NCBI GenBank assembly: GCA_007753915.1
Contig: CP036352.1
Location: forward strand, 186,001-250,000
Length of the DNA: 64,000 nucleotides
Reading direction: 5' to 3'
Source: Phycisphaerae bacterium RAS2
Lineage (GTDB): Bacteria; Planctomycetota; Phycisphaerae; UBA1845; UTPLA1
Position numbers and translations under genes: made by a program. Positions 1 to 64,000 of this stretch are shown here, one piece after another. Below the pieces are notes generated by a model, which searched no databases, was not told the origin of the DNA, and worked only from the letters and a program-made list of their open reading frames with translations. Positions within the stretch are counted from its first letter, which is position 1, and the number at the start of each line of letters is the position of its first letter.

Positions 1-467
1 TACGGTTCGGGCGTTTGCTTGCCGGTCTTGGCCAGTTCGGTGAACTCGACGCACATGTCCTCGCGCGTGTAAGCGCTCAAATCGTGGTTGTCGCCCATGT
101 GGATGCAATCAGTGGGGCACGGGTCGCAGCATAGCGCGCAGAACATGCACTTGCTGTAATCGATGGCATAGCGCTCCAGCGCCCCGCCGATCGCCACGCC
201 CGTCGCCTTGTCGATCTTGCGCGGCCCGCTCTTCTCAATGTAGATGCAGTCCACCGGGCAGGCCTTGGCGCACTGGTCGCAGGCGATGCACTTTTCCGCC
301 TCGAACCAGTGGAAGCCGCGGTAGCGCGGTTGCAGGGCCGGGGCCATGTCGGGGTATTGCAGCGTGATGGTCCGCGCGAAGTTGTACTTCAGGGTGATGC
401 GCATGCCGATGGCGATGGTCCGAACCGTGTCGAAGATGTTCCGGAAGTACTGCCGCACCGTCGCCAT
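1..467 (-). CDS. nuoI: NADH-quinone oxidoreductase subunit I (5' part of gene)
   Basis: This is the 23-kDa ferredoxin-like subunit of respiratory complex I, which passes electrons through two [4Fe-4S] clusters (N6a/N6b) in the peripheral arm at the inner membrane. The 155 visible codons hold two ferredoxin motifs, CIACDQCAKACP (Cys60, 63, 66, 70) and CMFCALCCDPCP (Cys107, 110, 113, 117), the spacing expected for NuoI. The N-terminal 50 residues are the usual amphipathic membrane-contact segment. The gene runs off the left edge; the codon straddling the edge begins TA, so the stop may lie exactly there. Other nuo genes would be expected outside the window. Confidence 0.93.
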   Translation of the reverse strand, partial: MATVRQYFRNIFDTVRTIAIGMRITLKYNFARTITLQYPDMAPALQPRYRGFHWFEAEKCIACDQCAKACPVDCIYIEKSGPRKIDKATGVAIGGALERYAIDYSKCMFCALCCDPCPTDCIHMGDNHDLSAYTREDMCVEFTELAKTGKQTPEP

Positions 468-638
468 GCCTGTCCCTCGATCGCGCCGTTCAAGTCCTTC
501 GGCGCTCCGTTTCACCGGCATTCCCATGCCGACGACCCTGCCGAACGGAGTATAGCCGAGCCACACGAGGGCACCAACAGGCGGGGTCGCTGCGCTGGTC
601 CGACTCCTTCCTCGCGACACGCATCCACCTGTTTAATG

Positions 639-644
639 TATAAT
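639..644 (+). promoter_or_regulatory. possible -10 box (TATAAT)
   Basis: A perfect TATAAT lies 26 bases before the ATG of the gene at 671. Seventeen bases upstream there is only a poor -35 match, so this is a tentative call based on the -10 alone. Confidence 0.3.
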
Positions 645-670
645 GTGCTTTCTCTGGGGCGCTCGAGCCA

Positions 671-2293
671 ATGAGAACTTTCTCGCGACATCCTGTTATC
701 CGCGGGGCGCTGCCTTGCGCGCGGCTTCGCGCGCTGGCGCTGGGCGCGTTGCTGACCGGGGCGGCAGTGCTCGACGCGGGCCAACCCGCGCCGCCGGCTC
801 ACGCTGTCGCCGAACGTCAGGGCTCCGGCGTTTACTCCCGCTTCGTCCTGCCGACCCTCGACGGCATGGATCGCATCGCCCTGTCGGACTTTCGCGGGCG
901 GCCGGTGCTGGTGGTTCACTTCGCCGCGGGCCACGCCGCCTCGCGCGAGGCGCTGCTGGATTTGCAAGAGAACGCCGCCGCGCTGGTGAAAGCCCACAAA
1001 CTCTGGCTGCTGCCCGTGGCACACGATCACTACGCCGACCGGGTGCGCGCCTTCGCCGCCGTCCATCGGATCAACGAGCCGATCGCGCACGACCTGCTGA
1101 ACCTTACCGAGTCCGGCCGCCTGCCGCGCTTGGTGTACGTCCCTCGCAAGGGCGCGCCGCGCGAATTGAACGGCGACGAAGATGTTGACAAACTGATTAA
1201 TATGCTGGGCCGGGCCAAATCGGTCGAGCCCGCGCCCATCGCCGAGGAAGACCGCGAACAGCTCCCCGAAACGCGCGTGACGCGGCGGGCCGCGCGCGAT
1301 GCGCCCAGCCGCGAGCAGCTTCTGGCCCATGCCGACGCCCTCGTTCTCGCCGGCAAGCCGCCGCAGATCGACGAAGCCATTGAGTTCTATCGCCAGGTCG
1401 CGGCCCAGCAGCCGGTCAGCGCCGTCGCGCTTCAACGGCTGGGCGTCGCCTATCGCATTCGCTTCGACCGCCCGCAGCGTCAGCCCGGCGATCTCGCCGC
1501 AGCGATGGATGCATGGGCCGCCGCGGCCAAGCGCGACAAGGAGTGCGATGCGCTGCGGCTGCGACTCGCGCCCGTTCTGTCGACGGGCAAAGGCCCCGCG
1601 CCCTACGAATGGCTCGGCAAGGCCGTCGCGACGGACGACAGCACGCGGCTGGAAATCGAGCCGTTGCCGATCGAAACGGGTGACAAGGTCGCGGCAAAGG
1701 GCGACGCCGCGCCCGATGCCGAAGGGGCCGCGCCGGAAGATCGCACGGCTGTTCGCATCGAGACGGCGCAGCACACGCGGCGCGTGAGCAAGGCCGATCA
1801 TGTGACGGTGATCGTGGCGTTCATTCCCGATGCGGCGGACGGCTTCGGCTGGGCGACGGAGCAGGGGCCGACCGTGCGGCTGGAGAAGCCGGTCGCCGGC
1901 GAGTTGAACAGCATCGAGCAGGCGGCGACTGTCAAATACGCGGCATGGCGTGCCACGGGCGAGTCGGCGACGCCGGGTGACGAATCAAACGCAGCCGAAG
2001 AAGTTGCCGAAGCCGATGCGCAGGAAGGCCGCTCGCGTGACGGTGCGCGTGACAGTGCGGAGGAGAATGGCGCGGACGCGAGCGCTCGGAACCCCGGCGA
2101 GCGCTTGTCGGATTCCAACGTCTATGACGAATCGCCGGCCGCGCGCCCGCGGCTGGTGCGATTCCAGCTTACGCTGCCCGCCGGCAAGCGTGCCAAAGGG
2201 ATGACGCTCAAGGGCGCGGCGACGTATTCGGTGATCCGCGGCGACGGCCCGGCGCAGGAGTTCCGCCAGCCGTTTGAGATCGTGCTGCGGTAA
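671..2293 (+). CDS. secreted protein with degenerate redoxin-like domain
   Basis: A 540-residue protein of unknown function. The first 45 residues form an Arg-rich n-region and hydrophobic core typical of a Sec signal peptide ending near PAPPAHA, so it is probably periplasmic. Residues about 55-175 resemble an AhpC/TlpA redoxin fold (FVLPTLDG, then FRGRPVLVVHF, then LVYVPRKG), but the CxxC or peroxidatic Cys is missing: the expected place reads AAGHAAS. Residues about 215-300 look like a TPR-type helical stretch (EAIEFYRQV). The C-terminal third is acidic and probably beta-rich. Its role is probably binding or structural rather than redox. It stands alone between nuoI and a convergent gene. 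Confidence 0.7.
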   Translation: MRTFSRHPVIRGALPCARLRALALGALLTGAAVLDAGQPAPPAHAVAERQGSGVYSRFVLPTLDGMDRIALSDFRGRPVLVVHFAAGHAASREALLDLQENAAALVKAHKLWLLPVAHDHYADRVRAFAAVHRINEPIAHDLLNLTESGRLPRLVYVPRKGAPRELNGDEDVDKLINMLGRAKSVEPAPIAEEDREQLPETRVTRRAARDAPSREQLLAHADALVLAGKPPQIDEAIEFYRQVAAQQPVSAVALQRLGVAYRIRFDRPQRQPGDLAAAMDAWAAAAKRDKECDALRLRLAPVLSTGKGPAPYEWLGKAVATDDSTRLEIEPLPIETGDKVAAKGDAAPDAEGAAPEDRTAVRIETAQHTRRVSKADHVTVIVAFIPDAADGFGWATEQGPTVRLEKPVAGELNSIEQAATVKYAAWRATGESATPGDESNAAEEVAEADAQEGRSRDGARDSAEENGADASARNPGERLSDSNVYDESPAARPRLVRFQLTLPAGKRAKGMTLKGAATYSVIRGDGPAQEFRQPFEIVLR

Positions 2294-2307
2294 TTGAGTG
2301 TGGTTGG

Positions 2308-3792
2308 CTACGGCCCCGCCGGCCTCGTCGTTGCCGTCGCATCCGCGGAGCGGTTGCGCAGCGGCGGGTCGAGGATGACCCAGCCCCAGTCGGTCGGCCG
2401 CTTCTTGGGGTCGGGGTCCAGCCGGCGCACGTCGCCGCCGTTGTCGACGAAGTCCTCGCCGATGGACCAGACCTTGAAGCCTTCCGGGATGCGCGCGAAT
2501 CGGATGGGCTTTTCGTCAAACGGATCGAGCGGCACGGCGTCGAAGTAATCCGGCACGAGTGCGTCCAGTTTTTCCGGCCATTTGCCGTGTTTCAGGCGGT
2601 AACGCTCGCAGGCGATGGCGGTGACGAGAGCGCGTTGTTGACCGACGACGCGCACCCATGATACTGCCGCACTTCTTTGACTTGGCATGATGACCTTCGC
2701 CACGAAGCTATACCACGGCAGTTGCTGCGAGCGAATCACAATTGCATCGATCTTGCGCAATGCCTCCCCGGTTGGAGCGACTGCCGCATCGATTAGTTCT
2801 CCATAGGCGCTCATACCGTCTGCGCTGCTAAGAGCAGCCAGTCCCGGCAGATGGCGCGTTACTCCTGTCGGCAGATAAACACCAGCCACACCTCCCGGTG
2901 CAGTTTCTAGCCACGCAATGGTATCAATGTACCCTACGCGTTCCGCGATGAAAGTATCTCGAAGTAGTTCGTTCAAGTTAATCGATTCGACCGAATGCAT
3001 GATTCGGCGAAGCGACTCATCGCTGAATGTGCTAGAATTGATGGCGCGTTCGATTTGGTCATGAGTTAGGGTCACGACACTAAGTTTTACCATTGCCGAA
3101 ATCTGTGTTCGTTTGCCGTCCAGCATTTGACACAGCTGAACCATTCGATGCAGAAGTTCAGCCGCACGGTCGCGATGACCTTTGGCTGCAGCATCTATCG
3201 CTCCTACTGCTAATACTTTGGAGGCACCACGAATTTGCCCCAACTCCGGCAGCGACGTCTTATGCATTGGCGTCGCGAGCATAGGTCGGTAATCTCCTCG
3301 TCCGCTGGCTAGAGACGTCTCTAATCTCGCTAGCGGTTCTTGGATGCTCGCAAGGTAGCTACTTATTGCGGCCAATTGATCGTTTGTAAGTTTCGTGCCG
3401 GTGCGGCTGTGTTTACCGACGCCTATCACCGGAAGGATGCCATTCTGCACATCTGTCAGCTTGACGGCTTCGATTTCCCGCCATGCATCGAGCACGCGAA
3501 GCAGCGCGTTCTCCTCATCCGGCAAGCCCGGCGTGGCGGCGATAAGTTCTTCTACCGTCGTCGGCTCGCCCCGCGCGCGAATCTCGCGGATCATCTTCTG
3601 ATAGCGATTTTCCGCGTTGCGGCTGAACGCGAACACGCCCAACGCCAGCACGACCAACAACCCCAGAACAGCCAGAATTACCGGATGCCGCGACATCCAG
3701 CCGACCACCCCGCCGCGTGACCGCGCGCCGGGCTCCCGGATCGTATCAATCTCTGTTGCCGCGCCGGAATCGTTCGGTGTGAATTCGCTCAT
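2308..3792 (-). CDS. membrane-anchored protein, paralogue of the upstream gene
   Basis: A 494-residue protein with one N-terminal membrane segment at about 38-55 (VILAVLGLLVVLALGVFAF), followed by a long helical periplasmic region. The C-terminus carries HGKWPEKLDALVP, then VPLDPFDEKPIRF, then WSIGEDFVDNGG. This WPxxLxxLVP...DPFxxxPI pattern is common at the C-terminus of uncharacterised planctomycete proteins and recalls the C-terminal part of GspG-type pseudopilins. Its start overlaps the stop of the paralogue at 3789 by four bases, so the two are probably translated together. Function is not known; a cell-surface or complex role is a guess. Confidence 0.72.
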   Translation of the reverse strand: MSEFTPNDSGAATEIDTIREPGARSRGGVVGWMSRHPVILAVLGLLVVLALGVFAFSRNAENRYQKMIREIRARGEPTTVEELIAATPGLPDEENALLRVLDAWREIEAVKLTDVQNGILPVIGVGKHSRTGTKLTNDQLAAISSYLASIQEPLARLETSLASGRGDYRPMLATPMHKTSLPELGQIRGASKVLAVGAIDAAAKGHRDRAAELLHRMVQLCQMLDGKRTQISAMVKLSVVTLTHDQIERAINSSTFSDESLRRIMHSVESINLNELLRDTFIAERVGYIDTIAWLETAPGGVAGVYLPTGVTRHLPGLAALSSADGMSAYGELIDAAVAPTGEALRKIDAIVIRSQQLPWYSFVAKVIMPSQRSAAVSWVRVVGQQRALVTAIACERYRLKHGKWPEKLDALVPDYFDAVPLDPFDEKPIRFARIPEGFKVWSIGEDFVDNGGDVRRLDPDPKKRPTDWGWVILDPPLRNRSADATATTRPAGP

Positions 3793-5222
3793 GGCTTCTT
3801 CGACTCCGGCGGCATCGGGCGGTTGCGCTGGCCGGGGTCAAACAGTTCGATGCCCAGGTCGGCGGTCTTGAAGGTCTTCGAGCCGGGCTGGCGATGAATC
3901 CTGCCGCCGTCGTCGATGAAATCGCTTCCCACTGTCCACAGCTTGATGCCGTCCGGGATCGACTCGAGCCGGATCGGCCGGCCGTCAAACGGATCGACCG
4001 GCGTGCGCTCGAGAAACTCCGGTGTCAATTCTTCCAGTCGCGCGGGCCATTGACCGCGGCGGACGCGAAACGCTTCGCAAGCAATCGCGGCGATGAGCAT
4101 CTGGCGGCGGGCTTCATCGTTGGCAGCCATTTCAAAGGTATGCGCCAGCGCCTGGGCGGTGGAAGAAAAGAACAGCGGCTCGCTGCCCAGTCGATAGACG
4201 ACTTCTCGTGCGGCCTCGATGGAAGCCCGGCCCGGGGCCTTGGCGGCCGCGTCGACCATCTCCGTGTAGATGCTGATGACCTTCGCCTCGAACAAATCGG
4301 GGTTCTGCCCGGCGAGCGGATCGACGGGCGCCGCGGCGCCGGGGGGCGGCGCCGGCGCTCGACGGATGTAGCGATTCTGGTGTTCCATGCGCGCCATGAC
4401 GCGCTCGGCGATGAGGGCGTCATGCAGCGTGAAGCGTGCGGCCAGGGCGACACCGGACTTGTGGAGCATTGCGAGCGACTGCGGCGACCATTCCCACGTG
4501 TTGATCGCTCGATGCACCGATTCAAACCAAAGAGCGCGAAGGGCGTTGCTGGTCATCCAGCTCAAGAGCGGCAGGTTCCGGTCAAACGCATCGCACAGTC
4601 GCGAGCACCGCTCGAACCATGCAATTGCTTCCGCTTCATCGCCGCGAAGGGTCGCATCCATCGCGGCGAGCAGCAGCAGTTTGGCGGCGGTGCGCGCGAG
4701 GTTCAGATCGGTGAAGTCGGCTTCTGTGAGGGTGGTCTCCCAGTCGAATGTGAACTGTCCGCTCGGTCGGTCAAAGGCCTGCTTCATCGCGTCGTAGTCG
4801 GTTTGATGCTGGGAGAGGAATGCTTTCAGCGCCGCCAGTTGTTCGGGCGGATGGGCCTCGCCGAGGCGAGGGTACAGTGCCCGCGCGCCGAACAGCGGCA
4901 GGTTTTCGCTTTCCGATGAAGGGGTGTTGAGGCCGGCAAACCGGTCCGCAATCTCGAAGAGCGGTACGCAGAAATTCTGCTCATCCGGCACACGCACGAC
5001 GCGCTGCGCCATGTCTTCCGCCGTCGTCGGTTCATTCTTCGCGCGGATATCTCCGACGACGCGATTCAGGACGCTGGCGGTGTAGAAGTCCCAGCCGAGA
5101 AAACCAAGTACCACCGCCGCGACCACGACCCCGAAGGCAACGGGGACCAGCTTCCGGGGCGCTCGCGGGCGCTCGAGATCGTGCGATGGTTCGTCGGTCG
5201 ATGGCGTCGTCGTGTGCGGCAT
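3789..5222 (-). CDS. membrane-anchored protein, paralogue of the downstream gene
   Basis: A 477-residue protein with the same plan as its neighbour at 2308-3792: a cytoplasmic N-terminus of about 25 residues, one membrane helix (about 27-48), a helical extracytoplasmic domain and the C-terminal signature RRGQWPARLEELTPEFL, then TPVDPFDGRPIRLES, then WTVGSDFIDDGG. Both also share the early motif NEPTTAEDM / GEPTTVEEL followed by LPDE-like residues, so they arose by duplication. The ATG at 5222 gives a compact N-terminus ending at the membrane helix. No enzymatic motif was recognised. Confidence 0.72.
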   Translation of the reverse strand: MPHTTTPSTDEPSHDLERPRAPRKLVPVAFGVVVAAVVLGFLGWDFYTASVLNRVVGDIRAKNEPTTAEDMAQRVVRVPDEQNFCVPLFEIADRFAGLNTPSSESENLPLFGARALYPRLGEAHPPEQLAALKAFLSQHQTDYDAMKQAFDRPSGQFTFDWETTLTEADFTDLNLARTAAKLLLLAAMDATLRGDEAEAIAWFERCSRLCDAFDRNLPLLSWMTSNALRALWFESVHRAINTWEWSPQSLAMLHKSGVALAARFTLHDALIAERVMARMEHQNRYIRRAPAPPPGAAAPVDPLAGQNPDLFEAKVISIYTEMVDAAAKAPGRASIEAAREVVYRLGSEPLFFSSTAQALAHTFEMAANDEARRQMLIAAIACEAFRVRRGQWPARLEELTPEFLERTPVDPFDGRPIRLESIPDGIKLWTVGSDFIDDGGRIHRQPGSKTFKTADLGIELFDPGQRNRPMPPESKKP

Positions 5223-5295
5223 GTGCAGACCTTTGCAAAACCAGTTGCGTCAGTCGGGATGCGATCGCGTCGATTCGGTGCGTCGCGGATGCGCT

Positions 5296-6495
5296 CTACA
5301 TTCGCGCCCCGCCTGCTTTCTCACTCTTTACGCGCTCGACCACCTTGATGAATCGCGCGTCGCCCAGCAGCCGCTGGACCATCGCCTCGGCCAGCGCCTC
5401 GGACCCCTTGTCGAAAAAGTGCACGTTGTCGCGGATGTGCTCCAGGTCGTGCGGCACGGCGCGGTTGCCGTCAAAGAAGATGCAATTGTATTTGTCGGCC
5501 ACCTCCGCCCCGATCGCGCTCATCCTTTCGTATGCATCGACGACCAGCTCCAGCGTCATGCCGCAGCGGTCCGGTGTGTAGGCCAGGGCCTCGCGGATCT
5601 CCGGGCGCGTGATGTTCTCCTTCGTGCCGAGGTACGACTGCGAACACAACACGCAAAGCACGCCGTCGCCGGCGGACAGTGTCGCGTAGTCTTCCAGATT
5701 CCGCCGGTACCACGCGAAGGCGTTGGGATGCACGGGCTTGGCAATTCCCGGTTCCTTCTGCTCATCCGTCAGGACGTACGCGCCTTCCATCGAGCGCTTC
5801 GTCATCGTGAAGTAGATTACGCGCCCGCGACGGCCGATCTGCGTCTTGCGCGCCAGTTGCATCCACAGCGGCCGATCTCCGCTCGTTCCCATGGGGATGA
5901 ACGGCAGCGTCTCCAAAGATCGGAAGCGGCGTTGCCCCATGTCGTTAAAGGCTTCGTACTGGATTATGACATCCGGCTTGAAGGCGCGGCCATTACAAAG
6001 ATAGTTGATTTTTCCAAGGAAGTTGTCCTGGCCGGGCAGCGCGAGGTTGATGACCTCCACGGGCATGTTCAGCCGTTCGCGGAGTTTCTTTTCCACGGCG
6101 CCGGGCCAGGTCTTCTCGTCGCTGCTGGAGAAATACTCAAACGCGCTGGACCCGCCGAACACCTCGATCCGAAGCGTGCCGGGTGATTTCTCATAGGCGT
6201 AGTCCGGACCGCGGAAACCGTACTTGTTGATGCGAACCTGATTGCCTCGTGCGTTGTCAACCACCTGGAACGGAGCCATTCGATAGGCGATGTTTCCATC
6301 GGGGACCATTTCCAGCCATTCGTGGTAGCTCAACGGCGCAAAAATCCACAGCGCCAGTTCTACCACTCCGATGGCGGCGCACAGCGCCAACCCGCCGGCG
6401 ACCCCGGCGAACATCAATCGCCGCCCTCGCCGTCGAGGCGATGGGGAGGGTGGGCGTGATTCAGGAGGGTGTGCATCGGATTGGGCTTGAGCCAT
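5296..6495 (-). CDS. SGNH/GDSL-family hydrolase, membrane anchored
   Basis: A 399-residue protein with one N-terminal transmembrane helix (about 28-52) after an Arg/Pro-rich cytoplasmic tail, so the catalytic domain is probably periplasmic. SGNH blocks can be followed: block I FGGSSAF with nucleophile Ser116, a Gly block around NLALPGQDN (about 150-158), block III FNDMG with Asn184, and block V DNVHFFDKG with Asp356 and His359. The family contains lipases, esterases and O-acetyl-polysaccharide esterases; here a role on extracellular glycans or lipids is inferred. It reads in the same direction as the paralogue pair downstream, 73 bases away. Confidence 0.8.
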   Translation of the reverse strand: MAQAQSDAHPPESRPPSPSPRRRGRRLMFAGVAGGLALCAAIGVVELALWIFAPLSYHEWLEMVPDGNIAYRMAPFQVVDNARGNQVRINKYGFRGPDYAYEKSPGTLRIEVFGGSSAFEYFSSSDEKTWPGAVEKKLRERLNMPVEVINLALPGQDNFLGKINYLCNGRAFKPDVIIQYEAFNDMGQRRFRSLETLPFIPMGTSGDRPLWMQLARKTQIGRRGRVIYFTMTKRSMEGAYVLTDEQKEPGIAKPVHPNAFAWYRRNLEDYATLSAGDGVLCVLCSQSYLGTKENITRPEIREALAYTPDRCGMTLELVVDAYERMSAIGAEVADKYNCIFFDGNRAVPHDLEHIRDNVHFFDKGSEALAEAMVQRLLGDARFIKVVERVKSEKAGGARM

Positions 6496-6647
6496 AGAGG
6501 GTCCTTCCTTGCCGGTTGCGCGGTCCTATAACGACCCGCAATCAGAGCGAGTATGGTCTTTCAACGCGGGGAAGCATAGAATGACGCAATCGGAGTGGAA
6601 AGTCAGCCGATCCCTCGCGCAGATCGGCCGGCTTTGCGAGGGGCATC

Positions 6648-7223
6648 ATGCGCACAACTCACCGCGTCATTTACCTGGGCGTTCTTGTCATCCTCGTCGG
6701 ATGCAATCTGTTTCCGACGCCGATTCTACCGCCGGCGGGCTTGAACATCGTGCCCGGCGGACCGGCGAACACAAATCCCTATTTTGGCAAGCTGCGCACC
6801 ACCACCGGCACCCCGATCGGCGACTTCATGCTCGCGTCGTGCGGCTGCGGCGACTGGCGCGTGCTGATCGAGCCGTCCAACGGGTTGGCGCGATCGTCTT
6901 TCCCGGTGCAGTTCTTCACCGACGGCAGCTACACGACCGACAAGATGGTGACAGTGTATGGCGAGGACGAAGAGAGCGGCGAGGCGATGTCGGCCGCGCT
7001 GAACCAGCTCGAAGGTTTAACGACTGGCGTCTATCAGCCCGTCGGCGAGATGCAATCGCGCTTCGACGCCACCCGCGGCGACTCGCACAACCAGCCGGTC
7101 GAAGCCTGCGGCAAGTGCCACATCGGCGACGACACGGTTTATCCGTTGCCGCCGACCCATCCCCAGAAGTACAAGACCAATCCCAACGTGTGCTTCGAGT
7201 GCCACACGGTCAACGGCGGGTGA
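6648..7223 (+). CDS. diheme c-type cytochrome-like lipoprotein
   Basis: A 191-residue protein starting with a lipoprotein signal peptide (lipobox VILVGC, lipidated Cys19). Two CxxCH haem-attachment motifs lie close together at the C-terminus: CGKCH (Cys154, Cys157, His158) and CFECH (Cys182, Cys185, His186). The 130 residues before them match nothing I recognise, although a CGCGDW segment suggests further metal or disulfide chemistry. It is probably an exported electron carrier or haem sensor. GAGGGG just upstream of the ATG is a good ribosome-binding site. It converges on the lipoprotein gene at 7231 with only seven bases between the stops. Confidence 0.72.
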   Translation: MRTTHRVIYLGVLVILVGCNLFPTPILPPAGLNIVPGGPANTNPYFGKLRTTTGTPIGDFMLASCGCGDWRVLIEPSNGLARSSFPVQFFTDGSYTTDKMVTVYGEDEESGEAMSAALNQLEGLTTGVYQPVGEMQSRFDATRGDSHNQPVEACGKCHIGDDTVYPLPPTHPQKYKTNPNVCFECHTVNGG

Positions 7224-7230
7224 CGCGCGG

Positions 7231-8100
7231 TTACGGATTCAGCAGCAACTGGCCCGCCGCGGTCGCATTCACAATGTCGTTCGCGTTGTCATCAACAATC
7301 GCAAAGACGTCGTAAGTTCCATCAGGGACGCCGTTGCCATTCTCATCGAGAAACGCGAATGTGAAGAGGCCAGTGTTGCCGCCTTCGCTAAGCAGCTGTT
7401 CGCGCACGAGAATGATCTCGTTGCCGTTGTCGCGGTCATCGTCGGGGTCCAGCCCGAGTGTCAGCAGGGCGTCGGCGTTGGCGTTGCCGTTGTCGTTCCA
7501 GGTGATGTTCGTCGTGTTGCCGGTCGTGACGGTCGTGTCTGCGGCCAGGGCGGTGAAGGCGAACGTCGGCACGGGCAGCGCCGTGGTGATCGTGAAGATG
7601 CCGGTCGTTCCGCGTTCCGGATCGCGCGACAAGGCGGTCTTGGTGGTTCCATCGGGTGCTTCGATCGTCGCGGTGATGACATAGTCCCCCACGCGTACAC
7701 CGACGATGTCCCATACGAACTTGTCATTTTCGCCATCGCCGATGGCATCGCGCCCGCTGCCGGGGGTCCCGTTGCCGACGAGCTGGATCGGATCGCCGAC
7801 CGGCTCGGCCAAATTGTTCTCTCGTTGCGCGGAGACACGCACGACGGTGCCGGGAATGGTCGCGATGTCGGCCCACTGCACGATGGTCTGGACGCCGACG
7901 GTTGTTTGCGTTGGCGTCGCCGGGTTGACGACGGAGATCCCGAGGTCCAGCTCCGTGAGCTTCTCCTGGGGGAACAACTCGGGCCCAAAGAACCAGTTCA
8001 GCCCGGTGCAGCCAAGGCCGGACAGCCCCAGTATCAACAGAAACGACCTTGAAACGATTCGGCGCGGAAACAGCGCGGCCGGTTTGTGAGTCGGAGTCAC
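7231..8100 (-). CDS. lipoprotein with calcium-site-like C-terminal motif
   Basis: A lipoprotein of unknown function. I chose the GTG at 8100, because AGAGGGG sits eight bases upstream and because it puts the signal peptide (Arg-Arg n-region, then SFLLILGLSGLGC) close to the N-terminus. An ATG at 8163 would add 21 residues but has no ribosome-binding site. The mature part looks like two beta-sandwich repeats (VVNPATPTQTTVGVQTIVQW and PTFAFTALAADTTV...NITWNDNG). It ends with an Asp/Asn-rich DENGNGVPDGTYDV loop like dockerin or EF-hand calcium sites. It is probably attached to the outer membrane or cell surface. Confidence 0.65.
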   Translation of the reverse strand: MTPTHKPAALFPRRIVSRSFLLILGLSGLGCTGLNWFFGPELFPQEKLTELDLGISVVNPATPTQTTVGVQTIVQWADIATIPGTVVRVSAQRENNLAEPVGDPIQLVGNGTPGSGRDAIGDGENDKFVWDIVGVRVGDYVITATIEAPDGTTKTALSRDPERGTTGIFTITTALPVPTFAFTALAADTTVTTGNTTNITWNDNGNANADALLTLGLDPDDDRDNGNEIILVREQLLSEGGNTGLFTFAFLDENGNGVPDGTYDVFAIVDDNANDIVNATAAGQLLLNP

Positions 8101-8470
8101 GCGTAGCACCCCTCTACGAATTGGCGAGGATGGGCCCGTCCGAAGCACGGTTGCCCAAAGCATTCTTGCAAGCTGAAGGTGTCCATTTCCACTGATTCCA
8201 TGAAGGTTCTTCCTATATTCTTTCGCCCGCCGGTCCGCTTCGGATTAGCGCAAACCGGCCGGCAAGCCCGTGAATGCGACGGTGGAGGCGGCCGACCGAT
8301 AATCAAGCAAGCACGCCACGGTGAATGGGGTTGCCGGCTTGGTTTGCGGTGAGGATTTCATTGACCGTCGCTTGAGCGGCCCCGTATACTCTCATGCAGA
8401 AGTTGGCGTTCCCGCCTATCGGCCAGGGCGTGCCATCACCCTCGCCCAGCATCAATTCGTGGAGTTTCAA
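8101..8470. other. divergent intergenic region
   Basis: These 370 bases separate the minus-strand lipoprotein gene from the plus-strand DsbA-like gene. They contain the promoter annotated at 8361-8390 for the plus-strand gene. No convincing -35/-10 pair was found for the minus-strand gene, and no RNA gene or repeat was recognised. Confidence 0.6.
8361..8390 (+). promoter_or_regulatory. sigma-70-type promoter for the DsbA-like gene
   Basis: TTGACC (8361-8366) and TATACT (8385-8390) are separated by 18 bases, a close match to the vegetative consensus. Transcription would start near 8397, leaving a leader of about 75 bases before the ATG at 8471. Confidence 0.65.
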
Positions 8471-9190
8471 ATGGGTAGCGCGCGTTCCAAAGTTGGTAGA
8501 GGTCTCGCTCGTCGAAGGCCGGCGTCGGTCTATTTGCTTGCGACGGCTGCAGCGGCGATGTTCATGGCGGCAGGCGGTATGTCAGGTGGGACCTGCAATG
8601 TTCCGCAGCCTCCCGGCAACTCAAACGGCAATGGCAATGGAACCGGTAACACCGGCGGTCCGCAGATCACTTCATCCGATCACGTCCTAGGCAACGCCAG
8701 CGCGCCGGTTACGGTCGTGGAATACAGCGATCTCGAATGCCCGTTCTGCGGCCGATTTGCAAGGCAGGAATTCCCCACGTTCAAGGCGAATTACATCGAC
8801 ACGGGGAAGGTGCGCTTCGTGTATCGACATTTCCCGCTGACCAACATCCATCCGCGGGCGCAACCTGCCGCCGAAGCGAGCGAGTGCGCCGGGGATCAGG
8901 TTGACTTCTACGCCTACATCGAAGAAGTCTTTTCAAACTCAAGCGACACGAGCACGCTCTCGGATGAATCGCTTCGGGATTACGCGGTCGGCCTCGGCGC
9001 CAGCGGCGCGACATTTGATACCTGCTTTGACGGCAACGCCAAGGCCGGTCGTGTCCAGCAGGATGTCAATTCCGGCGCGGCACTTGGGGTGTCTTCAACG
9101 CCGACTTTCTTTGTCAATTCACGACGCATCGCCGGATTCCAGACTGCTGCGCAGCTCGGTGCGGCGGTGGATCAGGAAATGGGCGGGTAG
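8471..9190 (+). CDS. DsbA/DsbG-like thioredoxin-fold oxidoreductase, exported
   Basis: A 239-residue protein with an Arg-rich n-region and hydrophobic stretch (about 18-35), a low-complexity Asn/Gly linker (about 49-66), then a DSBA-like domain. The redox site is CPFC (Cys90-Cys93), preceded by VVEYSDLE as in the family, and the cis-Pro loop is SSTPTFFVN near the C-terminus. It should catalyse thiol-disulfide exchange in the periplasm. I start it at 8471, where GGAG lies six bases upstream; an in-frame start at 8321 would precede the promoter and spoil the signal peptide. Nearby exported Cys-rich and haem proteins are possible clients (inference). Confidence 0.85.
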   Translation: MGSARSKVGRGLARRRPASVYLLATAAAAMFMAAGGMSGGTCNVPQPPGNSNGNGNGTGNTGGPQITSSDHVLGNASAPVTVVEYSDLECPFCGRFARQEFPTFKANYIDTGKVRFVYRHFPLTNIHPRAQPAAEASECAGDQVDFYAYIEEVFSNSSDTSTLSDESLRDYAVGLGASGATFDTCFDGNAKAGRVQQDVNSGAALGVSSTPTFFVNSRRIAGFQTAAQLGAAVDQEMGG

Positions 9191-9404
9191 TTTCCCTCGC
9201 CGTGGGTCGACTGGCTACGGTGGCAAGCCCTGCGCGATGGTGCGCTGATTCTGCGCGAATCAGCCCTCGTGAATCCCGGCGGGGTCTCGGTCCAACTTTC
9301 TCCTCGCCTTTGACTGATGGCCCCAGCGCTGGCTGACCGATGGAATTCGCGCCGGCCGCGCCGATGCGCGCCGGCTGCATCCTCGCGAGAAGAGTAAGCA
9401 GCCT

Positions 9405-10022
9405 ATGGCAACTGGTCGTCCGATAAGCTCGCTGTTGTTGTTTGGCGCCGGGTTGTGGGCGTGTGGCTCGTGTACGACGACAGCCGTCGTCAATCTGCCC
9501 GCTGCGCAGAGTGACTTCGTCGGGCCGATTGGTCAGGTTGCGACGCGCGCGGTGCAGGTCGGTTTTGTTAACAACACGCCGTTCCGCGCGATCTTCACGT
9601 TCGGTAGCTACAACCCGCTCGATCAGGAGGGGTTGCCGACGAACTTCGGTCAACGGCGCATTGAAGGGAACACGGCGACGGCTGTGGTTGCCGCGCCGTG
9701 CCGCAAGACGTTTTCGATCGGCGGCGAGGAACTGATTCGGCTGATCGATCAGAATCGCAACAATCCACAGATTGTCATCAACGATGAGCGCGCCCTGGTC
9801 GAAGGCGTCTTCTTCTCGTCCGCACCGCTGGGTGATCCGCTTGAGGCGGAACCCACCGAAGGCACTGCGCAGGCGATCAACCTGCTCAACGGCGTCGATT
9901 TCTCATGCGTCCGAAAGGACATTTTCGAAACGACGGGTGCGGGCCTGCTGACCTTTACATTCGAGGAAGACCCGGCTTCGCCCGGAGGATTCCGGATCGA
10001 TTACGCCTTCCTTCCGCCGTAG
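9405..10022 (+). CDS. lipoprotein of unknown function
   Basis: A 205-residue protein with a short hydrophobic N-terminus followed by a Cys-rich [11 protein letters not shown] segment, which could be a relaxed lipobox. The mature sequence is rich in beta-branched residues ([20 protein letters not shown]) with two well separated cysteines (APCRKTF and DFSCVRK) that may form a disulfide. I recognise no family. It follows the DsbA-like gene in the same direction and belongs to a run of exported proteins. Confidence 0.6.
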
Positions 10023-10029
10023 GCCGTGG

Positions 10030-10080
10030 TTCCTTCGCAGTTAGCCATTCGCCTTTAGCTCTTCGCGCTTCCTCAATCCC
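10030..10080. repeat. single-arm copy of GAAT-rich palindromic repeat
   Basis: On the minus strand this stretch contains GCGAAGAGCTAAAGGCGAAT and further GCGAA units, matching the GCGAATGGCGAA arms of the repeats at 35557-35650 and 37137-37337. Only one arm is clear. It begins a few bases after the stop of the preceding gene, as other family members do. Confidence 0.4.
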
Positions 10081-10273
10081 ACCAGTCCTGCCTTCTCCGC
10101 GACGGCTCCTTGAAATCCGCCTATACTCCCCTCCATCATGGCGGTCTGGTGTCCGGCATCGGGCGTTCATTGGTTCAATCGTTTTCTTGGCGCGGTCGCC
10201 CGCCGCGCGCAGTTCATCCGCCGCATCGGTTCGCAGTTCCGAATTATCCCTTCATCCGTTCGGAGGACTTCCT

Positions 10274-11371
10274 GTGTTGTCGATCGCGCTTCGTGTCTTT
10301 CTGACGTTGGCGCTGCTCGCCGTCGGCATGAGCTATGTCGAAAAGGGCAGCTTGCTTCCCGAGTACAGCGTCTGGCTGATCCTCGGCTCGCTGGCGCTGG
10401 CCGCGGCGGTGATCGCGGTGGACGCGTCCATCCCGCGCAAGAGCCTTCAGGCGCTGGCGGGATTGTTCTTCGGATTGACGGTCGGCCTCTTGATCGCCTA
10501 CGGTCTGACCTTTGTCGTCGATGCGCTTGCCTCGGCGTTTCTTCCGCCTTCCATCACCACGGGTGACTCACGCCCCGCCATCGACATCACCAAGGTGCTG
10601 ATCGGTATCATCGCCTGTTATTTCTGCGTGAGTTTCATTCTCCAGACCAAGGACGAGGTCCGCTTCGTGGTTCCCTATGTTGAATTCGCGAAGCAAGTCA
10701 AAGGTCAGCGGCCGATCATTCTCGATACGTCGGTCATCATCGACGGTCGTATCGCCGACATTTGCGACACGGGCATTATCGATCAAAGGCTCATCGTGCC
10801 GCGCTTTGTTCTTTCGGAGTTGCAGGCGGTGGCCGATTCGACGGACAAGCTGAAGCGCAATCGCGGCCGCCGGGGCCTGGATGTTTTGAACCGCATGCAG
10901 GGCAGTCCGCACATCGACGTGCAGATTCACGATGCGATGCCGCCGGGGGCTGATCCGAACGAACCGGTCGATCTGAAGCTGCTGACGCTGGCGCAGCACC
11001 TGAATGGGCAAGTGGCGACAAATGACTACAACTTGAACAAGGTGGCGAAGCTGCGCGGCGTGAAGGTGGTGAACATCAACGACCTGGCGAACGCGATGAA
11101 GCCGGTCCTTCTGCCGGGTGAGGCGATGCAGGTGAAACTCATCAAGCCGGGAGAGGAATCGGGGCAGGGCGTCGGCTATCTCGATGATGGGACGATGGTC
11201 GTGGTCGAGCAGGGCCGCAATCGGCTGGGCGAGATGGTGCCGGTGACGGTGACGAGCGTGTTGCAAACGTCGGCGGGGCGGATGATCTTCGGCCGATTGG
11301 AAGGTGCGCCGGGCGGCCCGCCAACGCATGACGCGCGACGACGCACGAGCGGCAACAGCGGGACGATATAG
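10274..11371 (+). CDS. PIN/TRAM-domain membrane protein (YacL-like)
   Basis: A 365-residue protein of the PIN-TRAM family. Three or four hydrophobic helices (residues about 2-130) anchor it in the membrane. A PIN nuclease-like domain follows, with [12 protein letters not shown] near residue 150 (acidic metal-binding Asp), then [16 protein letters not shown] and the late acidic motif [14 protein letters not shown]-terminal TRAM RNA-binding domain covers about 290-350. The family is widespread in Gram-positives and planctomycetes, and nuclease activity is largely unproven. I use the GTG at 10274 because GGAGG lies seven bases upstream; upstream in-frame starts give an Arg/Pro-rich stretch with no ribosome-binding site. 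Confidence 0.85.
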
Positions 11372-11442
11372 GAAACGCCCAAACGTCGAAACAGAAATAG
11401 GAAGGCGCAGAGGCATGGAGGCCGGGAGGGAAAGAGCAAAGG

Positions 11443-11466
11443 CGTAGGGTGGGCACTGCCCATTCG
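11443..11466. repeat. CGTAGGGTGGGCA-type hairpin repeat
   Basis: CGTAGGGTGGGCACTGCCCA forms a short hairpin (TGGGCA/TGCCCA). It is one of about nine related copies in the window, the others at 22497, 24549, 49432, 50210, 60911, 60979, 62287 and 62330. All lie between genes or at their ends. Confidence 0.7.
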
Positions 11467-11581
11467 CTCGTTCTTGCTACAACTCTCGCTTCTCGTAGCG
11501 GCCGATGTTCTCGCTGGCCGGAGCATGCAGCGTCGTCTGTCGCTGCGTCATCACGAAGACTTCGTTTAATAAGTATGAACC

Positions 11582-11845
11582 ATGGCTGATCTGTCACGAC
11601 ATCAGAAGAAGATCGTTGATCGCTATTACGAACACCGCGATGACATCATGCTCGCGAAACTGTCGGAGCTGGCGGGAGAGTTATTTCTCGCCGATGGCGA
11701 GAAGAAGCGCGATCGCCTCTGGCAGCGCGTTGAGCTGGCGATGAAGAACCTGAAGGTCAAGGAGCCGCTGGCGAAGCATATTCTCGAATCGCGCGATCCG
11801 GCGCTCCTGGCCCGGCACGTGAAAGACTGGCTGGCAGACAAATAG
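11582..11845 (+). CDS. small helical protein of unknown function
   Basis: An 87-residue, highly charged and probably all-helical protein with no signal peptide (DLSRHQKKIVDRYYEHRD at the N-terminus, KDWLADK at the C-terminus). Its codon use and composition match neighbouring genes and it ends cleanly before the dismutase gene, so it is probably real. I do not recognise the family. A cytoplasmic adaptor or regulatory role is possible, but nothing in the sequence decides it. Confidence 0.62.
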   Translation: MADLSRHQKKIVDRYYEHRDDIMLAKLSELAGELFLADGEKKRDRLWQRVELAMKNLKVKEPLAKHILESRDPALLARHVKDWLADK

Positions 11846-11959
11846 AGTGCGTCCACGACCCGCCGTGTGAATAGAAGGACCTGATCGCGCTTGCTTGAAG
11901 TCTGCGGGCGCGCGGTCAAGATATGGCGGCGGGCGACCCGATCACAGGAGGATTTACCC

Positions 11960-12688
11960 ATGTCCACGCGGCGCGAGTTCATCAGCGGATTGTCAGCCTT
12001 TGGCGGACTGGCCTTGTTGCCCGGCTGCGCGGGTGCGGCGTCCGCGATGTCGATGGTGGAAGAGGACGGCGGCGGCCCGCCGGCGGAGTACGCATTGCCG
12101 CCGCTGCCGTATGACTACAAGGACCTGGAGCCGCACATCGACGAAGAGACGATGCGGATTCACCACGGCAAGCATCACAAGGGCTACGTGGACGGATTGA
12201 ACGGCGCGCTGAAGAAGCTGGCTGAGGCAAGGGCGAGCGGAGACCTCGCGGGCGTGCCGGCACTGACCCGGCAGCTCGCTTTCCACGCGGGCGGGTTCTT
12301 CAATCACGTCGTCTTCTGGAACAACATGGCGCCCAGCAGCAAGGGCGGCGGCGGGCAGCCGTCAGGCAAGCTGGCGGATGCGATCCAGCGGGACTTCGGC
12401 GGTTATGACAAGTTCACGGCACATTTCACGGCCGCGACGACGACGGTCGAGGGCAACGGCTGGGGCGTGCTGGCCTACCATGCGGCGCTGCGGCGGCTGG
12501 TGGTCTTCACGATGCTGAATCAGCAGATGGGCACGCCCGTCGGCACGACGCCGCTGCTGATGTGCGACGTGTGGGAGCACGCATACTATCTCAAGTATCA
12601 GAATCGCCGGCCGGACTACGTGAAGGCCTGGTGGAGCGTCGTAAACTGGAAGGACGTCGAGGCCCGCTACGCCGCCGCGATGAAGTAA
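11960..12688 (+). CDS. sodA: exported superoxide dismutase, Mn type
   Basis: A 242-residue protein converting superoxide to H2O2 and O2. The catalytic part begins near residue 44 (YALPPLPYDYKDLEP) and has the four metal ligands of the Fe/Mn family: the first His of MRIHHGKHH (about 68), the His of FFNHVVFW, and Asp and His of DVWEHAYY. LNQQMG and QNRRPDYVKAWW resemble E. coli MnSOD, so manganese is favoured. It is preceded by a twin-arginine-like leader, STRREFISGLSAFGG, and a lipobox LLPGC (Cys23), so export by Tat and lipid anchoring are predicted. The start is set by AGGAGG eight bases upstream of the ATG. Confidence 0.92.
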   Translation: MSTRREFISGLSAFGGLALLPGCAGAASAMSMVEEDGGGPPAEYALPPLPYDYKDLEPHIDEETMRIHHGKHHKGYVDGLNGALKKLAEARASGDLAGVPALTRQLAFHAGGFFNHVVFWNNMAPSSKGGGGQPSGKLADAIQRDFGGYDKFTAHFTAATTTVEGNGWGVLAYHAALRRLVVFTMLNQQMGTPVGTTPLLMCDVWEHAYYLKYQNRRPDYVKAWWSVVNWKDVEARYAAAMK

Positions 12689-12695
12689 GAACGCC

Positions 12696-13439
12696 ATGAC
12701 TTGTCCCAAGTGCAAGGTGACCATCGAAGCCGACAGCGTGTTCTGCCGTCATTGCGGCACGCGCGTCGGCCCGGGCGCGAAGACGGCTTCGCCGCAGGAT
12801 GGCGTATGGTCCACCTCTGCGCCGCGGCCCGGCACGGGTCCGGCAACGGCTCCCGCGGCATCGTCCCCGGCGCCGGCCTCCGCTTCGGCGGCTGCCCCTG
12901 AATCGCTGGCGCCGCACGCGCCACCCGGTTCGGAGACCTATCGCGACCCGGCGCACGAGAAGGAAGTCTGGCGCGGTCGACCGGCATGGAAGGCCTCGGC
13001 GAGCATCTGGGCGCTGTGGCTTGCCGGCGCGATTGCGCTGACTGTGCTGGTATACAAGTATGTCGATCAGGGCAGTCGCCTGCGAGATTTTGCCTGGGGA
13101 GTGATCGCTGCGGCCGCCGTGGTGATCGTTGTCCGGCACGCGATGGTGGTGTTCAGCAGGCAGTATCGGCTGACGACGCAGCGGCTGTTCATCCATCGGG
13201 GCATCTTGAGCCGCACAACCGACCAGACCGAGCTGGTGCGCGTGGAAGACGTTCGCCTCAAACAGGGCCTCGTGGATCGCATCCTGAATACGGGCAACGT
13301 CGAAGTGATCGGCAGCGACCGCACCGATGAAAACGTTGTTCTCGAATCCATCGACGTGCCCGCCGAGGTCGCCGAGAACATCCGCCGCACCGTCCGGGCT
13401 GTCCGCACCAAGGGCACGTTGTTCATCGAGAATGTCTGA
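12696..13439 (+). CDS. zinc-ribbon and PH-domain membrane protein
   Basis: A 247-residue protein. The N-terminus is a zinc ribbon with two CxxC pairs (CPKCKVTIEADSVFCRHCG). A Pro/Ala-rich linker runs to about residue 85, two membrane helices follow (about 105-150), and the C-terminus is a bacterial PH (bPH2, YdbS/YdbT-like) domain with RQYRLTTQRLFIHRGILSR and a motif around QTELVRVEDVRLKQ. Such proteins are membrane scaffolds without known catalysis. It starts seven bases after the dismutase and its stop overlaps the next gene by eight bases, so it is probably cotranscribed with the MFS-acyltransferase fusion. Confidence 0.8.
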   Translation: MTCPKCKVTIEADSVFCRHCGTRVGPGAKTASPQDGVWSTSAPRPGTGPATAPAASSPAPASASAAAPESLAPHAPPGSETYRDPAHEKEVWRGRPAWKASASIWALWLAGAIALTVLVYKYVDQGSRLRDFAWGVIAAAAVVIVVRHAMVVFSRQYRLTTQRLFIHRGILSRTTDQTELVRVEDVRLKQGLVDRILNTGNVEVIGSDRTDENVVLESIDVPAEVAENIRRTVRAVRTKGTLFIENV

Positions 13440-15432
13440 CGCGACCTCGCCACGCTCCGAAGCCGGTTACGCCGCGGCGTCCCTCGGCGCGGTCGCCGAC
13501 GTGCCGCTCTATCGCAACCGCAACTTTGTCCTGTTGTGGCTGGCCTACGGCGTCAGCGCCTTCGGTGATCACGTCTCGGAAATGGCCCTGCTCAAGATGC
13601 AGGACGCGCTCGATCCGTCCGTCACCGACGTGACGCGTCGCAATGCCATCATGCTGTTCGCATTCATGGCGCCGTTCTTCTGTTTCGGTCCGATCTTCGG
13701 CTGGCTGGCAGACCGCCTGCCGCGCCGCGCGATCATGGTCGCCGCCGACTTGATTCGCGCGGTGGTCATCCTCGAGATGTTCGCGATCCTTACCGGCATC
13801 CACGAGCGGCTGGGGCACGCGCCCGGTGCGCCGTTGACCGTCGGCGTAGCGATTCTGCCCCTTGCCCTGCTCGGCGTCTTCGCCGCGATGTTCTCGCCCG
13901 CGCGGCTGTCGCTGCTGCCCACGCTCGTACGCACCGATCAGCTCATTCGCGCCAACGCCTGCACCGCGGGCCTCGGCATGATTGCCAGCATCGCGTCTTT
14001 TCTCGTCGGCGCAATGCTTGTCGAGCGATACAGCGTGCGAGCGAACTTCGTCCTCGATGCCGCGACGTTTCTTGTCAGCGCCGCGCTGGTCTTCGCGGTT
14101 CGACCGCCGGCCGCCGTGCATCGCGCGCCCGGTGAGCACGGCCTGCGCGCCGTCACCGAGTCGTTTCGATACGTCCGCACGCATCGCCGGGTGTTCGAGG
14201 TGATTCTTGTTTCGACCGTCTTCTGGGCCGGGGCATCGGTTGTGCGAAGCATCATTCCCGCGCTGGTAAAGGATGTCTTCGGCGGCACGTACGAGCAGAT
14301 CGGCTTGTTTCAGGGGCTGCTCGGCGTCGGTCTTCTGGTGGGTTCCGTCGTGCTGACGCTGCTGGGGTCGGCCCTGCGCAGCGAGCTGGCGATTTCCTGG
14401 TGTTTGAAGCTTACCGGCCTCGCGGGTTTGTTTCTTACCGCGGTTGTCCTGCTGGCGTGGGGCCGGGTGGCGGGAGCGGCGGCGATTTTCATGGTCGGGT
14501 TTTTCGGTTCAGGCATCGGCGTCAGCGTGAACGCCCTGCTCCAGCGGATCGTGCCCGACAGCCATCGCGGGCGCGTCTTTGGCGTGAACGACATGTTCAG
14601 CATCGCCGGACTGCTTGGCGCAACCGGCGCGCTGGGCATTCCCGACTGGCCGGAAATCGACAAACACATCTCATGGATCACGGCGATCGTTTCGGTCGCG
14701 CTCATCGGCACGGGAGTCTGGACCACGCGCGTTCGGCTGCGCCGCGGGCGGCACGGGACATGGCTCACGTTCTGGCGGAATCTGAACGGGTTTTATTGTG
14801 CGTGGATGCCGCGCCTCCGGCGCATCGGCCGTTGCACCATTCCGGTCGAGGGGCCGGTGATTGTCGCCGCGAACCACAACTCCGTGCTCGATCCGTTTGT
14901 TCTCACCGCCGGCTCGTCGATTCGGTCGATCGGTTACATGATCGCGAAGGAGTACGCGGCGCTGCCGCTGGTGCGGGGCATGTGCCGCGCGATTGAAGCG
15001 GTGCCTGTTTCGCGCAGCGGGAACGACACGGCCTCGATCAAGGCGGCGCTGCGCCATTTGAGCAATGGGAAGGTGCTGGGGATTTTTCCTACGGGGCGGA
15101 TCGTCCCGCGCCTGGGTCCGCAGGAGCCGCGCGAGGGCGTCGGCATGTTGGCCCTTCGTAGCGGAGCGACGGTGATTCCCGCGTACATCGACGGCCTCCG
15201 TCCGGCGTACGATTGGACCAGCGGCACGGCGGCACAGCGCTCGCGCTGGGCCAACCTTCTGGACGTCTTGAGCATGATTCTGCCGTTCTTTCAGCGCCAT
15301 CACGCAACGGTTCGATTCGGCCCGCCGGTGGATCTGTCGGCTTTCGCGGGGAGAGAAAAGGATCGTGACGCCTACGCCGAGGCTTCTGCAAGGATCATGG
15401 ACGCGATTCTGGTGCTTCGTGGGCAGCCATGA
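13432..15432 (+). CDS. MFS transporter-acyltransferase (PlsC/LPLAT) fusion
   Basis: A 666-residue fusion. Residues about 20-435 form a 12-helix major-facilitator domain of the LplT type (YRNRNFVLLWLAYGVSAFGD; loop WLADRLPRR). Residues about 450-660 are a lysophospholipid acyltransferase with catalytic NHNSVLDPF (HX4D, about 481) and FPTGRI in place of FPEGTRS. The pair corresponds to the lysophospholipid flippase LplT joined to the acyltransferase half of Aas, so it probably flips and re-acylates lysophospholipids at the inner membrane. The ATG at 13432 overlaps the preceding gene and gives a short cytoplasmic N-terminus. The AMP-forming ligase of the Aas scheme may be the next gene. Confidence 0.85.
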   Translation: MSDATSPRSEAGYAAASLGAVADVPLYRNRNFVLLWLAYGVSAFGDHVSEMALLKMQDALDPSVTDVTRRNAIMLFAFMAPFFCFGPIFGWLADRLPRRAIMVAADLIRAVVILEMFAILTGIHERLGHAPGAPLTVGVAILPLALLGVFAAMFSPARLSLLPTLVRTDQLIRANACTAGLGMIASIASFLVGAMLVERYSVRANFVLDAATFLVSAALVFAVRPPAAVHRAPGEHGLRAVTESFRYVRTHRRVFEVILVSTVFWAGASVVRSIIPALVKDVFGGTYEQIGLFQGLLGVGLLVGSVVLTLLGSALRSELAISWCLKLTGLAGLFLTAVVLLAWGRVAGAAAIFMVGFFGSGIGVSVNALLQRIVPDSHRGRVFGVNDMFSIAGLLGATGALGIPDWPEIDKHISWITAIVSVALIGTGVWTTRVRLRRGRHGTWLTFWRNLNGFYCAWMPRLRRIGRCTIPVEGPVIVAANHNSVLDPFVLTAGSSIRSIGYMIAKEYAALPLVRGMCRAIEAVPVSRSGNDTASIKAALRHLSNGKVLGIFPTGRIVPRLGPQEPREGVGMLALRSGATVIPAYIDGLRPAYDWTSGTAAQRSRWANLLDVLSMILPFFQRHHATVRFGPPVDLSAFAGREKDRDAYAEASARIMDAILVLRGQP

Positions 15433-15487
15433 CCTTGTTTGGTTGGTTGCACCGTCTTCCGCGCCCGCTTCAATCATTTCGCGCCGT

Positions 15488-15517
15488 GTGACGCCGGGCG
15501 GTCCGGTCCGTTAGAAT
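15488..15517 (+). promoter_or_regulatory. possible promoter before the PaaK-like gene
   Basis: GTGACG (15488-15493) and TAGAAT (15512-15517) are 18 bases apart, 45 bases upstream of the ATG at 15563. Both boxes deviate from consensus, so the call is weak. Confidence 0.33.
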
Positions 15518-15562
15518 CGATGTGGAAGTGCGGTTGGCGGAATCCCCGTGTGACGAGCACCG

Positions 15563-16885
15563 ATGAGTTTTCACGTCCGGCAGGATGAGACATTGTCGCC
15601 CGAGGGGCTGGCGAAACTTCAGCGCGCGAAGCTCGCGCGGGTGCTCGACGAGGCCGCCCGGGGCAGCCGCTTCTACCAAATAAAATGGGACGGCCTTGAC
15701 CTGGAAGCGATCGGCCGCGCGGCGACGGCGGAGGCCGCGCTGGGCCTGCTGCCGCTGACGACACGGTCGGAGCTTCAGCAGGATCAGCTTGCCGCGCCGC
15801 CGTTCGGCACGATTCTGACGCAACCGGTAAATCAATACACACGTCTGCATCAGACGTCCGGCAGCATGGGGGTGACGCTGCGTTTCATCGACCGGCCCGA
15901 GGACTGGGCCTGGTGGAAGCACTGCTGGAGCATTGTCTATCGGGCGGGCGGGCTGACGCCCGAGGACCGGTGCGTGTTTCCGTTTTCATTCGGACCGTTC
16001 GTCGGATTCTGGGCCGCGTTCGAAGCGGCGGCGGCGATGGGAAATCTCTGTCTGCCGGCGGGCGGCATGACGACCCGCGCGCGACTGGACTACCTCCTGG
16101 CGAATGAGGCGACATTTGTCTGCTGCACGCCGACGTACGCGCTGCGGATGGCGGAGGTGGCGCGCGAAGCGGGGATCGATCTCGCGGCGTCGCGCGTGCG
16201 CGCGCTGATCGTCGCCGGTGAGCCGGGGGGGAGCATTCCGGCGACACGCGAGCGCATTGAATCGGAGTGGGGGGCGCGCGTGCTGGATCATGCCGGCATG
16301 ACCGAAGTCGGCCCGTACGCGTTCGAATGCATCGAAGCGCCGGGCGGCATGCACGTCACCGAGAGCGAATTCATCGCGGAAGTGATCGATCCGCATTCGC
16401 TTAAGCCGGTGGCGGCCGGGCATCCCGGTGAACTCGTGCTGACGAACCTCGGGCGGCTTGGGTGCCCGCTGATCCGTTATCGCACGGGGGACCTGGTGCA
16501 GCTGGTGCGCGGCCGCTGCGCGTGCGGACGGTCGTTCGCGCGGCTGGTGGGCGGCATCCTGGGGCGCATTGACGACATGGTGACGATTCGGGGGAACAAT
16601 GTGTTCCCCGGTGCGATTGAGGCTATACTCCGTGAACATCCCGGCATCGTGGAGTTTCAATTGCAGGCGCTGACCGATGGCGCGCTGGCCGAGCTTCGCA
16701 TTGATCTGGAGCCGTCGCCGGGCATGGACGTATCCGAATTGCCGGAGGCGGTCGCGCGAGCGGTGAAAGATCGGTTGAACTTTCGGCCGACCGTGCGATT
16801 GGTCGCGCCGGGAAGCCTGCCTCGGTTCGAGATGAAGGCGAAGCGGTGGATCCGAACGAGCGGAAACGTGGAGAATGTCGAATGA
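15563..16885 (+). CDS. phenylacetate-CoA ligase-like AMP-forming enzyme
   Basis: A 440-residue member of the adenylate-forming PaaK family, cytoplasmic. The P-loop-like motif is HQTSGSMG (about 97-103). HAGMTEVGPYAFE corresponds to the A5 motif, LIRYRTGDLV to A7, and a small Cys cluster RCACGRSF to the PaaK C-terminal subdomain; GRIDDMVTIRGNNVFP matches the hinge. It should activate a carboxylic acid to its acyl adenylate and usually to CoA. The substrate is not predictable; the neighbouring acyltransferase suggests a fatty acid (inference). Its last codons and TGA stop lie inside a GAAT-rich repeat, and the stop overlaps the next ATG. Confidence 0.83.
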   Translation: MSFHVRQDETLSPEGLAKLQRAKLARVLDEAARGSRFYQIKWDGLDLEAIGRAATAEAALGLLPLTTRSELQQDQLAAPPFGTILTQPVNQYTRLHQTSGSMGVTLRFIDRPEDWAWWKHCWSIVYRAGGLTPEDRCVFPFSFGPFVGFWAAFEAAAAMGNLCLPAGGMTTRARLDYLLANEATFVCCTPTYALRMAEVAREAGIDLAASRVRALIVAGEPGGSIPATRERIESEWGARVLDHAGMTEVGPYAFECIEAPGGMHVTESEFIAEVIDPHSLKPVAAGHPGELVLTNLGRLGCPLIRYRTGDLVQLVRGRCACGRSFARLVGGILGRIDDMVTIRGNNVFPGAIEAILREHPGIVEFQLQALTDGALAELRIDLEPSPGMDVSELPEAVARAVKDRLNFRPTVRLVAPGSLPRFEMKAKRWIRTSGNVENVE

Positions 16886-16997
16886 AGAATGCAGAAGGCA
16901 GAATGCAATCCCCTGGTCAAACGAGTTGTGCCGTGCCCGGGGGGCGTGCGGTCGCCGCTCGATTCCTTGATACTCAATCCTTCATATTCCATTCGCC
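16871..16997. repeat. GAAT-rich inverted repeat, copy 1
   Basis: The left arm (16871-16906, with GTCGAATGAAGAATGCAGAA) and right arm (16961-16997, whose complement begins GGCGAATGGAATATGAAGGA) are imperfectly complementary around a GC-rich centre. The element supplies the stop codon of the PaaK-like gene and the start and first codons of the beta-propeller gene. Confidence 0.6.
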
Positions 16998-19254
16998 GAG
17001 GCCTACGGCGATTCGAGCGATGGTCCTGACAGCAATCGCGCTGGGAATCGCGGTGCCGTCGCCAGTCGATGCGTCGGACTGGTCGCACTGGCGCGGGGCG
17101 GATCAGAACGGCTTCTCCCACGAATACGGCACGGTGAAGAAGTGGTCGCTCGACGGCGAGAACCTGCTCTGGAAATCGCCCGAGGGCGGGCGCTCGACGC
17201 CGCTGGTGATGGGCGGGCGCGTGTACTACATCGCGCCGGCCGGCGACGGCGCGTGCCTGCAGGAGCGCGTCATCTGTCTTGATGCGGACACGGGCAAGAC
17301 CGTCTGGGACTATCGCTTCAACGTCTTCTTCTCCGACATCGTCGCGCAGCGCGTCGGCTGGACGGCGCTGGCCGCCGACCCCGAGACGGGCAACCTCTAT
17401 GCCCACGGAACGGGCGGACAGTTTATCTGTCTGTCTAAGGATGGGAAGCTGATCTGGCAGCATTCGCTCACCGAGGAGTACAACCGCGTCAGCGGGTACG
17501 GCGGCCGACTGATGACGCCGATCGTGGATGAAGACCGCGTCATCGTCAGCTTTCTGAACACCAACTGGGGCAACCATGCCAAGCCGGGCCATCGCTTTGT
17601 CGCGTTCAACAAGCACGACGGATCGGTGGTCTGGTGGGCCGAGCCGGGCGGGCCGCCGGTGGACACGACTTACGGCACGCCGATCGTCATGGTCGTGGAC
17701 GGGCGGCGGCTGCTCGTGGCGCCATGTGGCGACGGCGTCGTGTACGGCATGGAAGCGCGCACCGGCAAGGTCGTCTGGTCGTATGCCTTGAGCAAACTGG
17801 GGCTGAATGTTTCGCCGGTCTGGGTCGGCAAGCACGTTTTCATTTCGCACAGCGAGGAGAATCGCGATTCGACCGTGATGGGCCGGCTGGTCTGCATCGA
17901 CGCGTCAAAAACCGGGGACATCACCCAGAGCGGCGAAGTCTGGCGGATCGACGGCTTGGATGCCGGATACGCGTCACTGGCCTACGCCAACGGCCGCGTC
18001 TATGCCGTGGACAATTCGGCGACGTTGTTCGCGGTGGATGCGGTGGCCGGCAAGGTCGCCTGGAAATACAAGCTGGGGCGCGTGGGCAAAGGTTCGCCCG
18101 TGGTGACGGCCGACAACGTGATTTACGTCGGCGAGCAGAACGGCATTTTTTGCATTCTGAAAGACGCAGGGGCCCATTGCCAGCTACTTAGCCGGCAGGA
18201 GTTCGCTCCCCGCGAGGGCGGCGCGATCGACGAGTTGTACGGATCGCCGGCGGTGTGCGGCGGGCGCGTTTATTTCATGACGCGCTATGGGATGTATTGC
18301 CTCGCCGACAAGAGCGCAAAGGTTCAGACGGCCGACGCGACGCCGCAGCCGAAGGAAACGCCCGGCGACGACATGAAACCCGCGACGATTCAGATCGTCC
18401 CCGCGGATGTGACGCTGATGCCCGGCGGGCGGCAGAAGTTCGAGGTCCGCGCGTTCAACAGTCGCGGTGTGCCGACGAACGAATCGGCCGGCCCGCTCGA
18501 GTGGTCGCTGACGAGCAACCTGCGCGGCATCGTCAGTCAGGACGGCACGTTCAGCGCCATGGACAAGATTCCGTTCACGGCGGGCCTGCTCACAGTGAGC
18601 GGCGGCGGCCTGTCGACGGAAGCGCGCGTGCGCGTATCACCGTGGCTGCCGATCAACGAGGACTTCGAGCGCAATCGCGAGGGCGTTCCGCCAGGCGGTT
18701 GGATCGGTGTCGGTGGCAAGACACGCATCACGAAGCACGACGGCAGCATGGTGTTTCAGAAACTCGCGGAAAAAGGCAAGCCGTCGCCGGTCTGGAAAAT
18801 GCGCGCGTACGCGACGATGCCGATCCCCGGCGGGTACACCGTCGAGGCGGACTTGCAGGGAACGCTGGCGCGGAAGCGTTTCCGGCCGGACATGGGCGTG
18901 ATCAATTCGCGCTACGAATTGATCGTGCTTGGCATGCAGAAGGAGTTGGAGCTGGCGCGGTGGCGCGACGAACCGACCCACGCGCTGCGCAAGCGAATCC
19001 CGTTTGAGTTGAAGGAAAATGCCTGGTACCGATTCAAATTGCGCGTGGAGCTGGCGGGCCCCAAGGCGCTGGTGCGCGGCAAGGTCTGGCTGCGCGACGA
19101 AGCGGAACCGAAGGACTGGACCATTGAGTTTGAAGACACATGCCCCAATCCCGAAGGCAGCCCCGGCATTTTTGTGTACTCCAACGGGACGACGGACAAG
19201 AGTGATGGCGCGGAAGTTTACATCGACAACTTCAAGGTGCTCGTGAACCAGTAG
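16882..19254 (+). CDS. exported PQQ-type beta-propeller protein with C-terminal sandwich domains
   Basis: A 790-residue protein. After an unusual N-terminus comes a hydrophobic stretch ending PSPVDA, then WSHWRGADQNGFS, the usual start of planctomycete PQQ-like propellers. Residues about 70-480 contain repeated blades such as VICLDADTGKTVWDY, VVYGMEARTGKVVWSY and LFAVDAVAGKVAWKY. Residues about 500-600 resemble a bacterial Ig-like domain, and the last 190 a LamG-like jelly roll. No catalytic dehydrogenase residues were identified, so a binding or assembly role is likely. The ATG overlaps the upstream TGA (ATGA). The first 45 residues derive from a repeat element; Met47 is an alternative start but leaves no charged n-region. 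Confidence 0.78.
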   Translation: MKNAEGRMQSPGQTSCAVPGGRAVAARFLDTQSFIFHSPRPTAIRAMVLTAIALGIAVPSPVDASDWSHWRGADQNGFSHEYGTVKKWSLDGENLLWKSPEGGRSTPLVMGGRVYYIAPAGDGACLQERVICLDADTGKTVWDYRFNVFFSDIVAQRVGWTALAADPETGNLYAHGTGGQFICLSKDGKLIWQHSLTEEYNRVSGYGGRLMTPIVDEDRVIVSFLNTNWGNHAKPGHRFVAFNKHDGSVVWWAEPGGPPVDTTYGTPIVMVVDGRRLLVAPCGDGVVYGMEARTGKVVWSYALSKLGLNVSPVWVGKHVFISHSEENRDSTVMGRLVCIDASKTGDITQSGEVWRIDGLDAGYASLAYANGRVYAVDNSATLFAVDAVAGKVAWKYKLGRVGKGSPVVTADNVIYVGEQNGIFCILKDAGAHCQLLSRQEFAPREGGAIDELYGSPAVCGGRVYFMTRYGMYCLADKSAKVQTADATPQPKETPGDDMKPATIQIVPADVTLMPGGRQKFEVRAFNSRGVPTNESAGPLEWSLTSNLRGIVSQDGTFSAMDKIPFTAGLLTVSGGGLSTEARVRVSPWLPINEDFERNREGVPPGGWIGVGGKTRITKHDGSMVFQKLAEKGKPSPVWKMRAYATMPIPGGYTVEADLQGTLARKRFRPDMGVINSRYELIVLGMQKELELARWRDEPTHALRKRIPFELKENAWYRFKLRVELAGPKALVRGKVWLRDEAEPKDWTIEFEDTCPNPEGSPGIFVYSNGTTDKSDGAEVYIDNFKVLVNQ

Positions 19255-19385
19255 TCGTGCTTTCCCCGGCGAGCATGTCCGCCGTGAGACGCCGATTGCA
19301 GGCAATCGAGATCGCAACGAACCGATTGCGCTGGTCGCAGATCCGCAGCGGCGGGCAATCGAAACGAACAGGAGCAGTCGCGAAG

Positions 19386-20870
19386 ATGATTTTTCATTTC
19401 AATTCGATTCGTTCTCGAACCGTCGCCGTCGCGGCGCTGGCCATCGGTGTCTGCGGGCTCGCGCTGTCGACTCATGCCGAGCCGCTGGAGAAGGCCAAGC
19501 GCGGCGACTGGCCGATGTGGGGCGGCTCGCCTGATCGCAACATGGTCTCCGGCGAGAAGAACATTCCCGCGAAGTGGAACATCAAGGACAAGACGAACAT
19601 CAAATGGGTCGCGCCGCTCGGTTCGCAGACCTATGGCAACCCGGTGATTTACAAGGGCAAGATCTTCATCGGCACCAACAACACCGGCGAGTACCGCCCA
19701 AAGATCAAGGGCGACAAGGGTGTCGTCATGTGTCTGGATGAGAAAACCGGCAAGATGCTCTGGCAGGCGACGCACGACAAGCTGCCTTCGGGCCGCGTGA
19801 ACGACTGGCCCGAGCAGGGAATCTGTTCCAGCCCGTACGTCGAAGGCAATCGTCTGTGGTATGTCAGCAATCGGTGCGAGGTGGTCTGCGCCGATGTTGA
19901 AGGCTTTCTCGACGGCAAGAACGACGGGCCGTACAAGGATGAGAAGTACGCCGAGAAGGAGGACGCCGACATCATCTGGGTCTATGACATGATCGACGAG
20001 TTGGGCGTCTTCCCGCACAACCTCGCCACGGCGTCGCCGGTCGTCGCCGAGGGGCTGGTCTTCGCGCTGACGTCCAACGGCGTCGATGAAGGGCACTTGA
20101 ATCTGCCCAGCCCCGAAGCGGCCGACTTCATCGCCGTGAACAAAGACACCGGCGAGCTTGTCTGGGAGCGGAACGACTGCGGCAAGCGCACGTTTCACGG
20201 TCAGTGGTCCAGCCCGACCTACGGCATGGTGCAGGGCAAGAGCCAGATCATCTTCGGCGGCGGCGACGGCTGGTGCTACGCGTTTGAACCCAAGACCGGC
20301 AAGCCGATCTGGAAGTTCAACCTCAACCCGCCGGACGCGAAGTACATCCTCGGCGGCCGCGGCACGGCGAACGAGATCATCGCGACGCCTGTCATCCATG
20401 ACGACAAGGTCTACGTCTGTGTCGGGCAGGACCCGGAGCACGGCGAGGGCATCGGCCATTTCTTCTGCATCGACGCGACCAAGACCGGCGACATCACCGA
20501 GAGCGGCAAGGTCTGGCACATCGGCAACGAGGATTTTCATCGGTCGATTTCGACGTGCGCCATCGCCGACGGCCTGGTGTATGCGGCGGACTTGAGCGGG
20601 TTCATGAACTGCCTCGACGCGAAGACCGGCAAGCGCTACTGGGTGCACGACACGATGGCGGCGATTTGGGGCTCGCCGTACGTGGTCGACGGCAAGGTGA
20701 TGCTCGGCACGGAAGACGGTGAAGTGCTGGTGTTCGAACACGGCAAGGAAAAGAAGCTGATCGCCACGAACGACATGGGCAGCTCGGTCTACACGACACC
20801 GGTGGCGTCCAATGGCGTGCTGTATGTGACCAATCGCAAGGAAGTGTTCGCGATTGAGGGGAAGAAATAG
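19386..20870 (+). CDS. exported PQQ-type beta-propeller protein
   Basis: A 494-residue protein with a clear Sec signal peptide (RSRTVAVAALAIGVCGLALS, cleavage near THA-EP). The mature part is a full propeller starting WPMWGGSPDRNMVS and carrying blades like VVMCLDEKTGKMLWQA, FIAVNKDTGELVWER, CYAFEPKTGKPIWKF and FMNCLDAKTGKRYWVH. It is the shorter paralogue of the gene 130 bases upstream, lacking its C-terminal sandwich domains. Similarity to quinoprotein dehydrogenases is confined to the propeller repeat, so enzymatic activity should not be assumed. An AGGAG about 11 bases before the ATG at 19386 supports the start. Confidence 0.82.
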   Translation: MIFHFNSIRSRTVAVAALAIGVCGLALSTHAEPLEKAKRGDWPMWGGSPDRNMVSGEKNIPAKWNIKDKTNIKWVAPLGSQTYGNPVIYKGKIFIGTNNTGEYRPKIKGDKGVVMCLDEKTGKMLWQATHDKLPSGRVNDWPEQGICSSPYVEGNRLWYVSNRCEVVCADVEGFLDGKNDGPYKDEKYAEKEDADIIWVYDMIDELGVFPHNLATASPVVAEGLVFALTSNGVDEGHLNLPSPEAADFIAVNKDTGELVWERNDCGKRTFHGQWSSPTYGMVQGKSQIIFGGGDGWCYAFEPKTGKPIWKFNLNPPDAKYILGGRGTANEIIATPVIHDDKVYVCVGQDPEHGEGIGHFFCIDATKTGDITESGKVWHIGNEDFHRSISTCAIADGLVYAADLSGFMNCLDAKTGKRYWVHDTMAAIWGSPYVVDGKVMLGTEDGEVLVFEHGKEKKLIATNDMGSSVYTTPVASNGVLYVTNRKEVFAIEGKK

Positions 20871-20950
20871 TCGTAGGTGTTTGACGAATCCGAGCCGCGA
20901 ACGTCCGGGGGCGCTGCAAAGGTCACGACTGTCAGAGTGTCGTTCCGCAT

Positions 20951-21301
20951 TCAGAGTTGAGGTTCATTGGGATCGTCAACTGGATCGATTCGAATTGCTA
21001 GTTGCTGCTCGACCGGGATCGACGCGCCGCATTCGGGGCAGACGCCGGATGCATTGCCCGTCAGCAAGTACTCGCATTGCTGGCAACGCGTTCGCGGCAC
21101 AGGCCTCGGCAGGAAGCCGACGCGTTCGAGTGAATAGAATAGCCCCACGAGGAACAGGGGAATGCCCATGACGATCAGAAAGCCGCCGATGATGGTCGGC
21201 ATGAAGTTCGACTCGATGATCGAATAGACGGGAAAGGCAATGTACACAAACAGGATAGCGGCCCCGATCAATCGCTTTCTTGTCCGGTCGCGGATTGCCA
21301 T
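20951..21301 (-). CDS. small membrane protein with C-terminal zinc ribbon
   Basis: A 116-residue protein with two hydrophobic helices (about 11-30 and 35-55) and a C-terminal zinc ribbon, CQQCEYLLTGNASGVCPECG. The pattern CxxCxYxLxGNxxGxCPECG is frequent in small planctomycete membrane proteins. Longer in-frame starts exist up to 21517, but they overlap the divergent ligase gene and read Ser/Arg-rich, so the ATG at 21301 is preferred. Function unknown. Confidence 0.7.
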   Translation of the reverse strand: MAIRDRTRKRLIGAAILFVYIAFPVYSIIESNFMPTIIGGFLIVMGIPLFLVGLFYSLERVGFLPRPVPRTRCQQCEYLLTGNASGVCPECGASIPVEQQLAIRIDPVDDPNEPQL

Positions 21302-21359
21302 GGTGGTCTGGTACACACAAGTATAGTGGAGCAAGCCGGGCCTACGCCTGGCCAATGAA

Positions 21360-22442
21360 ATGAGCCAATCACTCAACGACAAAGTCGCCGCCGCGCGCAA
21401 GCGGCTCGATGAACACACCCGCGAGATTGTCGCGTGGCACTTCGACCCGGCCAGCGGCTGTCCGTTCTGGATCGAGTACGCGAAGACGCTCGGCTGGGAC
21501 CCGCGCAAGGAAGTCACCTGCTACGCCGATCTCGACAAGTTCCCGCCGTTTCAGGATGAGTGGCTGCGCGGCGGACCGGTGCGGCGGTGGGTGCCGCGCG
21601 CCCTGGCTGATCAACCCGTGTCGCTCTTTGAGACGGGTGGCAGCACCGGCGTGCCCAAGAGCCGCATCAACATCAGCGACTATCGCACCGATTACGAAAT
21701 GTTCAGCGCGACGCTCGACGACAAGGCGTTCCCCAAAGGGGCCGACTGGCTCATGCTCGGGCCGACCGGTCCGCGGCGCTTGCGCCTCGCGGTGGAACAC
21801 CTTTGTCAATTTCGCGGCGGCATCTGCTTCCTGCTCGACATGGACCCGCGCTGGGTGGTGAAGGTGATTAAGAAAGGCCGCATGGACGTGATGGACGAGT
21901 ATCGCAATCACGTCATCGATCAGGCGCTGACGCTGCTCAAGGCCCACGACAACATCCGCTGCCTGTTCGCCACGCCGAAACTGCTGGAGGCGCTGGCTGA
22001 TCGCATCTCGCTGGTGAAGGCCGGCATCACGGGCATCTTCTGCGGCGGCACGAGCATGACGCCGCAGTTTCACAAGTTCGCCCGCGAGGAGCTGTGCGAG
22101 GGCAAGGTAGAATTCGTCCCGACCTACGGCAACACGCTCATGGGCCTGGCGACGTGCAAACCGTTCGACCCGGCCGACAACTATGACATCATCTATCATC
22201 CGCCGCTGCCGCGCGCGATGCTGGAGGTGGTGAGCTTTACCGATGAGAAGACGCCCGTCGCGCACGGCGAATGGGGCCGCGTGCGACTGACGACGCTGAC
22301 GAAGGAGTTCTTCGTGCCGCGTTTCCTCGAGCGCGACGAAGCCAAGCGCACGCCGCCATGCGACTTGTACCCGTGGGACGGCACGGCGAACGTGCGGCCG
22401 TTCTCGGGATTCGGCACGACGGTGGTAGAGGGCGTTTACTAG
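21360..22442 (+). CDS. PaaK/LuxE-like adenylate-forming enzyme
   Basis: A 360-residue protein of the acyl-adenylate superfamily, shorter than the PaaK-like gene at 15563. LFETGGSTGVPKSR (about 92-105) is the ATP-binding A3-like motif. FVPTYGNTLMGLA resembles A5, and WGRVRLTTLTKEFFVPRFLERD lies where the A7 segment should be, though the usual YRTGD is replaced. The short C-terminus suggests a LuxE/acyl-protein synthetase-like enzyme, or one that makes only the adenylate. The substrate is unknown. It is divergent from the small zinc-ribbon gene with 58 bases between starts. Confidence 0.7.
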   Translation: MSQSLNDKVAAARKRLDEHTREIVAWHFDPASGCPFWIEYAKTLGWDPRKEVTCYADLDKFPPFQDEWLRGGPVRRWVPRALADQPVSLFETGGSTGVPKSRINISDYRTDYEMFSATLDDKAFPKGADWLMLGPTGPRRLRLAVEHLCQFRGGICFLLDMDPRWVVKVIKKGRMDVMDEYRNHVIDQALTLLKAHDNIRCLFATPKLLEALADRISLVKAGITGIFCGGTSMTPQFHKFAREELCEGKVEFVPTYGNTLMGLATCKPFDPADNYDIIYHPPLPRAMLEVVSFTDEKTPVAHGEWGRVRLTTLTKEFFVPRFLERDEAKRTPPCDLYPWDGTANVRPFSGFGTTVVEGVY

Positions 22443-22496
22443 GATCGCCTGCACGCCTGAATGTTGTTTCTCGCCGATGCTGCCCTAACTTAGCGG

Positions 22497-22520
22497 CGTA
22501 GGGTGCGTCCTCGACGCACC
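22497..22520. repeat. CGTAGGGTGCGTC-type hairpin repeat
   Basis: CGTAGGGTGCGTCCTCGACG folds through GGTGCGTC/GACGCACC. The same unit, almost base for base, lies at 50210-50233 and, inverted, at 60911-60934. Confidence 0.7.
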
Positions 22521-22641
22521 GTGACAATTCGAGCAATGCAAAAGGTGGCATGGCCGCGGCTTTTGGCGGCCACGCGTTTCGGCTCGCCCGTTGTTGCATG
22601 CATTTGCTACAATGTTCAACATGAACGCGTTTGAGGATACG

Positions 22642-23241
22642 ATGGCTCGTGGTGGGACGGCGGCGGTCCGCAACGCGGCGAGTTTTTTCATGAAGACCGA
22701 TCCGGTTCATCGGGCCCTGCAAGGCATCACCCAGCGCCTGCGCGACCTCGGTGTCGATTACGCCGTCGCCGGCGGCATGGCGCTGGTGGCCCACGGCTAC
22801 GATCGTACGACCGTGGACGTTGACATCCTCGTCACGCCGCATGGCTTGAAAACCATTCACGATTCGCTGGAGGGATTGGGCTACGTGCCGCCGTTCGCCG
22901 GCAGCAAGCAACTGCGCGACACGCAGACCGGCGTGCGCATCGAGTTCATCGTGACCGGCCAGTTCCCCGGCGACGGCAAGCCCAAGCCGGTTGCCTTTCC
23001 CGATCCGGCTGACGCGTCGGTCGAAATCGACGGTATTCGCTACGTCAATCTGCCGACGCTGCTGGAACTCAAGCTCGCCTCGGGCATGACCAACTCCGGC
23101 CGACTGCGCGACCTGGCCGACGTGCAGGAATTGATCCGCGTGTTGAAGCTCCCGCGCGACTACGCGGAGAAGCTGAATCCGTACGTGCGCGAGAAGTTCG
23201 TCGAACTGGCGGCGGGGCTGTGGGGGGATTCAGCGTGTTAA
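22642..23241 (+). CDS. nucleotidyltransferase-fold protein (AbiEii-like)
   Basis: A protein of about 199 residues with the minimal nucleotidyltransferase signature VAGGMALVAHGY followed by TTVDVDILV (GG...DxD-like), then EFIVTGQFPGD and a helical tail with LPTLLELKLASGM. This is the pattern of AbiEii/DUF6036-type nucleotidyltransferases, some of which are toxins of abortive-infection modules. No antitoxin-like partner is adjacent, so a phage-defence role is only possible. I place the start at 22642, with GAGG five bases upstream; in-frame starts at 22591, 22612, 22621 and 22690 are also possible. Confidence 0.7.
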   Translation: MARGGTAAVRNAASFFMKTDPVHRALQGITQRLRDLGVDYAVAGGMALVAHGYDRTTVDVDILVTPHGLKTIHDSLEGLGYVPPFAGSKQLRDTQTGVRIEFIVTGQFPGDGKPKPVAFPDPADASVEIDGIRYVNLPTLLELKLASGMTNSGRLRDLADVQELIRVLKLPRDYAEKLNPYVREKFVELAAGLWGDSAC

Positions 23242-23275
23242 GCCGAAGATTATGCATCAGCTACCCCGGCAGTCG

Positions 23276-24139
23276 TTAGGTCTGTGTTTGTCCCCGGATC
23301 ACCGCATCCCATTCGCGAACTCGTTCCCAGATGATAACCTTGTCGAATCCAGAGCGCTGTGCCGCGCCAACAATCTTCCCGTTCTCAAGGATACGATCCC
23401 GCTCCATTGGAGGACCAATTCGACAATCGCTCCCGCTTCCATCGGCCGCAATGAGTAGCCATGTTTCATCGCAATCATCGACGTGATATTTGGCGAGCTT
23501 CTCGCTTTTCTCGACAATCGTGGCGACGATAATATCGTCGTCAAGTCCGATGGCCGTGGCATCAGACACTTTCCACGCAAGATCGTTAAGTTCAGTTCGC
23601 ATTATACGCAGTGATTTTAGAAAGCGGGCAAGCACTGGAAAGCCGTCGAAAGGCACGCTCGGCAGGCGCCGAGTGTACGAGTCCTCAATAACAAGTTCAT
23701 CCATCTCAATTCTGCGTTCGTCAATAAATTTTACGACGCCGTCGGCTATATCACAGATTTCTTGCCCCCTGGGAAGGTTTTCCAAATTGAGCGTCATGCT
23801 GATGGAGAAGCCGCGCAAGTCACGTGCTTTCGGAATTAGTACCGTTCGAACGTATGTATTCAATTTGTCGTTAATGTCGTTAAGCCGTAACGATGCCGAG
23901 CCGTGATCGTTCTTTCGGCAAATGTAGCGAGTCAACTCGATGCCCGTCATGTGGTGCGTATCATCATGTAGCAGCGTGACGAAGATATCAGGCCCATCGA
24001 TACCTTCAGAAGCATGTGCGGGTCGAAACTCTGCCAGTGTTTGAAGTCTAGTGAAATGTATCCCCTTGAATTCCAGATACTCCCGCGCCATATCCCGTTC
24101 GTAGTCTTCCTTGTTTTTCCTGCCCGATGCGTCGCGCAT
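23276..24139 (-). CDS. unknown cytoplasmic protein with nuclease-like motif
   Basis: A 287-residue hydrophilic protein without signal peptide or membrane segments. GIDGPDIFVTL followed about 15 residues later by GIELTRYI resembles the PD-(D/E)xK metal site (Asp, then Glu with the Lys replaced by Thr), but this is only a pattern match. Other recognisable segments are AREYLEFKGIHF and DKVIIWERVREWDAV. Base composition is lower in GC than the neighbours and codon use is less biased, suggesting acquisition. The ATG at 24139 has GAGGTG eight bases upstream and is preferred to the GTG at 24151. No partner gene identifies a function. Confidence 0.6.
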   Translation of the reverse strand: MRDASGRKNKEDYERDMAREYLEFKGIHFTRLQTLAEFRPAHASEGIDGPDIFVTLLHDDTHHMTGIELTRYICRKNDHGSASLRLNDINDKLNTYVRTVLIPKARDLRGFSISMTLNLENLPRGQEICDIADGVVKFIDERRIEMDELVIEDSYTRRLPSVPFDGFPVLARFLKSLRIMRTELNDLAWKVSDATAIGLDDDIIVATIVEKSEKLAKYHVDDCDETWLLIAADGSGSDCRIGPPMERDRILENGKIVGAAQRSGFDKVIIWERVREWDAVIRGQTQT

Positions 24140-24795
24140 TCGTGATGCCACCTCGTATTTCGACCTATTGGAACACTACCAATTGCAGTAGCGATTATAC
24201 CTTGATCGCACAGTTCATAGCGATCGTTTGACAGCCCCAACTGGGCGTACGACGGTAGCCACGGGCGTCAGCCCGTGGTTCGAGTACGCCGAGAGACAAC
24301 TAGCCCCGAAGGGGCGGCAGAAGTGGATCGCGGTGAGCGGCTGCGTAGGAAGCTGTACGCGTAACCATTCTGTCGCACCTTCGGTGCTTCGAACGTTGGG
24401 AGAACGTTCACTACCCACGGGCTGACGCCCGCGGCTACATTCTGTCGCACCTTTGGTGCTCCAGACCTGAAAGTAGTTGCGCTCGTCAGGTTTGCCCGGG
24501 GCTACATTCGATCGCACCTTTGGTGCTTTGATTGGGTTGGAAGTGCTTGGTGCGTCTGGGACGCACCCTACATGTCTGTCCTCGATGACCTCGGAGGCCC
24601 GCCGCGTTCTTTGACTTGCCTCCCGCCACTCGGGACAATGCTCGTATTAGTGCCACAATGGCTACCGGATTGCCGCAGGCGATTCGACTGTGATTCACCG
24701 GCGAGACGCCGGTGCCACAGTTAAATCTCTTCGCTTTGCCAGGCAGGCCGTACCTGTAACGCACGGCCGCTCAAGCGACGTACCGAGGCAAACTC
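24140..24795. other. gene-free region filled with hairpin repeats
   Basis: No convincing gene lies in these 656 bases. At least eight short palindromes follow one another: a GTAGCCACGGGCGTCAGCCC unit at 24254-24282, CCCCGAAGGGG at 24304, GCACCTTCGGTGC at 24375-24387, an inverted ACGGGCTGACGCCCG unit at 24411-24438, GCACCTTTGGTGC at 24447 and 24514, GGTGCGTCTGGGACGCACC at 24549-24572, and CACCGGCGAGACGCCGGTG at 24695-24718. Confidence 0.75.
24254..24438. repeat. composite element bounded by inverted AGCC-ACGGGCGTCAGCCCG units
   Basis: The unit at 24254-24282 and the opposite-facing unit at 24411-24438 bracket 128 bases holding two more small palindromes. The terminal unit is the same design as the ends of the valS element (GAGCCGCGGGCTTCAGCCCG), with only a few base changes. 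The region therefore looks like a divergent member of the same mobile-palindrome superfamily. Confidence 0.55.
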
Positions 24796-26154
24796 ATGTC
24801 CAAATCCATCTCACTTCCCGTCTGCGACCATAAGCCCCGACCATACACCGGGCCGAGCCGGGCCGAGGCGCTCGCGCTGCGGCAGCAGTACCTCACGCCC
24901 GCGCTGATTACCTACTACAAAGACCCGCTCATGGTCGTCGAGGGGCACATGCAGTACCTCTGGGACGAGACCGGCAAGCGCTACCTCGACGCCTTCGCCG
25001 GCATCGTCACCGTCTCCGTCGGCCACTGCCATCCCAAGATGGTCGAGCGCGTGCGCGACCAGGTCGGCATGTTGCAGCACACGACAACCATCTATTTGCA
25101 CCCGACCGTCGGGCAATATGCCAAGAAGCTGGCCGACCACATGCCGGGCGATTTGAAAGTTACTTACTTTACCAACAGCGGCAGCGAGACGAACGATCTT
25201 GCGATTCTCACCGCCCGCGCTTACACCGGCTGCTTCGACATCATCGGCCTGCGCAACGCCTATCACGGCGGCTCGCAATCCACGATGGCCCTCACCGCCC
25301 ACAGCACCTGGAAGTACGCCACGCCGCACGCGTTCGGCGTGCACCACGGCATGCCCGGCTACTGTTACCGCTGCCCGCTGGGGTTGACGTATCCGAGTTG
25401 CGACGTGAAGTGCGCCCGCGACATCGGCGAGGTGATCAAGTTCACTACGCCGGGCAAAGTCGCCGCCTTCATCGCCGAGCCGATCATGGGCGTCGGCGGC
25501 GCGGTCACGCCACCGCCGGAGTATTTCAAGATCGTCTATGAAGAGGTGCGCAAGGCCGGCGGACTGTGCATCGCCGATGAGGTGCAGACCGGCTTCGGCC
25601 GCACTGGCACGCACTTCTGGGGATTCCAGAACTGGGACGTGATGCCCGACATGGTGTGCATGGCCAAGGGCATCGGCAACGGAACGGCTCTCGGTGCGGT
25701 GACGACGACGCCGGCAATCGCCAAGGCGCTAACCGGCAAGCTGCACTTCAACACGTTCGGCGGCAATCCTGTGCAGGCGACGTATGGCATGGCGACGTTG
25801 GATATTATTGATGAAGAGGGCATTCAGGCGAACGCGCTGAAGGTCGGCGGCGAGTTGAAGGCCGGTCTGACGGCGCTGATGGACAAGCATAAGTTGGTCG
25901 GCGAGGTGCGTGGCATGGGGCTGATGCTTGGCGTGGAGCTGGTAAAGGATCGCGTCAGCAAGGAGCCTGCGAAAGAGGAGACGGCACAGCTACTGGAATT
26001 GGCCCGCGAGCGCGGCCTGTTGCTGGGCAAGGGCGGGTTCTATGGCAACGTGCTGCGGATCAAGCCGCCGATGTGCATCACGAGCGCCGATGCGGCGTAC
26101 ATGGTGGCGGTGGTGGACGAGGCGCTGGGGATAATCGGGTCGGGGGTGAAATAA
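24796..26154 (+). CDS. class III aminotransferase, AGXT2-like
   Basis: A 452-residue cytoplasmic PLP enzyme of the ornithine/alanine-glyoxylate (AGXT2-like) group. Family landmarks: FTNSGSETNDLAI (cofactor phosphate loop, about 128), NAYHGGSQSTMALT, AFIAEPIMGVGG, ADEVQTGFGRTG (Asp binding the PLP ring nitrogen), and MVCMAKGIGNG with the Schiff-base Lys. An unusual Cys-bearing insertion GYCYRCPLGLTYPSCDVKC, also known in mitochondrial AGXT2 relatives, lies at about 190-210. It should move an amino group from alanine or a related amine to glyoxylate or another oxo acid. GAGG seven bases before the ATG supports the start. Confidence 0.87.
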   Translation: MSKSISLPVCDHKPRPYTGPSRAEALALRQQYLTPALITYYKDPLMVVEGHMQYLWDETGKRYLDAFAGIVTVSVGHCHPKMVERVRDQVGMLQHTTTIYLHPTVGQYAKKLADHMPGDLKVTYFTNSGSETNDLAILTARAYTGCFDIIGLRNAYHGGSQSTMALTAHSTWKYATPHAFGVHHGMPGYCYRCPLGLTYPSCDVKCARDIGEVIKFTTPGKVAAFIAEPIMGVGGAVTPPPEYFKIVYEEVRKAGGLCIADEVQTGFGRTGTHFWGFQNWDVMPDMVCMAKGIGNGTALGAVTTTPAIAKALTGKLHFNTFGGNPVQATYGMATLDIIDEEGIQANALKVGGELKAGLTALMDKHKLVGEVRGMGLMLGVELVKDRVSKEPAKEETAQLLELARERGLLLGKGGFYGNVLRIKPPMCITSADAAYMVAVVDEALGIIGSGVK

Positions 26155-26225
26155 CCATCAAGACAGCATCAGGAATCGTTTCAGCCTACCATCGGTTGTT
26201 CTCTTTTTTTGCAGCAGCCTGATCA

Positions 26226-26234
26226 TGCTATACT
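26226..26234 (+). promoter_or_regulatory. extended -10 promoter of the HEPN/MNT pair
   Basis: TGCTATACT is an extended -10 (TGn plus TATACT) 25 bases before the ATG at 26259. A T-rich stretch at about 26202-26210 stands where a -35 would be. GGAG at 26247-26250 is the ribosome-binding site. Confidence 0.5.
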
Positions 26235-26258
26235 AGATATGGATATGGAGGCTATGGC

Positions 26259-26567
26259 ATGCGGTTGAAGCGGAATATTTTGCCATCAGACGCCATTGCA
26301 GATTACTGCCGACGGCACAATATTAGCCAATTGTCTCTATTTGGCTCAGCGCTTCGCGATGACTTCGGCCCGGAGAGCGACTTGGATGTCCTGATCGAGT
26401 TTTCGCCGGGTCATTCTGTCGGGTTGATTCGTCTGGCGCAGCTTCAGCGCGAGCTTTCCGAGTTGGTTGGAGGCAGATCGGTCGACCTTCGCACTGCTGA
26501 AGATTTGAGCCGTCATTTCAGGGATAGCGTGATTGCCGAGGCCGAGGTTCAGTATGCAGAAAACTGA
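26259..26567 (+). CDS. mntA: MNT-type nucleotidyltransferase antitoxin
   Basis: A 102-residue minimal nucleotidyltransferase with the catalytic signature LFGSALRDDFGPESDLDVLI (GS at 29-30, metal-binding Asp41 and Asp43). In characterised type VII systems the MNT antitoxin adenylylates a tyrosine beside the toxin's catalytic motif and silences it. The partner HEPN gene follows with a 14-base overlap, the standard order. A good ribosome-binding site and an extended -10 promoter precede it, so the pair is a self-contained unit. Confidence 0.85.
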   Translation: MRLKRNILPSDAIADYCRRHNISQLSLFGSALRDDFGPESDLDVLIEFSPGHSVGLIRLAQLQRELSELVGGRSVDLRTAEDLSRHFRDSVIAEAEVQYAEN

Positions 26568-26889
26568 TCGGATTCGCCTGCAACACATGCTCGAAGCGGC
26601 GGAACTGGCGGTGCAATTCTGCGAGGGTCGTACGAGTGGCGATCTGGACAGCGATCCCATGCTCGTGCTGGCCTTGGTCAAGTCTGTGGAAATCGTCGGC
26701 GAAGCAGCGGCAAAGATAGGCAAGCCAACGCGCGATCTTATTCCGAATATCCCTTGGCAGGCCATCGTCGATATGCGACATCGACTCGTACACGCCTATT
26801 ACGATATCAATCACACGATCCTGTGGCTGACAATTCAAGAGGACTTGCCCCCGCTCATCCAGCAATTGCAGCAAGCGCTCCAAACGTAG
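26554..26889 (+). CDS. hepT: HEPN-domain toxin (HepT/DUF86 family)
   Basis: A 111-residue HEPN protein with the RNase motif Rx4HxY: MRHRLVHAYY, Arg75, His80 and Tyr82. Tyr82 is the type of residue modified by MNT antitoxins. Family segments KSVEIVGEAAAKIG and VDMRHRLVHAYYDIN place it in DUF86/HepT. It is predicted to cut RNA when released. The ATG at 26554 lies inside the end of the antitoxin gene; an upstream in-frame start at 26533 would add seven residues. Confidence 0.87.
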   Translation: MQKTDRIRLQHMLEAAELAVQFCEGRTSGDLDSDPMLVLALVKSVEIVGEAAAKIGKPTRDLIPNIPWQAIVDMRHRLVHAYYDINHTILWLTIQEDLPPLIQQLQQALQT

Positions 26890-26922
26890 CCCTGCATGAG
26901 TACCTCGAAATATCCGGCGTAA

Positions 26923-27828
26923 TCAAGGTACGATCGGCCCGCTTGTCGGCTGCGTCGTCAGCGTGTTCAGCGCCTCCTGCATCGCCGGCAGAAATACGAT
27001 CGTTGCGAGCAGGCTGATTCCGTCGATGGCGGCGTGGGTGAGAATCGCGGGCCACAGGTTGCGCAAGCGCGTCACAAGAATCGCCAGCACGAGACCGACC
27101 GCGCCGGTCTGCATCGCGCCCTCCAGACCCTGGGTGGGATAGTGGGCCGCGCCGAAGAGCGCCGCGCTGACGAGGATCGCGCCTGCGTCGTTGCCGAAGA
27201 TCGTCCGCAGCCGCGGTAGCAGAAACCCGCGAAAAAGAATCTCCTCGTACACGCCGACGAACAGCACGACCGGCGCAATCCATGACACGTTAATGTCGCT
27301 CATGCGATCCAGAAACACCGTCCGCTCGTCGGCCATCTCGAGGATGTTCCGCCCCGTGGCGATCAACGTCGTGATCACGGCGGCGGCCCCGAGCGCGTAG
27401 CAGGCCGGCACGGCGGCGGCGGTCCACCCGAGCAGCCGTCGCGGGGCGATCGGTGTCAGGCCCAGATCGGCCGGCGACTGGCCGCGGAGTTTGAGCACGG
27501 CGCTAACCGCGCCGAGGCAGAAGAGCCCGTTGAGGACGATGCCGACGTACAGCCCGCCTCGCGGGACGAGGACGTGCAGGGTTTCGTGCAGGCCTGAAAG
27601 GATCGTGGCGGTTTCGTAGAGTGCGACCAGCGCGACGACGGCGAAAATGTCCGCCAGCGCCGCGCGGCGGGACAGCGTCAAACGCGGAAAGCCGGTCGGC
27701 GCGGTCGGCTGATCGAGGTCGGCGGCATAATCAACCGGCCGGGTGGTGAATGCGGCACGCGGCGCGGGGGACTCGTTGACGATCGGGCGAGCGACGGGGG
27801 CGTGGGGCTTGTCGGGCGGGTTGTGCAT
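26923..27828 (-). CDS. CPBP-family intramembrane metalloprotease
   Basis: A 301-residue protein with about eight hydrophobic helices and the CPBP (Abi/CAAX-protease-like) motifs: YEEILFRGFLLPRL (Glu-Glu and Arg), FGAAHYPTQG (His), and ILTHAAIDG (His). These residues form the metal site of the Rce1-like superfamily. The N-terminal 60 residues are Pro/Ala-rich and cytoplasmic. It may process peptides or small membrane substrates; the target is unknown. I use the ATG at 27828 since longer forms begin with a Cys/Arg-rich stretch. It converges on the HEPN toxin gene 33 bases away. Confidence 0.82.
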   Translation of the reverse strand: MHNPPDKPHAPVARPIVNESPAPRAAFTTRPVDYAADLDQPTAPTGFPRLTLSRRAALADIFAVVALVALYETATILSGLHETLHVLVPRGGLYVGIVLNGLFCLGAVSAVLKLRGQSPADLGLTPIAPRRLLGWTAAAVPACYALGAAAVITTLIATGRNILEMADERTVFLDRMSDINVSWIAPVVLFVGVYEEILFRGFLLPRLRTIFGNDAGAILVSAALFGAAHYPTQGLEGAMQTGAVGLVLAILVTRLRNLWPAILTHAAIDGISLLATIVFLPAMQEALNTLTTQPTSGPIVP

Positions 27829-27904
27829 GGCGTCGTCATGGTCGCTGAAGAGGCGTGCCGTTGCAAAGCCACCCCGTTTTGGAATGCAAACGAGAAATCT
27901 CCAT

Positions 27905-28906
27905 TCATGCCTTGAACGAGCAACTCGGTGCGAACATCGCGAGAATCTTCGTGTGATTATTTCGTCGGAGCCAGTGGCGCACACGCCGCCAGTTGATCAC
28001 AAAAGGCAAACATATGATGGCATGCAGGATGCCAAGTGCAACTGTGACGTTTCTCTGATCAGGTTGTACATCCATTTTGAAGTTGACGGAGATGGCGGCG
28101 ATAACCAGAAGTGTTGAGATCAGTAGCATGGGACAAAGCGTGGAGCGCGGAATGGACCCTTTGACAAAGAATCCTTGATGCGCCGCTCCGATAGCGCGAT
28201 TTGCGGCGAGGTAGAAGGTTCTCCAGCAACTGATGCCGTCTTGAACTACGTCAAACATGATGGATCGCCTGCTTTTCAGGCGAATGCCACCCAGCCGTAC
28301 AAACGACTCGATTTCGCAAAGACGGAAGAGGTCGATCGTATCATCAGAGTATTCAACGACAATGCCGGAAGCAATCGTCCGTATCTCTGTTGGAATCCGT
28401 CGCGAAAACGCCGCGGTCATCCGAGTCAAGAGTGTGCGGGCCTTCAAAACGACTAAGAGTAAAGGAAGCACGCAGATCATAATGACAAGAACTGTTAAAA
28501 CGCACCAGACCCATATCGGAGTTGGTGTTTCAAATGGGCTGTATGCGCGCCCTCTCGACAGAACGTCGGAACTCATAAGCAATAATGGCGTCCAAACGAA
28601 TAGACCTATCGCAAAGACCCATTCAGTAATGCCGGCTCGCTTGCACTTCAGTCGCATGCGATAATTGCCGGACTGCAATTGTTGGCGAATCTTCCGTTGG
28701 GTCAGCCTTTGGATACAGGAAGAAAGTTCTAGCAAGCCGGTGTTAACGCGGCATTGTGGATGGCATGACGGCGTAACATTCTGATTCAGAATCAAATAAC
28801 CCAAAGAGTCACGATGAATCTGTTCAAAGGGCAGGAGAAGTGTTTCACCTGCAGGTGTCTGCGTGGCAAATCCCCTGAGCGAGATGGACAAAGGCATCTT
28901 TTGCAT
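27905..28906 (-). CDS. membrane protein of unknown function, AT-richer
   Basis: A 333-residue protein. After about 85 hydrophilic residues come two membrane helices (roughly 93-115 and 130-155), a soluble segment with FDVVQDGISCWRTFYLAANR, and two further helices near the C-terminus. The middle (VVEYSDDTIDLFRLCEIESF) is reminiscent of PH-like or YcxB-like membrane proteins, but not enough to assign. The gene is visibly lower in GC than its surroundings, consistent with recent acquisition. The ATG at 28906 is preferred over a TTG at 28954; neither has a good ribosome-binding site. A near-perfect palindrome lies about 35 bases upstream. Confidence 0.55.
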   Translation of the reverse strand: MQKMPLSISLRGFATQTPAGETLLLPFEQIHRDSLGYLILNQNVTPSCHPQCRVNTGLLELSSCIQRLTQRKIRQQLQSGNYRMRLKCKRAGITEWVFAIGLFVWTPLLLMSSDVLSRGRAYSPFETPTPIWVWCVLTVLVIMICVLPLLLVVLKARTLLTRMTAAFSRRIPTEIRTIASGIVVEYSDDTIDLFRLCEIESFVRLGGIRLKSRRSIMFDVVQDGISCWRTFYLAANRAIGAAHQGFFVKGSIPRSTLCPMLLISTLLVIAAISVNFKMDVQPDQRNVTVALGILHAIICLPFVINWRRVRHWLRRNNHTKILAMFAPSCSFKA

Positions 28907-28940
28907 GAAGAAACTGTACACCGGCGGCGCGACGCGAGCG

Positions 28941-28966
28941 GTTATAAACCGCAAGACGTTTATAAC
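28941..28966. promoter_or_regulatory. operator-like inverted repeat
   Basis: GTTATAAAC (28941-28949) and GTTTATAAC (28958-28966) are perfect inverted 9-mers separated by eight bases, an AT-rich palindrome in otherwise GC-rich DNA. It lies 35 bases upstream of the start at 28906. TTATAA in each arm could serve as a -10, so it may be a repressor site overlapping the promoter. Confidence 0.45.
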
Positions 28967-29007
28967 GCGTCTATTTACGGCTATTCGCTTAGCTTGTGAG
29001 AATATGC

Positions 29008-30423
29008 CTAGGCGGTGGCCATTGCCTGCGCGGGGTTGAAGAACTCCGCCCCCGGCAGTGCCCCGCGGAAGGTGTGGATCGTGCGGTTGGATGCGGTCTG
29101 CGCCTCGCGCACGGCTGCTGCCAGCGCGCTCCGCGCGGTGTCGTCGGCTCGCTTCAGCACGACCACTTCGCCGCCGTGACCGCCGCCGGTGACCTTCGCG
29201 CCGAACAGGCCGACGGCCGCGCCCTGCTTGCGAATCGCCGAGACGAGCCGGTCGGTCTCGACGCCGCCGATGCCGCAGCGCTGGCTGTGCGACCAGTGCG
29301 AGGCGTACATGAGTTCGCCGGCCGCGGCGAGGGCTTCGAGCGAGTTGTTCCGCTTGGCGCGCGTGATGAGCGATGCGAATTCGTGGACGCGGCGATTCTC
29401 GTAGATGTGATGCTCGGCGCGCGAGCGGACTTTGTACGTATCGGCCGGCACGACGCAGCCGTTGACGCCGCGCAGCTCGCCGAACTTCTCAAGAAAAGCG
29501 CGGCCGGTCATTTTTGACGGCAGTCGATCTCGAAACCGCTCGACGTATTCGGTCGGATGGATGGCGGCGAGGCGATGGGCCGGCGCGGCGACGCCATCGG
29601 CGCGCTGCAACTCGGCGATCAGCAACTGGCTCATCGCGGTGCAGGCGCGGGTTTCGATGAGCCGCTCGGGTGTGGTCGGGCGCGTGAGAAACGTTCGCGC
29701 GGCGGCGACGGCGATGCCGTGCGGCAGCGGCAGCGGGTCCAGCTTGGGCTGCGGGTGAAACTGAATCTGCAGCAGCGAGCCATCGACCGGGCCGGCCAGC
29801 GCGGTCAGCGCGATGCGTTGCGCGGGAATGCCGGTGAGCGCCAGCACGGCGTCGGCTGCGAGCGCGGCTTTGTCCAGCCGTTCGCGCGGTGCGGCGGAAA
29901 GGCGACAAAGCGCGTCGATCGTCGCGGTGGACAGCGCGGCATGACGGCCGAGGTCCGCATCGGGCGGAAAGTCGGTGAGCACCAGCGCGGCGAATCCCCC
30001 GGTCGGCCGAGCGAAACCGCCGTGTGCGATGGCGTGGCGAACGGCGAGCAGGACCGGCGCCGCCCATTCGGCGGATGCGCTCTGGGCCTCGGTGATGATC
30101 GCTTCGGGCGCGGCCGAAAGGAGGCCGCCGAGCGGGCGAACGAAGTCGCGCGGCGTGGCTTCGCCGCCCTCGGAGCAGAAGCGAACGGCGAGGTTCGGTT
30201 CGGCGGTGGCCCACAGTGCGACGGTGAAGGAGACGCCGGCGGTTGATGTAATCACCAGCGAGCCGCTGTCTTCGCCGATTCCGCCCATGACGTCGATCAC
30301 GCCGGGGGCCTTGGAGACGGCGGGTTCGCCCGTGGCGGGCCATTGGGCGAGGGCGGGTTTAAGAAGCGAGGCCAGTCGATCCGTCGATTGGGTCTGATCG
30401 CTCATGAGGTTGTCACCATCCAT
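29008..30423 (-). CDS. GHMP-family sugar kinase, L-arabinokinase-like
   Basis: A 471-residue GHMP kinase. Motif 1 reads KAPGVIDVMGGIGEDSGS. This matches the plant L-arabinokinase form (PGRxDVMGGIADYSGS) better than galactokinase, whose motif has NLIGEH. Motif 3 is GLFGAKVTGGGHGG near the C-terminus, and EHHIYENRRVHEF matches the conserved arabinokinase/galactokinase segment. It should phosphorylate C1 of a monosaccharide such as L-arabinose or galactose. The motif 2 Gly/Ser loop is weak. The start is uncertain between ATGs at 30423 and 30405. It lies 41 bases downstream of the bifunctional nuclease gene. Confidence 0.75.
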   Translation of the reverse strand: MDGDNLMSDQTQSTDRLASLLKPALAQWPATGEPAVSKAPGVIDVMGGIGEDSGSLVITSTAGVSFTVALWATAEPNLAVRFCSEGGEATPRDFVRPLGGLLSAAPEAIITEAQSASAEWAAPVLLAVRHAIAHGGFARPTGGFAALVLTDFPPDADLGRHAALSTATIDALCRLSAAPRERLDKAALAADAVLALTGIPAQRIALTALAGPVDGSLLQIQFHPQPKLDPLPLPHGIAVAAARTFLTRPTTPERLIETRACTAMSQLLIAELQRADGVAAPAHRLAAIHPTEYVERFRDRLPSKMTGRAFLEKFGELRGVNGCVVPADTYKVRSRAEHHIYENRRVHEFASLITRAKRNNSLEALAAAGELMYASHWSHSQRCGIGGVETDRLVSAIRKQGAAVGLFGAKVTGGGHGGEVVVLKRADDTARSALAAAVREAQTASNRTIHTFRGALPGAEFFNPAQAMATA

Positions 30424-30464
30424 AACGACAAGTATCTGAATGCCGGCGCGGGCGGGCCACGAAC

Positions 30465-30872
30465 CTACTGGCCCAGCACCTCGCGCAGCACGTGTTCACT
30501 GACGTAAATCGGTGTCGGCTCGGGGGCGGCGGCCACCCCCAGGGCCAGGGCGTCCGACGGACGGGAATCGACCTCGATCATCTCCCCGTTCGACCGGATG
30601 ACCAGCTTTGCGTAGAACGTGTGGTTCTTCAAGTCGTTGATGACGATCTTCTCCAGCTCGCCGCCCATGCGCTCGATGATGTCGGCCAGCAGGTCGTGCG
30701 TCATGGGGCGGGCCTTCTTGAGACCCTTGAGCCGCCGGTCGATGGCGTAGGCTTCGTTGTCGCCGATGACAATGGGGAACTCGCGCTCCCCGTCGCGCTC
30801 GCGGAGAAAGATCACCTGCTGATCGCTGGTGTCCTGAATCACGATTCGGGACAGGTCCATGCGGACGTCCAT
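30465..30872 (-). CDS. bifunctional nuclease-domain protein (BFN/DUF151)
   Basis: A 135-residue protein consisting of one BFN domain: IFLRERDGEREFPIVIGDNE, then RPMTHDLL, then EVDSRPSDALALG, then PIYVSEHVL. The SRPSDALAL motif is diagnostic. BFN proteins include plant and bacterial nucleases active on RNA and DNA; most bacterial members are uncharacterised and cytoplasmic. Length matches the family, and the ATG at 30872 starts directly at the domain. A repeat element separates it from valS upstream. Confidence 0.88.
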   Translation of the reverse strand: MDVRMDLSRIVIQDTSDQQVIFLRERDGEREFPIVIGDNEAYAIDRRLKGLKKARPMTHDLLADIIERMGGELEKIVINDLKNHTFYAKLVIRSNGEMIEVDSRPSDALALGVAAAPEPTPIYVSEHVLREVLGQ

Positions 30873-31128
30873 CCACCGCCTCCAAGTTTCGACAGCGCGG
30901 AAGGGTATAGCGCGGGCGCGCGGCTGACAATGGGCTGTGAATTGTCGCTCAGCGAGCGTCTAAAGAGCCGTGAGCTTCAAAAGAGCCGCGGGCTTCAGCC
31001 CGCGCGGCCGTTCGATCAAGAGCCCCGCGTCCACTCGCCGTGCCAGCGTCGCGTTCACTCGACGCAAAAGCACCGCGCGGGCTGAAGCCCGCGGCTCGTT
31101 GGGTGGCGACGGCTCTTTGAGTTCCTCA
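30873..31128. other. intergenic region between valS and BFN gene
   Basis: Most of the valS-BFN intergenic region is a repeat element, annotated separately at 30958-31118. No gene is visible here. Confidence 0.7.
30958..31118. repeat. palindromic element (intergenic copy of the valS element)
   Basis: The 123-base core, 30983-31105, starts GAGCCGCGGGCTTCAGCCCG and ends with its complement CGGGCTGAAGCCCGCGGCTC plus GTTGGGTG. Outside lie further inverted AAAGAGCCGT / GACGGCTCTTT arms. The first 64 core bases differ by one base from those of the copy inside valS at 32606, and the remainder matches after removal of a 24-base duplication present in valS. Core length is a multiple of three. Confidence 0.85.
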
Positions 31129-34100
31129 CTAGTTGCCCAATTCCTTGAGATGTTCCTCCAGCGCGGTGATCTGGGCGCGAAGCTCCGCCACGCGCTGCCG
31201 GGCCTGTTCGACAACCTCCGGCTTGGCGTTGCTCACGAAATCGGCGCTGGCCAGCTTGCCCTCGTCGCGCGCGATGGACTTCTTCAACTCCGCCAGCCGC
31301 GCTTCGTCGGTCTTGCGAACCTCCGCAAGGTCGATCAGGTCCGCCACCGGCGCGTACACCTGCAAAGCGCCCATCACGCGGCCCATCGCGCCGCGCGGCT
31401 TGGGCGCGTCCGGTGCGGCCGTCAGCGCGTCGCACCCCGCCAGCGGCAGAATGAACGCACGATAGGTCTCGATCAGCTTGCAAGCGGTTGCATCCGCGCG
31501 GATCGCAATCGCCGGCAGCGTGCGCATCGAAGGCTGCTTCGATTTGCCGCGATAGTCATTCACCGACGCACGAATATCGCGCGCGCTGCGGATGATGTTG
31601 TGCAGGACTTCCATCTCGCGCTCGACGGCTTCGTCGCGCAGGTTCGCTTCGGGCGCGGGCCAGGTTGCGGCGATGAGATCGGGCTGGGTCGCGGCGGCGT
31701 CGGGGATGTCGCGCAGGCCGCGGTGCGGAGCGACGGCGTTCAATTCCTGCCACACCGCCTCCGTCACGTACGGCACGACGGGGTGCAACATGCGGAGCAA
31801 TTGGTCGAGGCAGTGTACGAGGATCTGCTGCGCCACGCCGCGCGCGGATTGATCCGAGCCGCCGGCTTCAGGAAATGTGCCTCGGGCACCCAACGAGCCG
31901 CGGGCTTCAGCCCGCGCGGCCGTCGAATCCGGAGCGTCGCGCTCACTCGCCTGCAAACGCGACTTGGTCATCTCGATGTACCAACTGCAATACTCATCCC
32001 ACATGAAGCGATAGAGCGTACCGACCGCATCGGCGAATCGGTATCGCGTCAGCGCCGCGTCGACGGTCTGCTGCGCCGCCGTCAGCCGCGAGAGAATCCA
32101 CCGATCCTCCAATCGCAGTGACTTCGGATCGAGCGGGCGTGGGTCGTAGCCGTCGAGATTGCGCAGCACGTAGCCCGTCGCCGCCTGCCAGAGCTTGTTG
32201 CAGAAGTTGCGGCCCTTTTCGAACTTCTCGCTGATGTTGATCTCGCGGCCGTCGGGCAGCCTCTTCTTCTGCACCGGCATGCGGATGTCCTGCGTCTCGG
32301 TGGCCAGCTCGGCGAGGGTGAAACGCAGGGCGTCGGCGCCGTACTCGTCGATGATGTCGACGGGGTCCACGCCGTTGCCGAGCGATTTAGACATCTTGCG
32401 GCCTTGCCCGTCCTGAATGACGGGGTGGATCACCACGTCGCGGAATGGCACTTTGCCGGTGTTGTACAGCCCGGTGATGACCATGCGGGCCACCCAGAGG
32501 GTGATGATCTCGCGCGCGGTGGAGAGCACCGACGTGGGGTAGAAGTAGTTCAGGAGTGCTAAAGAGCCGCGGGCGTCAGCAAAAGAGCCGCGCTCTTTGT
32601 CCAATGAGCCGCGGGCTTCAGCCCGCGCGGCCGTTCGATCAAGAGCCCCGCGTTCACTCGCCGTGCCATCGCCTTTTTCATTCGCTGTGCCAGCGTCGCG
32701 TTCACTCGACGCATCGGCGCCGCGCAGGCTGAAGCCCGCGGCTCGTTGGGTGTCATCCGATTGCGTTGCTCCCGGCCAGCCCATCGTCGAATGCGGCCAC
32801 AACGCCGAGCTGAACCACGTGTCGAGCACGTCGGGGTCTTGCTCAAAGCCGACACCTTCGAGGAACGCCACGATTTCTGCATCGGCGGGATTGCTAACTC
32901 CAATATACTGTTCCGCACAAGCGCGGCGCATTCCGATTTCAGGAAAGTTCGCTTCAGCATCCTCTGCAAACTTCAAGAATGCGCGTCCTTCCTTTGCCCA
33001 TGTCGCGAGCTTTTCGTGAAGCTCAATGATTTTCTGCCCTTGTCCAACTGCGCCATCTATGGAAGGACGCGTATTCCGATCACCAAACGGTCTGTAGGCC
33101 CACACCGGTATCCGATGCCCCCACCAGAGCTGCCGGCTGATGCACCAGTCGCGCTTGGCGCTTAGCCAGTCGGTGTAGGTTTTCTCATAGCGTCGCGGGA
33201 AGATGTGCACTTTGTCGCAATTTGCGCGTGCGGCCGGATCGTCGTAGTGCGCATCGTTCTTGCAGATCGCGTCGATGGCCATCTGCGCCAGGCCGGTCGC
33301 GCCGTGCAAATCGTCGATGCGCTTCGCATGCTCGGTGTCGAGATCGCCCATCTTCACGAACCACTGATCGGAAAGATACGGTTGTATTTCCGTGTTGCTC
33401 CGATCGCTGTGCGCCAGGTCAATCTGCCGATCTTCGATCTTCTCGACGAGATTGTGCGACTGCCCTGTCTTCGGATCGGTCCAGTTCTGCAAATCCTCCA
33501 CGACCTGCTTCCGCGCGTCGGCAAACTTCTGTCCGGCGTACTTGCCGCCGTGCTCGTTCACCTTTCCGTCGGCCGTCATGATGTTGATAATCGCCAGCCG
33601 CCGCGATGCGTCGGCGTGCTGCTGCGATCGCTCCCACACCGCATAGTCGTTCGCATCGTGCGCCGGCGTGATCTTCACGCAGCCGCTGCCCAGCGTCGGA
33701 TCGGCCCAGTCGTCGCAGATCAGCGGAATCTCGCGGTTCACCAGCGGCAGCAGAATCTTCGCGGGCGGAACGCTCGCGCTACCCTTCGCCATGTCGCGCA
33801 ACTTCAGCAGCGTCGGCAGCAGCGTGCGCTTTCGCTCGGCGATGTCGGCCAGCTTCGCCTCGATCTCCGGCCGCTCCTTCGCGCTCGCCTCGCGCAGCTT
33901 CACCTGCATCTGCGTCTCGGCCACTTCCAGCGCCGCATCGGGTTCGGGATGCACCGCGACAGCCGTATCGCCCAGCATCGTCTCGGGCCGCGTCGTGGCG
34001 ATGTGCACGTGCGTCGGTTCGCCAGGCTTCGAGCCGATGATCGGATACTTGAAGTGGTAGAAATGCCCCTTCACCGTCTCGTGATAGACCTCGTCATCGG

Positions 34101-34668
34101 CGACGGCGGTCTGCAACTGCGTGTCCCAGTTCACGAGGCGCTTGCCGCGATAGATGAGGCCGTCGCGGAAGAGCTTGAAGAACGTCTCGCGCACGGCGGC
34201 GGCGCAGCCCTCGTCGAGGGTGAAGCGCTCGCGCTGGTAGTCGCAGGAGCAGCCCATGAGCTTGAGCTGCTCGACAATGCGACTGCCGTATTTTTGCTTC
34301 CATTCCCAGATGCGGCGGACCATTTCCTCGCGGCCGAGGTCGTGGCGGCTCTTGCCTTCGTCTTTGCGAATGGTTTTTTCCACCGTCGCCTGCGTGGCGA
34401 TGCCGGCGTGGTCGGTGCCGACGAGCCAGAAGGTGTTGTGCCCGGCCATGCGGTGTCGGCGAATGAGAATGTCCTGCAGGGTGTTGTTCAGCGCGTGGCC
34501 CAGGTGCAGCGCCCCGGTGACGTTCGGTGGCGGGATGACCATGCTGAATCGCTGATCGCGCGGGCGGGCGTCGGGCGCGGGGTGAAAGTGGCCGGCGTCG
34601 AGCCAGCGCTGAAAGATGCGTGCTTCAACGGCGGCGGAGTCGTAGGCTTTGGAATCGGATTTGGCCAT
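31129..34668 (-). CDS. valS: valyl-tRNA synthetase with repeat-derived insertions
   Basis: A 1179-residue class I aminoacyl-tRNA synthetase charging tRNA-Val, cytoplasmic. Recognition is firm: PPNVTGALHLGHAL (HIGH motif, about 55-58), DWCISRQLWWGHRIPVW, GRKMSKSLGNGVDP (KMSKS, about 757), an anticodon-binding domain near 850-1000 and a C-terminal coiled-coil arm (ARLAELKKSIARDEGKL). It is longer than usual for the family. Two segments (about 637-704 and 905-930) are encoded by palindromic repeats and rich in Ala, Arg, Glu and Gly. The first falls between STMGWP and LNYFYPTSVL, which are normally almost adjacent. Both keep the frame, so the enzyme is presumably functional. Confidence 0.95.
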   Translation of the reverse strand: MAKSDSKAYDSAAVEARIFQRWLDAGHFHPAPDARPRDQRFSMVIPPPNVTGALHLGHALNNTLQDILIRRHRMAGHNTFWLVGTDHAGIATQATVEKTIRKDEGKSRHDLGREEMVRRIWEWKQKYGSRIVEQLKLMGCSCDYQRERFTLDEGCAAAVRETFFKLFRDGLIYRGKRLVNWDTQLQTAVADDEVYHETVKGHFYHFKYPIIGSKPGEPTHVHIATTRPETMLGDTAVAVHPEPDAALEVAETQMQVKLREASAKERPEIEAKLADIAERKRTLLPTLLKLRDMAKGSASVPPAKILLPLVNREIPLICDDWADPTLGSGCVKITPAHDANDYAVWERSQQHADASRRLAIINIMTADGKVNEHGGKYAGQKFADARKQVVEDLQNWTDPKTGQSHNLVEKIEDRQIDLAHSDRSNTEIQPYLSDQWFVKMGDLDTEHAKRIDDLHGATGLAQMAIDAICKNDAHYDDPAARANCDKVHIFPRRYEKTYTDWLSAKRDWCISRQLWWGHRIPVWAYRPFGDRNTRPSIDGAVGQGQKIIELHEKLATWAKEGRAFLKFAEDAEANFPEIGMRRACAEQYIGVSNPADAEIVAFLEGVGFEQDPDVLDTWFSSALWPHSTMGWPGATQSDDTQRAAGFSLRGADASSERDAGTANEKGDGTASERGALDRTAARAEARGSLDKERGSFADARGSLALLNYFYPTSVLSTAREIITLWVARMVITGLYNTGKVPFRDVVIHPVIQDGQGRKMSKSLGNGVDPVDIIDEYGADALRFTLAELATETQDIRMPVQKKRLPDGREINISEKFEKGRNFCNKLWQAATGYVLRNLDGYDPRPLDPKSLRLEDRWILSRLTAAQQTVDAALTRYRFADAVGTLYRFMWDEYCSWYIEMTKSRLQASERDAPDSTAARAEARGSLGARGTFPEAGGSDQSARGVAQQILVHCLDQLLRMLHPVVPYVTEAVWQELNAVAPHRGLRDIPDAAATQPDLIAATWPAPEANLRDEAVEREMEVLHNIIRSARDIRASVNDYRGKSKQPSMRTLPAIAIRADATACKLIETYRAFILPLAGCDALTAAPDAPKPRGAMGRVMGALQVYAPVADLIDLAEVRKTDEARLAELKKSIARDEGKLASADFVSNAKPEVVEQARQRVAELRAQITALEEHLKELGN
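31887..31949. repeat. palindromic element inside valS (inverted partial copy)
   Basis: CACCCAACGAGCCGCGGGCT onward is the inverted right terminus of the element at 30958-31118, followed by a degenerate body with GCGTCGCGCTCACTCG. It is translated, in the valS frame, as the insertion containing STAARAEARGSL at about residue 915, between the anticodon-binding helices. Confidence 0.75.
32561..32752. repeat. palindromic element inside valS (expanded copy)
   Basis: The core at 32606-32752 is 147 bases, equal to the 123-base intergenic core plus an internal 24-base duplication ending CGCTGTGCCA; both lengths are multiples of three. Bases 32561-32602 before it hold two truncated AAAGAGCCGCG units. 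The whole is read in frame, giving an insertion that includes RTAARAEARGSL. Confidence 0.85.
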
Positions 34669-34712
34669 GTCGGATGGATGCTCTCAAGCGTTAACGTTCT
34701 GAATGGTCGGCA

Positions 34713-34741
34713 ATTATCAGGATTCTAAGGGGTTCGGGCAA
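34713..34741 (-). promoter_or_regulatory. promoter of valS
   Basis: On the minus strand TTGCCC (34741-34736) and GATAAT (34718-34713) are separated by exactly 17 bases, with the ATG of valS 45 bases downstream. This is a good vegetative promoter match. Confidence 0.55.
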
Positions 34742-34857
34742 GGCAGCCCGGAAGCGAACAGGGATGTTTGGTGATCTCCCGTAACGATCCGTCGATTTCG
34801 CGCGATCTTGATTGATTGTTAATACGATGGATTGGTGGATTGAGATAGCCTTACGGC

Positions 34858-35397
34858 ATGGTAATTCAGCGCACACTCCAAATCGGTTTGGGTTTCATTG
34901 CATGCGGACTTTGGCTGATGGCGGCCGGTTGCGGCCCGCGCGAAAGCGGCGGCGCAGTGACTGAATCGGCCGGGCAGGGCGGCGGCATGAAGCGCGTCAT
35001 CATTCTGTGTACCGGAAACTCCTGTCGCTCGCAGATGGCCGAAGCGTTCTGGCGAAAGCATGGCGGGGCGGATTGGGAGGTGGTCAGCGCGGGCACGCGA
35101 CCCAAGGGGGCGGTCTATCCGCCGGCGATTCGAGCGATGGCGGAGAAGGGCATCGACATCAATCGCGCGGAGAGCAAGTCAACCGGCCCGTTCATCGGCC
35201 AGAAGTTTGATTTGGTTGTAACCGTCTGCGACGACGCGGAGAAGAACTGCCCGACGTTCGCATCAGCGGCGAAGCATCTGCACTGGCCGTTTGACGATCC
35301 GCCGAAGGCGACCGGCACCGACGAACAGCGCATGCAGGTCTGCCGCCGCGTGCGCGACGAGATCGAGGCGAAAATCAAATCCTATCTCGGAAAGTAG
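34858..35397 (+). CDS. arsC: arsenate reductase-like LMW phosphatase-fold protein with lipoprotein leader
   Basis: A 179-residue protein. From residue 44 it is a thioredoxin-coupled ArsC: P-loop CTGNSCRSQMAEAFW (Cys51, Arg57 in CX5R) and the resolving pair CDDAEKNC (Cys124, Cys131). Arsenate to arsenite reduction is the expected activity. The first 43 residues look like a lipoprotein signal (hydrophobic core, MAAGC with Cys25, then a Gly/Ser/Glu linker), which would put it outside the cytoplasm, contrary to known ArsC. A start at 34987 (MKRVIILC) would give an ordinary cytoplasmic enzyme. Neither start has a strong ribosome-binding site. No other ars gene is nearby. Confidence 0.82.
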   Translation: MVIQRTLQIGLGFIACGLWLMAAGCGPRESGGAVTESAGQGGGMKRVIILCTGNSCRSQMAEAFWRKHGGADWEVVSAGTRPKGAVYPPAIRAMAEKGIDINRAESKSTGPFIGQKFDLVVTVCDDAEKNCPTFASAAKHLHWPFDDPPKATGTDEQRMQVCRRVRDEIEAKIKSYLGK

Positions 35398-35461
35398 CCG
35401 CACGATTCAGGCGATTGCAAACGCCTGCCAAGTGGGCAAGCCGTTCGAGCGCGGGATTGAA

Positions 35462-35556
35462 CGGGAGCGGATGGGAATCGAACCCACCCGGCACTGCGAT
35501 GCAGCGCCGCAACGGCTTTGAAGACCGCGAGGGCCACCAGGCACCCGGACGCTCCC
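35462..35556 (-). tRNA. selC: tRNA-Sec (anticodon UCA)
   Basis: On the minus strand a 95-base cloverleaf begins GGGAGCG and ends CGCTCCC followed by discriminator G. The anticodon loop CTTCAAA carries TCA, flanked by a five-pair stem (GCGGT/GCCGT). The long D arm contains CCTGGTGG, the extra arm is about 20 bases with an eight-pair stem (CGGC-CTG/CAG-GCCG), and the T arm is GTGGGTTCGATTCCCAT. Long D stem, long extra arm, UCA anticodon and G discriminator are the marks of selenocysteine tRNA. The acceptor stem is 7 clear pairs plus a T-C mismatch at position 8. CCA is not encoded. Confidence 0.92.
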
Positions 35557-35650
35557 GAATGAAGTCAGAAGTGCGAATGGCGAATTGCGAAATGGGCGCA
35601 GGGAACAGGCCTTTCGCACGTCGCTATTCTTAACTCGCTATTCTCCTTCA
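35557..35650. repeat. GAAT-rich inverted repeat, copy 2
   Basis: The left arm (35557-35597: GAATGAAGTCAGAAGTGCGA onward) and right arm (35612-35650, whose complement begins GATGAAGGAGAATAGCGAG) face each other. The element fills the gap between selC and fumC, and the TGA stop of fumC lies within it. Confidence 0.55.
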
Positions 35651-37054
35651 TCCTCCTGCCGGGCCGGCTGAAGCGCCCGGTTCAGTCATCGCCCGCGGGT
35701 CGAGCAGCTTATTAAGCTGATCCGCCGGCAGCACGTTTTGATCCAGCGCGACCTGCCGCACCGTTTTGCCGGTCTCGTAGGCCTTCTTTGCTAGTGCCGC
35801 AGCGTTGTCATATCCAATCACCGGGGCAAGTGACGTACACATCGCAAGGCTCTGCTCCACGAGTTGCTCGGCGCGTTGCTTGTCGGCCTCCAGCCCGGCG
35901 ATGCACCGGTCGGAGAACACGCGCACAGCGTTGGAAAGGATGCGAGTCGCCTCGAGGAAATTGTGTGCCATCACCGGCATGCCGACGTGCAGGTCGAAGT
36001 TGCCCAGCGTTGCCGCCGCGTGCGTCACGGCCGCATCCGATCCGATCGCGTGCGCACAGGCCTGCATCAGCATCTCGCACATCACAGGGTTGACCTTGCC
36101 CGGCATGATGCTGCTGCCCGGTTGCGTGGCGGGGAGTTTCAACTCGCCGATGCCGCAACGCGGCCCGCTGCCGAGGAATCGAATGTCGTTGGCGATCTTG
36201 CCGAGGCTGATTGCGACGGTTTTCAGCAGGCCCGACGCCTCGACGAAACCGTCCTTCGCGTGCTGCGCCTCGAAGTGATTGGCCGCTTCAACGAAATCGA
36301 TGCCGGTCTTGCTCGCCAGCCGCTCGGCGACGGCTGCCCCGAACCCCATCGGCGTGTTGATGCCCGTGCCGACGGCTGTACCACCGATCGGCAGCTCGCG
36401 CAAGGCGCGGACAGCTTTCTGACAGCGCATCGCGCCGAGTCGCGCCTGCGCCGCGTAGCCGGAGAACTCCTGACCGAGCCGGATCGGCGTGGCGTCCTGA
36501 AGGTGGGTGCGGCCGATCTTGACGATGTTGTCCCAGGCGCGGGCCTTGTCGTCGAGCGCATCGGCGAGGTGCTCGAGCGCGGGGATGAGATCGTTTCGCA
36601 GGGTTTCACATGCGGCGACGTGCATGGCCGTGGGGATCACGTCGTTGGAGCTTTGCGACTGATTGACGTGATCGTTGGGATGAATCTTCGCGCCGGAGAC
36701 GAGCTGCATCGCGCGATGGGCGATCACCTCGTTGGCGTTCATGTTGGTGCTGGTGGCCGAACCGGTCTGGAAGATGTCAATGACGAAGTGACGGTCGAGC
36801 TTGCCGTCGATGACTTCCTGTGCGCCCTTGATGATGGCGTCGCACTTGTCCTTCGGGACGGTTCCAAATTGAGCGTTGGCTTCTGCCGCGGCGAGCTTGA
36901 TGAGTCCGAGCGCGCGGATGTAGGGCCGGGTGAAGACGTAGCCGGAGATGGGAAAGTTCTCGACGGCTCGCTGGGTGGACGCGCCATAGAGGGCGTCGGC
37001 GGGCACTTGCATCGTGCCCATGGAGTCTTTTTCGGTGCGGAATTCGGCGGACAT
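35648..37054 (-). CDS. fumC: class II fumarate hydratase
   Basis: A 468-residue homotetrameric, iron-independent fumarase of the TCA cycle (fumarate to malate), cytoplasmic. Signature GSSIMPGKVNP, plus GRTHLQDATPIRLGQEFSGY and SQSSNDVIPTAMH (the NDxxPTA substrate loop), identify the fumarase/aspartase superfamily. GRTHLQDATP and the overall length favour fumarase over aspartase or argininosuccinate lyase. The ATG at 37054 has AGGAG nine bases upstream; the in-frame extension to 37156 is Pro-rich and unlike the family. Its stop codon lies inside a GAAT-rich repeat. Confidence 0.93.
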   Translation of the reverse strand: MSAEFRTEKDSMGTMQVPADALYGASTQRAVENFPISGYVFTRPYIRALGLIKLAAAEANAQFGTVPKDKCDAIIKGAQEVIDGKLDRHFVIDIFQTGSATSTNMNANEVIAHRAMQLVSGAKIHPNDHVNQSQSSNDVIPTAMHVAACETLRNDLIPALEHLADALDDKARAWDNIVKIGRTHLQDATPIRLGQEFSGYAAQARLGAMRCQKAVRALRELPIGGTAVGTGINTPMGFGAAVAERLASKTGIDFVEAANHFEAQHAKDGFVEASGLLKTVAISLGKIANDIRFLGSGPRCGIGELKLPATQPGSSIMPGKVNPVMCEMLMQACAHAIGSDAAVTHAAATLGNFDLHVGMPVMAHNFLEATRILSNAVRVFSDRCIAGLEADKQRAEQLVEQSLAMCTSLAPVIGYDNAAALAKKAYETGKTVRQVALDQNVLPADQLNKLLDPRAMTEPGASAGPAGG

Positions 37055-37136
37055 GGTGTTAACTCCTGGTGAGGTCCTCTGCGCGATACAACGCTTTTCG
37101 TGGGAATCGTAGCGGGGCGGAAGGGGGGGCGGCAAA

Positions 37137-37337
37137 TGAGGAATGATGAATAGCAAGTGTCGAATGGCGAAAGAGACCTTCAGGTTTGGGCAGCCGATTG
37201 TCTGGGAGGTTCATGTCACTCGGTAGCAGCTTTCGATTGCTCGACTCGGCGGATGCGCGACGTGCGCAATCGGCTCTCCGGCAAGCCCCAAGCGCGCCCT
37301 GGTTTCGCTATTCGCTCTTCACCCTTCGCGATTCTTA
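37137..37337. repeat. GAAT-rich inverted repeat, copy 3 (wide spacing)
   Basis: The left arm (37137-37178, with GAATGATGAATAGCAAGTGT) and right arm (37311-37337, complement TAAGAATCGCGAAGGGTGAA) are separated by about 130 bases without a gene. The right arm begins at the TAA stop codon of gspF. Confidence 0.5.
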
Positions 37338-38681
37338 GTGCATGGCCTTGCTGATCGTAAAGATCGGCAGGAGCAGCGCGAGCACGAGTCCGCCGACGAC
37401 AGCGCCGAGGAACATGATGATCGCCGGTTCGAGAAGGCCGGTGAGCGTCTTGATGGCGATGTTGAGTTCGGCCTCGCAGAAGTTGGCGACGCGGTCCATG
37501 ACGGAGCCGAGCTGCCCGCCGCGTTCGCCGGCGCCGAGCATCTTGTTGATGGCCTTGGGGATGGCGCGTTGATCGCCCAATGCGTCGGTGAGTTGCTGGC
37601 CGGTTTCCAGACGGGCGTAAACCGTGCGCCACATCGACTCGTAGTGGCGACTGCCGCAGGACTTGGCGGTCAGTTCGATGCCGTCGAGCATCGAGACGCC
37701 GGACTGCAGCATCGTTCCCAGCGTGCGCAGGCTGCGCGTGAGGTAGGTCTTGTGGAACATCGGTCCGACGAGCGGGAGCTTGAGCCGCAGGGCTTCGAAG
37801 GCCGCGCCGCCGCCGGGCGTGCGGATGTACAGGAACGCACCGACCCCGGCTGCGACGATCGCGCCGAGGAGATAGAACCCGTAAGCCGTGACGAAATCGC
37901 TAAGCGAGAGGAGGGTGCGCGTGATGAATGGCAGCTTGTCTTCTCGACCGGCGTAAATGGCCGTGAACTTGGGCAGCACGAACGTGACCATGAAGACGGT
38001 GACGCCGATGGCGAAGGTGAACATCACGATGGGGTAGGTGACCGCGCCCTTGAGCTTCTTCTTCATGTCGCGCTGGTTTTCAAGGTGTGACGCCATGCGG
38101 CGCAGCATCTGGGCCATCATGCCGGACGCCTCCGACGCCTTGATGAGGCTGACATAGAGCGGGCCGAAAACTTTCGGATGCTCGGCCAGCGCTGCGGAGA
38201 ACTCACTGCCGCCGCGAACCGACTCGATCACGGCGGCCAGCGCCCGGGCGAATCGGGGCGAGTTGCCTTCATGCTCACAGGCTTCGAGTGCGTCGGCCAG
38301 TGAGACACCGGTCTCCACCATGACCGCGAGCTGATTCGTGAAGAAAATGACGTCGTCAGCCTTGAACTTGTTGCCGCTGACGGGGCGGGCCGGTCCGGTC
38401 GCGGCCGAACCCGGACCGATCGAAGCGGGTTTGATGCTCTGCACCGATGCCTTGAGTGCGGGTGCTGTTGCCGCGGCAGGAGCGGGCTTTGCGTCCGAGG
38501 TCGCCTTGGGAGTCGTCGGCGCGGGCCGGGTGTGCTTGGTCGCCGCGCCGGGCTGAATCTTCACGACGAATTTTCCGTCGGCGCGGATCAGTCGCGCGGC
38601 ATCGGATTGCGACGCGGCGTTGATCTCGCCCGTAACGCTGTTTCCGGCCGAGTCGCGAGCGGTGTAGGTGAAGGTGGCCAT
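37335..38681 (-). CDS. gspF: type II secretion/type IV pilus inner-membrane platform protein (GspF/PilC)
   Basis: A 448-residue polytopic protein, the inner-membrane platform that couples the assembly ATPase to pseudopilus growth. The N-terminus FTYTARDSAGNSVTGEI is classic for GspF/PilC. An Ala/Pro-rich linker (about 45-110) follows, then two GspF domains, each with a cytoplasmic helical part (FTNQLAVMVETGVSLADAL; TLGTMLQSGVSMLDGIEL) and membrane helices. CAGGAG precedes the ATG. It is the last gene of the secretion/pilus locus, 112 bases after the PilT-like gene, with a repeat between them. Confidence 0.93.
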   Translation of the reverse strand: MATFTYTARDSAGNSVTGEINAASQSDAARLIRADGKFVVKIQPGAATKHTRPAPTTPKATSDAKPAPAAATAPALKASVQSIKPASIGPGSAATGPARPVSGNKFKADDVIFFTNQLAVMVETGVSLADALEACEHEGNSPRFARALAAVIESVRGGSEFSAALAEHPKVFGPLYVSLIKASEASGMMAQMLRRMASHLENQRDMKKKLKGAVTYPIVMFTFAIGVTVFMVTFVLPKFTAIYAGREDKLPFITRTLLSLSDFVTAYGFYLLGAIVAAGVGAFLYIRTPGGGAAFEALRLKLPLVGPMFHKTYLTRSLRTLGTMLQSGVSMLDGIELTAKSCGSRHYESMWRTVYARLETGQQLTDALGDQRAIPKAINKMLGAGERGGQLGSVMDRVANFCEAELNIAIKTLTGLLEPAIIMFLGAVVGGLVLALLLPIFTISKAMH

Positions 38682-38696
38682 GGTGCTCCTGACACA

Positions 38697-38811
38697 GTTG
38701 AGAATGTAGAATGGAGAATGAAGAAGGGTTTCCGATTCGGTCGGGCGCGACTGAAGCGTCGCCAGCCTTTCTGCATTCCTAATTCTTCATTCTCAATTCG
38801 TCTCTCCATTT
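38697..38811. repeat. GAAT-rich inverted repeat, copy 4
   Basis: The left arm GAGAATGTAGAATGGAGAAT (38700-38719 and beyond) pairs with the right arm, whose complement reads GAATTGAGAATGAAGAATTA. It lies between the PilT-like gene and gspF. The TGA stop of the PilT-like gene is part of the right arm (aatTGAgaatgaag). Confidence 0.7.
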
Positions 38812-39983
38812 ATTCCCAGCAACTTCTCCAATCGCACGACATCCGTCGTCGCCGCGAGGGCTTCCTCGGCGCGAACGCGACCGCTGCGCACAAGCTCCAC
38901 GAGCGCCTGTTCGAGCGTGTTCATGCCGAGCCGTCGGCCGGTTTCGATCATCGAGTAGATCAGGTGAGCTTCATTCTCGCGGATCGCCCGGCGGATCGCC
39001 GTCGTGCCGATGAGAATCTCGCAGGCCGGCACGAGCGCGTCGTTCAAGACATCCTTGACCAGTCGCTGGCAGACGATGGCGCGAATCGTCGCGGCGAGCT
39101 GCACGCGCACCTGCGCCTGCTGGGCCGCGGGGAAGACGTCGATGATGCGCGCGATGGTTTGCGCCGCCGTCGCCGTGTGCAGGCTGGCCATGACGAGGTG
39201 GCCGGTCTCGGCGGCGGTGAGCGCGGTGGAGATGGTTTCCAGATCGCGCATCTCGCCGATGAGAATCACGTCGGGCCGCTGGCGCAGGGCGTGCCGCAGG
39301 GCCGACGCGAACGTCGGGCTGTCATCGCCGATTTCGCGCTGCTCGATGACCGCCGCGTCGTGGGAGAATTCGAACTCCATCGGGTCTTCGATGGTGATGA
39401 CGTGGGCGGCGCGCGAGCGATTGATGTGGTTGACCATCGAGGCCAGCGTGGTGCTCTTTCCCTGGCCGGTGCCGCCGGTGACGAGAACGAGGCCGTGCGG
39501 AAAGTCGGCAAACGACAGAACGTGCTCGGGGAGGTTGAGCGATTCAAACGGCGGCACGGCGGACGGGATCGCGCGCATCGCGACGGCCAGCGACCCGCGC
39601 TGGTAGTGAATGTTGACGCGCTGGCGAGCCAGACCCGGCAGCGACAGGCCCAGATCGAGATCGCGCTGCTGTTCGAGGCGGTCGCGCTGCTCATCGGTCA
39701 GGGCGGGAAGCATGATCTCTGCGACGCGAGCGCCGGTCAGCGACGCATCTCCCAGCGGAAGCCATTGCCCCTGGCGATAGATGGTCGGCGGCGCGCCGGC
39801 CACAAGAATGAGATCGCTCGCTCCCTGCCGCGCAGCGGCGGAGAGGAGATCGCTAAGCAATGTCGAATGAAGAATTGAGAATGCAGAGGGGTCCGCGTGG
39901 GCAATGGCCGGTTCGTAGCCGCTGTCCACACCTTCGTCATTCTTCATTCTCAATTCTACATTTCCATCACGCTGCCGAGACAC
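38793..39983 (-). CDS. pilT: PilT-like retraction/secretion ATPase
   Basis: A 396-residue hexameric AAA-type ATPase of the PilT branch: Walker A GGTGQGKSTT, Asp box ITIEDPMEFEF, Walker B VILIGEMRD, His box GHLVMASLHTATA. It would power pilus retraction or act as an accessory motor. A GTG start at 39983 is strongly supported by GAGGAGG six bases upstream and overlaps the end of gspE by 17 bases. As a result residues about 7-41 (with VELRMKND and AFSILHST) are translated from a GAAT-rich repeat; normal PilT would begin near LLSDLLSAAARQGASDLIL. This is a rare case of a repeat forming an N-terminus. Confidence 0.9.
   Translation of the reverse strand: MSRQRDGNVELRMKNDEGVDSGYEPAIAHADPSAFSILHSTLLSDLLSAAARQGASDLILVAGAPPTIYRQGQWLPLGDASLTGARVAEIMLPALTDEQRDRLEQQRDLDLGLSLPGLARQRVNIHYQRGSLAVAMRAIPSAVPPFESLNLPEHVLSFADFPHGLVLVTGGTGQGKSTTLASMVNHINRSRAAHVITIEDPMEFEFSHDAAVIEQREIGDDSPTFASALRHALRQRPDVILIGEMRDLETISTALTAAETGHLVMASLHTATAAQTIARIIDVFPAAQQAQVRVQLAATIRAIVCQRLVKDVLNDALVPACEILIGTTAIRRAIRENEAHLIYSMIETGRRLGMNTLEQALVELVRSGRVRAEEALAATTDVVRLEKLLGINGETN
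39858..39965. repeat. GAAT-rich inverted repeat, copy 5, within the pilT 5' coding region
   Basis: The left arm GTCGAATGAAGAATTGAGAA (39862-39881) and right arm (39937-39965, complement AATGTAGAATTGAGAATGAA) are nearly perfect inverted copies around a 48-base centre. It lies inside the translated 5' end of the PilT-like gene. Confidence 0.75.
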
Positions 39984-41703
39984 GATGGACCTCCTCGATC
40001 GTGGTGATGCCCGATTTCGCCTTGGCCATGCCGTCTGCGAAGAGGGTGGTCATGGCGCAATTCATTGCCAGCTTGCGCAACTCCTGCAACGGCAATTCGT
40101 CGGAGATGCCCTGGCGAACGGCATCATCGGGGATGAAAAGTTCGTAGATGCCGATCCGCCCGAGGTAGCCGGTGCCGTGGCACTTCGCGCAGCCTTCGCC
40201 CTTGTGCAGGACTTCGGCGGTCAGACCGGCTTTGTCCAGCGCGAGCTTCTGGCCCGGCGTTGGCTTGGCGGCGACTTTGCAATGCGGACAGATTTTTCGG
40301 ATGAGGCGCTGCGCGAGGACGGCATCGACGGCGGCGGCGATGAGGTACGATTCGACGCCGATGTTGTGCAGGCGTGTGACAGCTGACACGGCGTCGTTCG
40401 TGTGAAGCGTCGTGAGCACCATGTGGCCGGTGAGAGCGGCCTGAACGGCCGTGCGCGCGGTGTCTTCGTCGCGGACTTCGCCGACCATGATGACGTCGGG
40501 GTCCTGCCGGAGAAGGGCGCGAAGGACCGTGGCGAATTTAAGCCCGATCTTTTCGTTGACCTGAAACTGGTTGACGCGTTTGAGGTTGTACTCGATCGGG
40601 TCCTCGACGGTGCAGACGTTTCGTTGCGGGGAGTTGATCTCCTGGAGCGCCGCGTAGAGCGTCGTGCTCTTGCCGCTGCCGGTCGGCCCGGTGACCAGCA
40701 CCAGCCCGTGCGGATGAGCGAGCTGCGCGCGAAACGCCTTGAGCATGTCAATGGAGAAGCCGAGCGTCTCCAGGTTGATCATCGCCTTGGAGTTGTCAAT
40801 GATACGAATGACGACTTTCTCGCCGTACATGTTCGGCAGCGTCGAGACGCGCAGGTCAATCGGGCGGCCTTCCATGAGCACGTGGATGCCGCCGTCCTGC
40901 GGGAGCCGGCGCTCGGCGATGTCCAGCCCGGCCATGATCTTGATGCGCGAAACGACGGGCGCCATCAACTGATGAGGCGGCGTCAGCTTTTCATAAAGCA
41001 CGCCGTCCACGCGGTTGCGGATTCGCAGGCAACTGTCGTCGGGCTCGATGTGGATGTCGCTCGCGCCCTCTTTCACGGCGGAATACACGAGGAAGTTCAC
41101 CAGCTTGATGACCGGCGAGTCACCCGCCATGCCTTCGAGGTTGGTGATGTCATCGACCTTCGTCTCGATCAGCTCGAAGGTGTCGGTCGAGACGTCCTCG
41201 ATGATGTCGTCAATGACGAAAACGTTGGCGGCCTTGATGTACTGGCCGAGGATCGCCTGAATGTCGGCGTTGGACACGGCGACGACCTGCACCTGGCAAG
41301 TCGTCATGCGACCGAGTTCTTCAACGAGAAAGACGTTGGACGGCTCGCTCATCGCGACCGTCAGCACGCCGTTGACTTTGAAGAGCGGCAGGACCGAGTG
41401 CTTTTCGAGGAACTCGCGCGGAACGAGGTCGATGATCTTGGGATCCGCCAGACGCGGCGTCAACTTGGCATAAGGAACGCCGTAGGCCTCGGCCAGCGCT
41501 TCAACCACCTGGTCCTCGGTGGCATAGCCCAGCTCGATGAACAGCTCTCCGAGCAACTGGCGATGATCGCGCTGCTTTTGTTCCTCGATGGCGCGGTCGA
41601 TCTGCTCCTGGGTGAGGATCCCCCGCGCGAGCAGGATTTGCCCCAGGTGTCGGCGGTTTCGGGTTGGCGTCGCGGCGGCGGTCATCGCAATTCCATCGTT
41701 CAT
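39967..41703 (-). CDS. gspE: secretion/pilus assembly ATPase (GspE/PilB)
   Basis: A 578-residue cytoplasmic hexameric ATPase driving pseudopilin assembly. It has an N-terminal MshEN domain (HLGQILLARGILTQEQIDRA, about 20-150), then the N2 domain (SDIHIEPDD) and the ATPase core with Walker A GPTGSGKSTT, Asp box CTVEDPIEYNL, Walker B VIMVGEVRDEDT and a tetracysteine zinc site (CPHC and CAKC). MshEN domains in relatives bind cyclic-di-GMP; the HD-GYP gene two places upstream fits that idea (inference). ATG at 41703 is chosen, but GTG at 41706 or ATG at 41685 are possible. Confidence 0.93.
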   Translation of the reverse strand: MNDGIAMTAAATPTRNRRHLGQILLARGILTQEQIDRAIEEQKQRDHRQLLGELFIELGYATEDQVVEALAEAYGVPYAKLTPRLADPKIIDLVPREFLEKHSVLPLFKVNGVLTVAMSEPSNVFLVEELGRMTTCQVQVVAVSNADIQAILGQYIKAANVFVIDDIIEDVSTDTFELIETKVDDITNLEGMAGDSPVIKLVNFLVYSAVKEGASDIHIEPDDSCLRIRNRVDGVLYEKLTPPHQLMAPVVSRIKIMAGLDIAERRLPQDGGIHVLMEGRPIDLRVSTLPNMYGEKVVIRIIDNSKAMINLETLGFSIDMLKAFRAQLAHPHGLVLVTGPTGSGKSTTLYAALQEINSPQRNVCTVEDPIEYNLKRVNQFQVNEKIGLKFATVLRALLRQDPDVIMVGEVRDEDTARTAVQAALTGHMVLTTLHTNDAVSAVTRLHNIGVESYLIAAAVDAVLAQRLIRKICPHCKVAAKPTPGQKLALDKAGLTAEVLHKGEGCAKCHGTGYLGRIGIYELFIPDDAVRQGISDELPLQELRKLAMNCAMTTLFADGMAKAKSGITTIEEVHRVSAA

Positions 41704-41770
41704 CACGTTTCGATCACGTCCAGTTCGGGTTCGTCGTCGGCCCGGCGCGGGCCCTGCCTGCCAACTTATC

Positions 41771-42106
41771 TCAATGGAAGCTCTTCACGGCGGACTCGAG
41801 GTCTGCGAAGCGCTCAAAGCGCCGCGCCAACCGCGTGATCTCCAGAATTTTGTCGCACGTGCTGCTCAACGCGCAGAACTTCACCGCGCCCAGTTGCTCC
41901 TCGCATTCGTTCTGCAGCGCCACGAGCGCCTCCAGCGCGGCGCTGTCCAGCCCCGTCATCGTGGAGCCGTCGATCACAACCTGGTGGCCGGATTCGGTCA
42001 TGCACTTGCGCGCCTGCGATGCAAACGGATCGACTTCGTCGCCGATCAGTTCATCCTTCACGGTGATGACCGACACGTTGCCGTACTTGCTGATGGTCGA
42101 CGGCAT
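41771..42106 (-). CDS. STAS-domain protein (anti-sigma factor antagonist-like)
   Basis: A 111-residue single STAS domain: VSVITVKDELIGDEVD, then VVIDGSTMTGLDSAALEAL, with a Ser in the position phosphorylated in SpoIIAA-type antagonists (LDSAAL). Such proteins switch partner kinases or anti-sigma factors by phosphorylation, in the cytoplasm. CAGGAG lies eight bases before the ATG at 42106. It starts five bases after the stop of the HD-GYP gene, so it belongs to the signalling cassette inside the secretion locus. No cognate anti-sigma kinase is visible. Confidence 0.85.
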   Translation of the reverse strand: MPSTISKYGNVSVITVKDELIGDEVDPFASQARKCMTESGHQVVIDGSTMTGLDSAALEALVALQNECEEQLGAVKFCALSSTCDKILEITRLARRFERFADLESAVKSFH

Positions 42107-42111
42107 GCCAT

Positions 42112-43935
42112 TCACTCCTGGCGCGGAAGGGGCTTCGCCGGCGCCGCGCGCTCGACTGCTGGTCGCGCCGCACGGGCCCACGCGGCCGTGTCACGCGGCG
42201 GAGAGACGCCCAGGTGCCCGGTGACCGCCTTCAGTGCGCCGCTTTGCCCGAACGCCGGATCGAACCCCGCGAACTTTCGCGTCTGCACGAACACATCTTC
42301 AAGATCGAGATTGATGAACACCTCGGCGAGGCCGGGGTCGAACTGCGTCCCCGCGCACCGACGAATCTCCGCGACGGCCGCCTTCACCGGCAGCGCCGAC
42401 CGGTACGTGCGATTCGTCGTCATCGCGTCGAAGCAATCCGCGAGGCAGATGATCCGGCCCAACAGGGGGATGTCTTCTCCGGCGAGCCCGCCGGGATAGC
42501 CCCGCCCGTCCATGCGCTCGTGGTGATGCAGCACGCCGGGGATCAGGTCGTGTATCTGCCGCACGTGTTCGACAATGTGCGCGCCGATCTGCGGGTGGCG
42601 CTTGAGAACCGTGAATTCTTCATCCGTCAATTTTCCGGGCTTGGTCAGGATCGCGTCCGGCACGCCGATCTTGCCCACGTCGTGCAGCAGCCCGGCGAGA
42701 TAAATGCGGTCGCAGGTGTAAGCCGACAGCCCGGCCGCCTGCGCCAGGCATCGGCTGATGTACGCGACGCGTTCGGAGTGGCCGCAGGTGTACGGGTCCT
42801 TGGCGTCCACGCTGTTCACCAGCGAGTGCAGCATGCCCATGAACAGGTCGGCGAGGTCGTCGTACAGGCGCTGATTCTCCAGAAACGACGCGATGCGATC
42901 GGCCACCGCGCGAAGCAGTTGCACGTCGATCGACGTGAAGTCGCCGCCATCGCGACAATCAATCGCCATCATCGCACCGAGCAACCGGCCGCCCTGGCGC
43001 AACGGCATCGCCACGACGTGCTCGGCGTGCCCGCGTGCAAACTGCACTTCGTCGCGATTCTCCACGTTGTTGAGCAGCACGTGGCCAGCGGCGCGAGCGG
43101 ATTCACCGCCCGCCAGTTCCGCGAGCCGGTCAAGGACATCGTCCGGGGGATTTCGCCGGCCGACGCGCACGATGCGATCCTCGGACGGCGCAGCCGGTGC
43201 GCCGGGCCGCAAGTCCTGCGGCGTCAGCACGAAAGCAAGCGACGCGGCGCGAGAGACTTCGAGAATCTGCGGACCGACGCGCCCCAGCAGCAAAATCGGA
43301 TTCTGCGGCAGGGCCATCGCCTCGCTGATGTGATAGACGAGGTTGAGCTCCTCGTAGGTGGATTCGAGGTTACCGGTGAGTGATTGAATCGCGGTTCGCT
43401 GCTCGTCCAGTTCGCAGATGCGGGAGACTTCGGTGCGCAGCAGGTGCGCGAAGTGCTTGACCGCCGTGGCGTCGCGCGAGGGAATGTCCTGCGCGAGGTG
43501 CCGTAATGCCTGCTGATCGAGCTGGACCTGCTGACACGCGCGGGCAAACGCCTCGTCGCTGCCGTCGCAGCGCGCCAGGCCGATGACGACGCCGATGACC
43601 TTGCGCGACAGGCGAACCGGCGCGTGGATGACCTGCACCACTCCCGGGAACGGCTCGAACGGATGCTGCGTCGGCGTCAGTCGGTCGCGCGCGGCGTGGC
43701 TGAGCCGCAGCATGGACTCGGGCGCGCCCATCAAGTGTTTCCAGAAACCGGAAGGGTGTTCAGGGTGATCGGTGCAGCGACCCTCGGCGTCGAACTGCCA
43801 AAGCGGGATGCCGACGGCCTGCCACGCGTTGCACAATTCGCGAAAGCGTTCCGCGGCCAGTGGGTGTTCCACCACGGGCGTGGGCAACCGCCCGATGTGT
43901 TCGGGCGAATGAAGTGGGCCGGATTCCGTTTGCAT
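42112..43935 (-). CDS. HD-GYP cyclic-di-GMP phosphodiesterase with GAF domain
   Basis: A 607-residue cytoplasmic protein. The N-terminal sensor region (about 20-170) contains AWQAVGIPLWQFDAEG and resembles PocR/PAS-like modules. A GAF domain covers about 200-365. The HD-GYP domain (about 375-560) has LLHDVGKIGVPD and HHERMDGRGYPGGL with the full HD and GYP motifs, so c-di-GMP hydrolysis is predicted. Its position among kinase, receiver, STAS and gspE genes suggests it tunes pilus or secretion activity. GAGGAG lies eight bases upstream of the ATG. Confidence 0.9.
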   Translation of the reverse strand: MQTESGPLHSPEHIGRLPTPVVEHPLAAERFRELCNAWQAVGIPLWQFDAEGRCTDHPEHPSGFWKHLMGAPESMLRLSHAARDRLTPTQHPFEPFPGVVQVIHAPVRLSRKVIGVVIGLARCDGSDEAFARACQQVQLDQQALRHLAQDIPSRDATAVKHFAHLLRTEVSRICELDEQRTAIQSLTGNLESTYEELNLVYHISEAMALPQNPILLLGRVGPQILEVSRAASLAFVLTPQDLRPGAPAAPSEDRIVRVGRRNPPDDVLDRLAELAGGESARAAGHVLLNNVENRDEVQFARGHAEHVVAMPLRQGGRLLGAMMAIDCRDGGDFTSIDVQLLRAVADRIASFLENQRLYDDLADLFMGMLHSLVNSVDAKDPYTCGHSERVAYISRCLAQAAGLSAYTCDRIYLAGLLHDVGKIGVPDAILTKPGKLTDEEFTVLKRHPQIGAHIVEHVRQIHDLIPGVLHHHERMDGRGYPGGLAGEDIPLLGRIICLADCFDAMTTNRTYRSALPVKAAVAEIRRCAGTQFDPGLAEVFINLDLEDVFVQTRKFAGFDPAFGQSGALKAVTGHLGVSPPRDTAAWARAARPAVERAAPAKPLPRQE

Positions 43936-43954
43936 CGAACGCGCTCCTCTGCGG

Positions 43955-44341
43955 TTAGCGGGCGCCGGCGGCCGCGCCTTCGAGCAGCTCGCGCGCGATG
44001 GACAGGACTTCGCGCGGGCTGAAGGGCTTGGGCAGCACTTTGCGAATGTTCGTGTGGGTCAGGTCCTCATCGCCGATCGAGAATCCCCGCGCGCTCAACA
44101 TCACCGCCGGGATGTCGCGCGTCGCCGGATCGGCGCGAAGTCGGGCGCACAACTCCAGCCCGCTCAAGCTGGGCATCTGGTAATCGGTGAAGATCAGGTC
44201 CGGGTGCGCTTCGCGCGCGAGGTCCAGGCCCTCCTGACCGTCGCCGGCCGTGAGCACTTCGAAGCCCGCACCGCGCAGTTTCGCGGCCACCACGTGCACA
44301 ATGTGCGGCTCGTCGTCGCACACCAGAATCTTCGCTGCCAT
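43955..44341 (-). CDS. single-domain response regulator
   Basis: A 128-residue receiver domain without output domain: acidic pocket CDDEP, phospho-acceptor Asp in DLIFTDYQMP, Thr/Ser at MLSAR, and Lys in LPKPF. It probably passes the signal of the adjacent histidine kinase to another protein, CheY-like. The ATG at 44341 has GGGGGA seven bases upstream; an in-frame start at 44389 would overlap the kinase end. It lies 19 bases upstream of the HD-GYP gene. Confidence 0.9.
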   Translation of the reverse strand: MAAKILVCDDEPHIVHVVAAKLRGAGFEVLTAGDGQEGLDLAREAHPDLIFTDYQMPSLSGLELCARLRADPATRDIPAVMLSARGFSIGDEDLTHTNIRKVLPKPFSPREVLSIARELLEGAAAGAR

Positions 44342-44396
44342 GTCGCATCCCCCAGAATACGCCGTCGGTCGGCCGACTCGGCCGGTCATGACGCCA

Positions 44397-45983
44397 TCAT
44401 GTCACCTTGTTGAGCGTGATGGCGAAGGTGCTGCCTTTGCCAACCTCGCTCCGGAGTGAGAGCTTTCCTTCGTGAACGACCTCGACGATGTTCTTGACGA
44501 GGTTCAAGCCCAGCCCCGTGCCCTTGGCCATGTTCTTGTTCGCCTCGACGCGATAGAATTTCTCAAACATGTGCGGCAAGTCCTCGGCGGGAATGCCGAC
44601 GCCTGTGTCCGATACTTCGATCCGCAGGGCGTTCTGCTCTTCCAGCGTGATCATCCGCACCGTGACCTCGCCGCCTTCGGGCGTGTACTTGATCGCGTTG
44701 CTCACGAGGTTCAGCACCGCCTGGTACAGCAGGTCTCGATCCGCCATCACCCGGTCGACGACCGGCGCGAGATCCGTCAGCAGCGCGATCCGCTTCTCTT
44801 CTGCCTGCGGCTTCAGGCTGTCGACCACTTCCTTCACGATGATCGAGACCGCCACCGGGTCCTTGTTGATGCGAACCGTGCCCGCCTCAATGCGGCTGAT
44901 GTTCAGCATGTTGTCGATCAGGCGGCCGAGCCGGTCTGCGGAGGTCTGAATGATGCCGTAGTATTCGGCGCGGGTCTTTTCGTCCGCAGCCTCGCCGTCG
45001 ACGAGCATTTCGGTGTAGGCGCGAATGGATGAGAGCTGCGTGCGAAGCTCGTGTGACACGTGCGCGACGAATTCGCTCTTGGCTTTCGCCGCCAGCCGCT
45101 CGCGCGTCACATCACGGAACAATACGACCAGCCCGTGGGCGCTCGGTTGATCGGATGCCCCGTCGCCGGCCGACGAATCAGTCAGCGGCGCCATCGACAG
45201 GGCAAAGGCCCGGTTCGCGAAGTCCAGCTCGACGCGACGCCGAGCGGTTCGGCTGTCCGCCTGGCAGGCCTGTCGAATCGCATCGAGCAGCTTCGCATCG
45301 GACACGACCTGGTCCAGCGGCTGCCGAACCTCGCTGGATGCGGAGATCTTCAGAAGTTCGGCCGCGATCTGATTCACAAACAGGATGCGCTCGAAGCGGT
45401 CCACGACCAGCAGCGGCTCGGCCATGCCGTGGAGGATGGCCTCCAGGTTTCGACGCTGAACGGAGTTGAGCGAGGCCTCCAGTTGCAGTCGCCGTTGCTC
45501 CTGTACGAGTTCATTCACGCGCTGTTCGATGTTCGCGGTATGAGCCTCGATGTTGGTCCAGAGTGAGTCGACGTCGCCGCCTGGCGCGATTCCCAGGCGC
45601 TGGGCGAGTGCCTGGCGGATCGCTTTGCGCGAACCGTCCTGTCCGTCACCCGCCGCGGACCGTCCGATCAGCAGAAGCGTCATCGCTGCCGCGGCCAGTA
45701 TCGCGACCACGATGCCGTGCCAGCGTGCCAGCCCCAGGTCGGACGGCGCGATCAACGTGGCGATGCAAATCCAGATTGCAATCAGGCCGATCGGCACGGC
45801 CGACCAGCGCGGATCGAGATTGAGCCGCGATTGAAACGACGTCACAAACTTGAGGACGGGCGAGCGCAGGTGCGGCGCGGCCGGGCGCGAGGCCGTGTCT
45901 TCCGAAGCGCCCGACGGTCCGGCAGAGGACGATGCGTCGGCATCGTCATCAAGAACAGCCCAGGGTTTGGGTTGCGTTGCCAT
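44397..45983 (-). CDS. PAS-containing membrane sensor histidine kinase
   Basis: A 528-residue kinase. Two membrane helices (about 62-80 and 87-108) are followed by a coiled region and a PAS domain (LLVVDRFERILFVNQIA). The HisKA motif is VAHVSHELRTQLSSI with the phospho-accepting His. The HATPase domain has the N box NLVSNAIKYTPEGG, G1 DTGVGIPAEDLP and G2 KGTGLGLNLV. With almost no periplasmic loop between helices, the signal is probably sensed in the membrane or cytoplasm. Its ATG overlaps the TGA of the TPR gene (TGATG), showing translational coupling. Confidence 0.9.
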   Translation of the reverse strand: MATQPKPWAVLDDDADASSSAGPSGASEDTASRPAAPHLRSPVLKFVTSFQSRLNLDPRWSAVPIGLIAIWICIATLIAPSDLGLARWHGIVVAILAAAAMTLLLIGRSAAGDGQDGSRKAIRQALAQRLGIAPGGDVDSLWTNIEAHTANIEQRVNELVQEQRRLQLEASLNSVQRRNLEAILHGMAEPLLVVDRFERILFVNQIAAELLKISASSEVRQPLDQVVSDAKLLDAIRQACQADSRTARRRVELDFANRAFALSMAPLTDSSAGDGASDQPSAHGLVVLFRDVTRERLAAKAKSEFVAHVSHELRTQLSSIRAYTEMLVDGEAADEKTRAEYYGIIQTSADRLGRLIDNMLNISRIEAGTVRINKDPVAVSIIVKEVVDSLKPQAEEKRIALLTDLAPVVDRVMADRDLLYQAVLNLVSNAIKYTPEGGEVTVRMITLEEQNALRIEVSDTGVGIPAEDLPHMFEKFYRVEANKNMAKGTGLGLNLVKNIVEVVHEGKLSLRSEVGKGSTFAITLNKVT

Positions 45984-47332
45984 CAGGGCGTCACTCCGGT
46001 CTCCGGACAGGGTTCCGAGTCGGTCGTCATCGCAGCTGTCGTGACAGAGGCTGTTGCCGGAGCGACGCCGACCCGCTCGTCGAGGCGCTGGAGCATTCTC
46101 TGGGGCGCGGCGGCATCGGGGTTGGCTGCCAGCGCCGCGAGGTACGCCTCGCGCGCTTCGTCAGGTTGACCGGCCTGCTCGTGGGCCTGCCCCTTCAGGC
46201 AGAGCGGCGCGACGGGATCGGCACCGAGTCGCAGTGCCTGATCGGTCTCGCTCAACGTCTCTTGAAGACGCTTCTGTCGAAGTGCCAGGTAGGCGCACAG
46301 CAATCGCACGTCCGCGGAATCGGCCGCAAAGCGCTTCGCGCGATCGGCAAAGGCAGCGGCCTCGTCGAGTCGACCGGCTGCCAGCGTGGCGCGCGCGGCC
46401 AGAAGCAATGCGACGGCGTCGGTGTCGTTTGCATCCGTAAGCGGGGCGACTGCCTCGAGCGCCGCCACCGGCTTGTTGCAGGCGAGGCAGGCATCGGCGA
46501 GGAGGTAGCGGGCGCTGGCCGGCGCATCGGTCTTTGCGACGATGGGCCGAAGCACGTCGATGGCTTCGTCGCAGGCGCCGGCCCAGACGAACGTCTCCGC
46601 CGCGAAGGAGGCCAGCAGCGCATCGTCGCGCGCCAGGAGCATCGCCTCGCGGAGGTATTGAACGGCCGGCGCCTTTAATCCGAGTTGCCGGGCCGCGCGA
46701 GCCGCCAGGACGCGAAGCGGAACGTCGTCGTCAAAGTCGTTCAGGCGTGATTCGATCAGCGCCAGGGCATCGCCGGAGCGGCCGACCGCGGAAAGCGTCT
46801 CCGCCCAGGCCAGGATGTACGCCGCGTTGTTGGTCGATGCCGCGGCGGCGGCTTCATACGCCGTCAGCGCCGTGTTCAGGTCGCCGTATCGCTGTGCCAC
46901 GATCCCGGCATAATACTGCACTTCGCCGTCCGTTGGCGCGAGCTGCTGCGCCAAGACAATCGCCGAGCGCGCGTCCGCCATTCGGCCCTGCTCCAGTCGC
47001 AGGCGCGCCGCCAGCACATGCACGCGCGCATCCTGCGGCGAGGTCGCCAGAACCGTTTCAAGAACTTTCTGCGCCTCATCGAGCCGGCCCGAGTCGAGCT
47101 GCTGCCGGACGATCTGAAGTTTCACGTCGCCGCGTACCGTGTTCCACGTCTGCTTGGCTTCGGCCTTCTGGTCCTGCGTCATGTGTTTGCCGAAAGGCGT
47201 CTTCTCAAAATCGCCGCAGCCGACGTGCGGCAGCGCGATCAGCGCGACGAGAACGAGCTGCCTTGCGATTCGATCGCTCGCGCGATCAACCTTGGTCGGC
47301 CGCCATCCGGTTGGGAGTGCCGGTTGATTCAT
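45983..47332 (-). CDS. TPR-repeat lipoprotein (PilF/GspS-like role possible)
   Basis: A 449-residue protein with a lipoprotein signal (lipobox LPHVGC near residue 39) and about eight tetratricopeptide repeats, such as QLDSGRLDEAQKVLETVLAT and KGQAHEQAGQPDEAREAYLA. In pilus and type II systems a TPR lipoprotein (pilotin PilF/PilW) helps the secretin reach the outer membrane. The gene directly follows the secretin gene with an ATGA overlap, so a pilotin or scaffold role is a reasonable inference. It is longer than known pilotins. Confidence 0.82.
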   Translation of the reverse strand: MNQPALPTGWRPTKVDRASDRIARQLVLVALIALPHVGCGDFEKTPFGKHMTQDQKAEAKQTWNTVRGDVKLQIVRQQLDSGRLDEAQKVLETVLATSPQDARVHVLAARLRLEQGRMADARSAIVLAQQLAPTDGEVQYYAGIVAQRYGDLNTALTAYEAAAAASTNNAAYILAWAETLSAVGRSGDALALIESRLNDFDDDVPLRVLAARAARQLGLKAPAVQYLREAMLLARDDALLASFAAETFVWAGACDEAIDVLRPIVAKTDAPASARYLLADACLACNKPVAALEAVAPLTDANDTDAVALLLAARATLAAGRLDEAAAFADRAKRFAADSADVRLLCAYLALRQKRLQETLSETDQALRLGADPVAPLCLKGQAHEQAGQPDEAREAYLAALAANPDAAAPQRMLQRLDERVGVAPATASVTTAAMTTDSEPCPETGVTP

Positions 47333-49269
47333 GATCCCACCTCCGAAACGGAATGGCTTGTTTCGACTTCCTGCCGGCTGGACGCTTCGGTGTCTGTCCC
47401 GCCAGCCTCGTCGCTGGAGTCGTCACCGGCGTCGGTCTCGTCTTCCATGCCCGTCGGGCCTTCGAAACCTTCCGGCATGACGAACGGCAGCGCGGGGCGG
47501 CCGTAGGGCGGATGGTTCACGCCGGCTTCTTCTTCGATTCGATCCATGACAAAGTGGCGAATACTGGACGACTCCGATTCCCACGCGCGGCGGCCGAGGA
47601 TCTTCTCCTTGAGCTTCATCGCTTCGACGTGGCGCGGATAATTGCAGAGCGCCAGCTCCGCGTCCCACGCCGCCTTGTCGGTGTCGCCCCGGCTCAAGTG
47701 CTCCAGCGCCCAGCGATAATGCGCCTCGCTCAAGCGCTCGCGGCCGAACCATTGCAGCCCGGTGCGCATGCCAACGCGGAAGCGCTCAATGTCCTCATCG
47801 AGTTCGCGCGACGCCTTGTGATCCTGATCGTTCTTCAGCACATGCACGGTCAGCAGCACGATCACCTCTTCGCGCACGGTCGTGTCGCGCGTTCGGCGAA
47901 ACAGGCCGCCGGCCACCGGGATGTTGCCCAGCAGCGGCACCTGCCCGCGCGCCGCCGTGCTGACCTCGCGGAAGAGTCCGCCGATCAGGATCGTGTGCCC
48001 ATCCTTGACCAGTACGTTCGTCGTGACTTCGGTCGTCTGCTCGAACGGCAGGTTCGCTTCCGTCAATCCGCCGGTTGAGTCTTTCGGGTGAATCTCCATG
48101 CGCACCCAGCCGTCGTTGGCGACGTAGGGGCGGAACGTGAGGACGGTGCCGGTCTCAAGGAACTCGACCGTTTGAATCGCGGTGGTCTCGGTGATGGTCG
48201 TGGTCAGGTAGCCGTCGCGGCGACCGACGATGACCTGGCCGACCTGCTTGTTGAGCGCGAGAATCTTCGGGTTTGCGAGAATCTCGGTGTCGGTCACCGC
48301 TTCGAGCGCGCGGACGAACACGCCGACCTGGTCCTTGAGAATGCCGAATGTGAAGCCGCCCGACGGCAGCGCCGCGTTGAAGTCGCTGCGCACCGTGAAG
48401 TTCGTGTTGTTCAGCTCGGCGGTGGGGATGTTTCCCGTGGCGATACTCTGGGCCGCGGGGCTGACGCTGCTGACCTGGGCGAAGTCCACGCCGCCGACCG
48501 TGGTGAAGTCGATGCCGAAGGCGTTATCTTCATTCAGCGTGGCGCGAAGGATGGTGGACTCGATCAACACCTGCGTCGGCGTGGTGTCGAGGTCTTCAAT
48601 CACCCTGGCGATTTTCTCAAGGTGATCCTCAAAATCGGTCACAAGAATTTTGTCCGCCGAGGCCACGCTGTCGCCCTCGGTGTCGCCGGGGCCGGTTTGA
48701 CCGCCGAGGCCCGTCCTGGCGGGCGGCGTGACGGAAATCTTGCCGGCTGCGCTCAAGAGCGGCTCGATGAGGGTCTTGGCCGACGCGGCGTTGAGGTAGG
48801 TCAGCTTGAAGACGCGCGAGCCCATCTTGCGGCGCGACGCGCTGATTCGCTCCATCTCCTCCTGCGAGTGGACATAGATGAAGTCGCCCTCGGCATGGTG
48901 CGCGAGGCCGTTGGAGACTAGCATCGCCTTGAGGGCGCTCTCGAACGTGACATCGTACATGCTCGCCGTCACGGTGCCCTGCACGCCTGACGCGATGATG
49001 ACATTCTTCTTCATCGGCTCGGTCAGCATCCGCAGCGCGTCGGCCAGCGGCAGCCCGGACACGTGAACCGTCACGCGGCCGTTCTCGACCGAGATGACCT
49101 GTTCGACCGGCTGCGACGTAGCGCCAAGCGCCGAAGCGAACTCGCTGACGTTGGCTGCGTCGTCCTGCGCCGAAAGCGGCGCGGCGCCGATCAGGAGCGA
49201 GGCGATGAGCGCGCACGGCAGCAGCGCGGCCGGCGGTGATGCAACGCGGTGAATTGGAGTTAACTGCAT
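47329..49269 (-). CDS. gspD: outer-membrane secretin (GspD/PilQ)
   Basis: A 646-residue secretin that forms the outer-membrane pore. It has a Sec signal ending near PLSAQ, an N-terminal STN-like domain (VTVHVSGLPLADALRML), an N1-type domain (RVFKLTYLNAASAKTLIEPL), then the secretin core with VLIESTILRATLNEDNAFGI, EILANPKILALNKQ and VKDGHTILIGGLFRE, and the end VPLLGNIPVAGGLFRR. The last 180 residues form a non-canonical helical, acidic C-terminal extension. The ATG at 49269 is preferred because longer forms precede the signal peptide. It overlaps the TPR gene downstream by four bases. Confidence 0.93.
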   Translation of the reverse strand: MQLTPIHRVASPPAALLPCALIASLLIGAAPLSAQDDAANVSEFASALGATSQPVEQVISVENGRVTVHVSGLPLADALRMLTEPMKKNVIIASGVQGTVTASMYDVTFESALKAMLVSNGLAHHAEGDFIYVHSQEEMERISASRRKMGSRVFKLTYLNAASAKTLIEPLLSAAGKISVTPPARTGLGGQTGPGDTEGDSVASADKILVTDFEDHLEKIARVIEDLDTTPTQVLIESTILRATLNEDNAFGIDFTTVGGVDFAQVSSVSPAAQSIATGNIPTAELNNTNFTVRSDFNAALPSGGFTFGILKDQVGVFVRALEAVTDTEILANPKILALNKQVGQVIVGRRDGYLTTTITETTAIQTVEFLETGTVLTFRPYVANDGWVRMEIHPKDSTGGLTEANLPFEQTTEVTTNVLVKDGHTILIGGLFREVSTAARGQVPLLGNIPVAGGLFRRTRDTTVREEVIVLLTVHVLKNDQDHKASRELDEDIERFRVGMRTGLQWFGRERLSEAHYRWALEHLSRGDTDKAAWDAELALCNYPRHVEAMKLKEKILGRRAWESESSSIRHFVMDRIEEEAGVNHPPYGRPALPFVMPEGFEGPTGMEDETDAGDDSSDEAGGTDTEASSRQEVETSHSVSEVGS

Positions 49270-49431
49270 GGGCGTCCCCCGAAAACTCTCATGGAGTATT
49301 TCGGTTGTCGGACGCAGGGGGTTGTGTATTAAGACGCCACGGCATGGCCGGTGTGCAGTTCTGGGACGATGGATGACACGGGAAAGTACGTCGAGAATCG
49401 GAAAAGTCGAAGCGTCTGATGAAGACGCAAG

Positions 49432-49453
49432 CGTAGGGTGGGCACCGCCCACC
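49432..49453. repeat. CGTAGGGTGGGCA-type hairpin repeat
   Basis: CGTAGGGTGGGCACCGCCCA, between the GspC/PilP-like gene and the secretin gene. It can fold as GGTGGGC/GCCCACC-type hairpins like the copies at 11443 and 62287. Confidence 0.7.
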
Positions 49454-49479
49454 GCTCCGCCGGTTCACGTCAGATGGCT

Positions 49480-50172
49480 TCACTGCATGGTCAGCGTCCG
49501 AGTTTGACCGTATTTGCGGACCGTGACCCGGCGATCGGCGATTCGCATGACGACAAATCCGTTGATCTCGCTGCCCTCGTGTACGAGGCGTCCGGAAATG
49601 TAGGCCAGCGGCTGGGGGCCGGTCATCGTCGATTGAAGCGTGAGAGACGAGAGCTCCTGCGTGATCTCGCCGGCTTCCCGCTGGCGGATCGCGTGGTAAT
49701 CCTTCATACCGCCGACGAGCGCGGTCCAGAAGACGGACGGCGCGGGCTGCGAGGTTGATCTTCCATCTGCACCCGCCGCCGCGCTGCGATTGCTCTCATA
49801 CCGCGCCCACTGGGTCGGCACGAAAAGATCGCGCTCCAGGGTTCGCGGCAGGTTGGCAATGGGAACAACCTTCAGCGGCTCGTCGTCCGTCGCCGGCTCA
49901 CGGAGCGCGACGGCGGCCGATTGCGCCGCGGTGGACGACGGCACGGCGACGGTCGGCGTCGTAGCGATCGGCGTAACCGGCGCGGGTTGGGCCGCGACGG
50001 CAGGCGGCAGATCGGCCACGGCGGCGTCCGGATCGCCCGACCCGGCGAATGTCTTGACCAACACGACGATCAAGACAAGAAAGAGCACGCCGAGCACGAC
50101 GGTCTTCTTCTTGTCCGCCAGGAGCTGCTGCTTGAACAGCTCGAGTTTTTCTTTAAGCACTGCGTTTGCCAT
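49480..50172 (-). CDS. GspC/PilP-like inner-membrane linker protein
   Basis: A 230-residue bitopic protein: short cytoplasmic N-terminus, one membrane helix (about 24-43, TVVLGVLFLVLIVVLV), an Ala/Pro/Thr-rich periplasmic linker, and a small C-terminal beta domain (PLAYISGRLVHEGSEINGFV, then VRKYGQTRTL). That domain pattern matches the homology region of PilP/GspC/GspB proteins, which contact the secretin's N domain. Position between pilO and the secretin is exactly that of pilP. Sequence conservation is too low for a firm symbol. Confidence 0.75.
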   Translation of the reverse strand: MANAVLKEKLELFKQQLLADKKKTVVLGVLFLVLIVVLVKTFAGSGDPDAAVADLPPAVAAQPAPVTPIATTPTVAVPSSTAAQSAAVALREPATDDEPLKVVPIANLPRTLERDLFVPTQWARYESNRSAAAGADGRSTSQPAPSVFWTALVGGMKDYHAIRQREAGEITQELSSLTLQSTMTGPQPLAYISGRLVHEGSEINGFVVMRIADRRVTVRKYGQTRTLTMQ

Positions 50173-50209
50173 GGTACCGTGAACTTGAAGCTATGAGCCG
50201 TCAGACATT

Positions 50210-50233
50210 CGTAGGGTGCGTCCTCGACGCACC
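50210..50233. repeat. CGTAGGGTGCGTC-type hairpin repeat
   Basis: This copy is nearly identical to the one at 22497-22520 (CGTAGGGTGCGTCCTCGACG). It lies just beyond the stop of pilO in the 68-base gap before the PilP-like gene. Confidence 0.7.
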
Positions 50234-50240
50234 AACAGCA

Positions 50241-50807
50241 CTACCCGTCGTACTGATACGTGTGCAGCTCCATCTCGACGCGCAATCGGCCCAGTTGGTT
50301 CTTGTCGTTGGCGATGCGCAGCCCCGCGACGTGCGTCGATCGCCGAAACGCTTCGATCCTGCCCATCATCTCGAACGTCTGCGCGAACGTGCCGTCGAAC
50401 TCCACCTTGAACGGGATGACGCGCGTCCGGGCCGCCACCGCGTGCGAATCGGGAACCGCATCGGGGTTCACTTCAAGCACCGGCAGCGGCTGAACGACGT
50501 AGTCCGCCACGTCGCACTGGCTCAAGGCGTCCGCGAGATCGCTCAAGAAATCACCGACGCTCCGGTCACTCGGCAATCGGCGTCGATCCGCTTTGAGTTG
50601 CGACTCGAGGTCGACAATGGCTGCATAGAGGTCGCTGACAGAGCCGAGGTCCTGCTGAAGATCGCGCACCTCGTTGCTGCCCGCGACGACTTGGTCCTGC
50701 TTTGCCGTCAGGCGGCGATGCCCGGGCACCATGAACGCGCCGACGAACAGCGCGCTGAAGCCGACAATGCCGACAATCATCAGGGTGGTCGCTTTTCGCT
50801 GACTCAT
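50241..50807 (-). CDS. pilO: pilus/secretion alignment protein PilO-like
   Basis: A 188-residue bitopic protein: one N-terminal membrane helix (about 8-27), a coiled coil (TAKQDQVVAGSNEVRDLQQD to about 75), then a ferredoxin-like periplasmic domain (VIPFKVEFDGTFAQTFEMMG). This is the standard plan of PilO/GspM, which pairs with PilN/GspL. Its ATG overlaps the pilN stop by four bases. Confidence 0.85.
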   Translation of the reverse strand: MSQRKATTLMIVGIVGFSALFVGAFMVPGHRRLTAKQDQVVAGSNEVRDLQQDLGSVSDLYAAIVDLESQLKADRRRLPSDRSVGDFLSDLADALSQCDVADYVVQPLPVLEVNPDAVPDSHAVAARTRVIPFKVEFDGTFAQTFEMMGRIEAFRRSTHVAGLRIANDKNQLGRLRVEMELHTYQYDG

Positions 50808-51529
50808 GGGGTCGCGCGCTCCTGTCCTGCCAGGTCGCAGATCAGCTCAAACTCCTCCGCCCGCCGCCCGCCCCAGATCACGCTGTCTTTCACGCGCATC
50901 TGCACGCGAGCGAACAGGATCGAGTCTTCCAGCGCCGCGGCGAAGCGGATGATCTCCGCCGTCTGGCTCGCGACGCCATGAAGCGTGAGCTGGGAGTAAA
51001 CCGACACGGGCACGACCCCCGCAGCGTCGTCCGCCATCGCCTTCGCCGCGTCTTTTTCAGGCGTGACAGACCCGGGCCTGGGCGCCGCGGCGTCTGCGCT
51101 CTTCTGATCCGGTGTCGGCACCACGGCTGGCTCGTGCGTGACGCGGTCGGCCCACCGCGACACCGACGGCGAGCCGAGCCGAAGCCCCGTCAGGAACACC
51201 GTGGCCGGCATTCGCCGACTGACATCGCTGAAGATCACGGTCAGGCTTTCGTCCCGTTCCAGCAGCGCCACGCGCTGGCGATGCTGCTCGAGTTTTTCGT
51301 GCAGCGCCTGCATCTCCGCCTTCTTGGCGAGCAGGTTGGTCAGCTCCTCGCGCTGGGCGCCGAGCTGCGTGATCATCGCGTCGGCGCTTTGAAGCTCGCG
51401 AAAGTGCGCGGTGGTCCAGAGCACCATCATGACGATCAGCATCGAAACGCACCCGGCGCGCAGCTTCGTGGCTTTTCGCTGCGTCCGCCGAGCGTGATGC
51501 TCGTTTGGAATGAAGTCAAAATCCTTCAC
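50804..51529 (-). CDS. pilN: pilus/secretion alignment protein PilN-like
   Basis: A 241-residue bitopic protein. The N-terminus KDFDFIPNEHHARR is the PilN-type cytoplasmic peptide (FxLLPxxxR-like) that docks onto PilM. A membrane helix lies at about 31-50, followed by a coiled coil and a PilN/GspL periplasmic ferredoxin-like domain with an Ala/Asp-rich insertion (about 150-185). A GTG at 51529 with AGGAG nine bases upstream is preferred, since longer forms add an Arg-rich stretch overlapping pilM. Confidence 0.85.
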   Translation of the reverse strand: MKDFDFIPNEHHARRTQRKATKLRAGCVSMLIVMMVLWTTAHFRELQSADAMITQLGAQREELTNLLAKKAEMQALHEKLEQHRQRVALLERDESLTVIFSDVSRRMPATVFLTGLRLGSPSVSRWADRVTHEPAVVPTPDQKSADAAAPRPGSVTPEKDAAKAMADDAAGVVPVSVYSQLTLHGVASQTAEIIRFAAALEDSILFARVQMRVKDSVIWGGRRAEEFELICDLAGQERATP

Positions 51530-51551
51530 GCCCGATGGCTCCTGCTTCGCG

Positions 51552-52733
51552 TCATGCGCTCGCCGACGCCGCAAGCTGATTCGTTCGTCCCGCCGTGAGG
51601 CCGTGCGACGCACCGGCTGCCGGGCTGGACACACAGGTCATTCCGCGCAGCGCTAGGCCGCACGCCACGCCCCAGGCCGGGTGAAACGCACGCTCCTCCC
51701 GACTGGTCAGATCTCCCAGGTTCTGCACGCCGCGGAGCGGATAGCCCGTCATGCAGGGCACGTCGACGGCATCCTGCAGGGCTTTCAGCAAGACCGGCTC
51801 GTGCGCCTCGCCGCCGACAAGTGTCACGCTCTCGGCACGCTGGCCGCGAAACGTCACGGCGTAGTAGCGCAGGCAGAGCTGCACGTCTTTCGCGATCTGG
51901 TCGGCCGCCGGGCGAACCGCGTCCGCCACGGCTGTGCGCACCTCCGCCGGCACGGAGCACTCCACGTCGCCACGCCGGCCGGACTGGTCCCGCAGAATCG
52001 CCAATCGCAGCTGCGCCGCCTCGTCCGCCGGAATCGCCAGGCTGCGCGCCACCGCGTCCGTCATGCATTGGCCGCCGACATCGATGACCTTCAGGAACAC
52101 CAGTTCGGTCCCGCGCGTGATGAGGATTGTCGTACCGCGCTGGCCCACATCCAGGAACACGTTGACCGCCGATGCGTCACCGGCGCGGCGAAGAAACCGC
52201 ACAAAACTCCGCGCCACCGCGCAGGGCGACAGGTCCACGGCGATCGGATCGAGCTTGAGCGATTGCAAGAACGCCAACCGCTCCTGAACGACCGATTCCG
52301 TCGCGCCGAACACCATCAACTCGTGCTTCAGCTCGTTGCCGTGTCGCACCTCGCCTGCCTCAAGAAAGCGGAACTGCGCCGTCGCGCCGCCGAAATCGAA
52401 CCGTTCCTGCGCCTCGAACACGACGGCGCTCTCCATCTCATCAGGCGGCATCGGCGGCACGCGGATGCTCTTCAGCTGATACTCGCGGTGCCCCAGCGCC
52501 GTCACGACTTCGCGCCCTTCAAAGCGATGCGTGGCCAGAAGCTGGCGAACCGCATGCGCCGCCGCTTCGTGCGCCGCCTGGGCGTCGCTCGCGGACGGCA
52601 GGTCGCGGTGCGCCGCCGCGATGAGCGACAGCCGCCCCTGCGACTCGGCGAACTGAATCAGCTTGACGCTTGAAGCGCCAAGGTCCAGTCCGATCGGGCC
52701 GTGTTTTCGCGTTCGCTTGAACATTCGGACCAT
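51552..52733 (-). CDS. pilM: actin-like pilus/secretion protein PilM
   Basis: A 393-residue cytoplasmic actin/FtsA-like ATP-binding protein. IGLDLGASSVKLIQF is the phosphate-1 motif. SVTLVGGEAHEPVL is the adenosine motif and FLDVGQRGTTILIT phosphate-2. It binds the PilN N-terminal peptide and connects the alignment complex to the assembly ATPase. It corresponds to the cytoplasmic domain of GspL in classical type II systems, so the PilM/PilN/PilO set marks this as a pilus-like architecture. ATGs at 52733 and 52724 are both possible. Confidence 0.92.
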   Translation of the reverse strand: MVRMFKRTRKHGPIGLDLGASSVKLIQFAESQGRLSLIAAAHRDLPSASDAQAAHEAAAHAVRQLLATHRFEGREVVTALGHREYQLKSIRVPPMPPDEMESAVVFEAQERFDFGGATAQFRFLEAGEVRHGNELKHELMVFGATESVVQERLAFLQSLKLDPIAVDLSPCAVARSFVRFLRRAGDASAVNVFLDVGQRGTTILITRGTELVFLKVIDVGGQCMTDAVARSLAIPADEAAQLRLAILRDQSGRRGDVECSVPAEVRTAVADAVRPAADQIAKDVQLCLRYYAVTFRGQRAESVTLVGGEAHEPVLLKALQDAVDVPCMTGYPLRGVQNLGDLTSREERAFHPAWGVACGLALRGMTCVSSPAAGASHGLTAGRTNQLAASASA

Positions 52734-52760
52734 TGCTCCGCTTCCCTCGTCCGGCCGCGG

Positions 52761-53372
52761 CTACAGCCCCAACCCGGAAAGCACCCCGCCCAGCGTGTCG
52801 GTCGTTTCCGTCAGCACTTTCGTCAACGTGGAACTGACCGTCACCTTTGCCCCGGCCGGCGCCACCGCCACTTCGGCATCGACGCCGCCCGCGGACAATT
52901 GCACAAGAGACGTGTCTGCCTCTTTCGTGTTGCCGGTGCTGTCGAAGGACAACTTGCTGTCGCCCCCGACATCCAGCCCCTCGATCGATACGTCTCGGGT
53001 CTGCGACCGGCCGGTCTTGCCCAGTTGAATCACGTAGGGCTTCTTCGTTCGTGGATGCGTGACCGGCGTGTCCTCCGCGGACTCCCGCGCGATCCAGTAT
53101 TTGTCGTTCGGCGTATCAAACTTGATCGCCGCAGGGTCGTCCGGCTGCGCGATCGTCAGGCTTCGCGCGTACGACACGTCGGCATCCAGTTGGTTCGAGG
53201 CAATCTTCACCTGCTGCGCGAGATCCGCCCCGCGATCCGGCCAGGCGCCCACGGCCACAATGACCGCAATCACCACGACCATCATCATCTCAATCAGCGT
53301 GTATCCGCTGTGCGCGTAGCGCGCGCGGGCGCTCTTACAGTGCGAACTTGTCTTGTCGGCATTGAGACTCAT
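52761..53372 (-). CDS. minor pseudopilin, GspH/FimT-like
   Basis: A 203-residue type IV pilin-like protein. A 22-residue charged leader ends HSG and is followed by the hydrophobic helix YTLIEMMMVVVIAVIVAVGA, with Glu at +5 and cleavage after Gly23. The body contains KIASNQLDADVSYARSLTIA and ends in a Thr/Ser-rich stretch. Leader length and helix match the GspH/FimT group. It lies between the small membrane protein and pilM. Confidence 0.82.
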   Translation of the reverse strand: MSLNADKTSSHCKSARARYAHSGYTLIEMMMVVVIAVIVAVGAWPDRGADLAQQVKIASNQLDADVSYARSLTIAQPDDPAAIKFDTPNDKYWIARESAEDTPVTHPRTKKPYVIQLGKTGRSQTRDVSIEGLDVGGDSKLSFDSTGNTKEADTSLVQLSAGGVDAEVAVAPAGAKVTVSSTLTKVLTETTDTLGGVLSGLGL

Positions 53373-53432
53373 GACACCCCCATTTCGTCAGCGCTTCCCA
53401 TCCTGCAATATCGCCCGACGCCGCCGCCCGCT

Positions 53433-53759
53433 TCAGGGCCGATCGCCCCGTTTCGCCTGGCCGGCCGGCTTCTCGGACGCCTCAACACGGACCTTGATCG
53501 GTTTGGTCCGCAAGTGCTCAAGCGTGGCTGATAACAAGTCGTTCGTTCGCCGCTGCTCGTCGACAATCTGCTGCCGTTGCAGACCGGTGTCGGGAATCTG
53601 GGCGTGCGCCGGATTCGTCGAGTCGGGCCGCAGCGCCCACAGTTCAACAATCAGCACCGCCAAAAGCACGGCGATGACCGACAGCAACCGCTTTGTGGCG
53701 CGGTCCAGCGTGACCGTGTGCGGCCGGGGTGAATCCAAATTCGTGGTGGGTGTGGTCAT
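53433..53759 (-). CDS. small bitopic membrane protein in the pilus locus
   Basis: A 108-residue protein with one membrane helix (about 25-44, RLLSVIAVLLAVLIVELWAL) and a charged, partly coiled C-terminal half (QRQQIVDEQRRTNDLLSATL). It has no pilin cleavage motif. The ATG overlaps the stop of the PilX-like gene by four bases, so it is part of the operon. Family not recognised; it may be a locus-specific accessory of the minor pilin complex. Confidence 0.7.
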   Translation of the reverse strand: MTTPTTNLDSPRPHTVTLDRATKRLLSVIAVLLAVLIVELWALRPDSTNPAHAQIPDTGLQRQQIVDEQRRTNDLLSATLEHLRTKPIKVRVEASEKPAGQAKRGDRP

Positions 53760-55021
53760 TTCTCTCTCCAGCTCAAGACGGTAAAGGGCTTGGGAGCGGC
53801 TTCAACATCCCAGAGCCACGACCGCGCGCTTGTCCAGGTGATATTAAACGTGGAATCGTTCCTGAAATTGGCGAAGGTCCCCGTCTTGATGAGTGTGCCG
53901 GTTACCTCAAACGTGACGTTGTTTTTGTTGTCAAAGTCCAGGTCGCCGGTGCACAGCACCGGACCCGTCACGCGAAGCGTCGCGTTGCCTGACCCTGCTC
54001 GAACATTTCCGGCCAGCACCAGCGCTGGGAAACCTTCCTCTGCAATGATTTCGTAAAGGCCAGAGTCGGCCAGAATCAGGTCGCCGGCCGAGACAACAAG
54101 CCCGCCATTGAGCCTAACGTTGCCGCTGTTGGCCCGAAGCGTTAGCGACCCGCCGGTGTAGGAAATCAATCGTCCGGGGTTGGTCGCCGACATGTTGATG
54201 GCGTTCAGCGAGTCGGCGTTGGGCTTGTTCAGCGTATTACGGCTGTACTGGTTGTAGTCGTGCGCGGAATGGTAGCGGCCGTTGAGAAGATAGTTTTGGT
54301 AGCGGGCCGCGGCGCCGGTCGGCATTCTCACAGACGGAGTGCCGCACGAGAATTGCGCGAACAAACACACATTGGTAAAGATGCCGAGTGTCAGTTCCTT
54401 GCGGATATTGCCCGTCGACGTCGTGCTGCCGCTGATGCTTGATCCCGATGAAATGTCGATGTTCCCGTTGGCGTGGACCGATCCGGTGATGAACACGCGG
54501 GAGATGACATTCAGCACGTCCCGATCGAGCAGCGCCTGCGAGAACGTCCACTTATCCGAAACGGGCGCGACCACGTCCGCCGTGATCAGCCGCTTCGCGC
54601 GGACTGAGCCGTCCGGGTCCTTGGCGCGTCCGACGCTCAAGACTTCGTATCGATTCGGGTCGGTCTTGGATTGCGTCACCGCCACGTCGAGCAAATCGGG
54701 CGAGCCGTCGAGCGAAACCGATGCCTGCCCGGTCCAGTATTGGCCGACCGGTACGGTGGTCGGGGGGTAGGCAAGGAAGTGCGCGGCCATCGCAGCGCCG
54801 GAATCGGCGATGTACTGCGCGCGAACCTGGGCCCGGTAGTTCATCGCCTCGGGCATCGCCGTGGCGTTCGACTCCAAAAAGCTGACACCAAGCGAAGTCG
54901 CCAGCGCAGCCAGCGCCAGCACGGCGACGAGAACGTACGCGCGCCGTCGCCCGTGCCGGCGCGCACGCGACCGGTTCGGATGCGGCGTGACGACGAAAGT
55001 GTTGTCTGCATCAATCGTCAT
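53756..55021 (-). CDS. PilX-like minor pilin with beta-rich C-terminal domain
   Basis: A 421-residue protein. The Arg-rich N-terminus RRHGRRRAYVLVAVLALAAL and the following ADSGAAMAAHFLAYPP match PilX/GspK-type proteins, in which an Ala-rich helix ends in an 'A-E/D-S-G' turn. The canonical Glu+5 is absent. The large C-terminal part (about 170-400) is a repetitive beta sequence (SGSSISGSTTSTGNIRK; GNVRLNGGLVVSAGDLILAD; TGDLDFDNKNNVTFEVTG) suggesting a beta-helix or bactofilin-like fold. It overlaps the genes on both sides by four bases. The ATG at 55021 is used; the open frame further upstream is a shadow of the GspJ-like gene. Confidence 0.75.
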   Translation of the reverse strand: MTIDADNTFVVTPHPNRSRARRHGRRRAYVLVAVLALAALATSLGVSFLESNATAMPEAMNYRAQVRAQYIADSGAAMAAHFLAYPPTTVPVGQYWTGQASVSLDGSPDLLDVAVTQSKTDPNRYEVLSVGRAKDPDGSVRAKRLITADVVAPVSDKWTFSQALLDRDVLNVISRVFITGSVHANGNIDISSGSSISGSTTSTGNIRKELTLGIFTNVCLFAQFSCGTPSVRMPTGAAARYQNYLLNGRYHSAHDYNQYSRNTLNKPNADSLNAINMSATNPGRLISYTGGSLTLRANSGNVRLNGGLVVSAGDLILADSGLYEIIAEEGFPALVLAGNVRAGSGNATLRVTGPVLCTGDLDFDNKNNVTFEVTGTLIKTGTFANFRNDSTFNITWTSARSWLWDVEAAPKPFTVLSWREK

Positions 55022-55761
55022 AGGTTGCTCTCCAGCGTGACGGCGGAGAGGCCGGCATGGCCGGTGAAGCCGTTGTAGAGCGAGAAGTACGACCGGGTTT
55101 TGCGCGGGGGGCTGGAGTCGGGCCGTGCGGCGTTCTTGGTTTCCTTGTAGAACAGGTAATCGGCCGGCGCCTGCGGGCTGGCATTGAGGCTGAACGTCGC
55201 CGAATTGGGCGCTGTGCCAAGCGTGAACGCCGCAACGACGATGCGCGTCTCGGGCGAGTTGGGCCATTGGGCGAAGCTGGCGCTGGAGACGTCGGACACC
55301 CAGACATAGGTCCGCTTGTCGGCCCCGGTGATCATCAGCGCCAGTTGCGCCGGATCGACGAAACGATTCACCGGCACGGTCGTCGCCGGGATCGTTCCGT
55401 CCGCAGTTTGCATTCGCTCCATGAGGAGCTGTTTGCCCACCGAGTCGTAGCGGATCAGCGCCGTCTCGTAGAGGTTCAACTTGTCGTCGCCGTTGTAGTC
55501 GTCCAGCCAGACAGTGATTTCGCTCGCGGTCACCTTGCCCACGTCCCGCGCGCCGCGAATCGTCCGCGCCAGTTGTGTCAGCGCGAACTGTCCGGCGACA
55601 TGCAGCGTTCGCGCGTCGCGAGTCGAAAGCGACGCATTGCTCACCGCCGACATCATCGACGCCGCGGCCCCCGCCACAATGGCCGTCGTGATACAGGCCA
55701 GGAGCAGTTCGACGAGCGTCATGCCCCGTCGCACGTTCGGGATGTTTTTCGCGCGGCGCAT
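55018..55761 (-). CDS. minor pseudopilin, GspJ/PilW-like
   Basis: A 247-residue type IV pilin-like protein with a 13-residue leader and cleavage site RRG-MTLVELLLACITTAIVA (Glu at +5). The body has SNASLSTRDARTLHVAGQFA and RTIRGARDVGKV, characteristic of the GspJ/PilW class with the pattern 'L..L.R.IR.A'. It is likely part of the tip complex that primes pseudopilus assembly. It overlaps the PilX-like gene by four bases. Confidence 0.85.
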   Translation of the reverse strand: MRRAKNIPNVRRGMTLVELLLACITTAIVAGAAASMMSAVSNASLSTRDARTLHVAGQFALTQLARTIRGARDVGKVTASEITVWLDDYNGDDKLNLYETALIRYDSVGKQLLMERMQTADGTIPATTVPVNRFVDPAQLALMITGADKRTYVWVSDVSSASFAQWPNSPETRIVVAAFTLGTAPNSATFSLNASPQAPADYLFYKETKNAARPDSSPPRKTRSYFSLYNGFTGHAGLSAVTLESNL

Positions 55762-55764
55762 GAC

Positions 55765-56352
55765 TTAGTACTCCCTCGCCACCAGCCGATGCAGCGTCAC
55801 AAGCAGGGCGTTGCCGTCCCACACACGGACCCGCACGAGGATGTAGCTGTTCGTGTCGGCTGTTTGCTGCCCCGGAAAGGAAACGTACGTGATCGTCACA
55901 TCACGCCACAGTCCGGTGGCGTCGGGATCGGTGATCGGCTGGTTGATGTAGTCGTTCATGCCGGTCACTTGTTCGGTGAATCCGTTGAAGTCGTCGAGGT
56001 CGTCGTAGCGGTGGCGCCGGTCTTCAAACGCCGTGTCCGGCCCCGGAGGATTGGTCGTGCCGTCGGGTCCGTAGAAGGGCCGTGCGAGCACTTCCTCCAT
56101 CATGGCCTGTCCGTATGCCGTTGCCTTCTGGAGCCGGATCGCGGCCAGCGCGTGGCTCGCGCCGGCAGTGAACGGCAGCAAGGCCGAGGTGGCGACGATG
56201 GAGAGCACGGTCGCCGCCATGAGCGATTCGAGGAGCGTGATGCCGCGCCGATGCGAGCGGTCGCCGACGGGGCGCGCGCACGCCGCTGCGGACCGGGGTT
56301 GCCGGAGCACGCGACGGCGCATCCTGCGCGGTGTGAAGAATTTCACGTCCAT
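55765..56352 (-). CDS. minor pseudopilin, GspI/PilV-like
   Basis: A 195-residue type IV pilin-like protein with an unusually long, Arg-rich leader (MDVKFFTPRRMRRRVLR..., about 35 residues) before RRG-ITLLESLMAATVLSIVA (Glu at +5). The segment AIRLQKATAYGQAMMEEVLA matches GspI/PilV. The long positive leader is odd: leaders are usually under 25 residues. A shorter form could start at internal ATG codons. It begins the minor pilin run, three bases before the GspJ-like gene, and is preceded by the terminator of the major pseudopilin. Confidence 0.82.
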   Translation of the reverse strand: MDVKFFTPRRMRRRVLRQPRSAAACARPVGDRSHRRGITLLESLMAATVLSIVATSALLPFTAGASHALAAIRLQKATAYGQAMMEEVLARPFYGPDGTTNPPGPDTAFEDRRHRYDDLDDFNGFTEQVTGMNDYINQPITDPDATGLWRDVTITYVSFPGQQTADTNSYILVRVRVWDGNALLVTLHRLVAREY

Positions 56353-56461
56353 CGGTCCACCCTGGGGTCGCTTCGTGGTGCGCCCCGTCCTAACCATACG
56401 ATTCGCCGTTTGAAGCGGCTGCGTGCCGACCCGATAAGCGCCACGCGCCGCCGTGCGAGAC

Positions 56462-56513
56462 AAAAAAATCGGGACCGGTAAACCGACAAGTGTCGCGGCT
56501 TACCGGTCCCGGA
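56462..56513 (-). terminator. rho-independent terminator after the second major pseudopilin
   Basis: Read on the minus strand, GGGACCGGTAA (with inner CGACA/TGTCG pairing) forms a long hairpin with TTACCGGTCCC, and is immediately followed by GATTTTTTTG. It lies 80 bases past the stop of the pseudopilin at 56594. It would isolate abundant pseudopilin transcripts from the lower-expressed genes downstream, or attenuate read-through. Confidence 0.85.
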
Positions 56514-56593
56514 TGCACGTCAGGAGAAACCGTCCTCGGCTCCGGCCACGGTCAGGCCGGCAGCGGGTCGATCGCCCGGTGAGCGACGAGCGA

Positions 56594-57034
56594 TTACATC
56601 GCGTCGTGCGCCACGCCGTTCGTCGTGCCGCCGTCGTTGGCCTTGAATTCGCCGGTCGACTCGTTGTAGTTCCAGGCCTTGGCCGCGGCCGCCGCGGTGT
56701 TGGTCACGTCATTGCCCGTGCCGCCGATCGTGAACGGGTTGTTCGGAATGCGCTGGACGTAGGGACCGAACTTGCCGGCCGCGTTGAGCGTTCCGTCGGC
56801 ATTGGTCTTCTTCGTCATCTGGTCCACAAACGTGGCCAGTGCGGGGAAGCTGCCGTTGTGATGATGCTTGTACAGGTCGATCTGCTTTCGCATCGCCGTC
56901 AGGTTCTCCTGCAGCGAGCTGACGCGGGCATCGGTGCTCGCATCGCTGAACTGCGGGATGACCACCGCGGCCAGAATGCCGAGGATGATCACGATGATCA
57001 GCAACTCAACCAGTGTAAATGCACTTCGCTTCAT
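56594..57034 (-). CDS. gspG: major pseudopilin, GspG-like (copy 2)
   Basis: A 146-residue pseudopilin. The leader is only MKRSA, followed by FTLVELLIIVIILGILAAVV with Glu at +5; the residue before the cleavage site is Ala, not the usual Gly. The body follows GspG architecture: helix (SSLQENLTAMRKQIDLYKHH), NGSFP, PNNPFTIGG, and KAWNYNESTGEFKAN, the calcium-loop region typical of GspG. It is a close duplicate of the gene at 57170. GGGGGA upstream of the ATG is the ribosome-binding site, and a strong terminator follows. Confidence 0.93.
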   Translation of the reverse strand: MKRSAFTLVELLIIVIILGILAAVVIPQFSDASTDARVSSLQENLTAMRKQIDLYKHHHNGSFPALATFVDQMTKKTNADGTLNAAGKFGPYVQRIPNNPFTIGGTGNDVTNTAAAAAKAWNYNESTGEFKANDGGTTNGVAHDAM

Positions 57035-57138
57035 GTTCGATTTCCCCCAAAATGGTCCGAGTCTTTGTTTGTGTTCCTACCCAGTTTGCGTCTCGTCCGT
57101 CCATCCGACGAACGTCACGTTGCTTGTGCTGCGCCCGA

Positions 57139-57165
57139 CCGGACATCCCGGTGGGGCGGACCGCC
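57139..57165. other. hairpin between the two major pseudopilin genes
   Basis: CGCCC-ACCGG pairs with CCGGT-GGGCG around a five-base loop just past the stop of the first pseudopilin. No T tract follows, so it is more likely an mRNA-stability or processing hairpin than a terminator. Confidence 0.4.
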
Positions 57166-57169
57166 GCGA

Positions 57170-57625
57170 TTACAGCGAGTCGTGCGCCACACCGTTTGTG
57201 CTGCCGCCGTTGTTCGCCTTGAACTCGCCGGTCGTCTCGTTGTAGTTCCAGGCCTTGGCTGCGGCCGCCGCGGTGTTCGTCACGTCGTTGCCCGTGCCGC
57301 CGACCGTGAACGGATTGGTGGGCACGCGCTGCAGATAAGGACCATACTTGCCGGCCGCGTTGATCGTCCCATCGGCGTTGGTCTTCTTGGTCATCTGGTC
57401 GACAAAAGTCGCCAGGGTGGGATAGCTGCCGTTGTGTTGCAGCTTGTACAGGTCGATCTGCCCGCGAATCGTCTGAAGGTTCGTCATCAGCGAGCTTAGC
57501 CGTGCGTCGGTGCTCGCATCCGAGAACTGCGGGATGACCACCGCGGCCAGAATGCCGAGGATGATCACGATGATCAACAGCTCCACCAGCGTAAAGGCGT
57601 TTCGAATGGTTGCACGTCGCGTCAT
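57170..57625 (-). CDS. gspG: major pseudopilin, GspG-like (copy 1)
   Basis: A 151-residue pseudopilin with leader MTRRATIRNA, again Ala at -1, then FTLVELLIIVIILGILAAVV. Body motifs KIDLYK-like QIDLYKLQHNGSYPTL, PTNPFTVGG and KAWNYNETTGEFKAN parallel copy 2, and most differences are conservative. It is first in the locus, with GGGAG six bases before the ATG. Two adjacent, diverged copies suggest either a hetero-polymeric pseudopilus or two machines sharing one platform (inference). Confidence 0.93.
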   Translation of the reverse strand: MTRRATIRNAFTLVELLIIVIILGILAAVVIPQFSDASTDARLSSLMTNLQTIRGQIDLYKLQHNGSYPTLATFVDQMTKKTNADGTINAAGKYGPYLQRVPTNPFTVGGTGNDVTNTAAAAAKAWNYNETTGEFKANNGGSTNGVAHDSL

Positions 57626-57948
57626 GTCTTTCTCCCTCTTAAACTCGTCCCGTGCCTCGCAACCGTGCGCGGGGCGGAATCGCTTTTTCGTCCGGTTCCA
57701 TCCGCCGCGCCCGTCGGCCTTCGTCAGCCGGGACGGGTATTCCCCCTATCGGCGCGGCATTGCAGTCTCATTAACAGTGCCGGCGACGGATCCGTCGCCC
57801 GAAACTTCGTTTGAGCAAGTGATAAGATACGATTTGATTTCGAAACGGGGCGGATTCCCGATCCGGAATGGCTGATCGCGCCGCGTGGTTCCCAGAAACA
57901 TCGCCACGACGGTTCGCGCAGGTCCGCGCCCCGGCGCCACGGCCCGTC
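57626..57948. other. intergenic region upstream of the pseudopilin locus
   Basis: These 323 bases must carry the promoter of the long minus-strand locus, but no strong -35/-10 or sigma-54 (TGGC...TTGC) pair was recognised. The one clear feature is a perfect 18-base palindrome GGCGACGGATCCGTCGCC at 57782-57799, followed by an AT-richer segment (57810-57845). Confidence 0.55.
57782..57799. promoter_or_regulatory. perfect 18-bp palindrome upstream of gspG
   Basis: GGCGACGGATCCGTCGCC is fully self-complementary and lies about 157 bases before the first pseudopilin start. It could be a dimeric regulator site or an RNA hairpin in a long leader. Nothing else identifies it. Confidence 0.35.
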
Positions 57949-59217
57949 CTATCGGAACAATAGACGACCGTCGCGAATGACCGCTATCGGACGAGGCCGC
58001 GTCCGCAGCGCCGTGTGAACGTCCTCACACGGCAGCGCCACCACACACCCCCGGGCCCCCGCGCGAATCCCATAACTCGACAGGCGCAGCGCCCGCGCCG
58101 CATTCTCCGTCACCGTGTCCAGGGCCTGCTCCATCTGCGGCGGCGTGCTTAGGTGGTCCGCATGGAACAACATGTGCGCCACGTCCAGCATCTGGCCCGT
58201 GCCCAGCGGATAAAACGGATCGGCGATGCAGTCCTGCCCCGCCGCCACGTTCACTCCGGCTGCGAGCAATTCCGTCACGCGCGTCAGCCCGCGCCGCTTG
58301 GGATAGCGATCGTACCGGCCCTGTAAGTGCAGATTGACCGGCGGATTGGTCACGACATGCACACGAGCCTCGCGCAACAGGTTGATGACCTTTCGCGCGT
58401 GGGCGTTGTCATAACTGGACAGCGCGCAGACATGGCTCGCCGTCACGCGGCCCTGCCAGCCGTGATGAATGGTCTGCGCGGCGAGGTACTCCGTGCAGCG
58501 CGAATCGGGGTCGTCTGTTTCGTCGATGTGGCAATCGATGTCGCGGTTGAACTCGCGGGCCAGCTCGAAGAGCAGGTCGATGTGCCGTCGCGAGTCCTGA
58601 TCGGTGCGCTCGTTGTGGGCGATGCCGCCGACCACGTCGCAGCCCATTTCGATCGCGGCGCGCATCTGCTCCAGCGCGCCGGGGTCGCGCAGGATGCCGT
58701 CCTGCGGAAACACCGCGATTTGAATATCGCACAGGTGACGACAGGCTTCGCGCGCCGCGAGCACGCCTTCGGTGAGTCGCAGCCCCGCGCCGGTACCGAC
58801 ATCCACGTGCGTGCGAATGAATCCCGTGCCGAACGAGACCTCGGCGTTGATGGCGCGAATCGCCCGCTCGCGAACGTTATCGGCCGACAACCTGCGCTTC
58901 GCTTCGTCCCACAGGCGGATCGCCTCCAGCAGCGTGCCGCTCTTGTTCGGCTTCACCAGCTCGACGGAGTAGGCCAGGTCCAGGTGCAGGTGCGGATCGA
59001 CAAACGCAGGCAAGACCAGCCCGCCTTTCGCGTCGAAACCTCCGGCGCTTCGCCGGGCGCGTCCGGCGGCGCGAATCGTTCGAATGTGTCCGATATCGTC
59101 AAACGTCAGATCAAACAGGCCGCGCCGACCGCGCAACCGGGCGTTCGTGATTCCGGTCAATCGCTTTGCGATACTCGTTGTCGCATCGCGTCGGCGCGTT
59201 CGCGATTTCTTAGCCAT
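57949..59217 (-). CDS. CodA-family amidohydrolase (cytosine deaminase-like)
   Basis: A 422-residue metal-dependent amidohydrolase. Motifs follow E. coli cytosine deaminase closely: DPHLHLD (metal His pair), GTGFIRTHVDVGTG, QIAVFPQDGIL, HIDETDDPDSR (metal His and catalytic Glu), TASHVCALSSYDNAHA, and NLHLQGRYDRYPKRRG. The last metal Asp is in AAGQDCIADPFYPLG. CodA has GHDDV here, so the residue after the metal Asp is Cys instead of Asp. Since this site shapes specificity in the family, the substrate may be isoguanine, a triazine or another heterocycle rather than cytosine. It is divergent from the gene at 59261. Confidence 0.82.
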   Translation of the reverse strand: MAKKSRTRRRDATTSIAKRLTGITNARLRGRRGLFDLTFDDIGHIRTIRAAGRARRSAGGFDAKGGLVLPAFVDPHLHLDLAYSVELVKPNKSGTLLEAIRLWDEAKRRLSADNVRERAIRAINAEVSFGTGFIRTHVDVGTGAGLRLTEGVLAAREACRHLCDIQIAVFPQDGILRDPGALEQMRAAIEMGCDVVGGIAHNERTDQDSRRHIDLLFELAREFNRDIDCHIDETDDPDSRCTEYLAAQTIHHGWQGRVTASHVCALSSYDNAHARKVINLLREARVHVVTNPPVNLHLQGRYDRYPKRRGLTRVTELLAAGVNVAAGQDCIADPFYPLGTGQMLDVAHMLFHADHLSTPPQMEQALDTVTENAARALRLSSYGIRAGARGCVVALPCEDVHTALRTRPRPIAVIRDGRLLFR

Positions 59218-59260
59218 GACACAATCGTAGCCGCATGCGAATCGGACCGATAGTTGCCGC

Positions 59261-60904
59261 GTGAACACGCACGCGACGACAGCCCGAAGACCCATCGAGA
59301 GGTCGAAGCTCGCAAGCGCTTTGTGTTCCGCCGATTCGGTGGCGGTCGCGGTGTTTCTGTGCCTGTTCATCGGGTTGATGGCGGTCGGGCGCGAGCGCAT
59401 GCTCCGCGACCCCGGCACATTCTGGCACATCGTCGCCGGCGAACGCATGCTTTCGGATCAGTCGATCCTGCGAACCGATCCGTTCAGCTTCTCGCAGTCG
59501 GGGCAGACATGGCTCGCGCAGCAGTGGCTCGGGGAATGCGCGATGGCTCTGCTGCATCGCCTCGGCGGGCTGGACCTCGTGCTCTGGGGCGGCGTGGCCT
59601 TGCTCGCTGCCCTTTTTGCGTGGCTTGTGCATCGACTCCATCGAGCCGGACTGGCCGCGCCCGTGGCGATTGTTCTCACGGCGCTCGCCGTGGGCGCGAG
59701 CAGCTATCACTTCCTGCTGCGGCCGCACCTGGCTTCGCTGCTGTTTATGGCGATGCTCGTCGTGATTCTCCTTGAGGTGGACAGCGGACGGGCGCATCCG
59801 CGCCGACTCCTGTGGCTTCCGGCTTTGTTCGTCGCGTGGTCCAACGTGCACGGCGCAGCGCTGGGCGGCGTCGCGTCAGCGTTGATCGTCCTGTTCGGCT
59901 GGCTTCTTGCGCCGCAGGTGCCGATGGTGCGGCGATTCGTAACGGATCCCGCTGCGCCGCGCTGGATCGGTGCGGCTGCCGGGTTGTCAACCGTCGCAAT
60001 GCTTGTAACCCCCTTCGGTTCAAACCTGCCCGCGACCTGGTTGAGCCTGATGCGCTCGCAGGTCGTGCCGCAGATGATCATCGAGCACGGCCGCCCGGAC
60101 TGGACCAGCCCCGAGGGTGCGATGCTCGTTGCGCTGGCGGGCGCGTACCTGGCCATGCTGGCAACCGTCGTGCGATTCGAACTGCGCGTTTCGTGGTTGT
60201 TGCCGCTGGTGTGGCTGGCGCTGGCGATGTCGCGCGTGCGGCACGGCCCGTTGTTCGCCGTGACGGCCGTGTTGACCATCGGTGACATGGCCGAGGCGAT
60301 TCGGCAGTCGTCGCACGCGCAGGCGTTCCGAAGCCGGTGGCGATTCGCGTTGAGCCGCGTCGGCAGGGCGTCGGGCCCGGCGATGCGATTGGTTCGCGCG
60401 CCGGGGATGGTGTGGGCTGCTGCGATGGCGGTCGTTGCGTTGAGCGCGCTGCTCAAGTCCGCCGGCGCGAGCGTGCCGGTGATCGGGGCGAACTGGGCGA
60501 TGGTTTCGGATCGGCACTGGCCCGTGGCGGCGGTGGAAGCGGCCCGCCGCGCCGCGCGATCCATTCAGTGCGATGCGGATTCAGCTTGCGGCGGCCGCGA
60601 GCCTGTGCGAGTGTTCAACGATCTGGGCTTTGGCGGCTACTTGATCTACTTCGCACCGGAGCTGCCGGTCTACATCGACGACCGATGCGAGTTGTACGGA
60701 GACGCCGGCCTGCGCCGCTACCGTGAGGTCGTATCGCATCCGGTTCTATTCGCAGGACTGGCGGAGTATGACGGCATCGACCTGGCAATTGTTCGGCGCG
60801 GCACGAAGCTCGATCGGCACCTCGATGGCTTGTCGAGCTGGCGACCGGTCCACACGGACCAGGTGGCAGCGGTGTACCGTCGCAATGCGATGGTCAAGCC
60901 GTAA
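59261..60904 (+). CDS. multi-spanning membrane protein, GT-C-like
   Basis: A 547-residue protein with about ten hydrophobic helices. The first loop RDPGTFWHIVAGERML and the end VFNDLGFGGYLIYFAPELPV-type segment with YIDDRCELYG are hallmarks of an uncharacterised family resembling GT-C glycosyltransferases (first-loop acidic residues, C-terminal soluble domain). The DP motif in loop 1 could bind a lipid-linked sugar, but activity is unproven. The GTG at 59261 is the start; the 43-base gap to the divergent deaminase must contain both promoters. Confidence 0.75.
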   Translation: MNTHATTARRPIERSKLASALCSADSVAVAVFLCLFIGLMAVGRERMLRDPGTFWHIVAGERMLSDQSILRTDPFSFSQSGQTWLAQQWLGECAMALLHRLGGLDLVLWGGVALLAALFAWLVHRLHRAGLAAPVAIVLTALAVGASSYHFLLRPHLASLLFMAMLVVILLEVDSGRAHPRRLLWLPALFVAWSNVHGAALGGVASALIVLFGWLLAPQVPMVRRFVTDPAAPRWIGAAAGLSTVAMLVTPFGSNLPATWLSLMRSQVVPQMIIEHGRPDWTSPEGAMLVALAGAYLAMLATVVRFELRVSWLLPLVWLALAMSRVRHGPLFAVTAVLTIGDMAEAIRQSSHAQAFRSRWRFALSRVGRASGPAMRLVRAPGMVWAAAMAVVALSALLKSAGASVPVIGANWAMVSDRHWPVAAVEAARRAARSIQCDADSACGGREPVRVFNDLGFGGYLIYFAPELPVYIDDRCELYGDAGLRRYREVVSHPVLFAGLAEYDGIDLAIVRRGTKLDRHLDGLSSWRPVHTDQVAAVYRRNAMVKP

Positions 60905-60910
60905 TGCGAA

Positions 60911-60999
60911 GGTGCGTCGAAGACGCATCCTACGATTACTACGATTACGATTGATAGAACATCGCCGCACTTGGCACGGTGGGCAGTGCCCACCCTACG
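60911..60999. repeat. two hairpin repeats in the gap before the UPF0104 gene
   Basis: An inverted GGTGCGTCGAAGACGCATCC unit (60911-60934) and GGTGGGCAGTGCCCACCCTA (60979-60999) lie in the 195-base gap between the genes at 59261 and 61100. Both belong to the CGTAGGGTG families. Direct runs of CACTGATTACTGGCCACTA-like simple sequence follow to about 61060. Confidence 0.65.
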
Positions 61000-61099
61000 T
61001 TTACTCCACCAACCACCGACCACTGATTACTGGCCACTAACCACTGGCCTCTCGCCACTGCCCCCGTTATCGTGGCGTAAACAAGAACGGGAGTGACGG

Positions 61100-62290
61100 T
61101 TGAGCGAAGCGCGGTCCGGCGGTACGTGGAAGAAATGGGTCCTGCGGCTGGTCAAACTGGCCGTGTGCGCCGGCGCGCTGTGGTATCTCTCGGGCAAGGT
61201 GTATTGGCTGGACCGCGTGCGCCTGGCCGAGGCGCCGGAGCAGGTGCTGGCCCTCGCCGCGGAGCGCGAGGGCGCGATGACCCTGCGCGACCCCGAAACG
61301 CATGCCGAACGCACGGTCTCGCGCGACGCGCTCGCCCGACCCGATCAACTTCAGCAGGGCCAGCGCGCTGTTGAGCTGGGGCTGCGCTCCATCATCAAGC
61401 AGGCCGACATGGGATGGTCCGCGCTTGCTCTTCTGCTCATCGGGCCGATCGTGCTCATCATGGCCTGGCGGCTGCGCCTGCTGCTCGATACACAGGACAT
61501 CTCGCTTTCCTACCGCGACTCGCTGCTGCTTACCTTTGCGGGCAATTTCTTCAACTTCGCGCTGCCCGGTACGACGGGAGGCGACGTCTACAAGGCCTAT
61601 CACATCGCCCGTCGGACGCACAAACGCACCGAGGGGGTCACCGTCGTCTTGCTCGACCGCGTCTTTGGCCTTGTCAGCTTTCTTCTGCTTGCCGGCGTGA
61701 CCATCTTCTTCTCCTGGCGACATCCCATGATCGGCGTCTATGGCCGATGGGTCGGCTATCTCATGCTAGGGTTTCTGCTCTGCACGGCGATGTTCTTCTC
61801 GCGCCGGTTTCGCAGCCTGATTCGCTACGACGCGCTCATCGCCCGGCTGCCTTTCGCCGACAAGATTCGCCGCATTGACGACACCACGCTCTCGCTTCGC
61901 TACCACCGTCAGGATTCGCTGCTCTCGCTCGCGATCACGCTGTTTGCCCACGTCCTGCTCGTCTTGAGTGTCTATTTTCTCGCGCGAGGCCTGGGCATCC
62001 ATCCCTCCGGAAGCCGAACGCACGTCTCCATGATCGCCGCCTGCCTGCTCGCCACGGTCGTCGGCTATTTGCTGGCGGCCGTGCCGATCAGCGTGCAGGG
62101 TTTCGGATTGCTGGAAGCGGTTTTTGCAAAGGTGATCGTCGAGGGCCACTGGGGGACGTATTCGCAGATGCTGGCCCTGACGCTGGGAATGCGGCTGTTG
62201 CAGATCATCTGGGCGCTGCCGGGCGTCGTCGTGCCGTGGCTGGGCTTTGCACGGCCCACGACGGATGTCGAAATGCCGAGCAGCCCGTAG
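61100..62290 (+). CDS. UPF0104/LPG-synthase-type membrane protein
   Basis: A 396-residue protein with about eight membrane helices and the family hallmark NFFNFALPGTTGGDVYKAYH, followed by TVVLLDRVFGL. This corresponds to the membrane region of lysylphosphatidylglycerol synthases and AglD-like proteins, a flippase-like domain; the soluble aminoacyl-transferase part is missing. A charged insertion (about 45-95) after the first helix is unusual. The start is a TTG with GGGAG seven bases upstream. Its TAG stop lies inside a hairpin repeat shared with the convergent transporter gene. Confidence 0.82.
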   Translation: MSEARSGGTWKKWVLRLVKLAVCAGALWYLSGKVYWLDRVRLAEAPEQVLALAAEREGAMTLRDPETHAERTVSRDALARPDQLQQGQRAVELGLRSIIKQADMGWSALALLLIGPIVLIMAWRLRLLLDTQDISLSYRDSLLLTFAGNFFNFALPGTTGGDVYKAYHIARRTHKRTEGVTVVLLDRVFGLVSFLLLAGVTIFFSWRHPMIGVYGRWVGYLMLGFLLCTAMFFSRRFRSLIRYDALIARLPFADKIRRIDDTTLSLRYHRQDSLLSLAITLFAHVLLVLSVYFLARGLGIHPSGSRTHVSMIAACLLATVVGYLLAAVPISVQGFGLLEAVFAKVIVEGHWGTYSQMLALTLGMRLLQIIWALPGVVVPWLGFARPTTDVEMPSSP

Positions 62291-62352
62291 GGCGGGCACC
62301 GCCCACCGCTCCATCGCGCGCCATCCAATGGTGGGCCATGCCCACCCTACGC
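62287..62352. repeat. paired GTAGGGTGGGC hairpins between convergent genes
   Basis: GTAGGGCGGGCACCGCCCAC (62287-62307) and the inverted GGTGGGCCATGCCCACCCTA unit (62330-62352) face each other. The outer TAG of each arm is the stop codon of the flanking gene: the UPF0104 gene on the plus strand and the transporter on the minus strand. The whole can form a large stem and may act as a bidirectional terminator. Confidence 0.75.
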
Positions 62353-63771
62353 GAACCATCGAATGCAGCACACGAGCCACACCGTGCACAACGCATCCAC
62401 GACGAGGCCGGTGAAGATCATCGTGCGCAGCGGCACCAGACGCGTGCCGTACACCAGGGCGTTGGGCGGCGTCGAGACGGGCAGAACAAACCCCAGGCTC
62501 GCCGACAGCGCCACCAGCCACGTCGCCTGAACCGGCGACAAGTGCATGGCCGCCCCGAGCGAGCCCGCGACCGGCACCATCAGCGAGGCCGTGGCGGTGT
62601 TGCTCGTCAGCTCCGACAGCAGCACGGTCGCCCCTGCGACCAGCAGCGTGAGAACAGTGGGCGACAGATCGGTGGCACTGACGGCGCTCGCCAGCGCCTC
62701 GGCCGCCCCGCTCGATTCCAGCACGCGACCGAGGCATAGCCCGCCGGCGATCAGAAAAAGCGTGTCCCAGTCCAGCGCCTGAAAGTCGTGCCGATCCAGC
62801 ACGGGCGGCGCATCGGGCGCGGGACGCAGCAGGAACAGCGCCCAGGCCACCCCCATCGGCACGAGCGATTCCGGCAGATACGCTTTCACCCATGCGTTGA
62901 TCGGATCGGCCTCGCGCGTCACGCTGATGATCACGCCGCTGGCCAGCCACACCAATGCCGCCACGGCGAACGCACCCAGCGCCAACCGCCGCGCCCCCGC
63001 TTGCCACGCAGGCGAATCGCCGCGAGCGGAATGGTCGATCACCGGCCCGACGTCGGTCACGACAAGCGGCGAGATCGCACCGGGCGCCTCGCGCCGCCGC
63101 ACGAATGCCAGCACGGCCCAGCCGATCAGCGTCGCCCCCAGCCAGACGGGCACACCGACCTTCATCCACGAGAGGAAACTCACGTCGTCGCTGATCTTTT
63201 TCATCGCCGCGTAGCCGATGAAGTTCGGCGCGGTGCCGACGGGCGTCGCCATGCCGCCGAAGGTGCTGCCCCATGCGAGGGCCAACAGGGCCGCGGCGGG
63301 GGCGGCCGTGCGCCGGGCCAGCGTCGCCACAATCGGCAGCAGCATAGCGCAGACAGCCGTATTATTCTGCGCCAGCGAGATCGCGCCCGACAAGAGCAAC
63401 ACGCCGATCGTAAGGCCCTTCGCACTGCGCGCTCCCGCCAGGGCCCGGCCCGACATCAGCCAGTCAAACGCCCCGTGCTTCTCCAACGCCCGCGCGAGCA
63501 GAAACGTACCGAGGAACAGAAACACCACCGGGTCGCCCCATGCCGCCAGGGCTTCCTTCCAGGTCAAGAGCCCGGCGAAGGTCGCGAGGATCGGCACGAC
63601 CAGCGCCGTCACCCCTAGCGGCGCGGCCTCGGATATCCACAGGATCAGCGTCGCCGCCACGAGGCCGGCCGACTTGCGAATGGCAGCGCTCTCATGCCAC
63701 GGCGCGGCGTTGGAAAGCGCGAACGCGCCGGCGGCGAAAACGATCATGATGAGCTGGTAGCGTCGGGTCAT
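62347..63771 (-). CDS. DASS/SLC13-family anion:sodium symporter
   Basis: A 474-residue inner-membrane transporter for dicarboxylates, sulfate or similar anions. It has about 11-12 helices and the two family SNT-type motifs, SLAQNNTAVCAMLLP and LTSNTATASLMVPV, plus GTAPNFIGY and LPVSTPPNALVYG in the re-entrant loops. The first motif is QNNT rather than SNT, so ion or substrate preference may differ. The ATG at 63771 (MTRRYQLIM) starts just before helix 1; the longer frame to 63837 has no support. Confidence 0.88.
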   Translation of the reverse strand: MTRRYQLIMIVFAAGAFALSNAAPWHESAAIRKSAGLVAATLILWISEAAPLGVTALVVPILATFAGLLTWKEALAAWGDPVVFLFLGTFLLARALEKHGAFDWLMSGRALAGARSAKGLTIGVLLLSGAISLAQNNTAVCAMLLPIVATLARRTAAPAAALLALAWGSTFGGMATPVGTAPNFIGYAAMKKISDDVSFLSWMKVGVPVWLGATLIGWAVLAFVRRREAPGAISPLVVTDVGPVIDHSARGDSPAWQAGARRLALGAFAVAALVWLASGVIISVTREADPINAWVKAYLPESLVPMGVAWALFLLRPAPDAPPVLDRHDFQALDWDTLFLIAGGLCLGRVLESSGAAEALASAVSATDLSPTVLTLLVAGATVLLSELTSNTATASLMVPVAGSLGAAMHLSPVQATWLVALSASLGFVLPVSTPPNALVYGTRLVPLRTMIFTGLVVDALCTVWLVCCIRWFA

Positions 63772-63923
63772 ATCGCGCGACAATGCGGAATCGTCCTGAT
63801 GGTACGCGCCGGCTTGGCGGGCACCAAATCGACGCAACTTATTGCTTGGACGCGATTTGGATTCATTCTCCGAGCATTCGGGGACGCGGCGCGGCGTTTG
63901 CAGCTACAATACGACCAGGTCTA

Positions 63924-64000
63924 ATGGCTCTTCGATTGCTCATTACGCTTGGAATGCTCGTGTCGCCGCTTGGGGCGCAGGCCTGCGCGGACTGCCCGGG
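63924..64000 (+). CDS. start of an exported protein (truncated by window edge)
   Basis: Twenty-five codons are visible: MALRLLITLGMLVSPLGAQA, then CADCPG. This is a Sec signal peptide with probable cleavage at GAQA-CA and an early CxxC. The rest of the gene is outside the window, so no function can be given. Confidence 0.55.
   Translation, partial: MALRLLITLGMLVSPLGAQACADCP

Follow-up and report, generated by a model that had tools for sequence, protein, structure and literature searches.

Mobile DNA can reside in frame within essential proteins, and inteins and homing endonucleases are mobile enzymes carried at conserved sites of such proteins. The in-frame insertions of the Rickettsia palindromic elements likewise include essential genes. 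REPs, on the other hand, take their name from an extragenic location, and Bertels and Rainey (2011; PMC3116915), in the sections of that paper available, define both REPs and the paired REPINs as extragenic. Di Nocera et al. (2013; PMC3733652) describe REPs with GTAG or CGTC tags that occur, also as dimers and clusters, in frame in protein-coding genes; the genes named in the available text include tRNA synthetases of three species, and an argument from loops is made there too. In-frame intragenic REPs, tRNA synthetases included, are thus already on record in that source. The Rickettsia palindromic elements appear in the same text as a CGTC-tagged class, seemingly without a dedicated transposase. 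Quentin et al. (2018; PMC6006769) place planctomycete Y1 proteins with a Y----Q motif and a CnGA foot in class 3 of TnpA-Y1 and report REPs inside tnpA genes, and in the available parts of the paper tnpA inside host genes is not among the arrangements described. A search of the open-licence PMC literature found no report of a RAYT transposase nested in a host enzyme. In the genome considered here, both the repeats and a transposase sit inside essential genes. We consider it probable, from the sequences compared below, that a REP family moved by a RAYT has spread in this lineage and that the REP-RAYT-REP unit is itself read through inside essential enzymes.

The window analysed is a stretch of 64,000 nucleotides, bases 186001-250000 of a 4.32 Mb genome assembled as a single contig (G000). 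Its valyl-tRNA synthetase (ValRS) gene, valS, occupies positions 31129-34668 of the reverse strand as one uninterrupted ORF of 1179 codons. The product exceeds the NCBIfam valS cut-offs (943 bits versus 704, and 817 versus 612) and contains both HLGH (residue 55) and KMSKS (residue 758). It is the only frame above the valS cut-off genome-wide, the other matches being ileS and two synthetase-like frames below the cut-off, and this search of G000 found no redundant second valS, so that replacement by another intact copy, raised in the initial annotation as a possible objection, finds no support. By comparison with the ValRS of 14 relatives we delimited two in-frame insertions, both on the reverse strand: insert A at 32557-32760 (residues 637-704, 68 amino acids) and insert B at 31849-31947 (residues 908-940, 33 amino acids). 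The initial annotation, which had put them at about 65 and 25 residues with the frame kept, was right about the frame and the number of inserts but underestimated their lengths. Aligned with Thermus thermophilus ValRS (1gax), insert A falls between positions 474 and 477, where the aligned blocks are separated by residues 475-476 only, and insert B falls between positions 660 and 668. On this alignment both inserts occupy short links joining conserved blocks of the enzyme.

The inserts carry copies of a core, GAGCCGCGGGCTTCAGCCCG, that is found exactly in the window at 30983 (+), 31078 (-), 31895 (+) and 32606 (+), and with one mismatch at 32725 (-). Allowing up to three mismatches, the window holds seven matches where 0.02 would be expected, and none of 100 shuffles reached seven. 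The core search recovered all three palindromes listed in the initial annotation. The first is an intergenic REP doublet of 123 bp downstream of valS (30983-31105), with REP starts 93 bases apart. The second is a REPIN-like doublet of 147 bp inside valS, within insert A (32606-32752), with REP starts 117 bases apart (69 + 48). The third is a single REP arm inside valS (31887-31949), which had fairly been called an inverted partial copy, since its first 34 nt would pair with the right-hand end of the valS doublet at 97% complementarity. The 24 extra bases ascribed to the valS copy appear as a 24-base gap in a MAFFT alignment of the two doublets. REP starts in other tight doublets of G000 and its sister genome are mostly 67-69 bases apart (doublets of about 90 bp), and relative to these the intergenic copy is longer by 24 bases and the valS copy by 48. 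Degenerate fragments of family D2 lie on the forward strand beside both: one at 30962-30981 next to the intergenic doublet (80% identity), and two within insert A next to the valS doublet, at 32561-32580 and 32582-32601 (95% and 75% identity). A related degenerate doublet (24256-24437, with three and two mismatches) is intergenic, between ORFs ending at 24151 and starting at 24796.

Folded as DNA, the intergenic doublet reaches -49 kcal/mol (z -7.8 relative to shuffles) and the valS doublet has a z of -6.1, with z values of -6 to -8 across the three doublets folded in all. The unit is a 26-nt hairpin present at 47 places in the genome, in keeping with REPs as imperfect palindromes of 20-40 nt in many copies. 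The four bases 5' of the stem read AnGA in nine of 10 aligned doublets and GTGA in the other; the GTAG or CGTC tag of described REPs is absent from these 10, and the mostly AnGA sequence of the window family also differs from the CnGA foot. Judged by size, copy number and predicted folding, the palindromes are REP-type repeats, some of them paired as REPIN-like hairpins.

The family extends well beyond the window, which answers the initial annotation's condition that a core confined to it would count against the reading. A search for the 22-base core with up to three mismatches found 47 places in the G000 genome, against three for a reversed control. We assigned each place from its open frame and Pfam, and on this assignment 23 lie in frame inside 14 Pfam-recognised genes, five at gene edges (flgI, nuoN, rarA and two upstream of ileS) and 16 in intergenic or unassigned sequence, with three weak matches; with 23 of 47 intragenic, the family is not mainly extragenic. 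Several hosts carry more than one copy: ileS has five, valS and purH three each, and a PLP enzyme two. Single copies are found in alaS, proS, a coaBC-type DFP gene, an accC-type biotin carboxylase gene (near the C-terminus), an E1 dehydrogenase gene, cinA, and the genes for a molybdopterin oxidoreductase, a polyketide synthase, a MotA/ExbB-like protein and an FG-GAP protein. Four of the 14 hosts are tRNA synthetase genes (valS, ileS, alaS and proS), an enrichment with P of about 1e-6 to 9e-5 that rests on an assumed 22 such genes among 3600. The ileS, alaS and proS products pass their NCBIfam cut-offs with the REP inserts included. We counted eight inverted doublets in G000 by eye, one of them with a four-mismatch partner; singlets are commoner.

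A stop codon interrupts just one of the six reading frames of the REP, leaving five open. All five open readings occur in ORFs: EPRASARA, AAGFSPRG, AARAEARG, PRGLKPAA and SRGLQPAR (as NRGLQPAR). With so many frames open, REPs landing in frame in surface loops are probably tolerated as short linkers rich in Ala, Arg and Gly. The initial annotation had looked to relatives free of the insertions, and outside the genus 13 of 14 do lack the REP core in the valS region; the exception, G011, has one core together with the peptide MAARAEARGS in loop A. Several relatives outside the genus have peptides in loops A and B that resemble other REP families, so that these loops are used repeatedly.

The only other genome of the same genus, G001, has the same repeats at both valS sites and contains 72 places matching the core with up to two mismatches. 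Nearly every REP locus of G000 has a REP-bearing counterpart there, the exceptions being L128, the weak L131 and the degenerate doublet L142; the G001 stretches were taken around its own REPs, so that an empty site is visible only as a missing counterpart. By this comparison most REP sites share a common ancestry within the genus, and since they are common to both species, REP activity may lie in the past. Such sharing would be expected if the repeats were passive relics, old in-frame REPs fixed by drift, with any nested RAYT a dead fossil persisting as a neutral domain. We regard this as unlikely, if the most serious of the alternatives. Also in its favour, tandem units drift in length while staying in frame. 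Against it, G001 valS contains a further REP doublet that is absent from G000 valS. In addition, 12 of 19 intragenic pairs and seven of 10 intergenic pairs have REP cores without a single difference, when about 1.3 and 0.9 such pairs would be expected from the identity of the flanks, although this test is biased towards the cores because the sites were picked by resemblance to the consensus.

We compared 33 pairs of sites between the two genomes, a set that excludes the three weak matches of G000 and part of its intergenic places; one pair had no length. Of the 16 intragenic sites that differ in net length, 14 differ by a multiple of three (binomial P 1.2e-5), compared with four of 12 edge or intergenic sites. 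Both intragenic exceptions, with net changes of +73 and -31, are in G001 valS, where the frame is interrupted: single-base discrepancies at two points beside REPs shift it by one base and then return it. These discrepancies represent either assembly error or real damage.

A candidate for the enzyme that moved these repeats is found inside another essential gene. Of eight PF01797 (Y1_Tnp) loci in G000, one (L034) lies between REPs of the valS family, in a frame of 861 codons that reads PurH, REP, RAYT, REP, PurH. This frame passes the PRK00881 PurH cut-off but not that of TIGR00355 (479 versus 528 bits), and no second purH appears among the five matches listed for G000, which are one full match and four RAYT paralogues. 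The empty site is seen in G009, where the two PurH halves abut. The RAYT retains the HUH motif (PNHIHVL) and the catalytic tyrosine (YVCEQ), with modest scores for PF01797 (34.7 bits) and for the curated NCBIfam RAYT model (42.1 bits, E 7.7e-11, below the cut-off of 80 bits), and it is flanked by its cognate REPs with an inverted-repeat score of 26. Taking these features together, the purH RAYT is most likely the mobiliser of the REPs in valS and other genes.

Between G000 and G001, dN/dS is 0.15 for the RAYT, 0.12 and 0.27 for the C- and N-terminal parts of PurH, and 0.77 for the REP linkers, at dS values of 0.5 to 0.8. The value of 0.15 indicates that the RAYT has been kept as a protein by purifying selection, at a level similar to that of the host enzyme, and this counts against a dead fossil; the fast evolution of the linkers, by comparison, is what drift would produce. 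Purifying selection would equally be expected if the RAYT had been domesticated, that is, if it and its REPs served the host (for example in DNA repair, replication or regulation) as a stable fusion and not as a refuge, and the conservation of REP cores at coding and non-coding sites alike points in the same direction. We think this reading improbable, slightly more so than passive persistence, on evidence from the relatives.

We searched 41 genomes (G000 and 40 relatives), 298 genomes of the class, and named genomes (the best 80 of 198 relatives), counting once any locus met under both a handle and a name. At least 31 RAYT domains, in 28 genomes, lie inside host frames, with hosts assigned by Pfam: PurH (six), ValRS (10), AlaRS (10, two of them in one gene), DUF1156 proteins (three), LeuRS (one) and an MmeI-like protein (one). 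Because they were found by way of long open frames, this count covers in-frame nesting, with out-of-frame, gene-killing insertions uncounted. At least 27 of the genomes come from the 298-genome sample and the 28th, G024, from the search of 41. The named cases are those of the uncultured planctomycete PLA6 (PurH, L214), Phycisphaerae bacterium Bin_14R (ValRS, L215), Bin_19R (LeuRS and ValRS, L216 and L217) and a groundwater Planctomycetota MAG (MmeI-like, L218). Most named RAYT loci, by contrast, sit in short frames, of at most 330 codons for 70 of the best 80 of 198.

Loci in frames longer than about 380 amino acids in which Pfam recognised no host domain (L301, L349, L363 and L254) were not counted as nested, nor were L304, L305, L361, L365 and L366, which either lack a host domain or have the RAYT at one end, L306/L220, with no clear host, or L235, in which the RAYT forms the N-terminus of an ORF resembling lysyl-tRNA synthetase. 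L303 is by Pfam an ORF6N protein without a RAYT and was also set aside, and L278 (384 aa) fell outside the Pfam scan of long-frame loci.

All 31 nested RAYTs retain HUH, a further point against dead fossils (the stand-alone set for the motif check comprised 48 of the 80 named loci and 15 loci from the 298-genome sample). Leaving out G001_PurH, 28 of 30 nested domains have inverted REP-like flanks inside the ORF that beat 30 shuffles, and no flanking inverted repeat was detected in the remaining two of the 30 scanned, those of LeuRS and the MmeI-like protein. An AF2 model of the PLA6 RAYT (pLDDT 91) matches IS200/IS605 transposases with a query TM of about 0.5 and, lower in the list, the REP-bound RAYT 4er8, also at about 0.5. 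Most nested RAYTs have lost a start codon of their own. An ATG within 25 codons upstream of the conserved start of the domain is found in three of 28 nested cases (G029_PurH and G175_ValRS, whose rows gave no motif in this comparison, and G001_PurH left out) compared with 63 of 72 non-nested ones (Fisher 4.9e-13), the latter being the 80 named loci minus the five nested, L220, L235 and L293. A hand-picked stand-alone set gave 49 of 57. GTG or TTG occurs in the same 25 codons in nine of the 28 nested cases, and internal initiation may therefore be possible.

A tree of 91 RAYTs requires at least four changes between the labels nested and stand-alone, three of them forced by starred branches, and 10 changes among seven labels, stand-alone included. 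The tree was built quickly and without bootstrap, contains one very long row (G029_PurH) and omits one of 92 rows as too short, and its counts are of label changes, not of gains or losses. These 10 changes indicate that nesting was not one frozen event and that hosts have changed, which fits movement better than the fixed partnership expected of a domesticated domain. The patchy occurrence of nested RAYTs, in at least 27 of 298 genomes, argues the same way. More compatible with a stable role for the host are the similar Pfam positions of the RAYT in ValRS and AlaRS across families, from which G019 ValRS and G029 AlaRS differ.

Long inserts in essential enzymes would also be accounted for if they were removed before the enzymes function, by a self-splicing intron (IStron-like) or an intein-like element. 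That appears very unlikely: the frame is kept in 14 of the 16 changed intragenic sites, which would be needless were the RNA spliced, no Rfam intron reaches the gathering threshold in 13 nested loci or around valS (window positions 30500-36000), and Pfam lists no intein (Hint) domain for the nested ORFs. Long chance frames are expected in GC-rich DNA and G001 valS has its two discrepancies, so one may ask whether such frames, with assembly artefacts, have simply joined unrelated pieces. We consider this the least credible explanation of all, since many independent assemblies show a single frame in which the RAYT is preceded and followed by host domains, curated valS, ileS, alaS, proS and leuS cut-offs are passed with the inserts included, and the genome containing the window is a single contig.

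We therefore return to a REP family moved by a RAYT, for which the following course can be envisaged. By analogy with the RAYT literature, a Y1 (HUH) RAYT would act on single-stranded REP hairpins and spread them in trans. The full unit of REP, transposase and REP would live in the same manner as a single in-frame REP, the RAYT becoming an internal domain of PurH in G000 and of ValRS, AlaRS or LeuRS in relatives. With its own ATG usually lost, its expression would be supplied by the host frame. Exact removal would then be the sole harmless deletion, which would make an essential gene a safe home. If so, the fused polypeptides would be made, the transposase would still cut REPs, the essentiality of the hosts would explain the persistence of the unit, and REP and RAYT units may be mobile today. 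A stronger form is that REP-bounded Phycisphaerae RAYTs without a start of their own are translated only within ValRS, AlaRS, PurH or LeuRS, are still active in trans on REPs throughout the genome and move between the same surface loops of a few essential genes; we offer this tentatively, as something that may well be so but is somewhat short of an even chance. In brief, it would be a refuge strategy resembling that of inteins but with no protein splicing, a description that we put forward with the same reserve.

Transposase copies are few, and it is an open question how RAYTs and their repeats are maintained; here repeats and transposase alike occupy the interior of essential genes. Provided that the fusions are translated, the chains of tRNA synthetases and of a purine enzyme include the nuclease domain of a mobile element. 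The arrangement, if true, would be a new route by which selfish DNA secures expression and escapes deletion, and would naturally supply proteins with new linkers and domains. The valS insertions are the visible edge of this stranger arrangement, a transposase family residing within essential enzymes.

Compared with the REP/REPIN and RAYT system as presented in the available sections of PMC3116915, the family described here is alike in its many copies of a short palindrome, its inverted hairpin doublets with a variable spacer, and a RAYT with these REPs on both sides; it differs in that about half of the copies are intragenic, singlets predominate, AnGA mostly precedes the stem, and the RAYT gene lies inside a host ORF. 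The REPs of PMC3733652, so far as the accessible text describes them, are mostly intergenic, many of their hosts are repair genes, and that description includes no RAYT inside a host gene. Relative to class 3 of TnpA-Y1, as characterised in the accessible text of PMC6006769, the match is divided. A second nested clade has Y----Q in nine of the 13 domains listed (some of them clipped at the end), and CCGA or CAGA precedes the stem in 12 listed repeats of nested loci, whereas the purH RAYT of G000 has Y---Q (YVCEQ) and REPs with mostly AnGA, and so falls outside the class as characterised. The likeness to inteins is that essential proteins hold a mobile enzyme, inserted in frame where their sequence is conserved; unlike inteins, no splicing domain was found in the nested ORFs and the insert apparently stays in the protein. 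With the Rickettsia palindromic elements, finally, the family shares coding palindromes inserted in frame in genes, and it differs in having a REP-flanked RAYT and another tag, the likeness being drawn from descriptions, in part from the accessible text of PMC3733652, and not from sequences. The analogy supports the view that the valS repeats work like the Rickettsia elements, with membership among them not implied. The comparable family of coding palindromes proposed in the initial annotation thus gains support, and appears to be of REP/REPIN type with its own RAYT, nested in purH. Coding palindromes of the Rickettsia kind thereby gain a plausible transposase-driven counterpart.

In the window, valS has a selenocysteine tRNA gene a short way upstream (35462-35556). 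The valS of G001, the same-genus genome that we compared with that of RAS2 (G000), lies at L099 (G001:C1:2411000-2416000) and carries a third REP doublet, as well as two single-base frame discrepancies, such that the middle part of the gene leaves the frame and then returns to it. Between genes, tandem arrays of partial REPs (locus pairs L123/L153 and L120/L170) differ in copy number between these two species.

A second REP family is repeated in frame around the nested RAYTs at loci L295, L359, L360, and L362, where the encoded peptides are of the PLPHGRGSE / PSRDREGAV type. In the purH gene of the related genome G013 (L312), the nested RAYT is followed by an in-frame tandem run of GRGSSE-type units.

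In relatives, a single alaS frame of 1686 codons (L296, on G029:C11) contains two RAYT domains, and a lysyl-tRNA-synthetase-like ORF in Planctomycetaceae bacterium IP29b_bin.4 (L235) has a RAYT at its N-terminus. Near the ValRS-RAYT gene of Phycisphaerae bacterium Bin_14R (L215) we noted an Acido-Lenti-1 RNA, at positions 9623-9669 of that locus.
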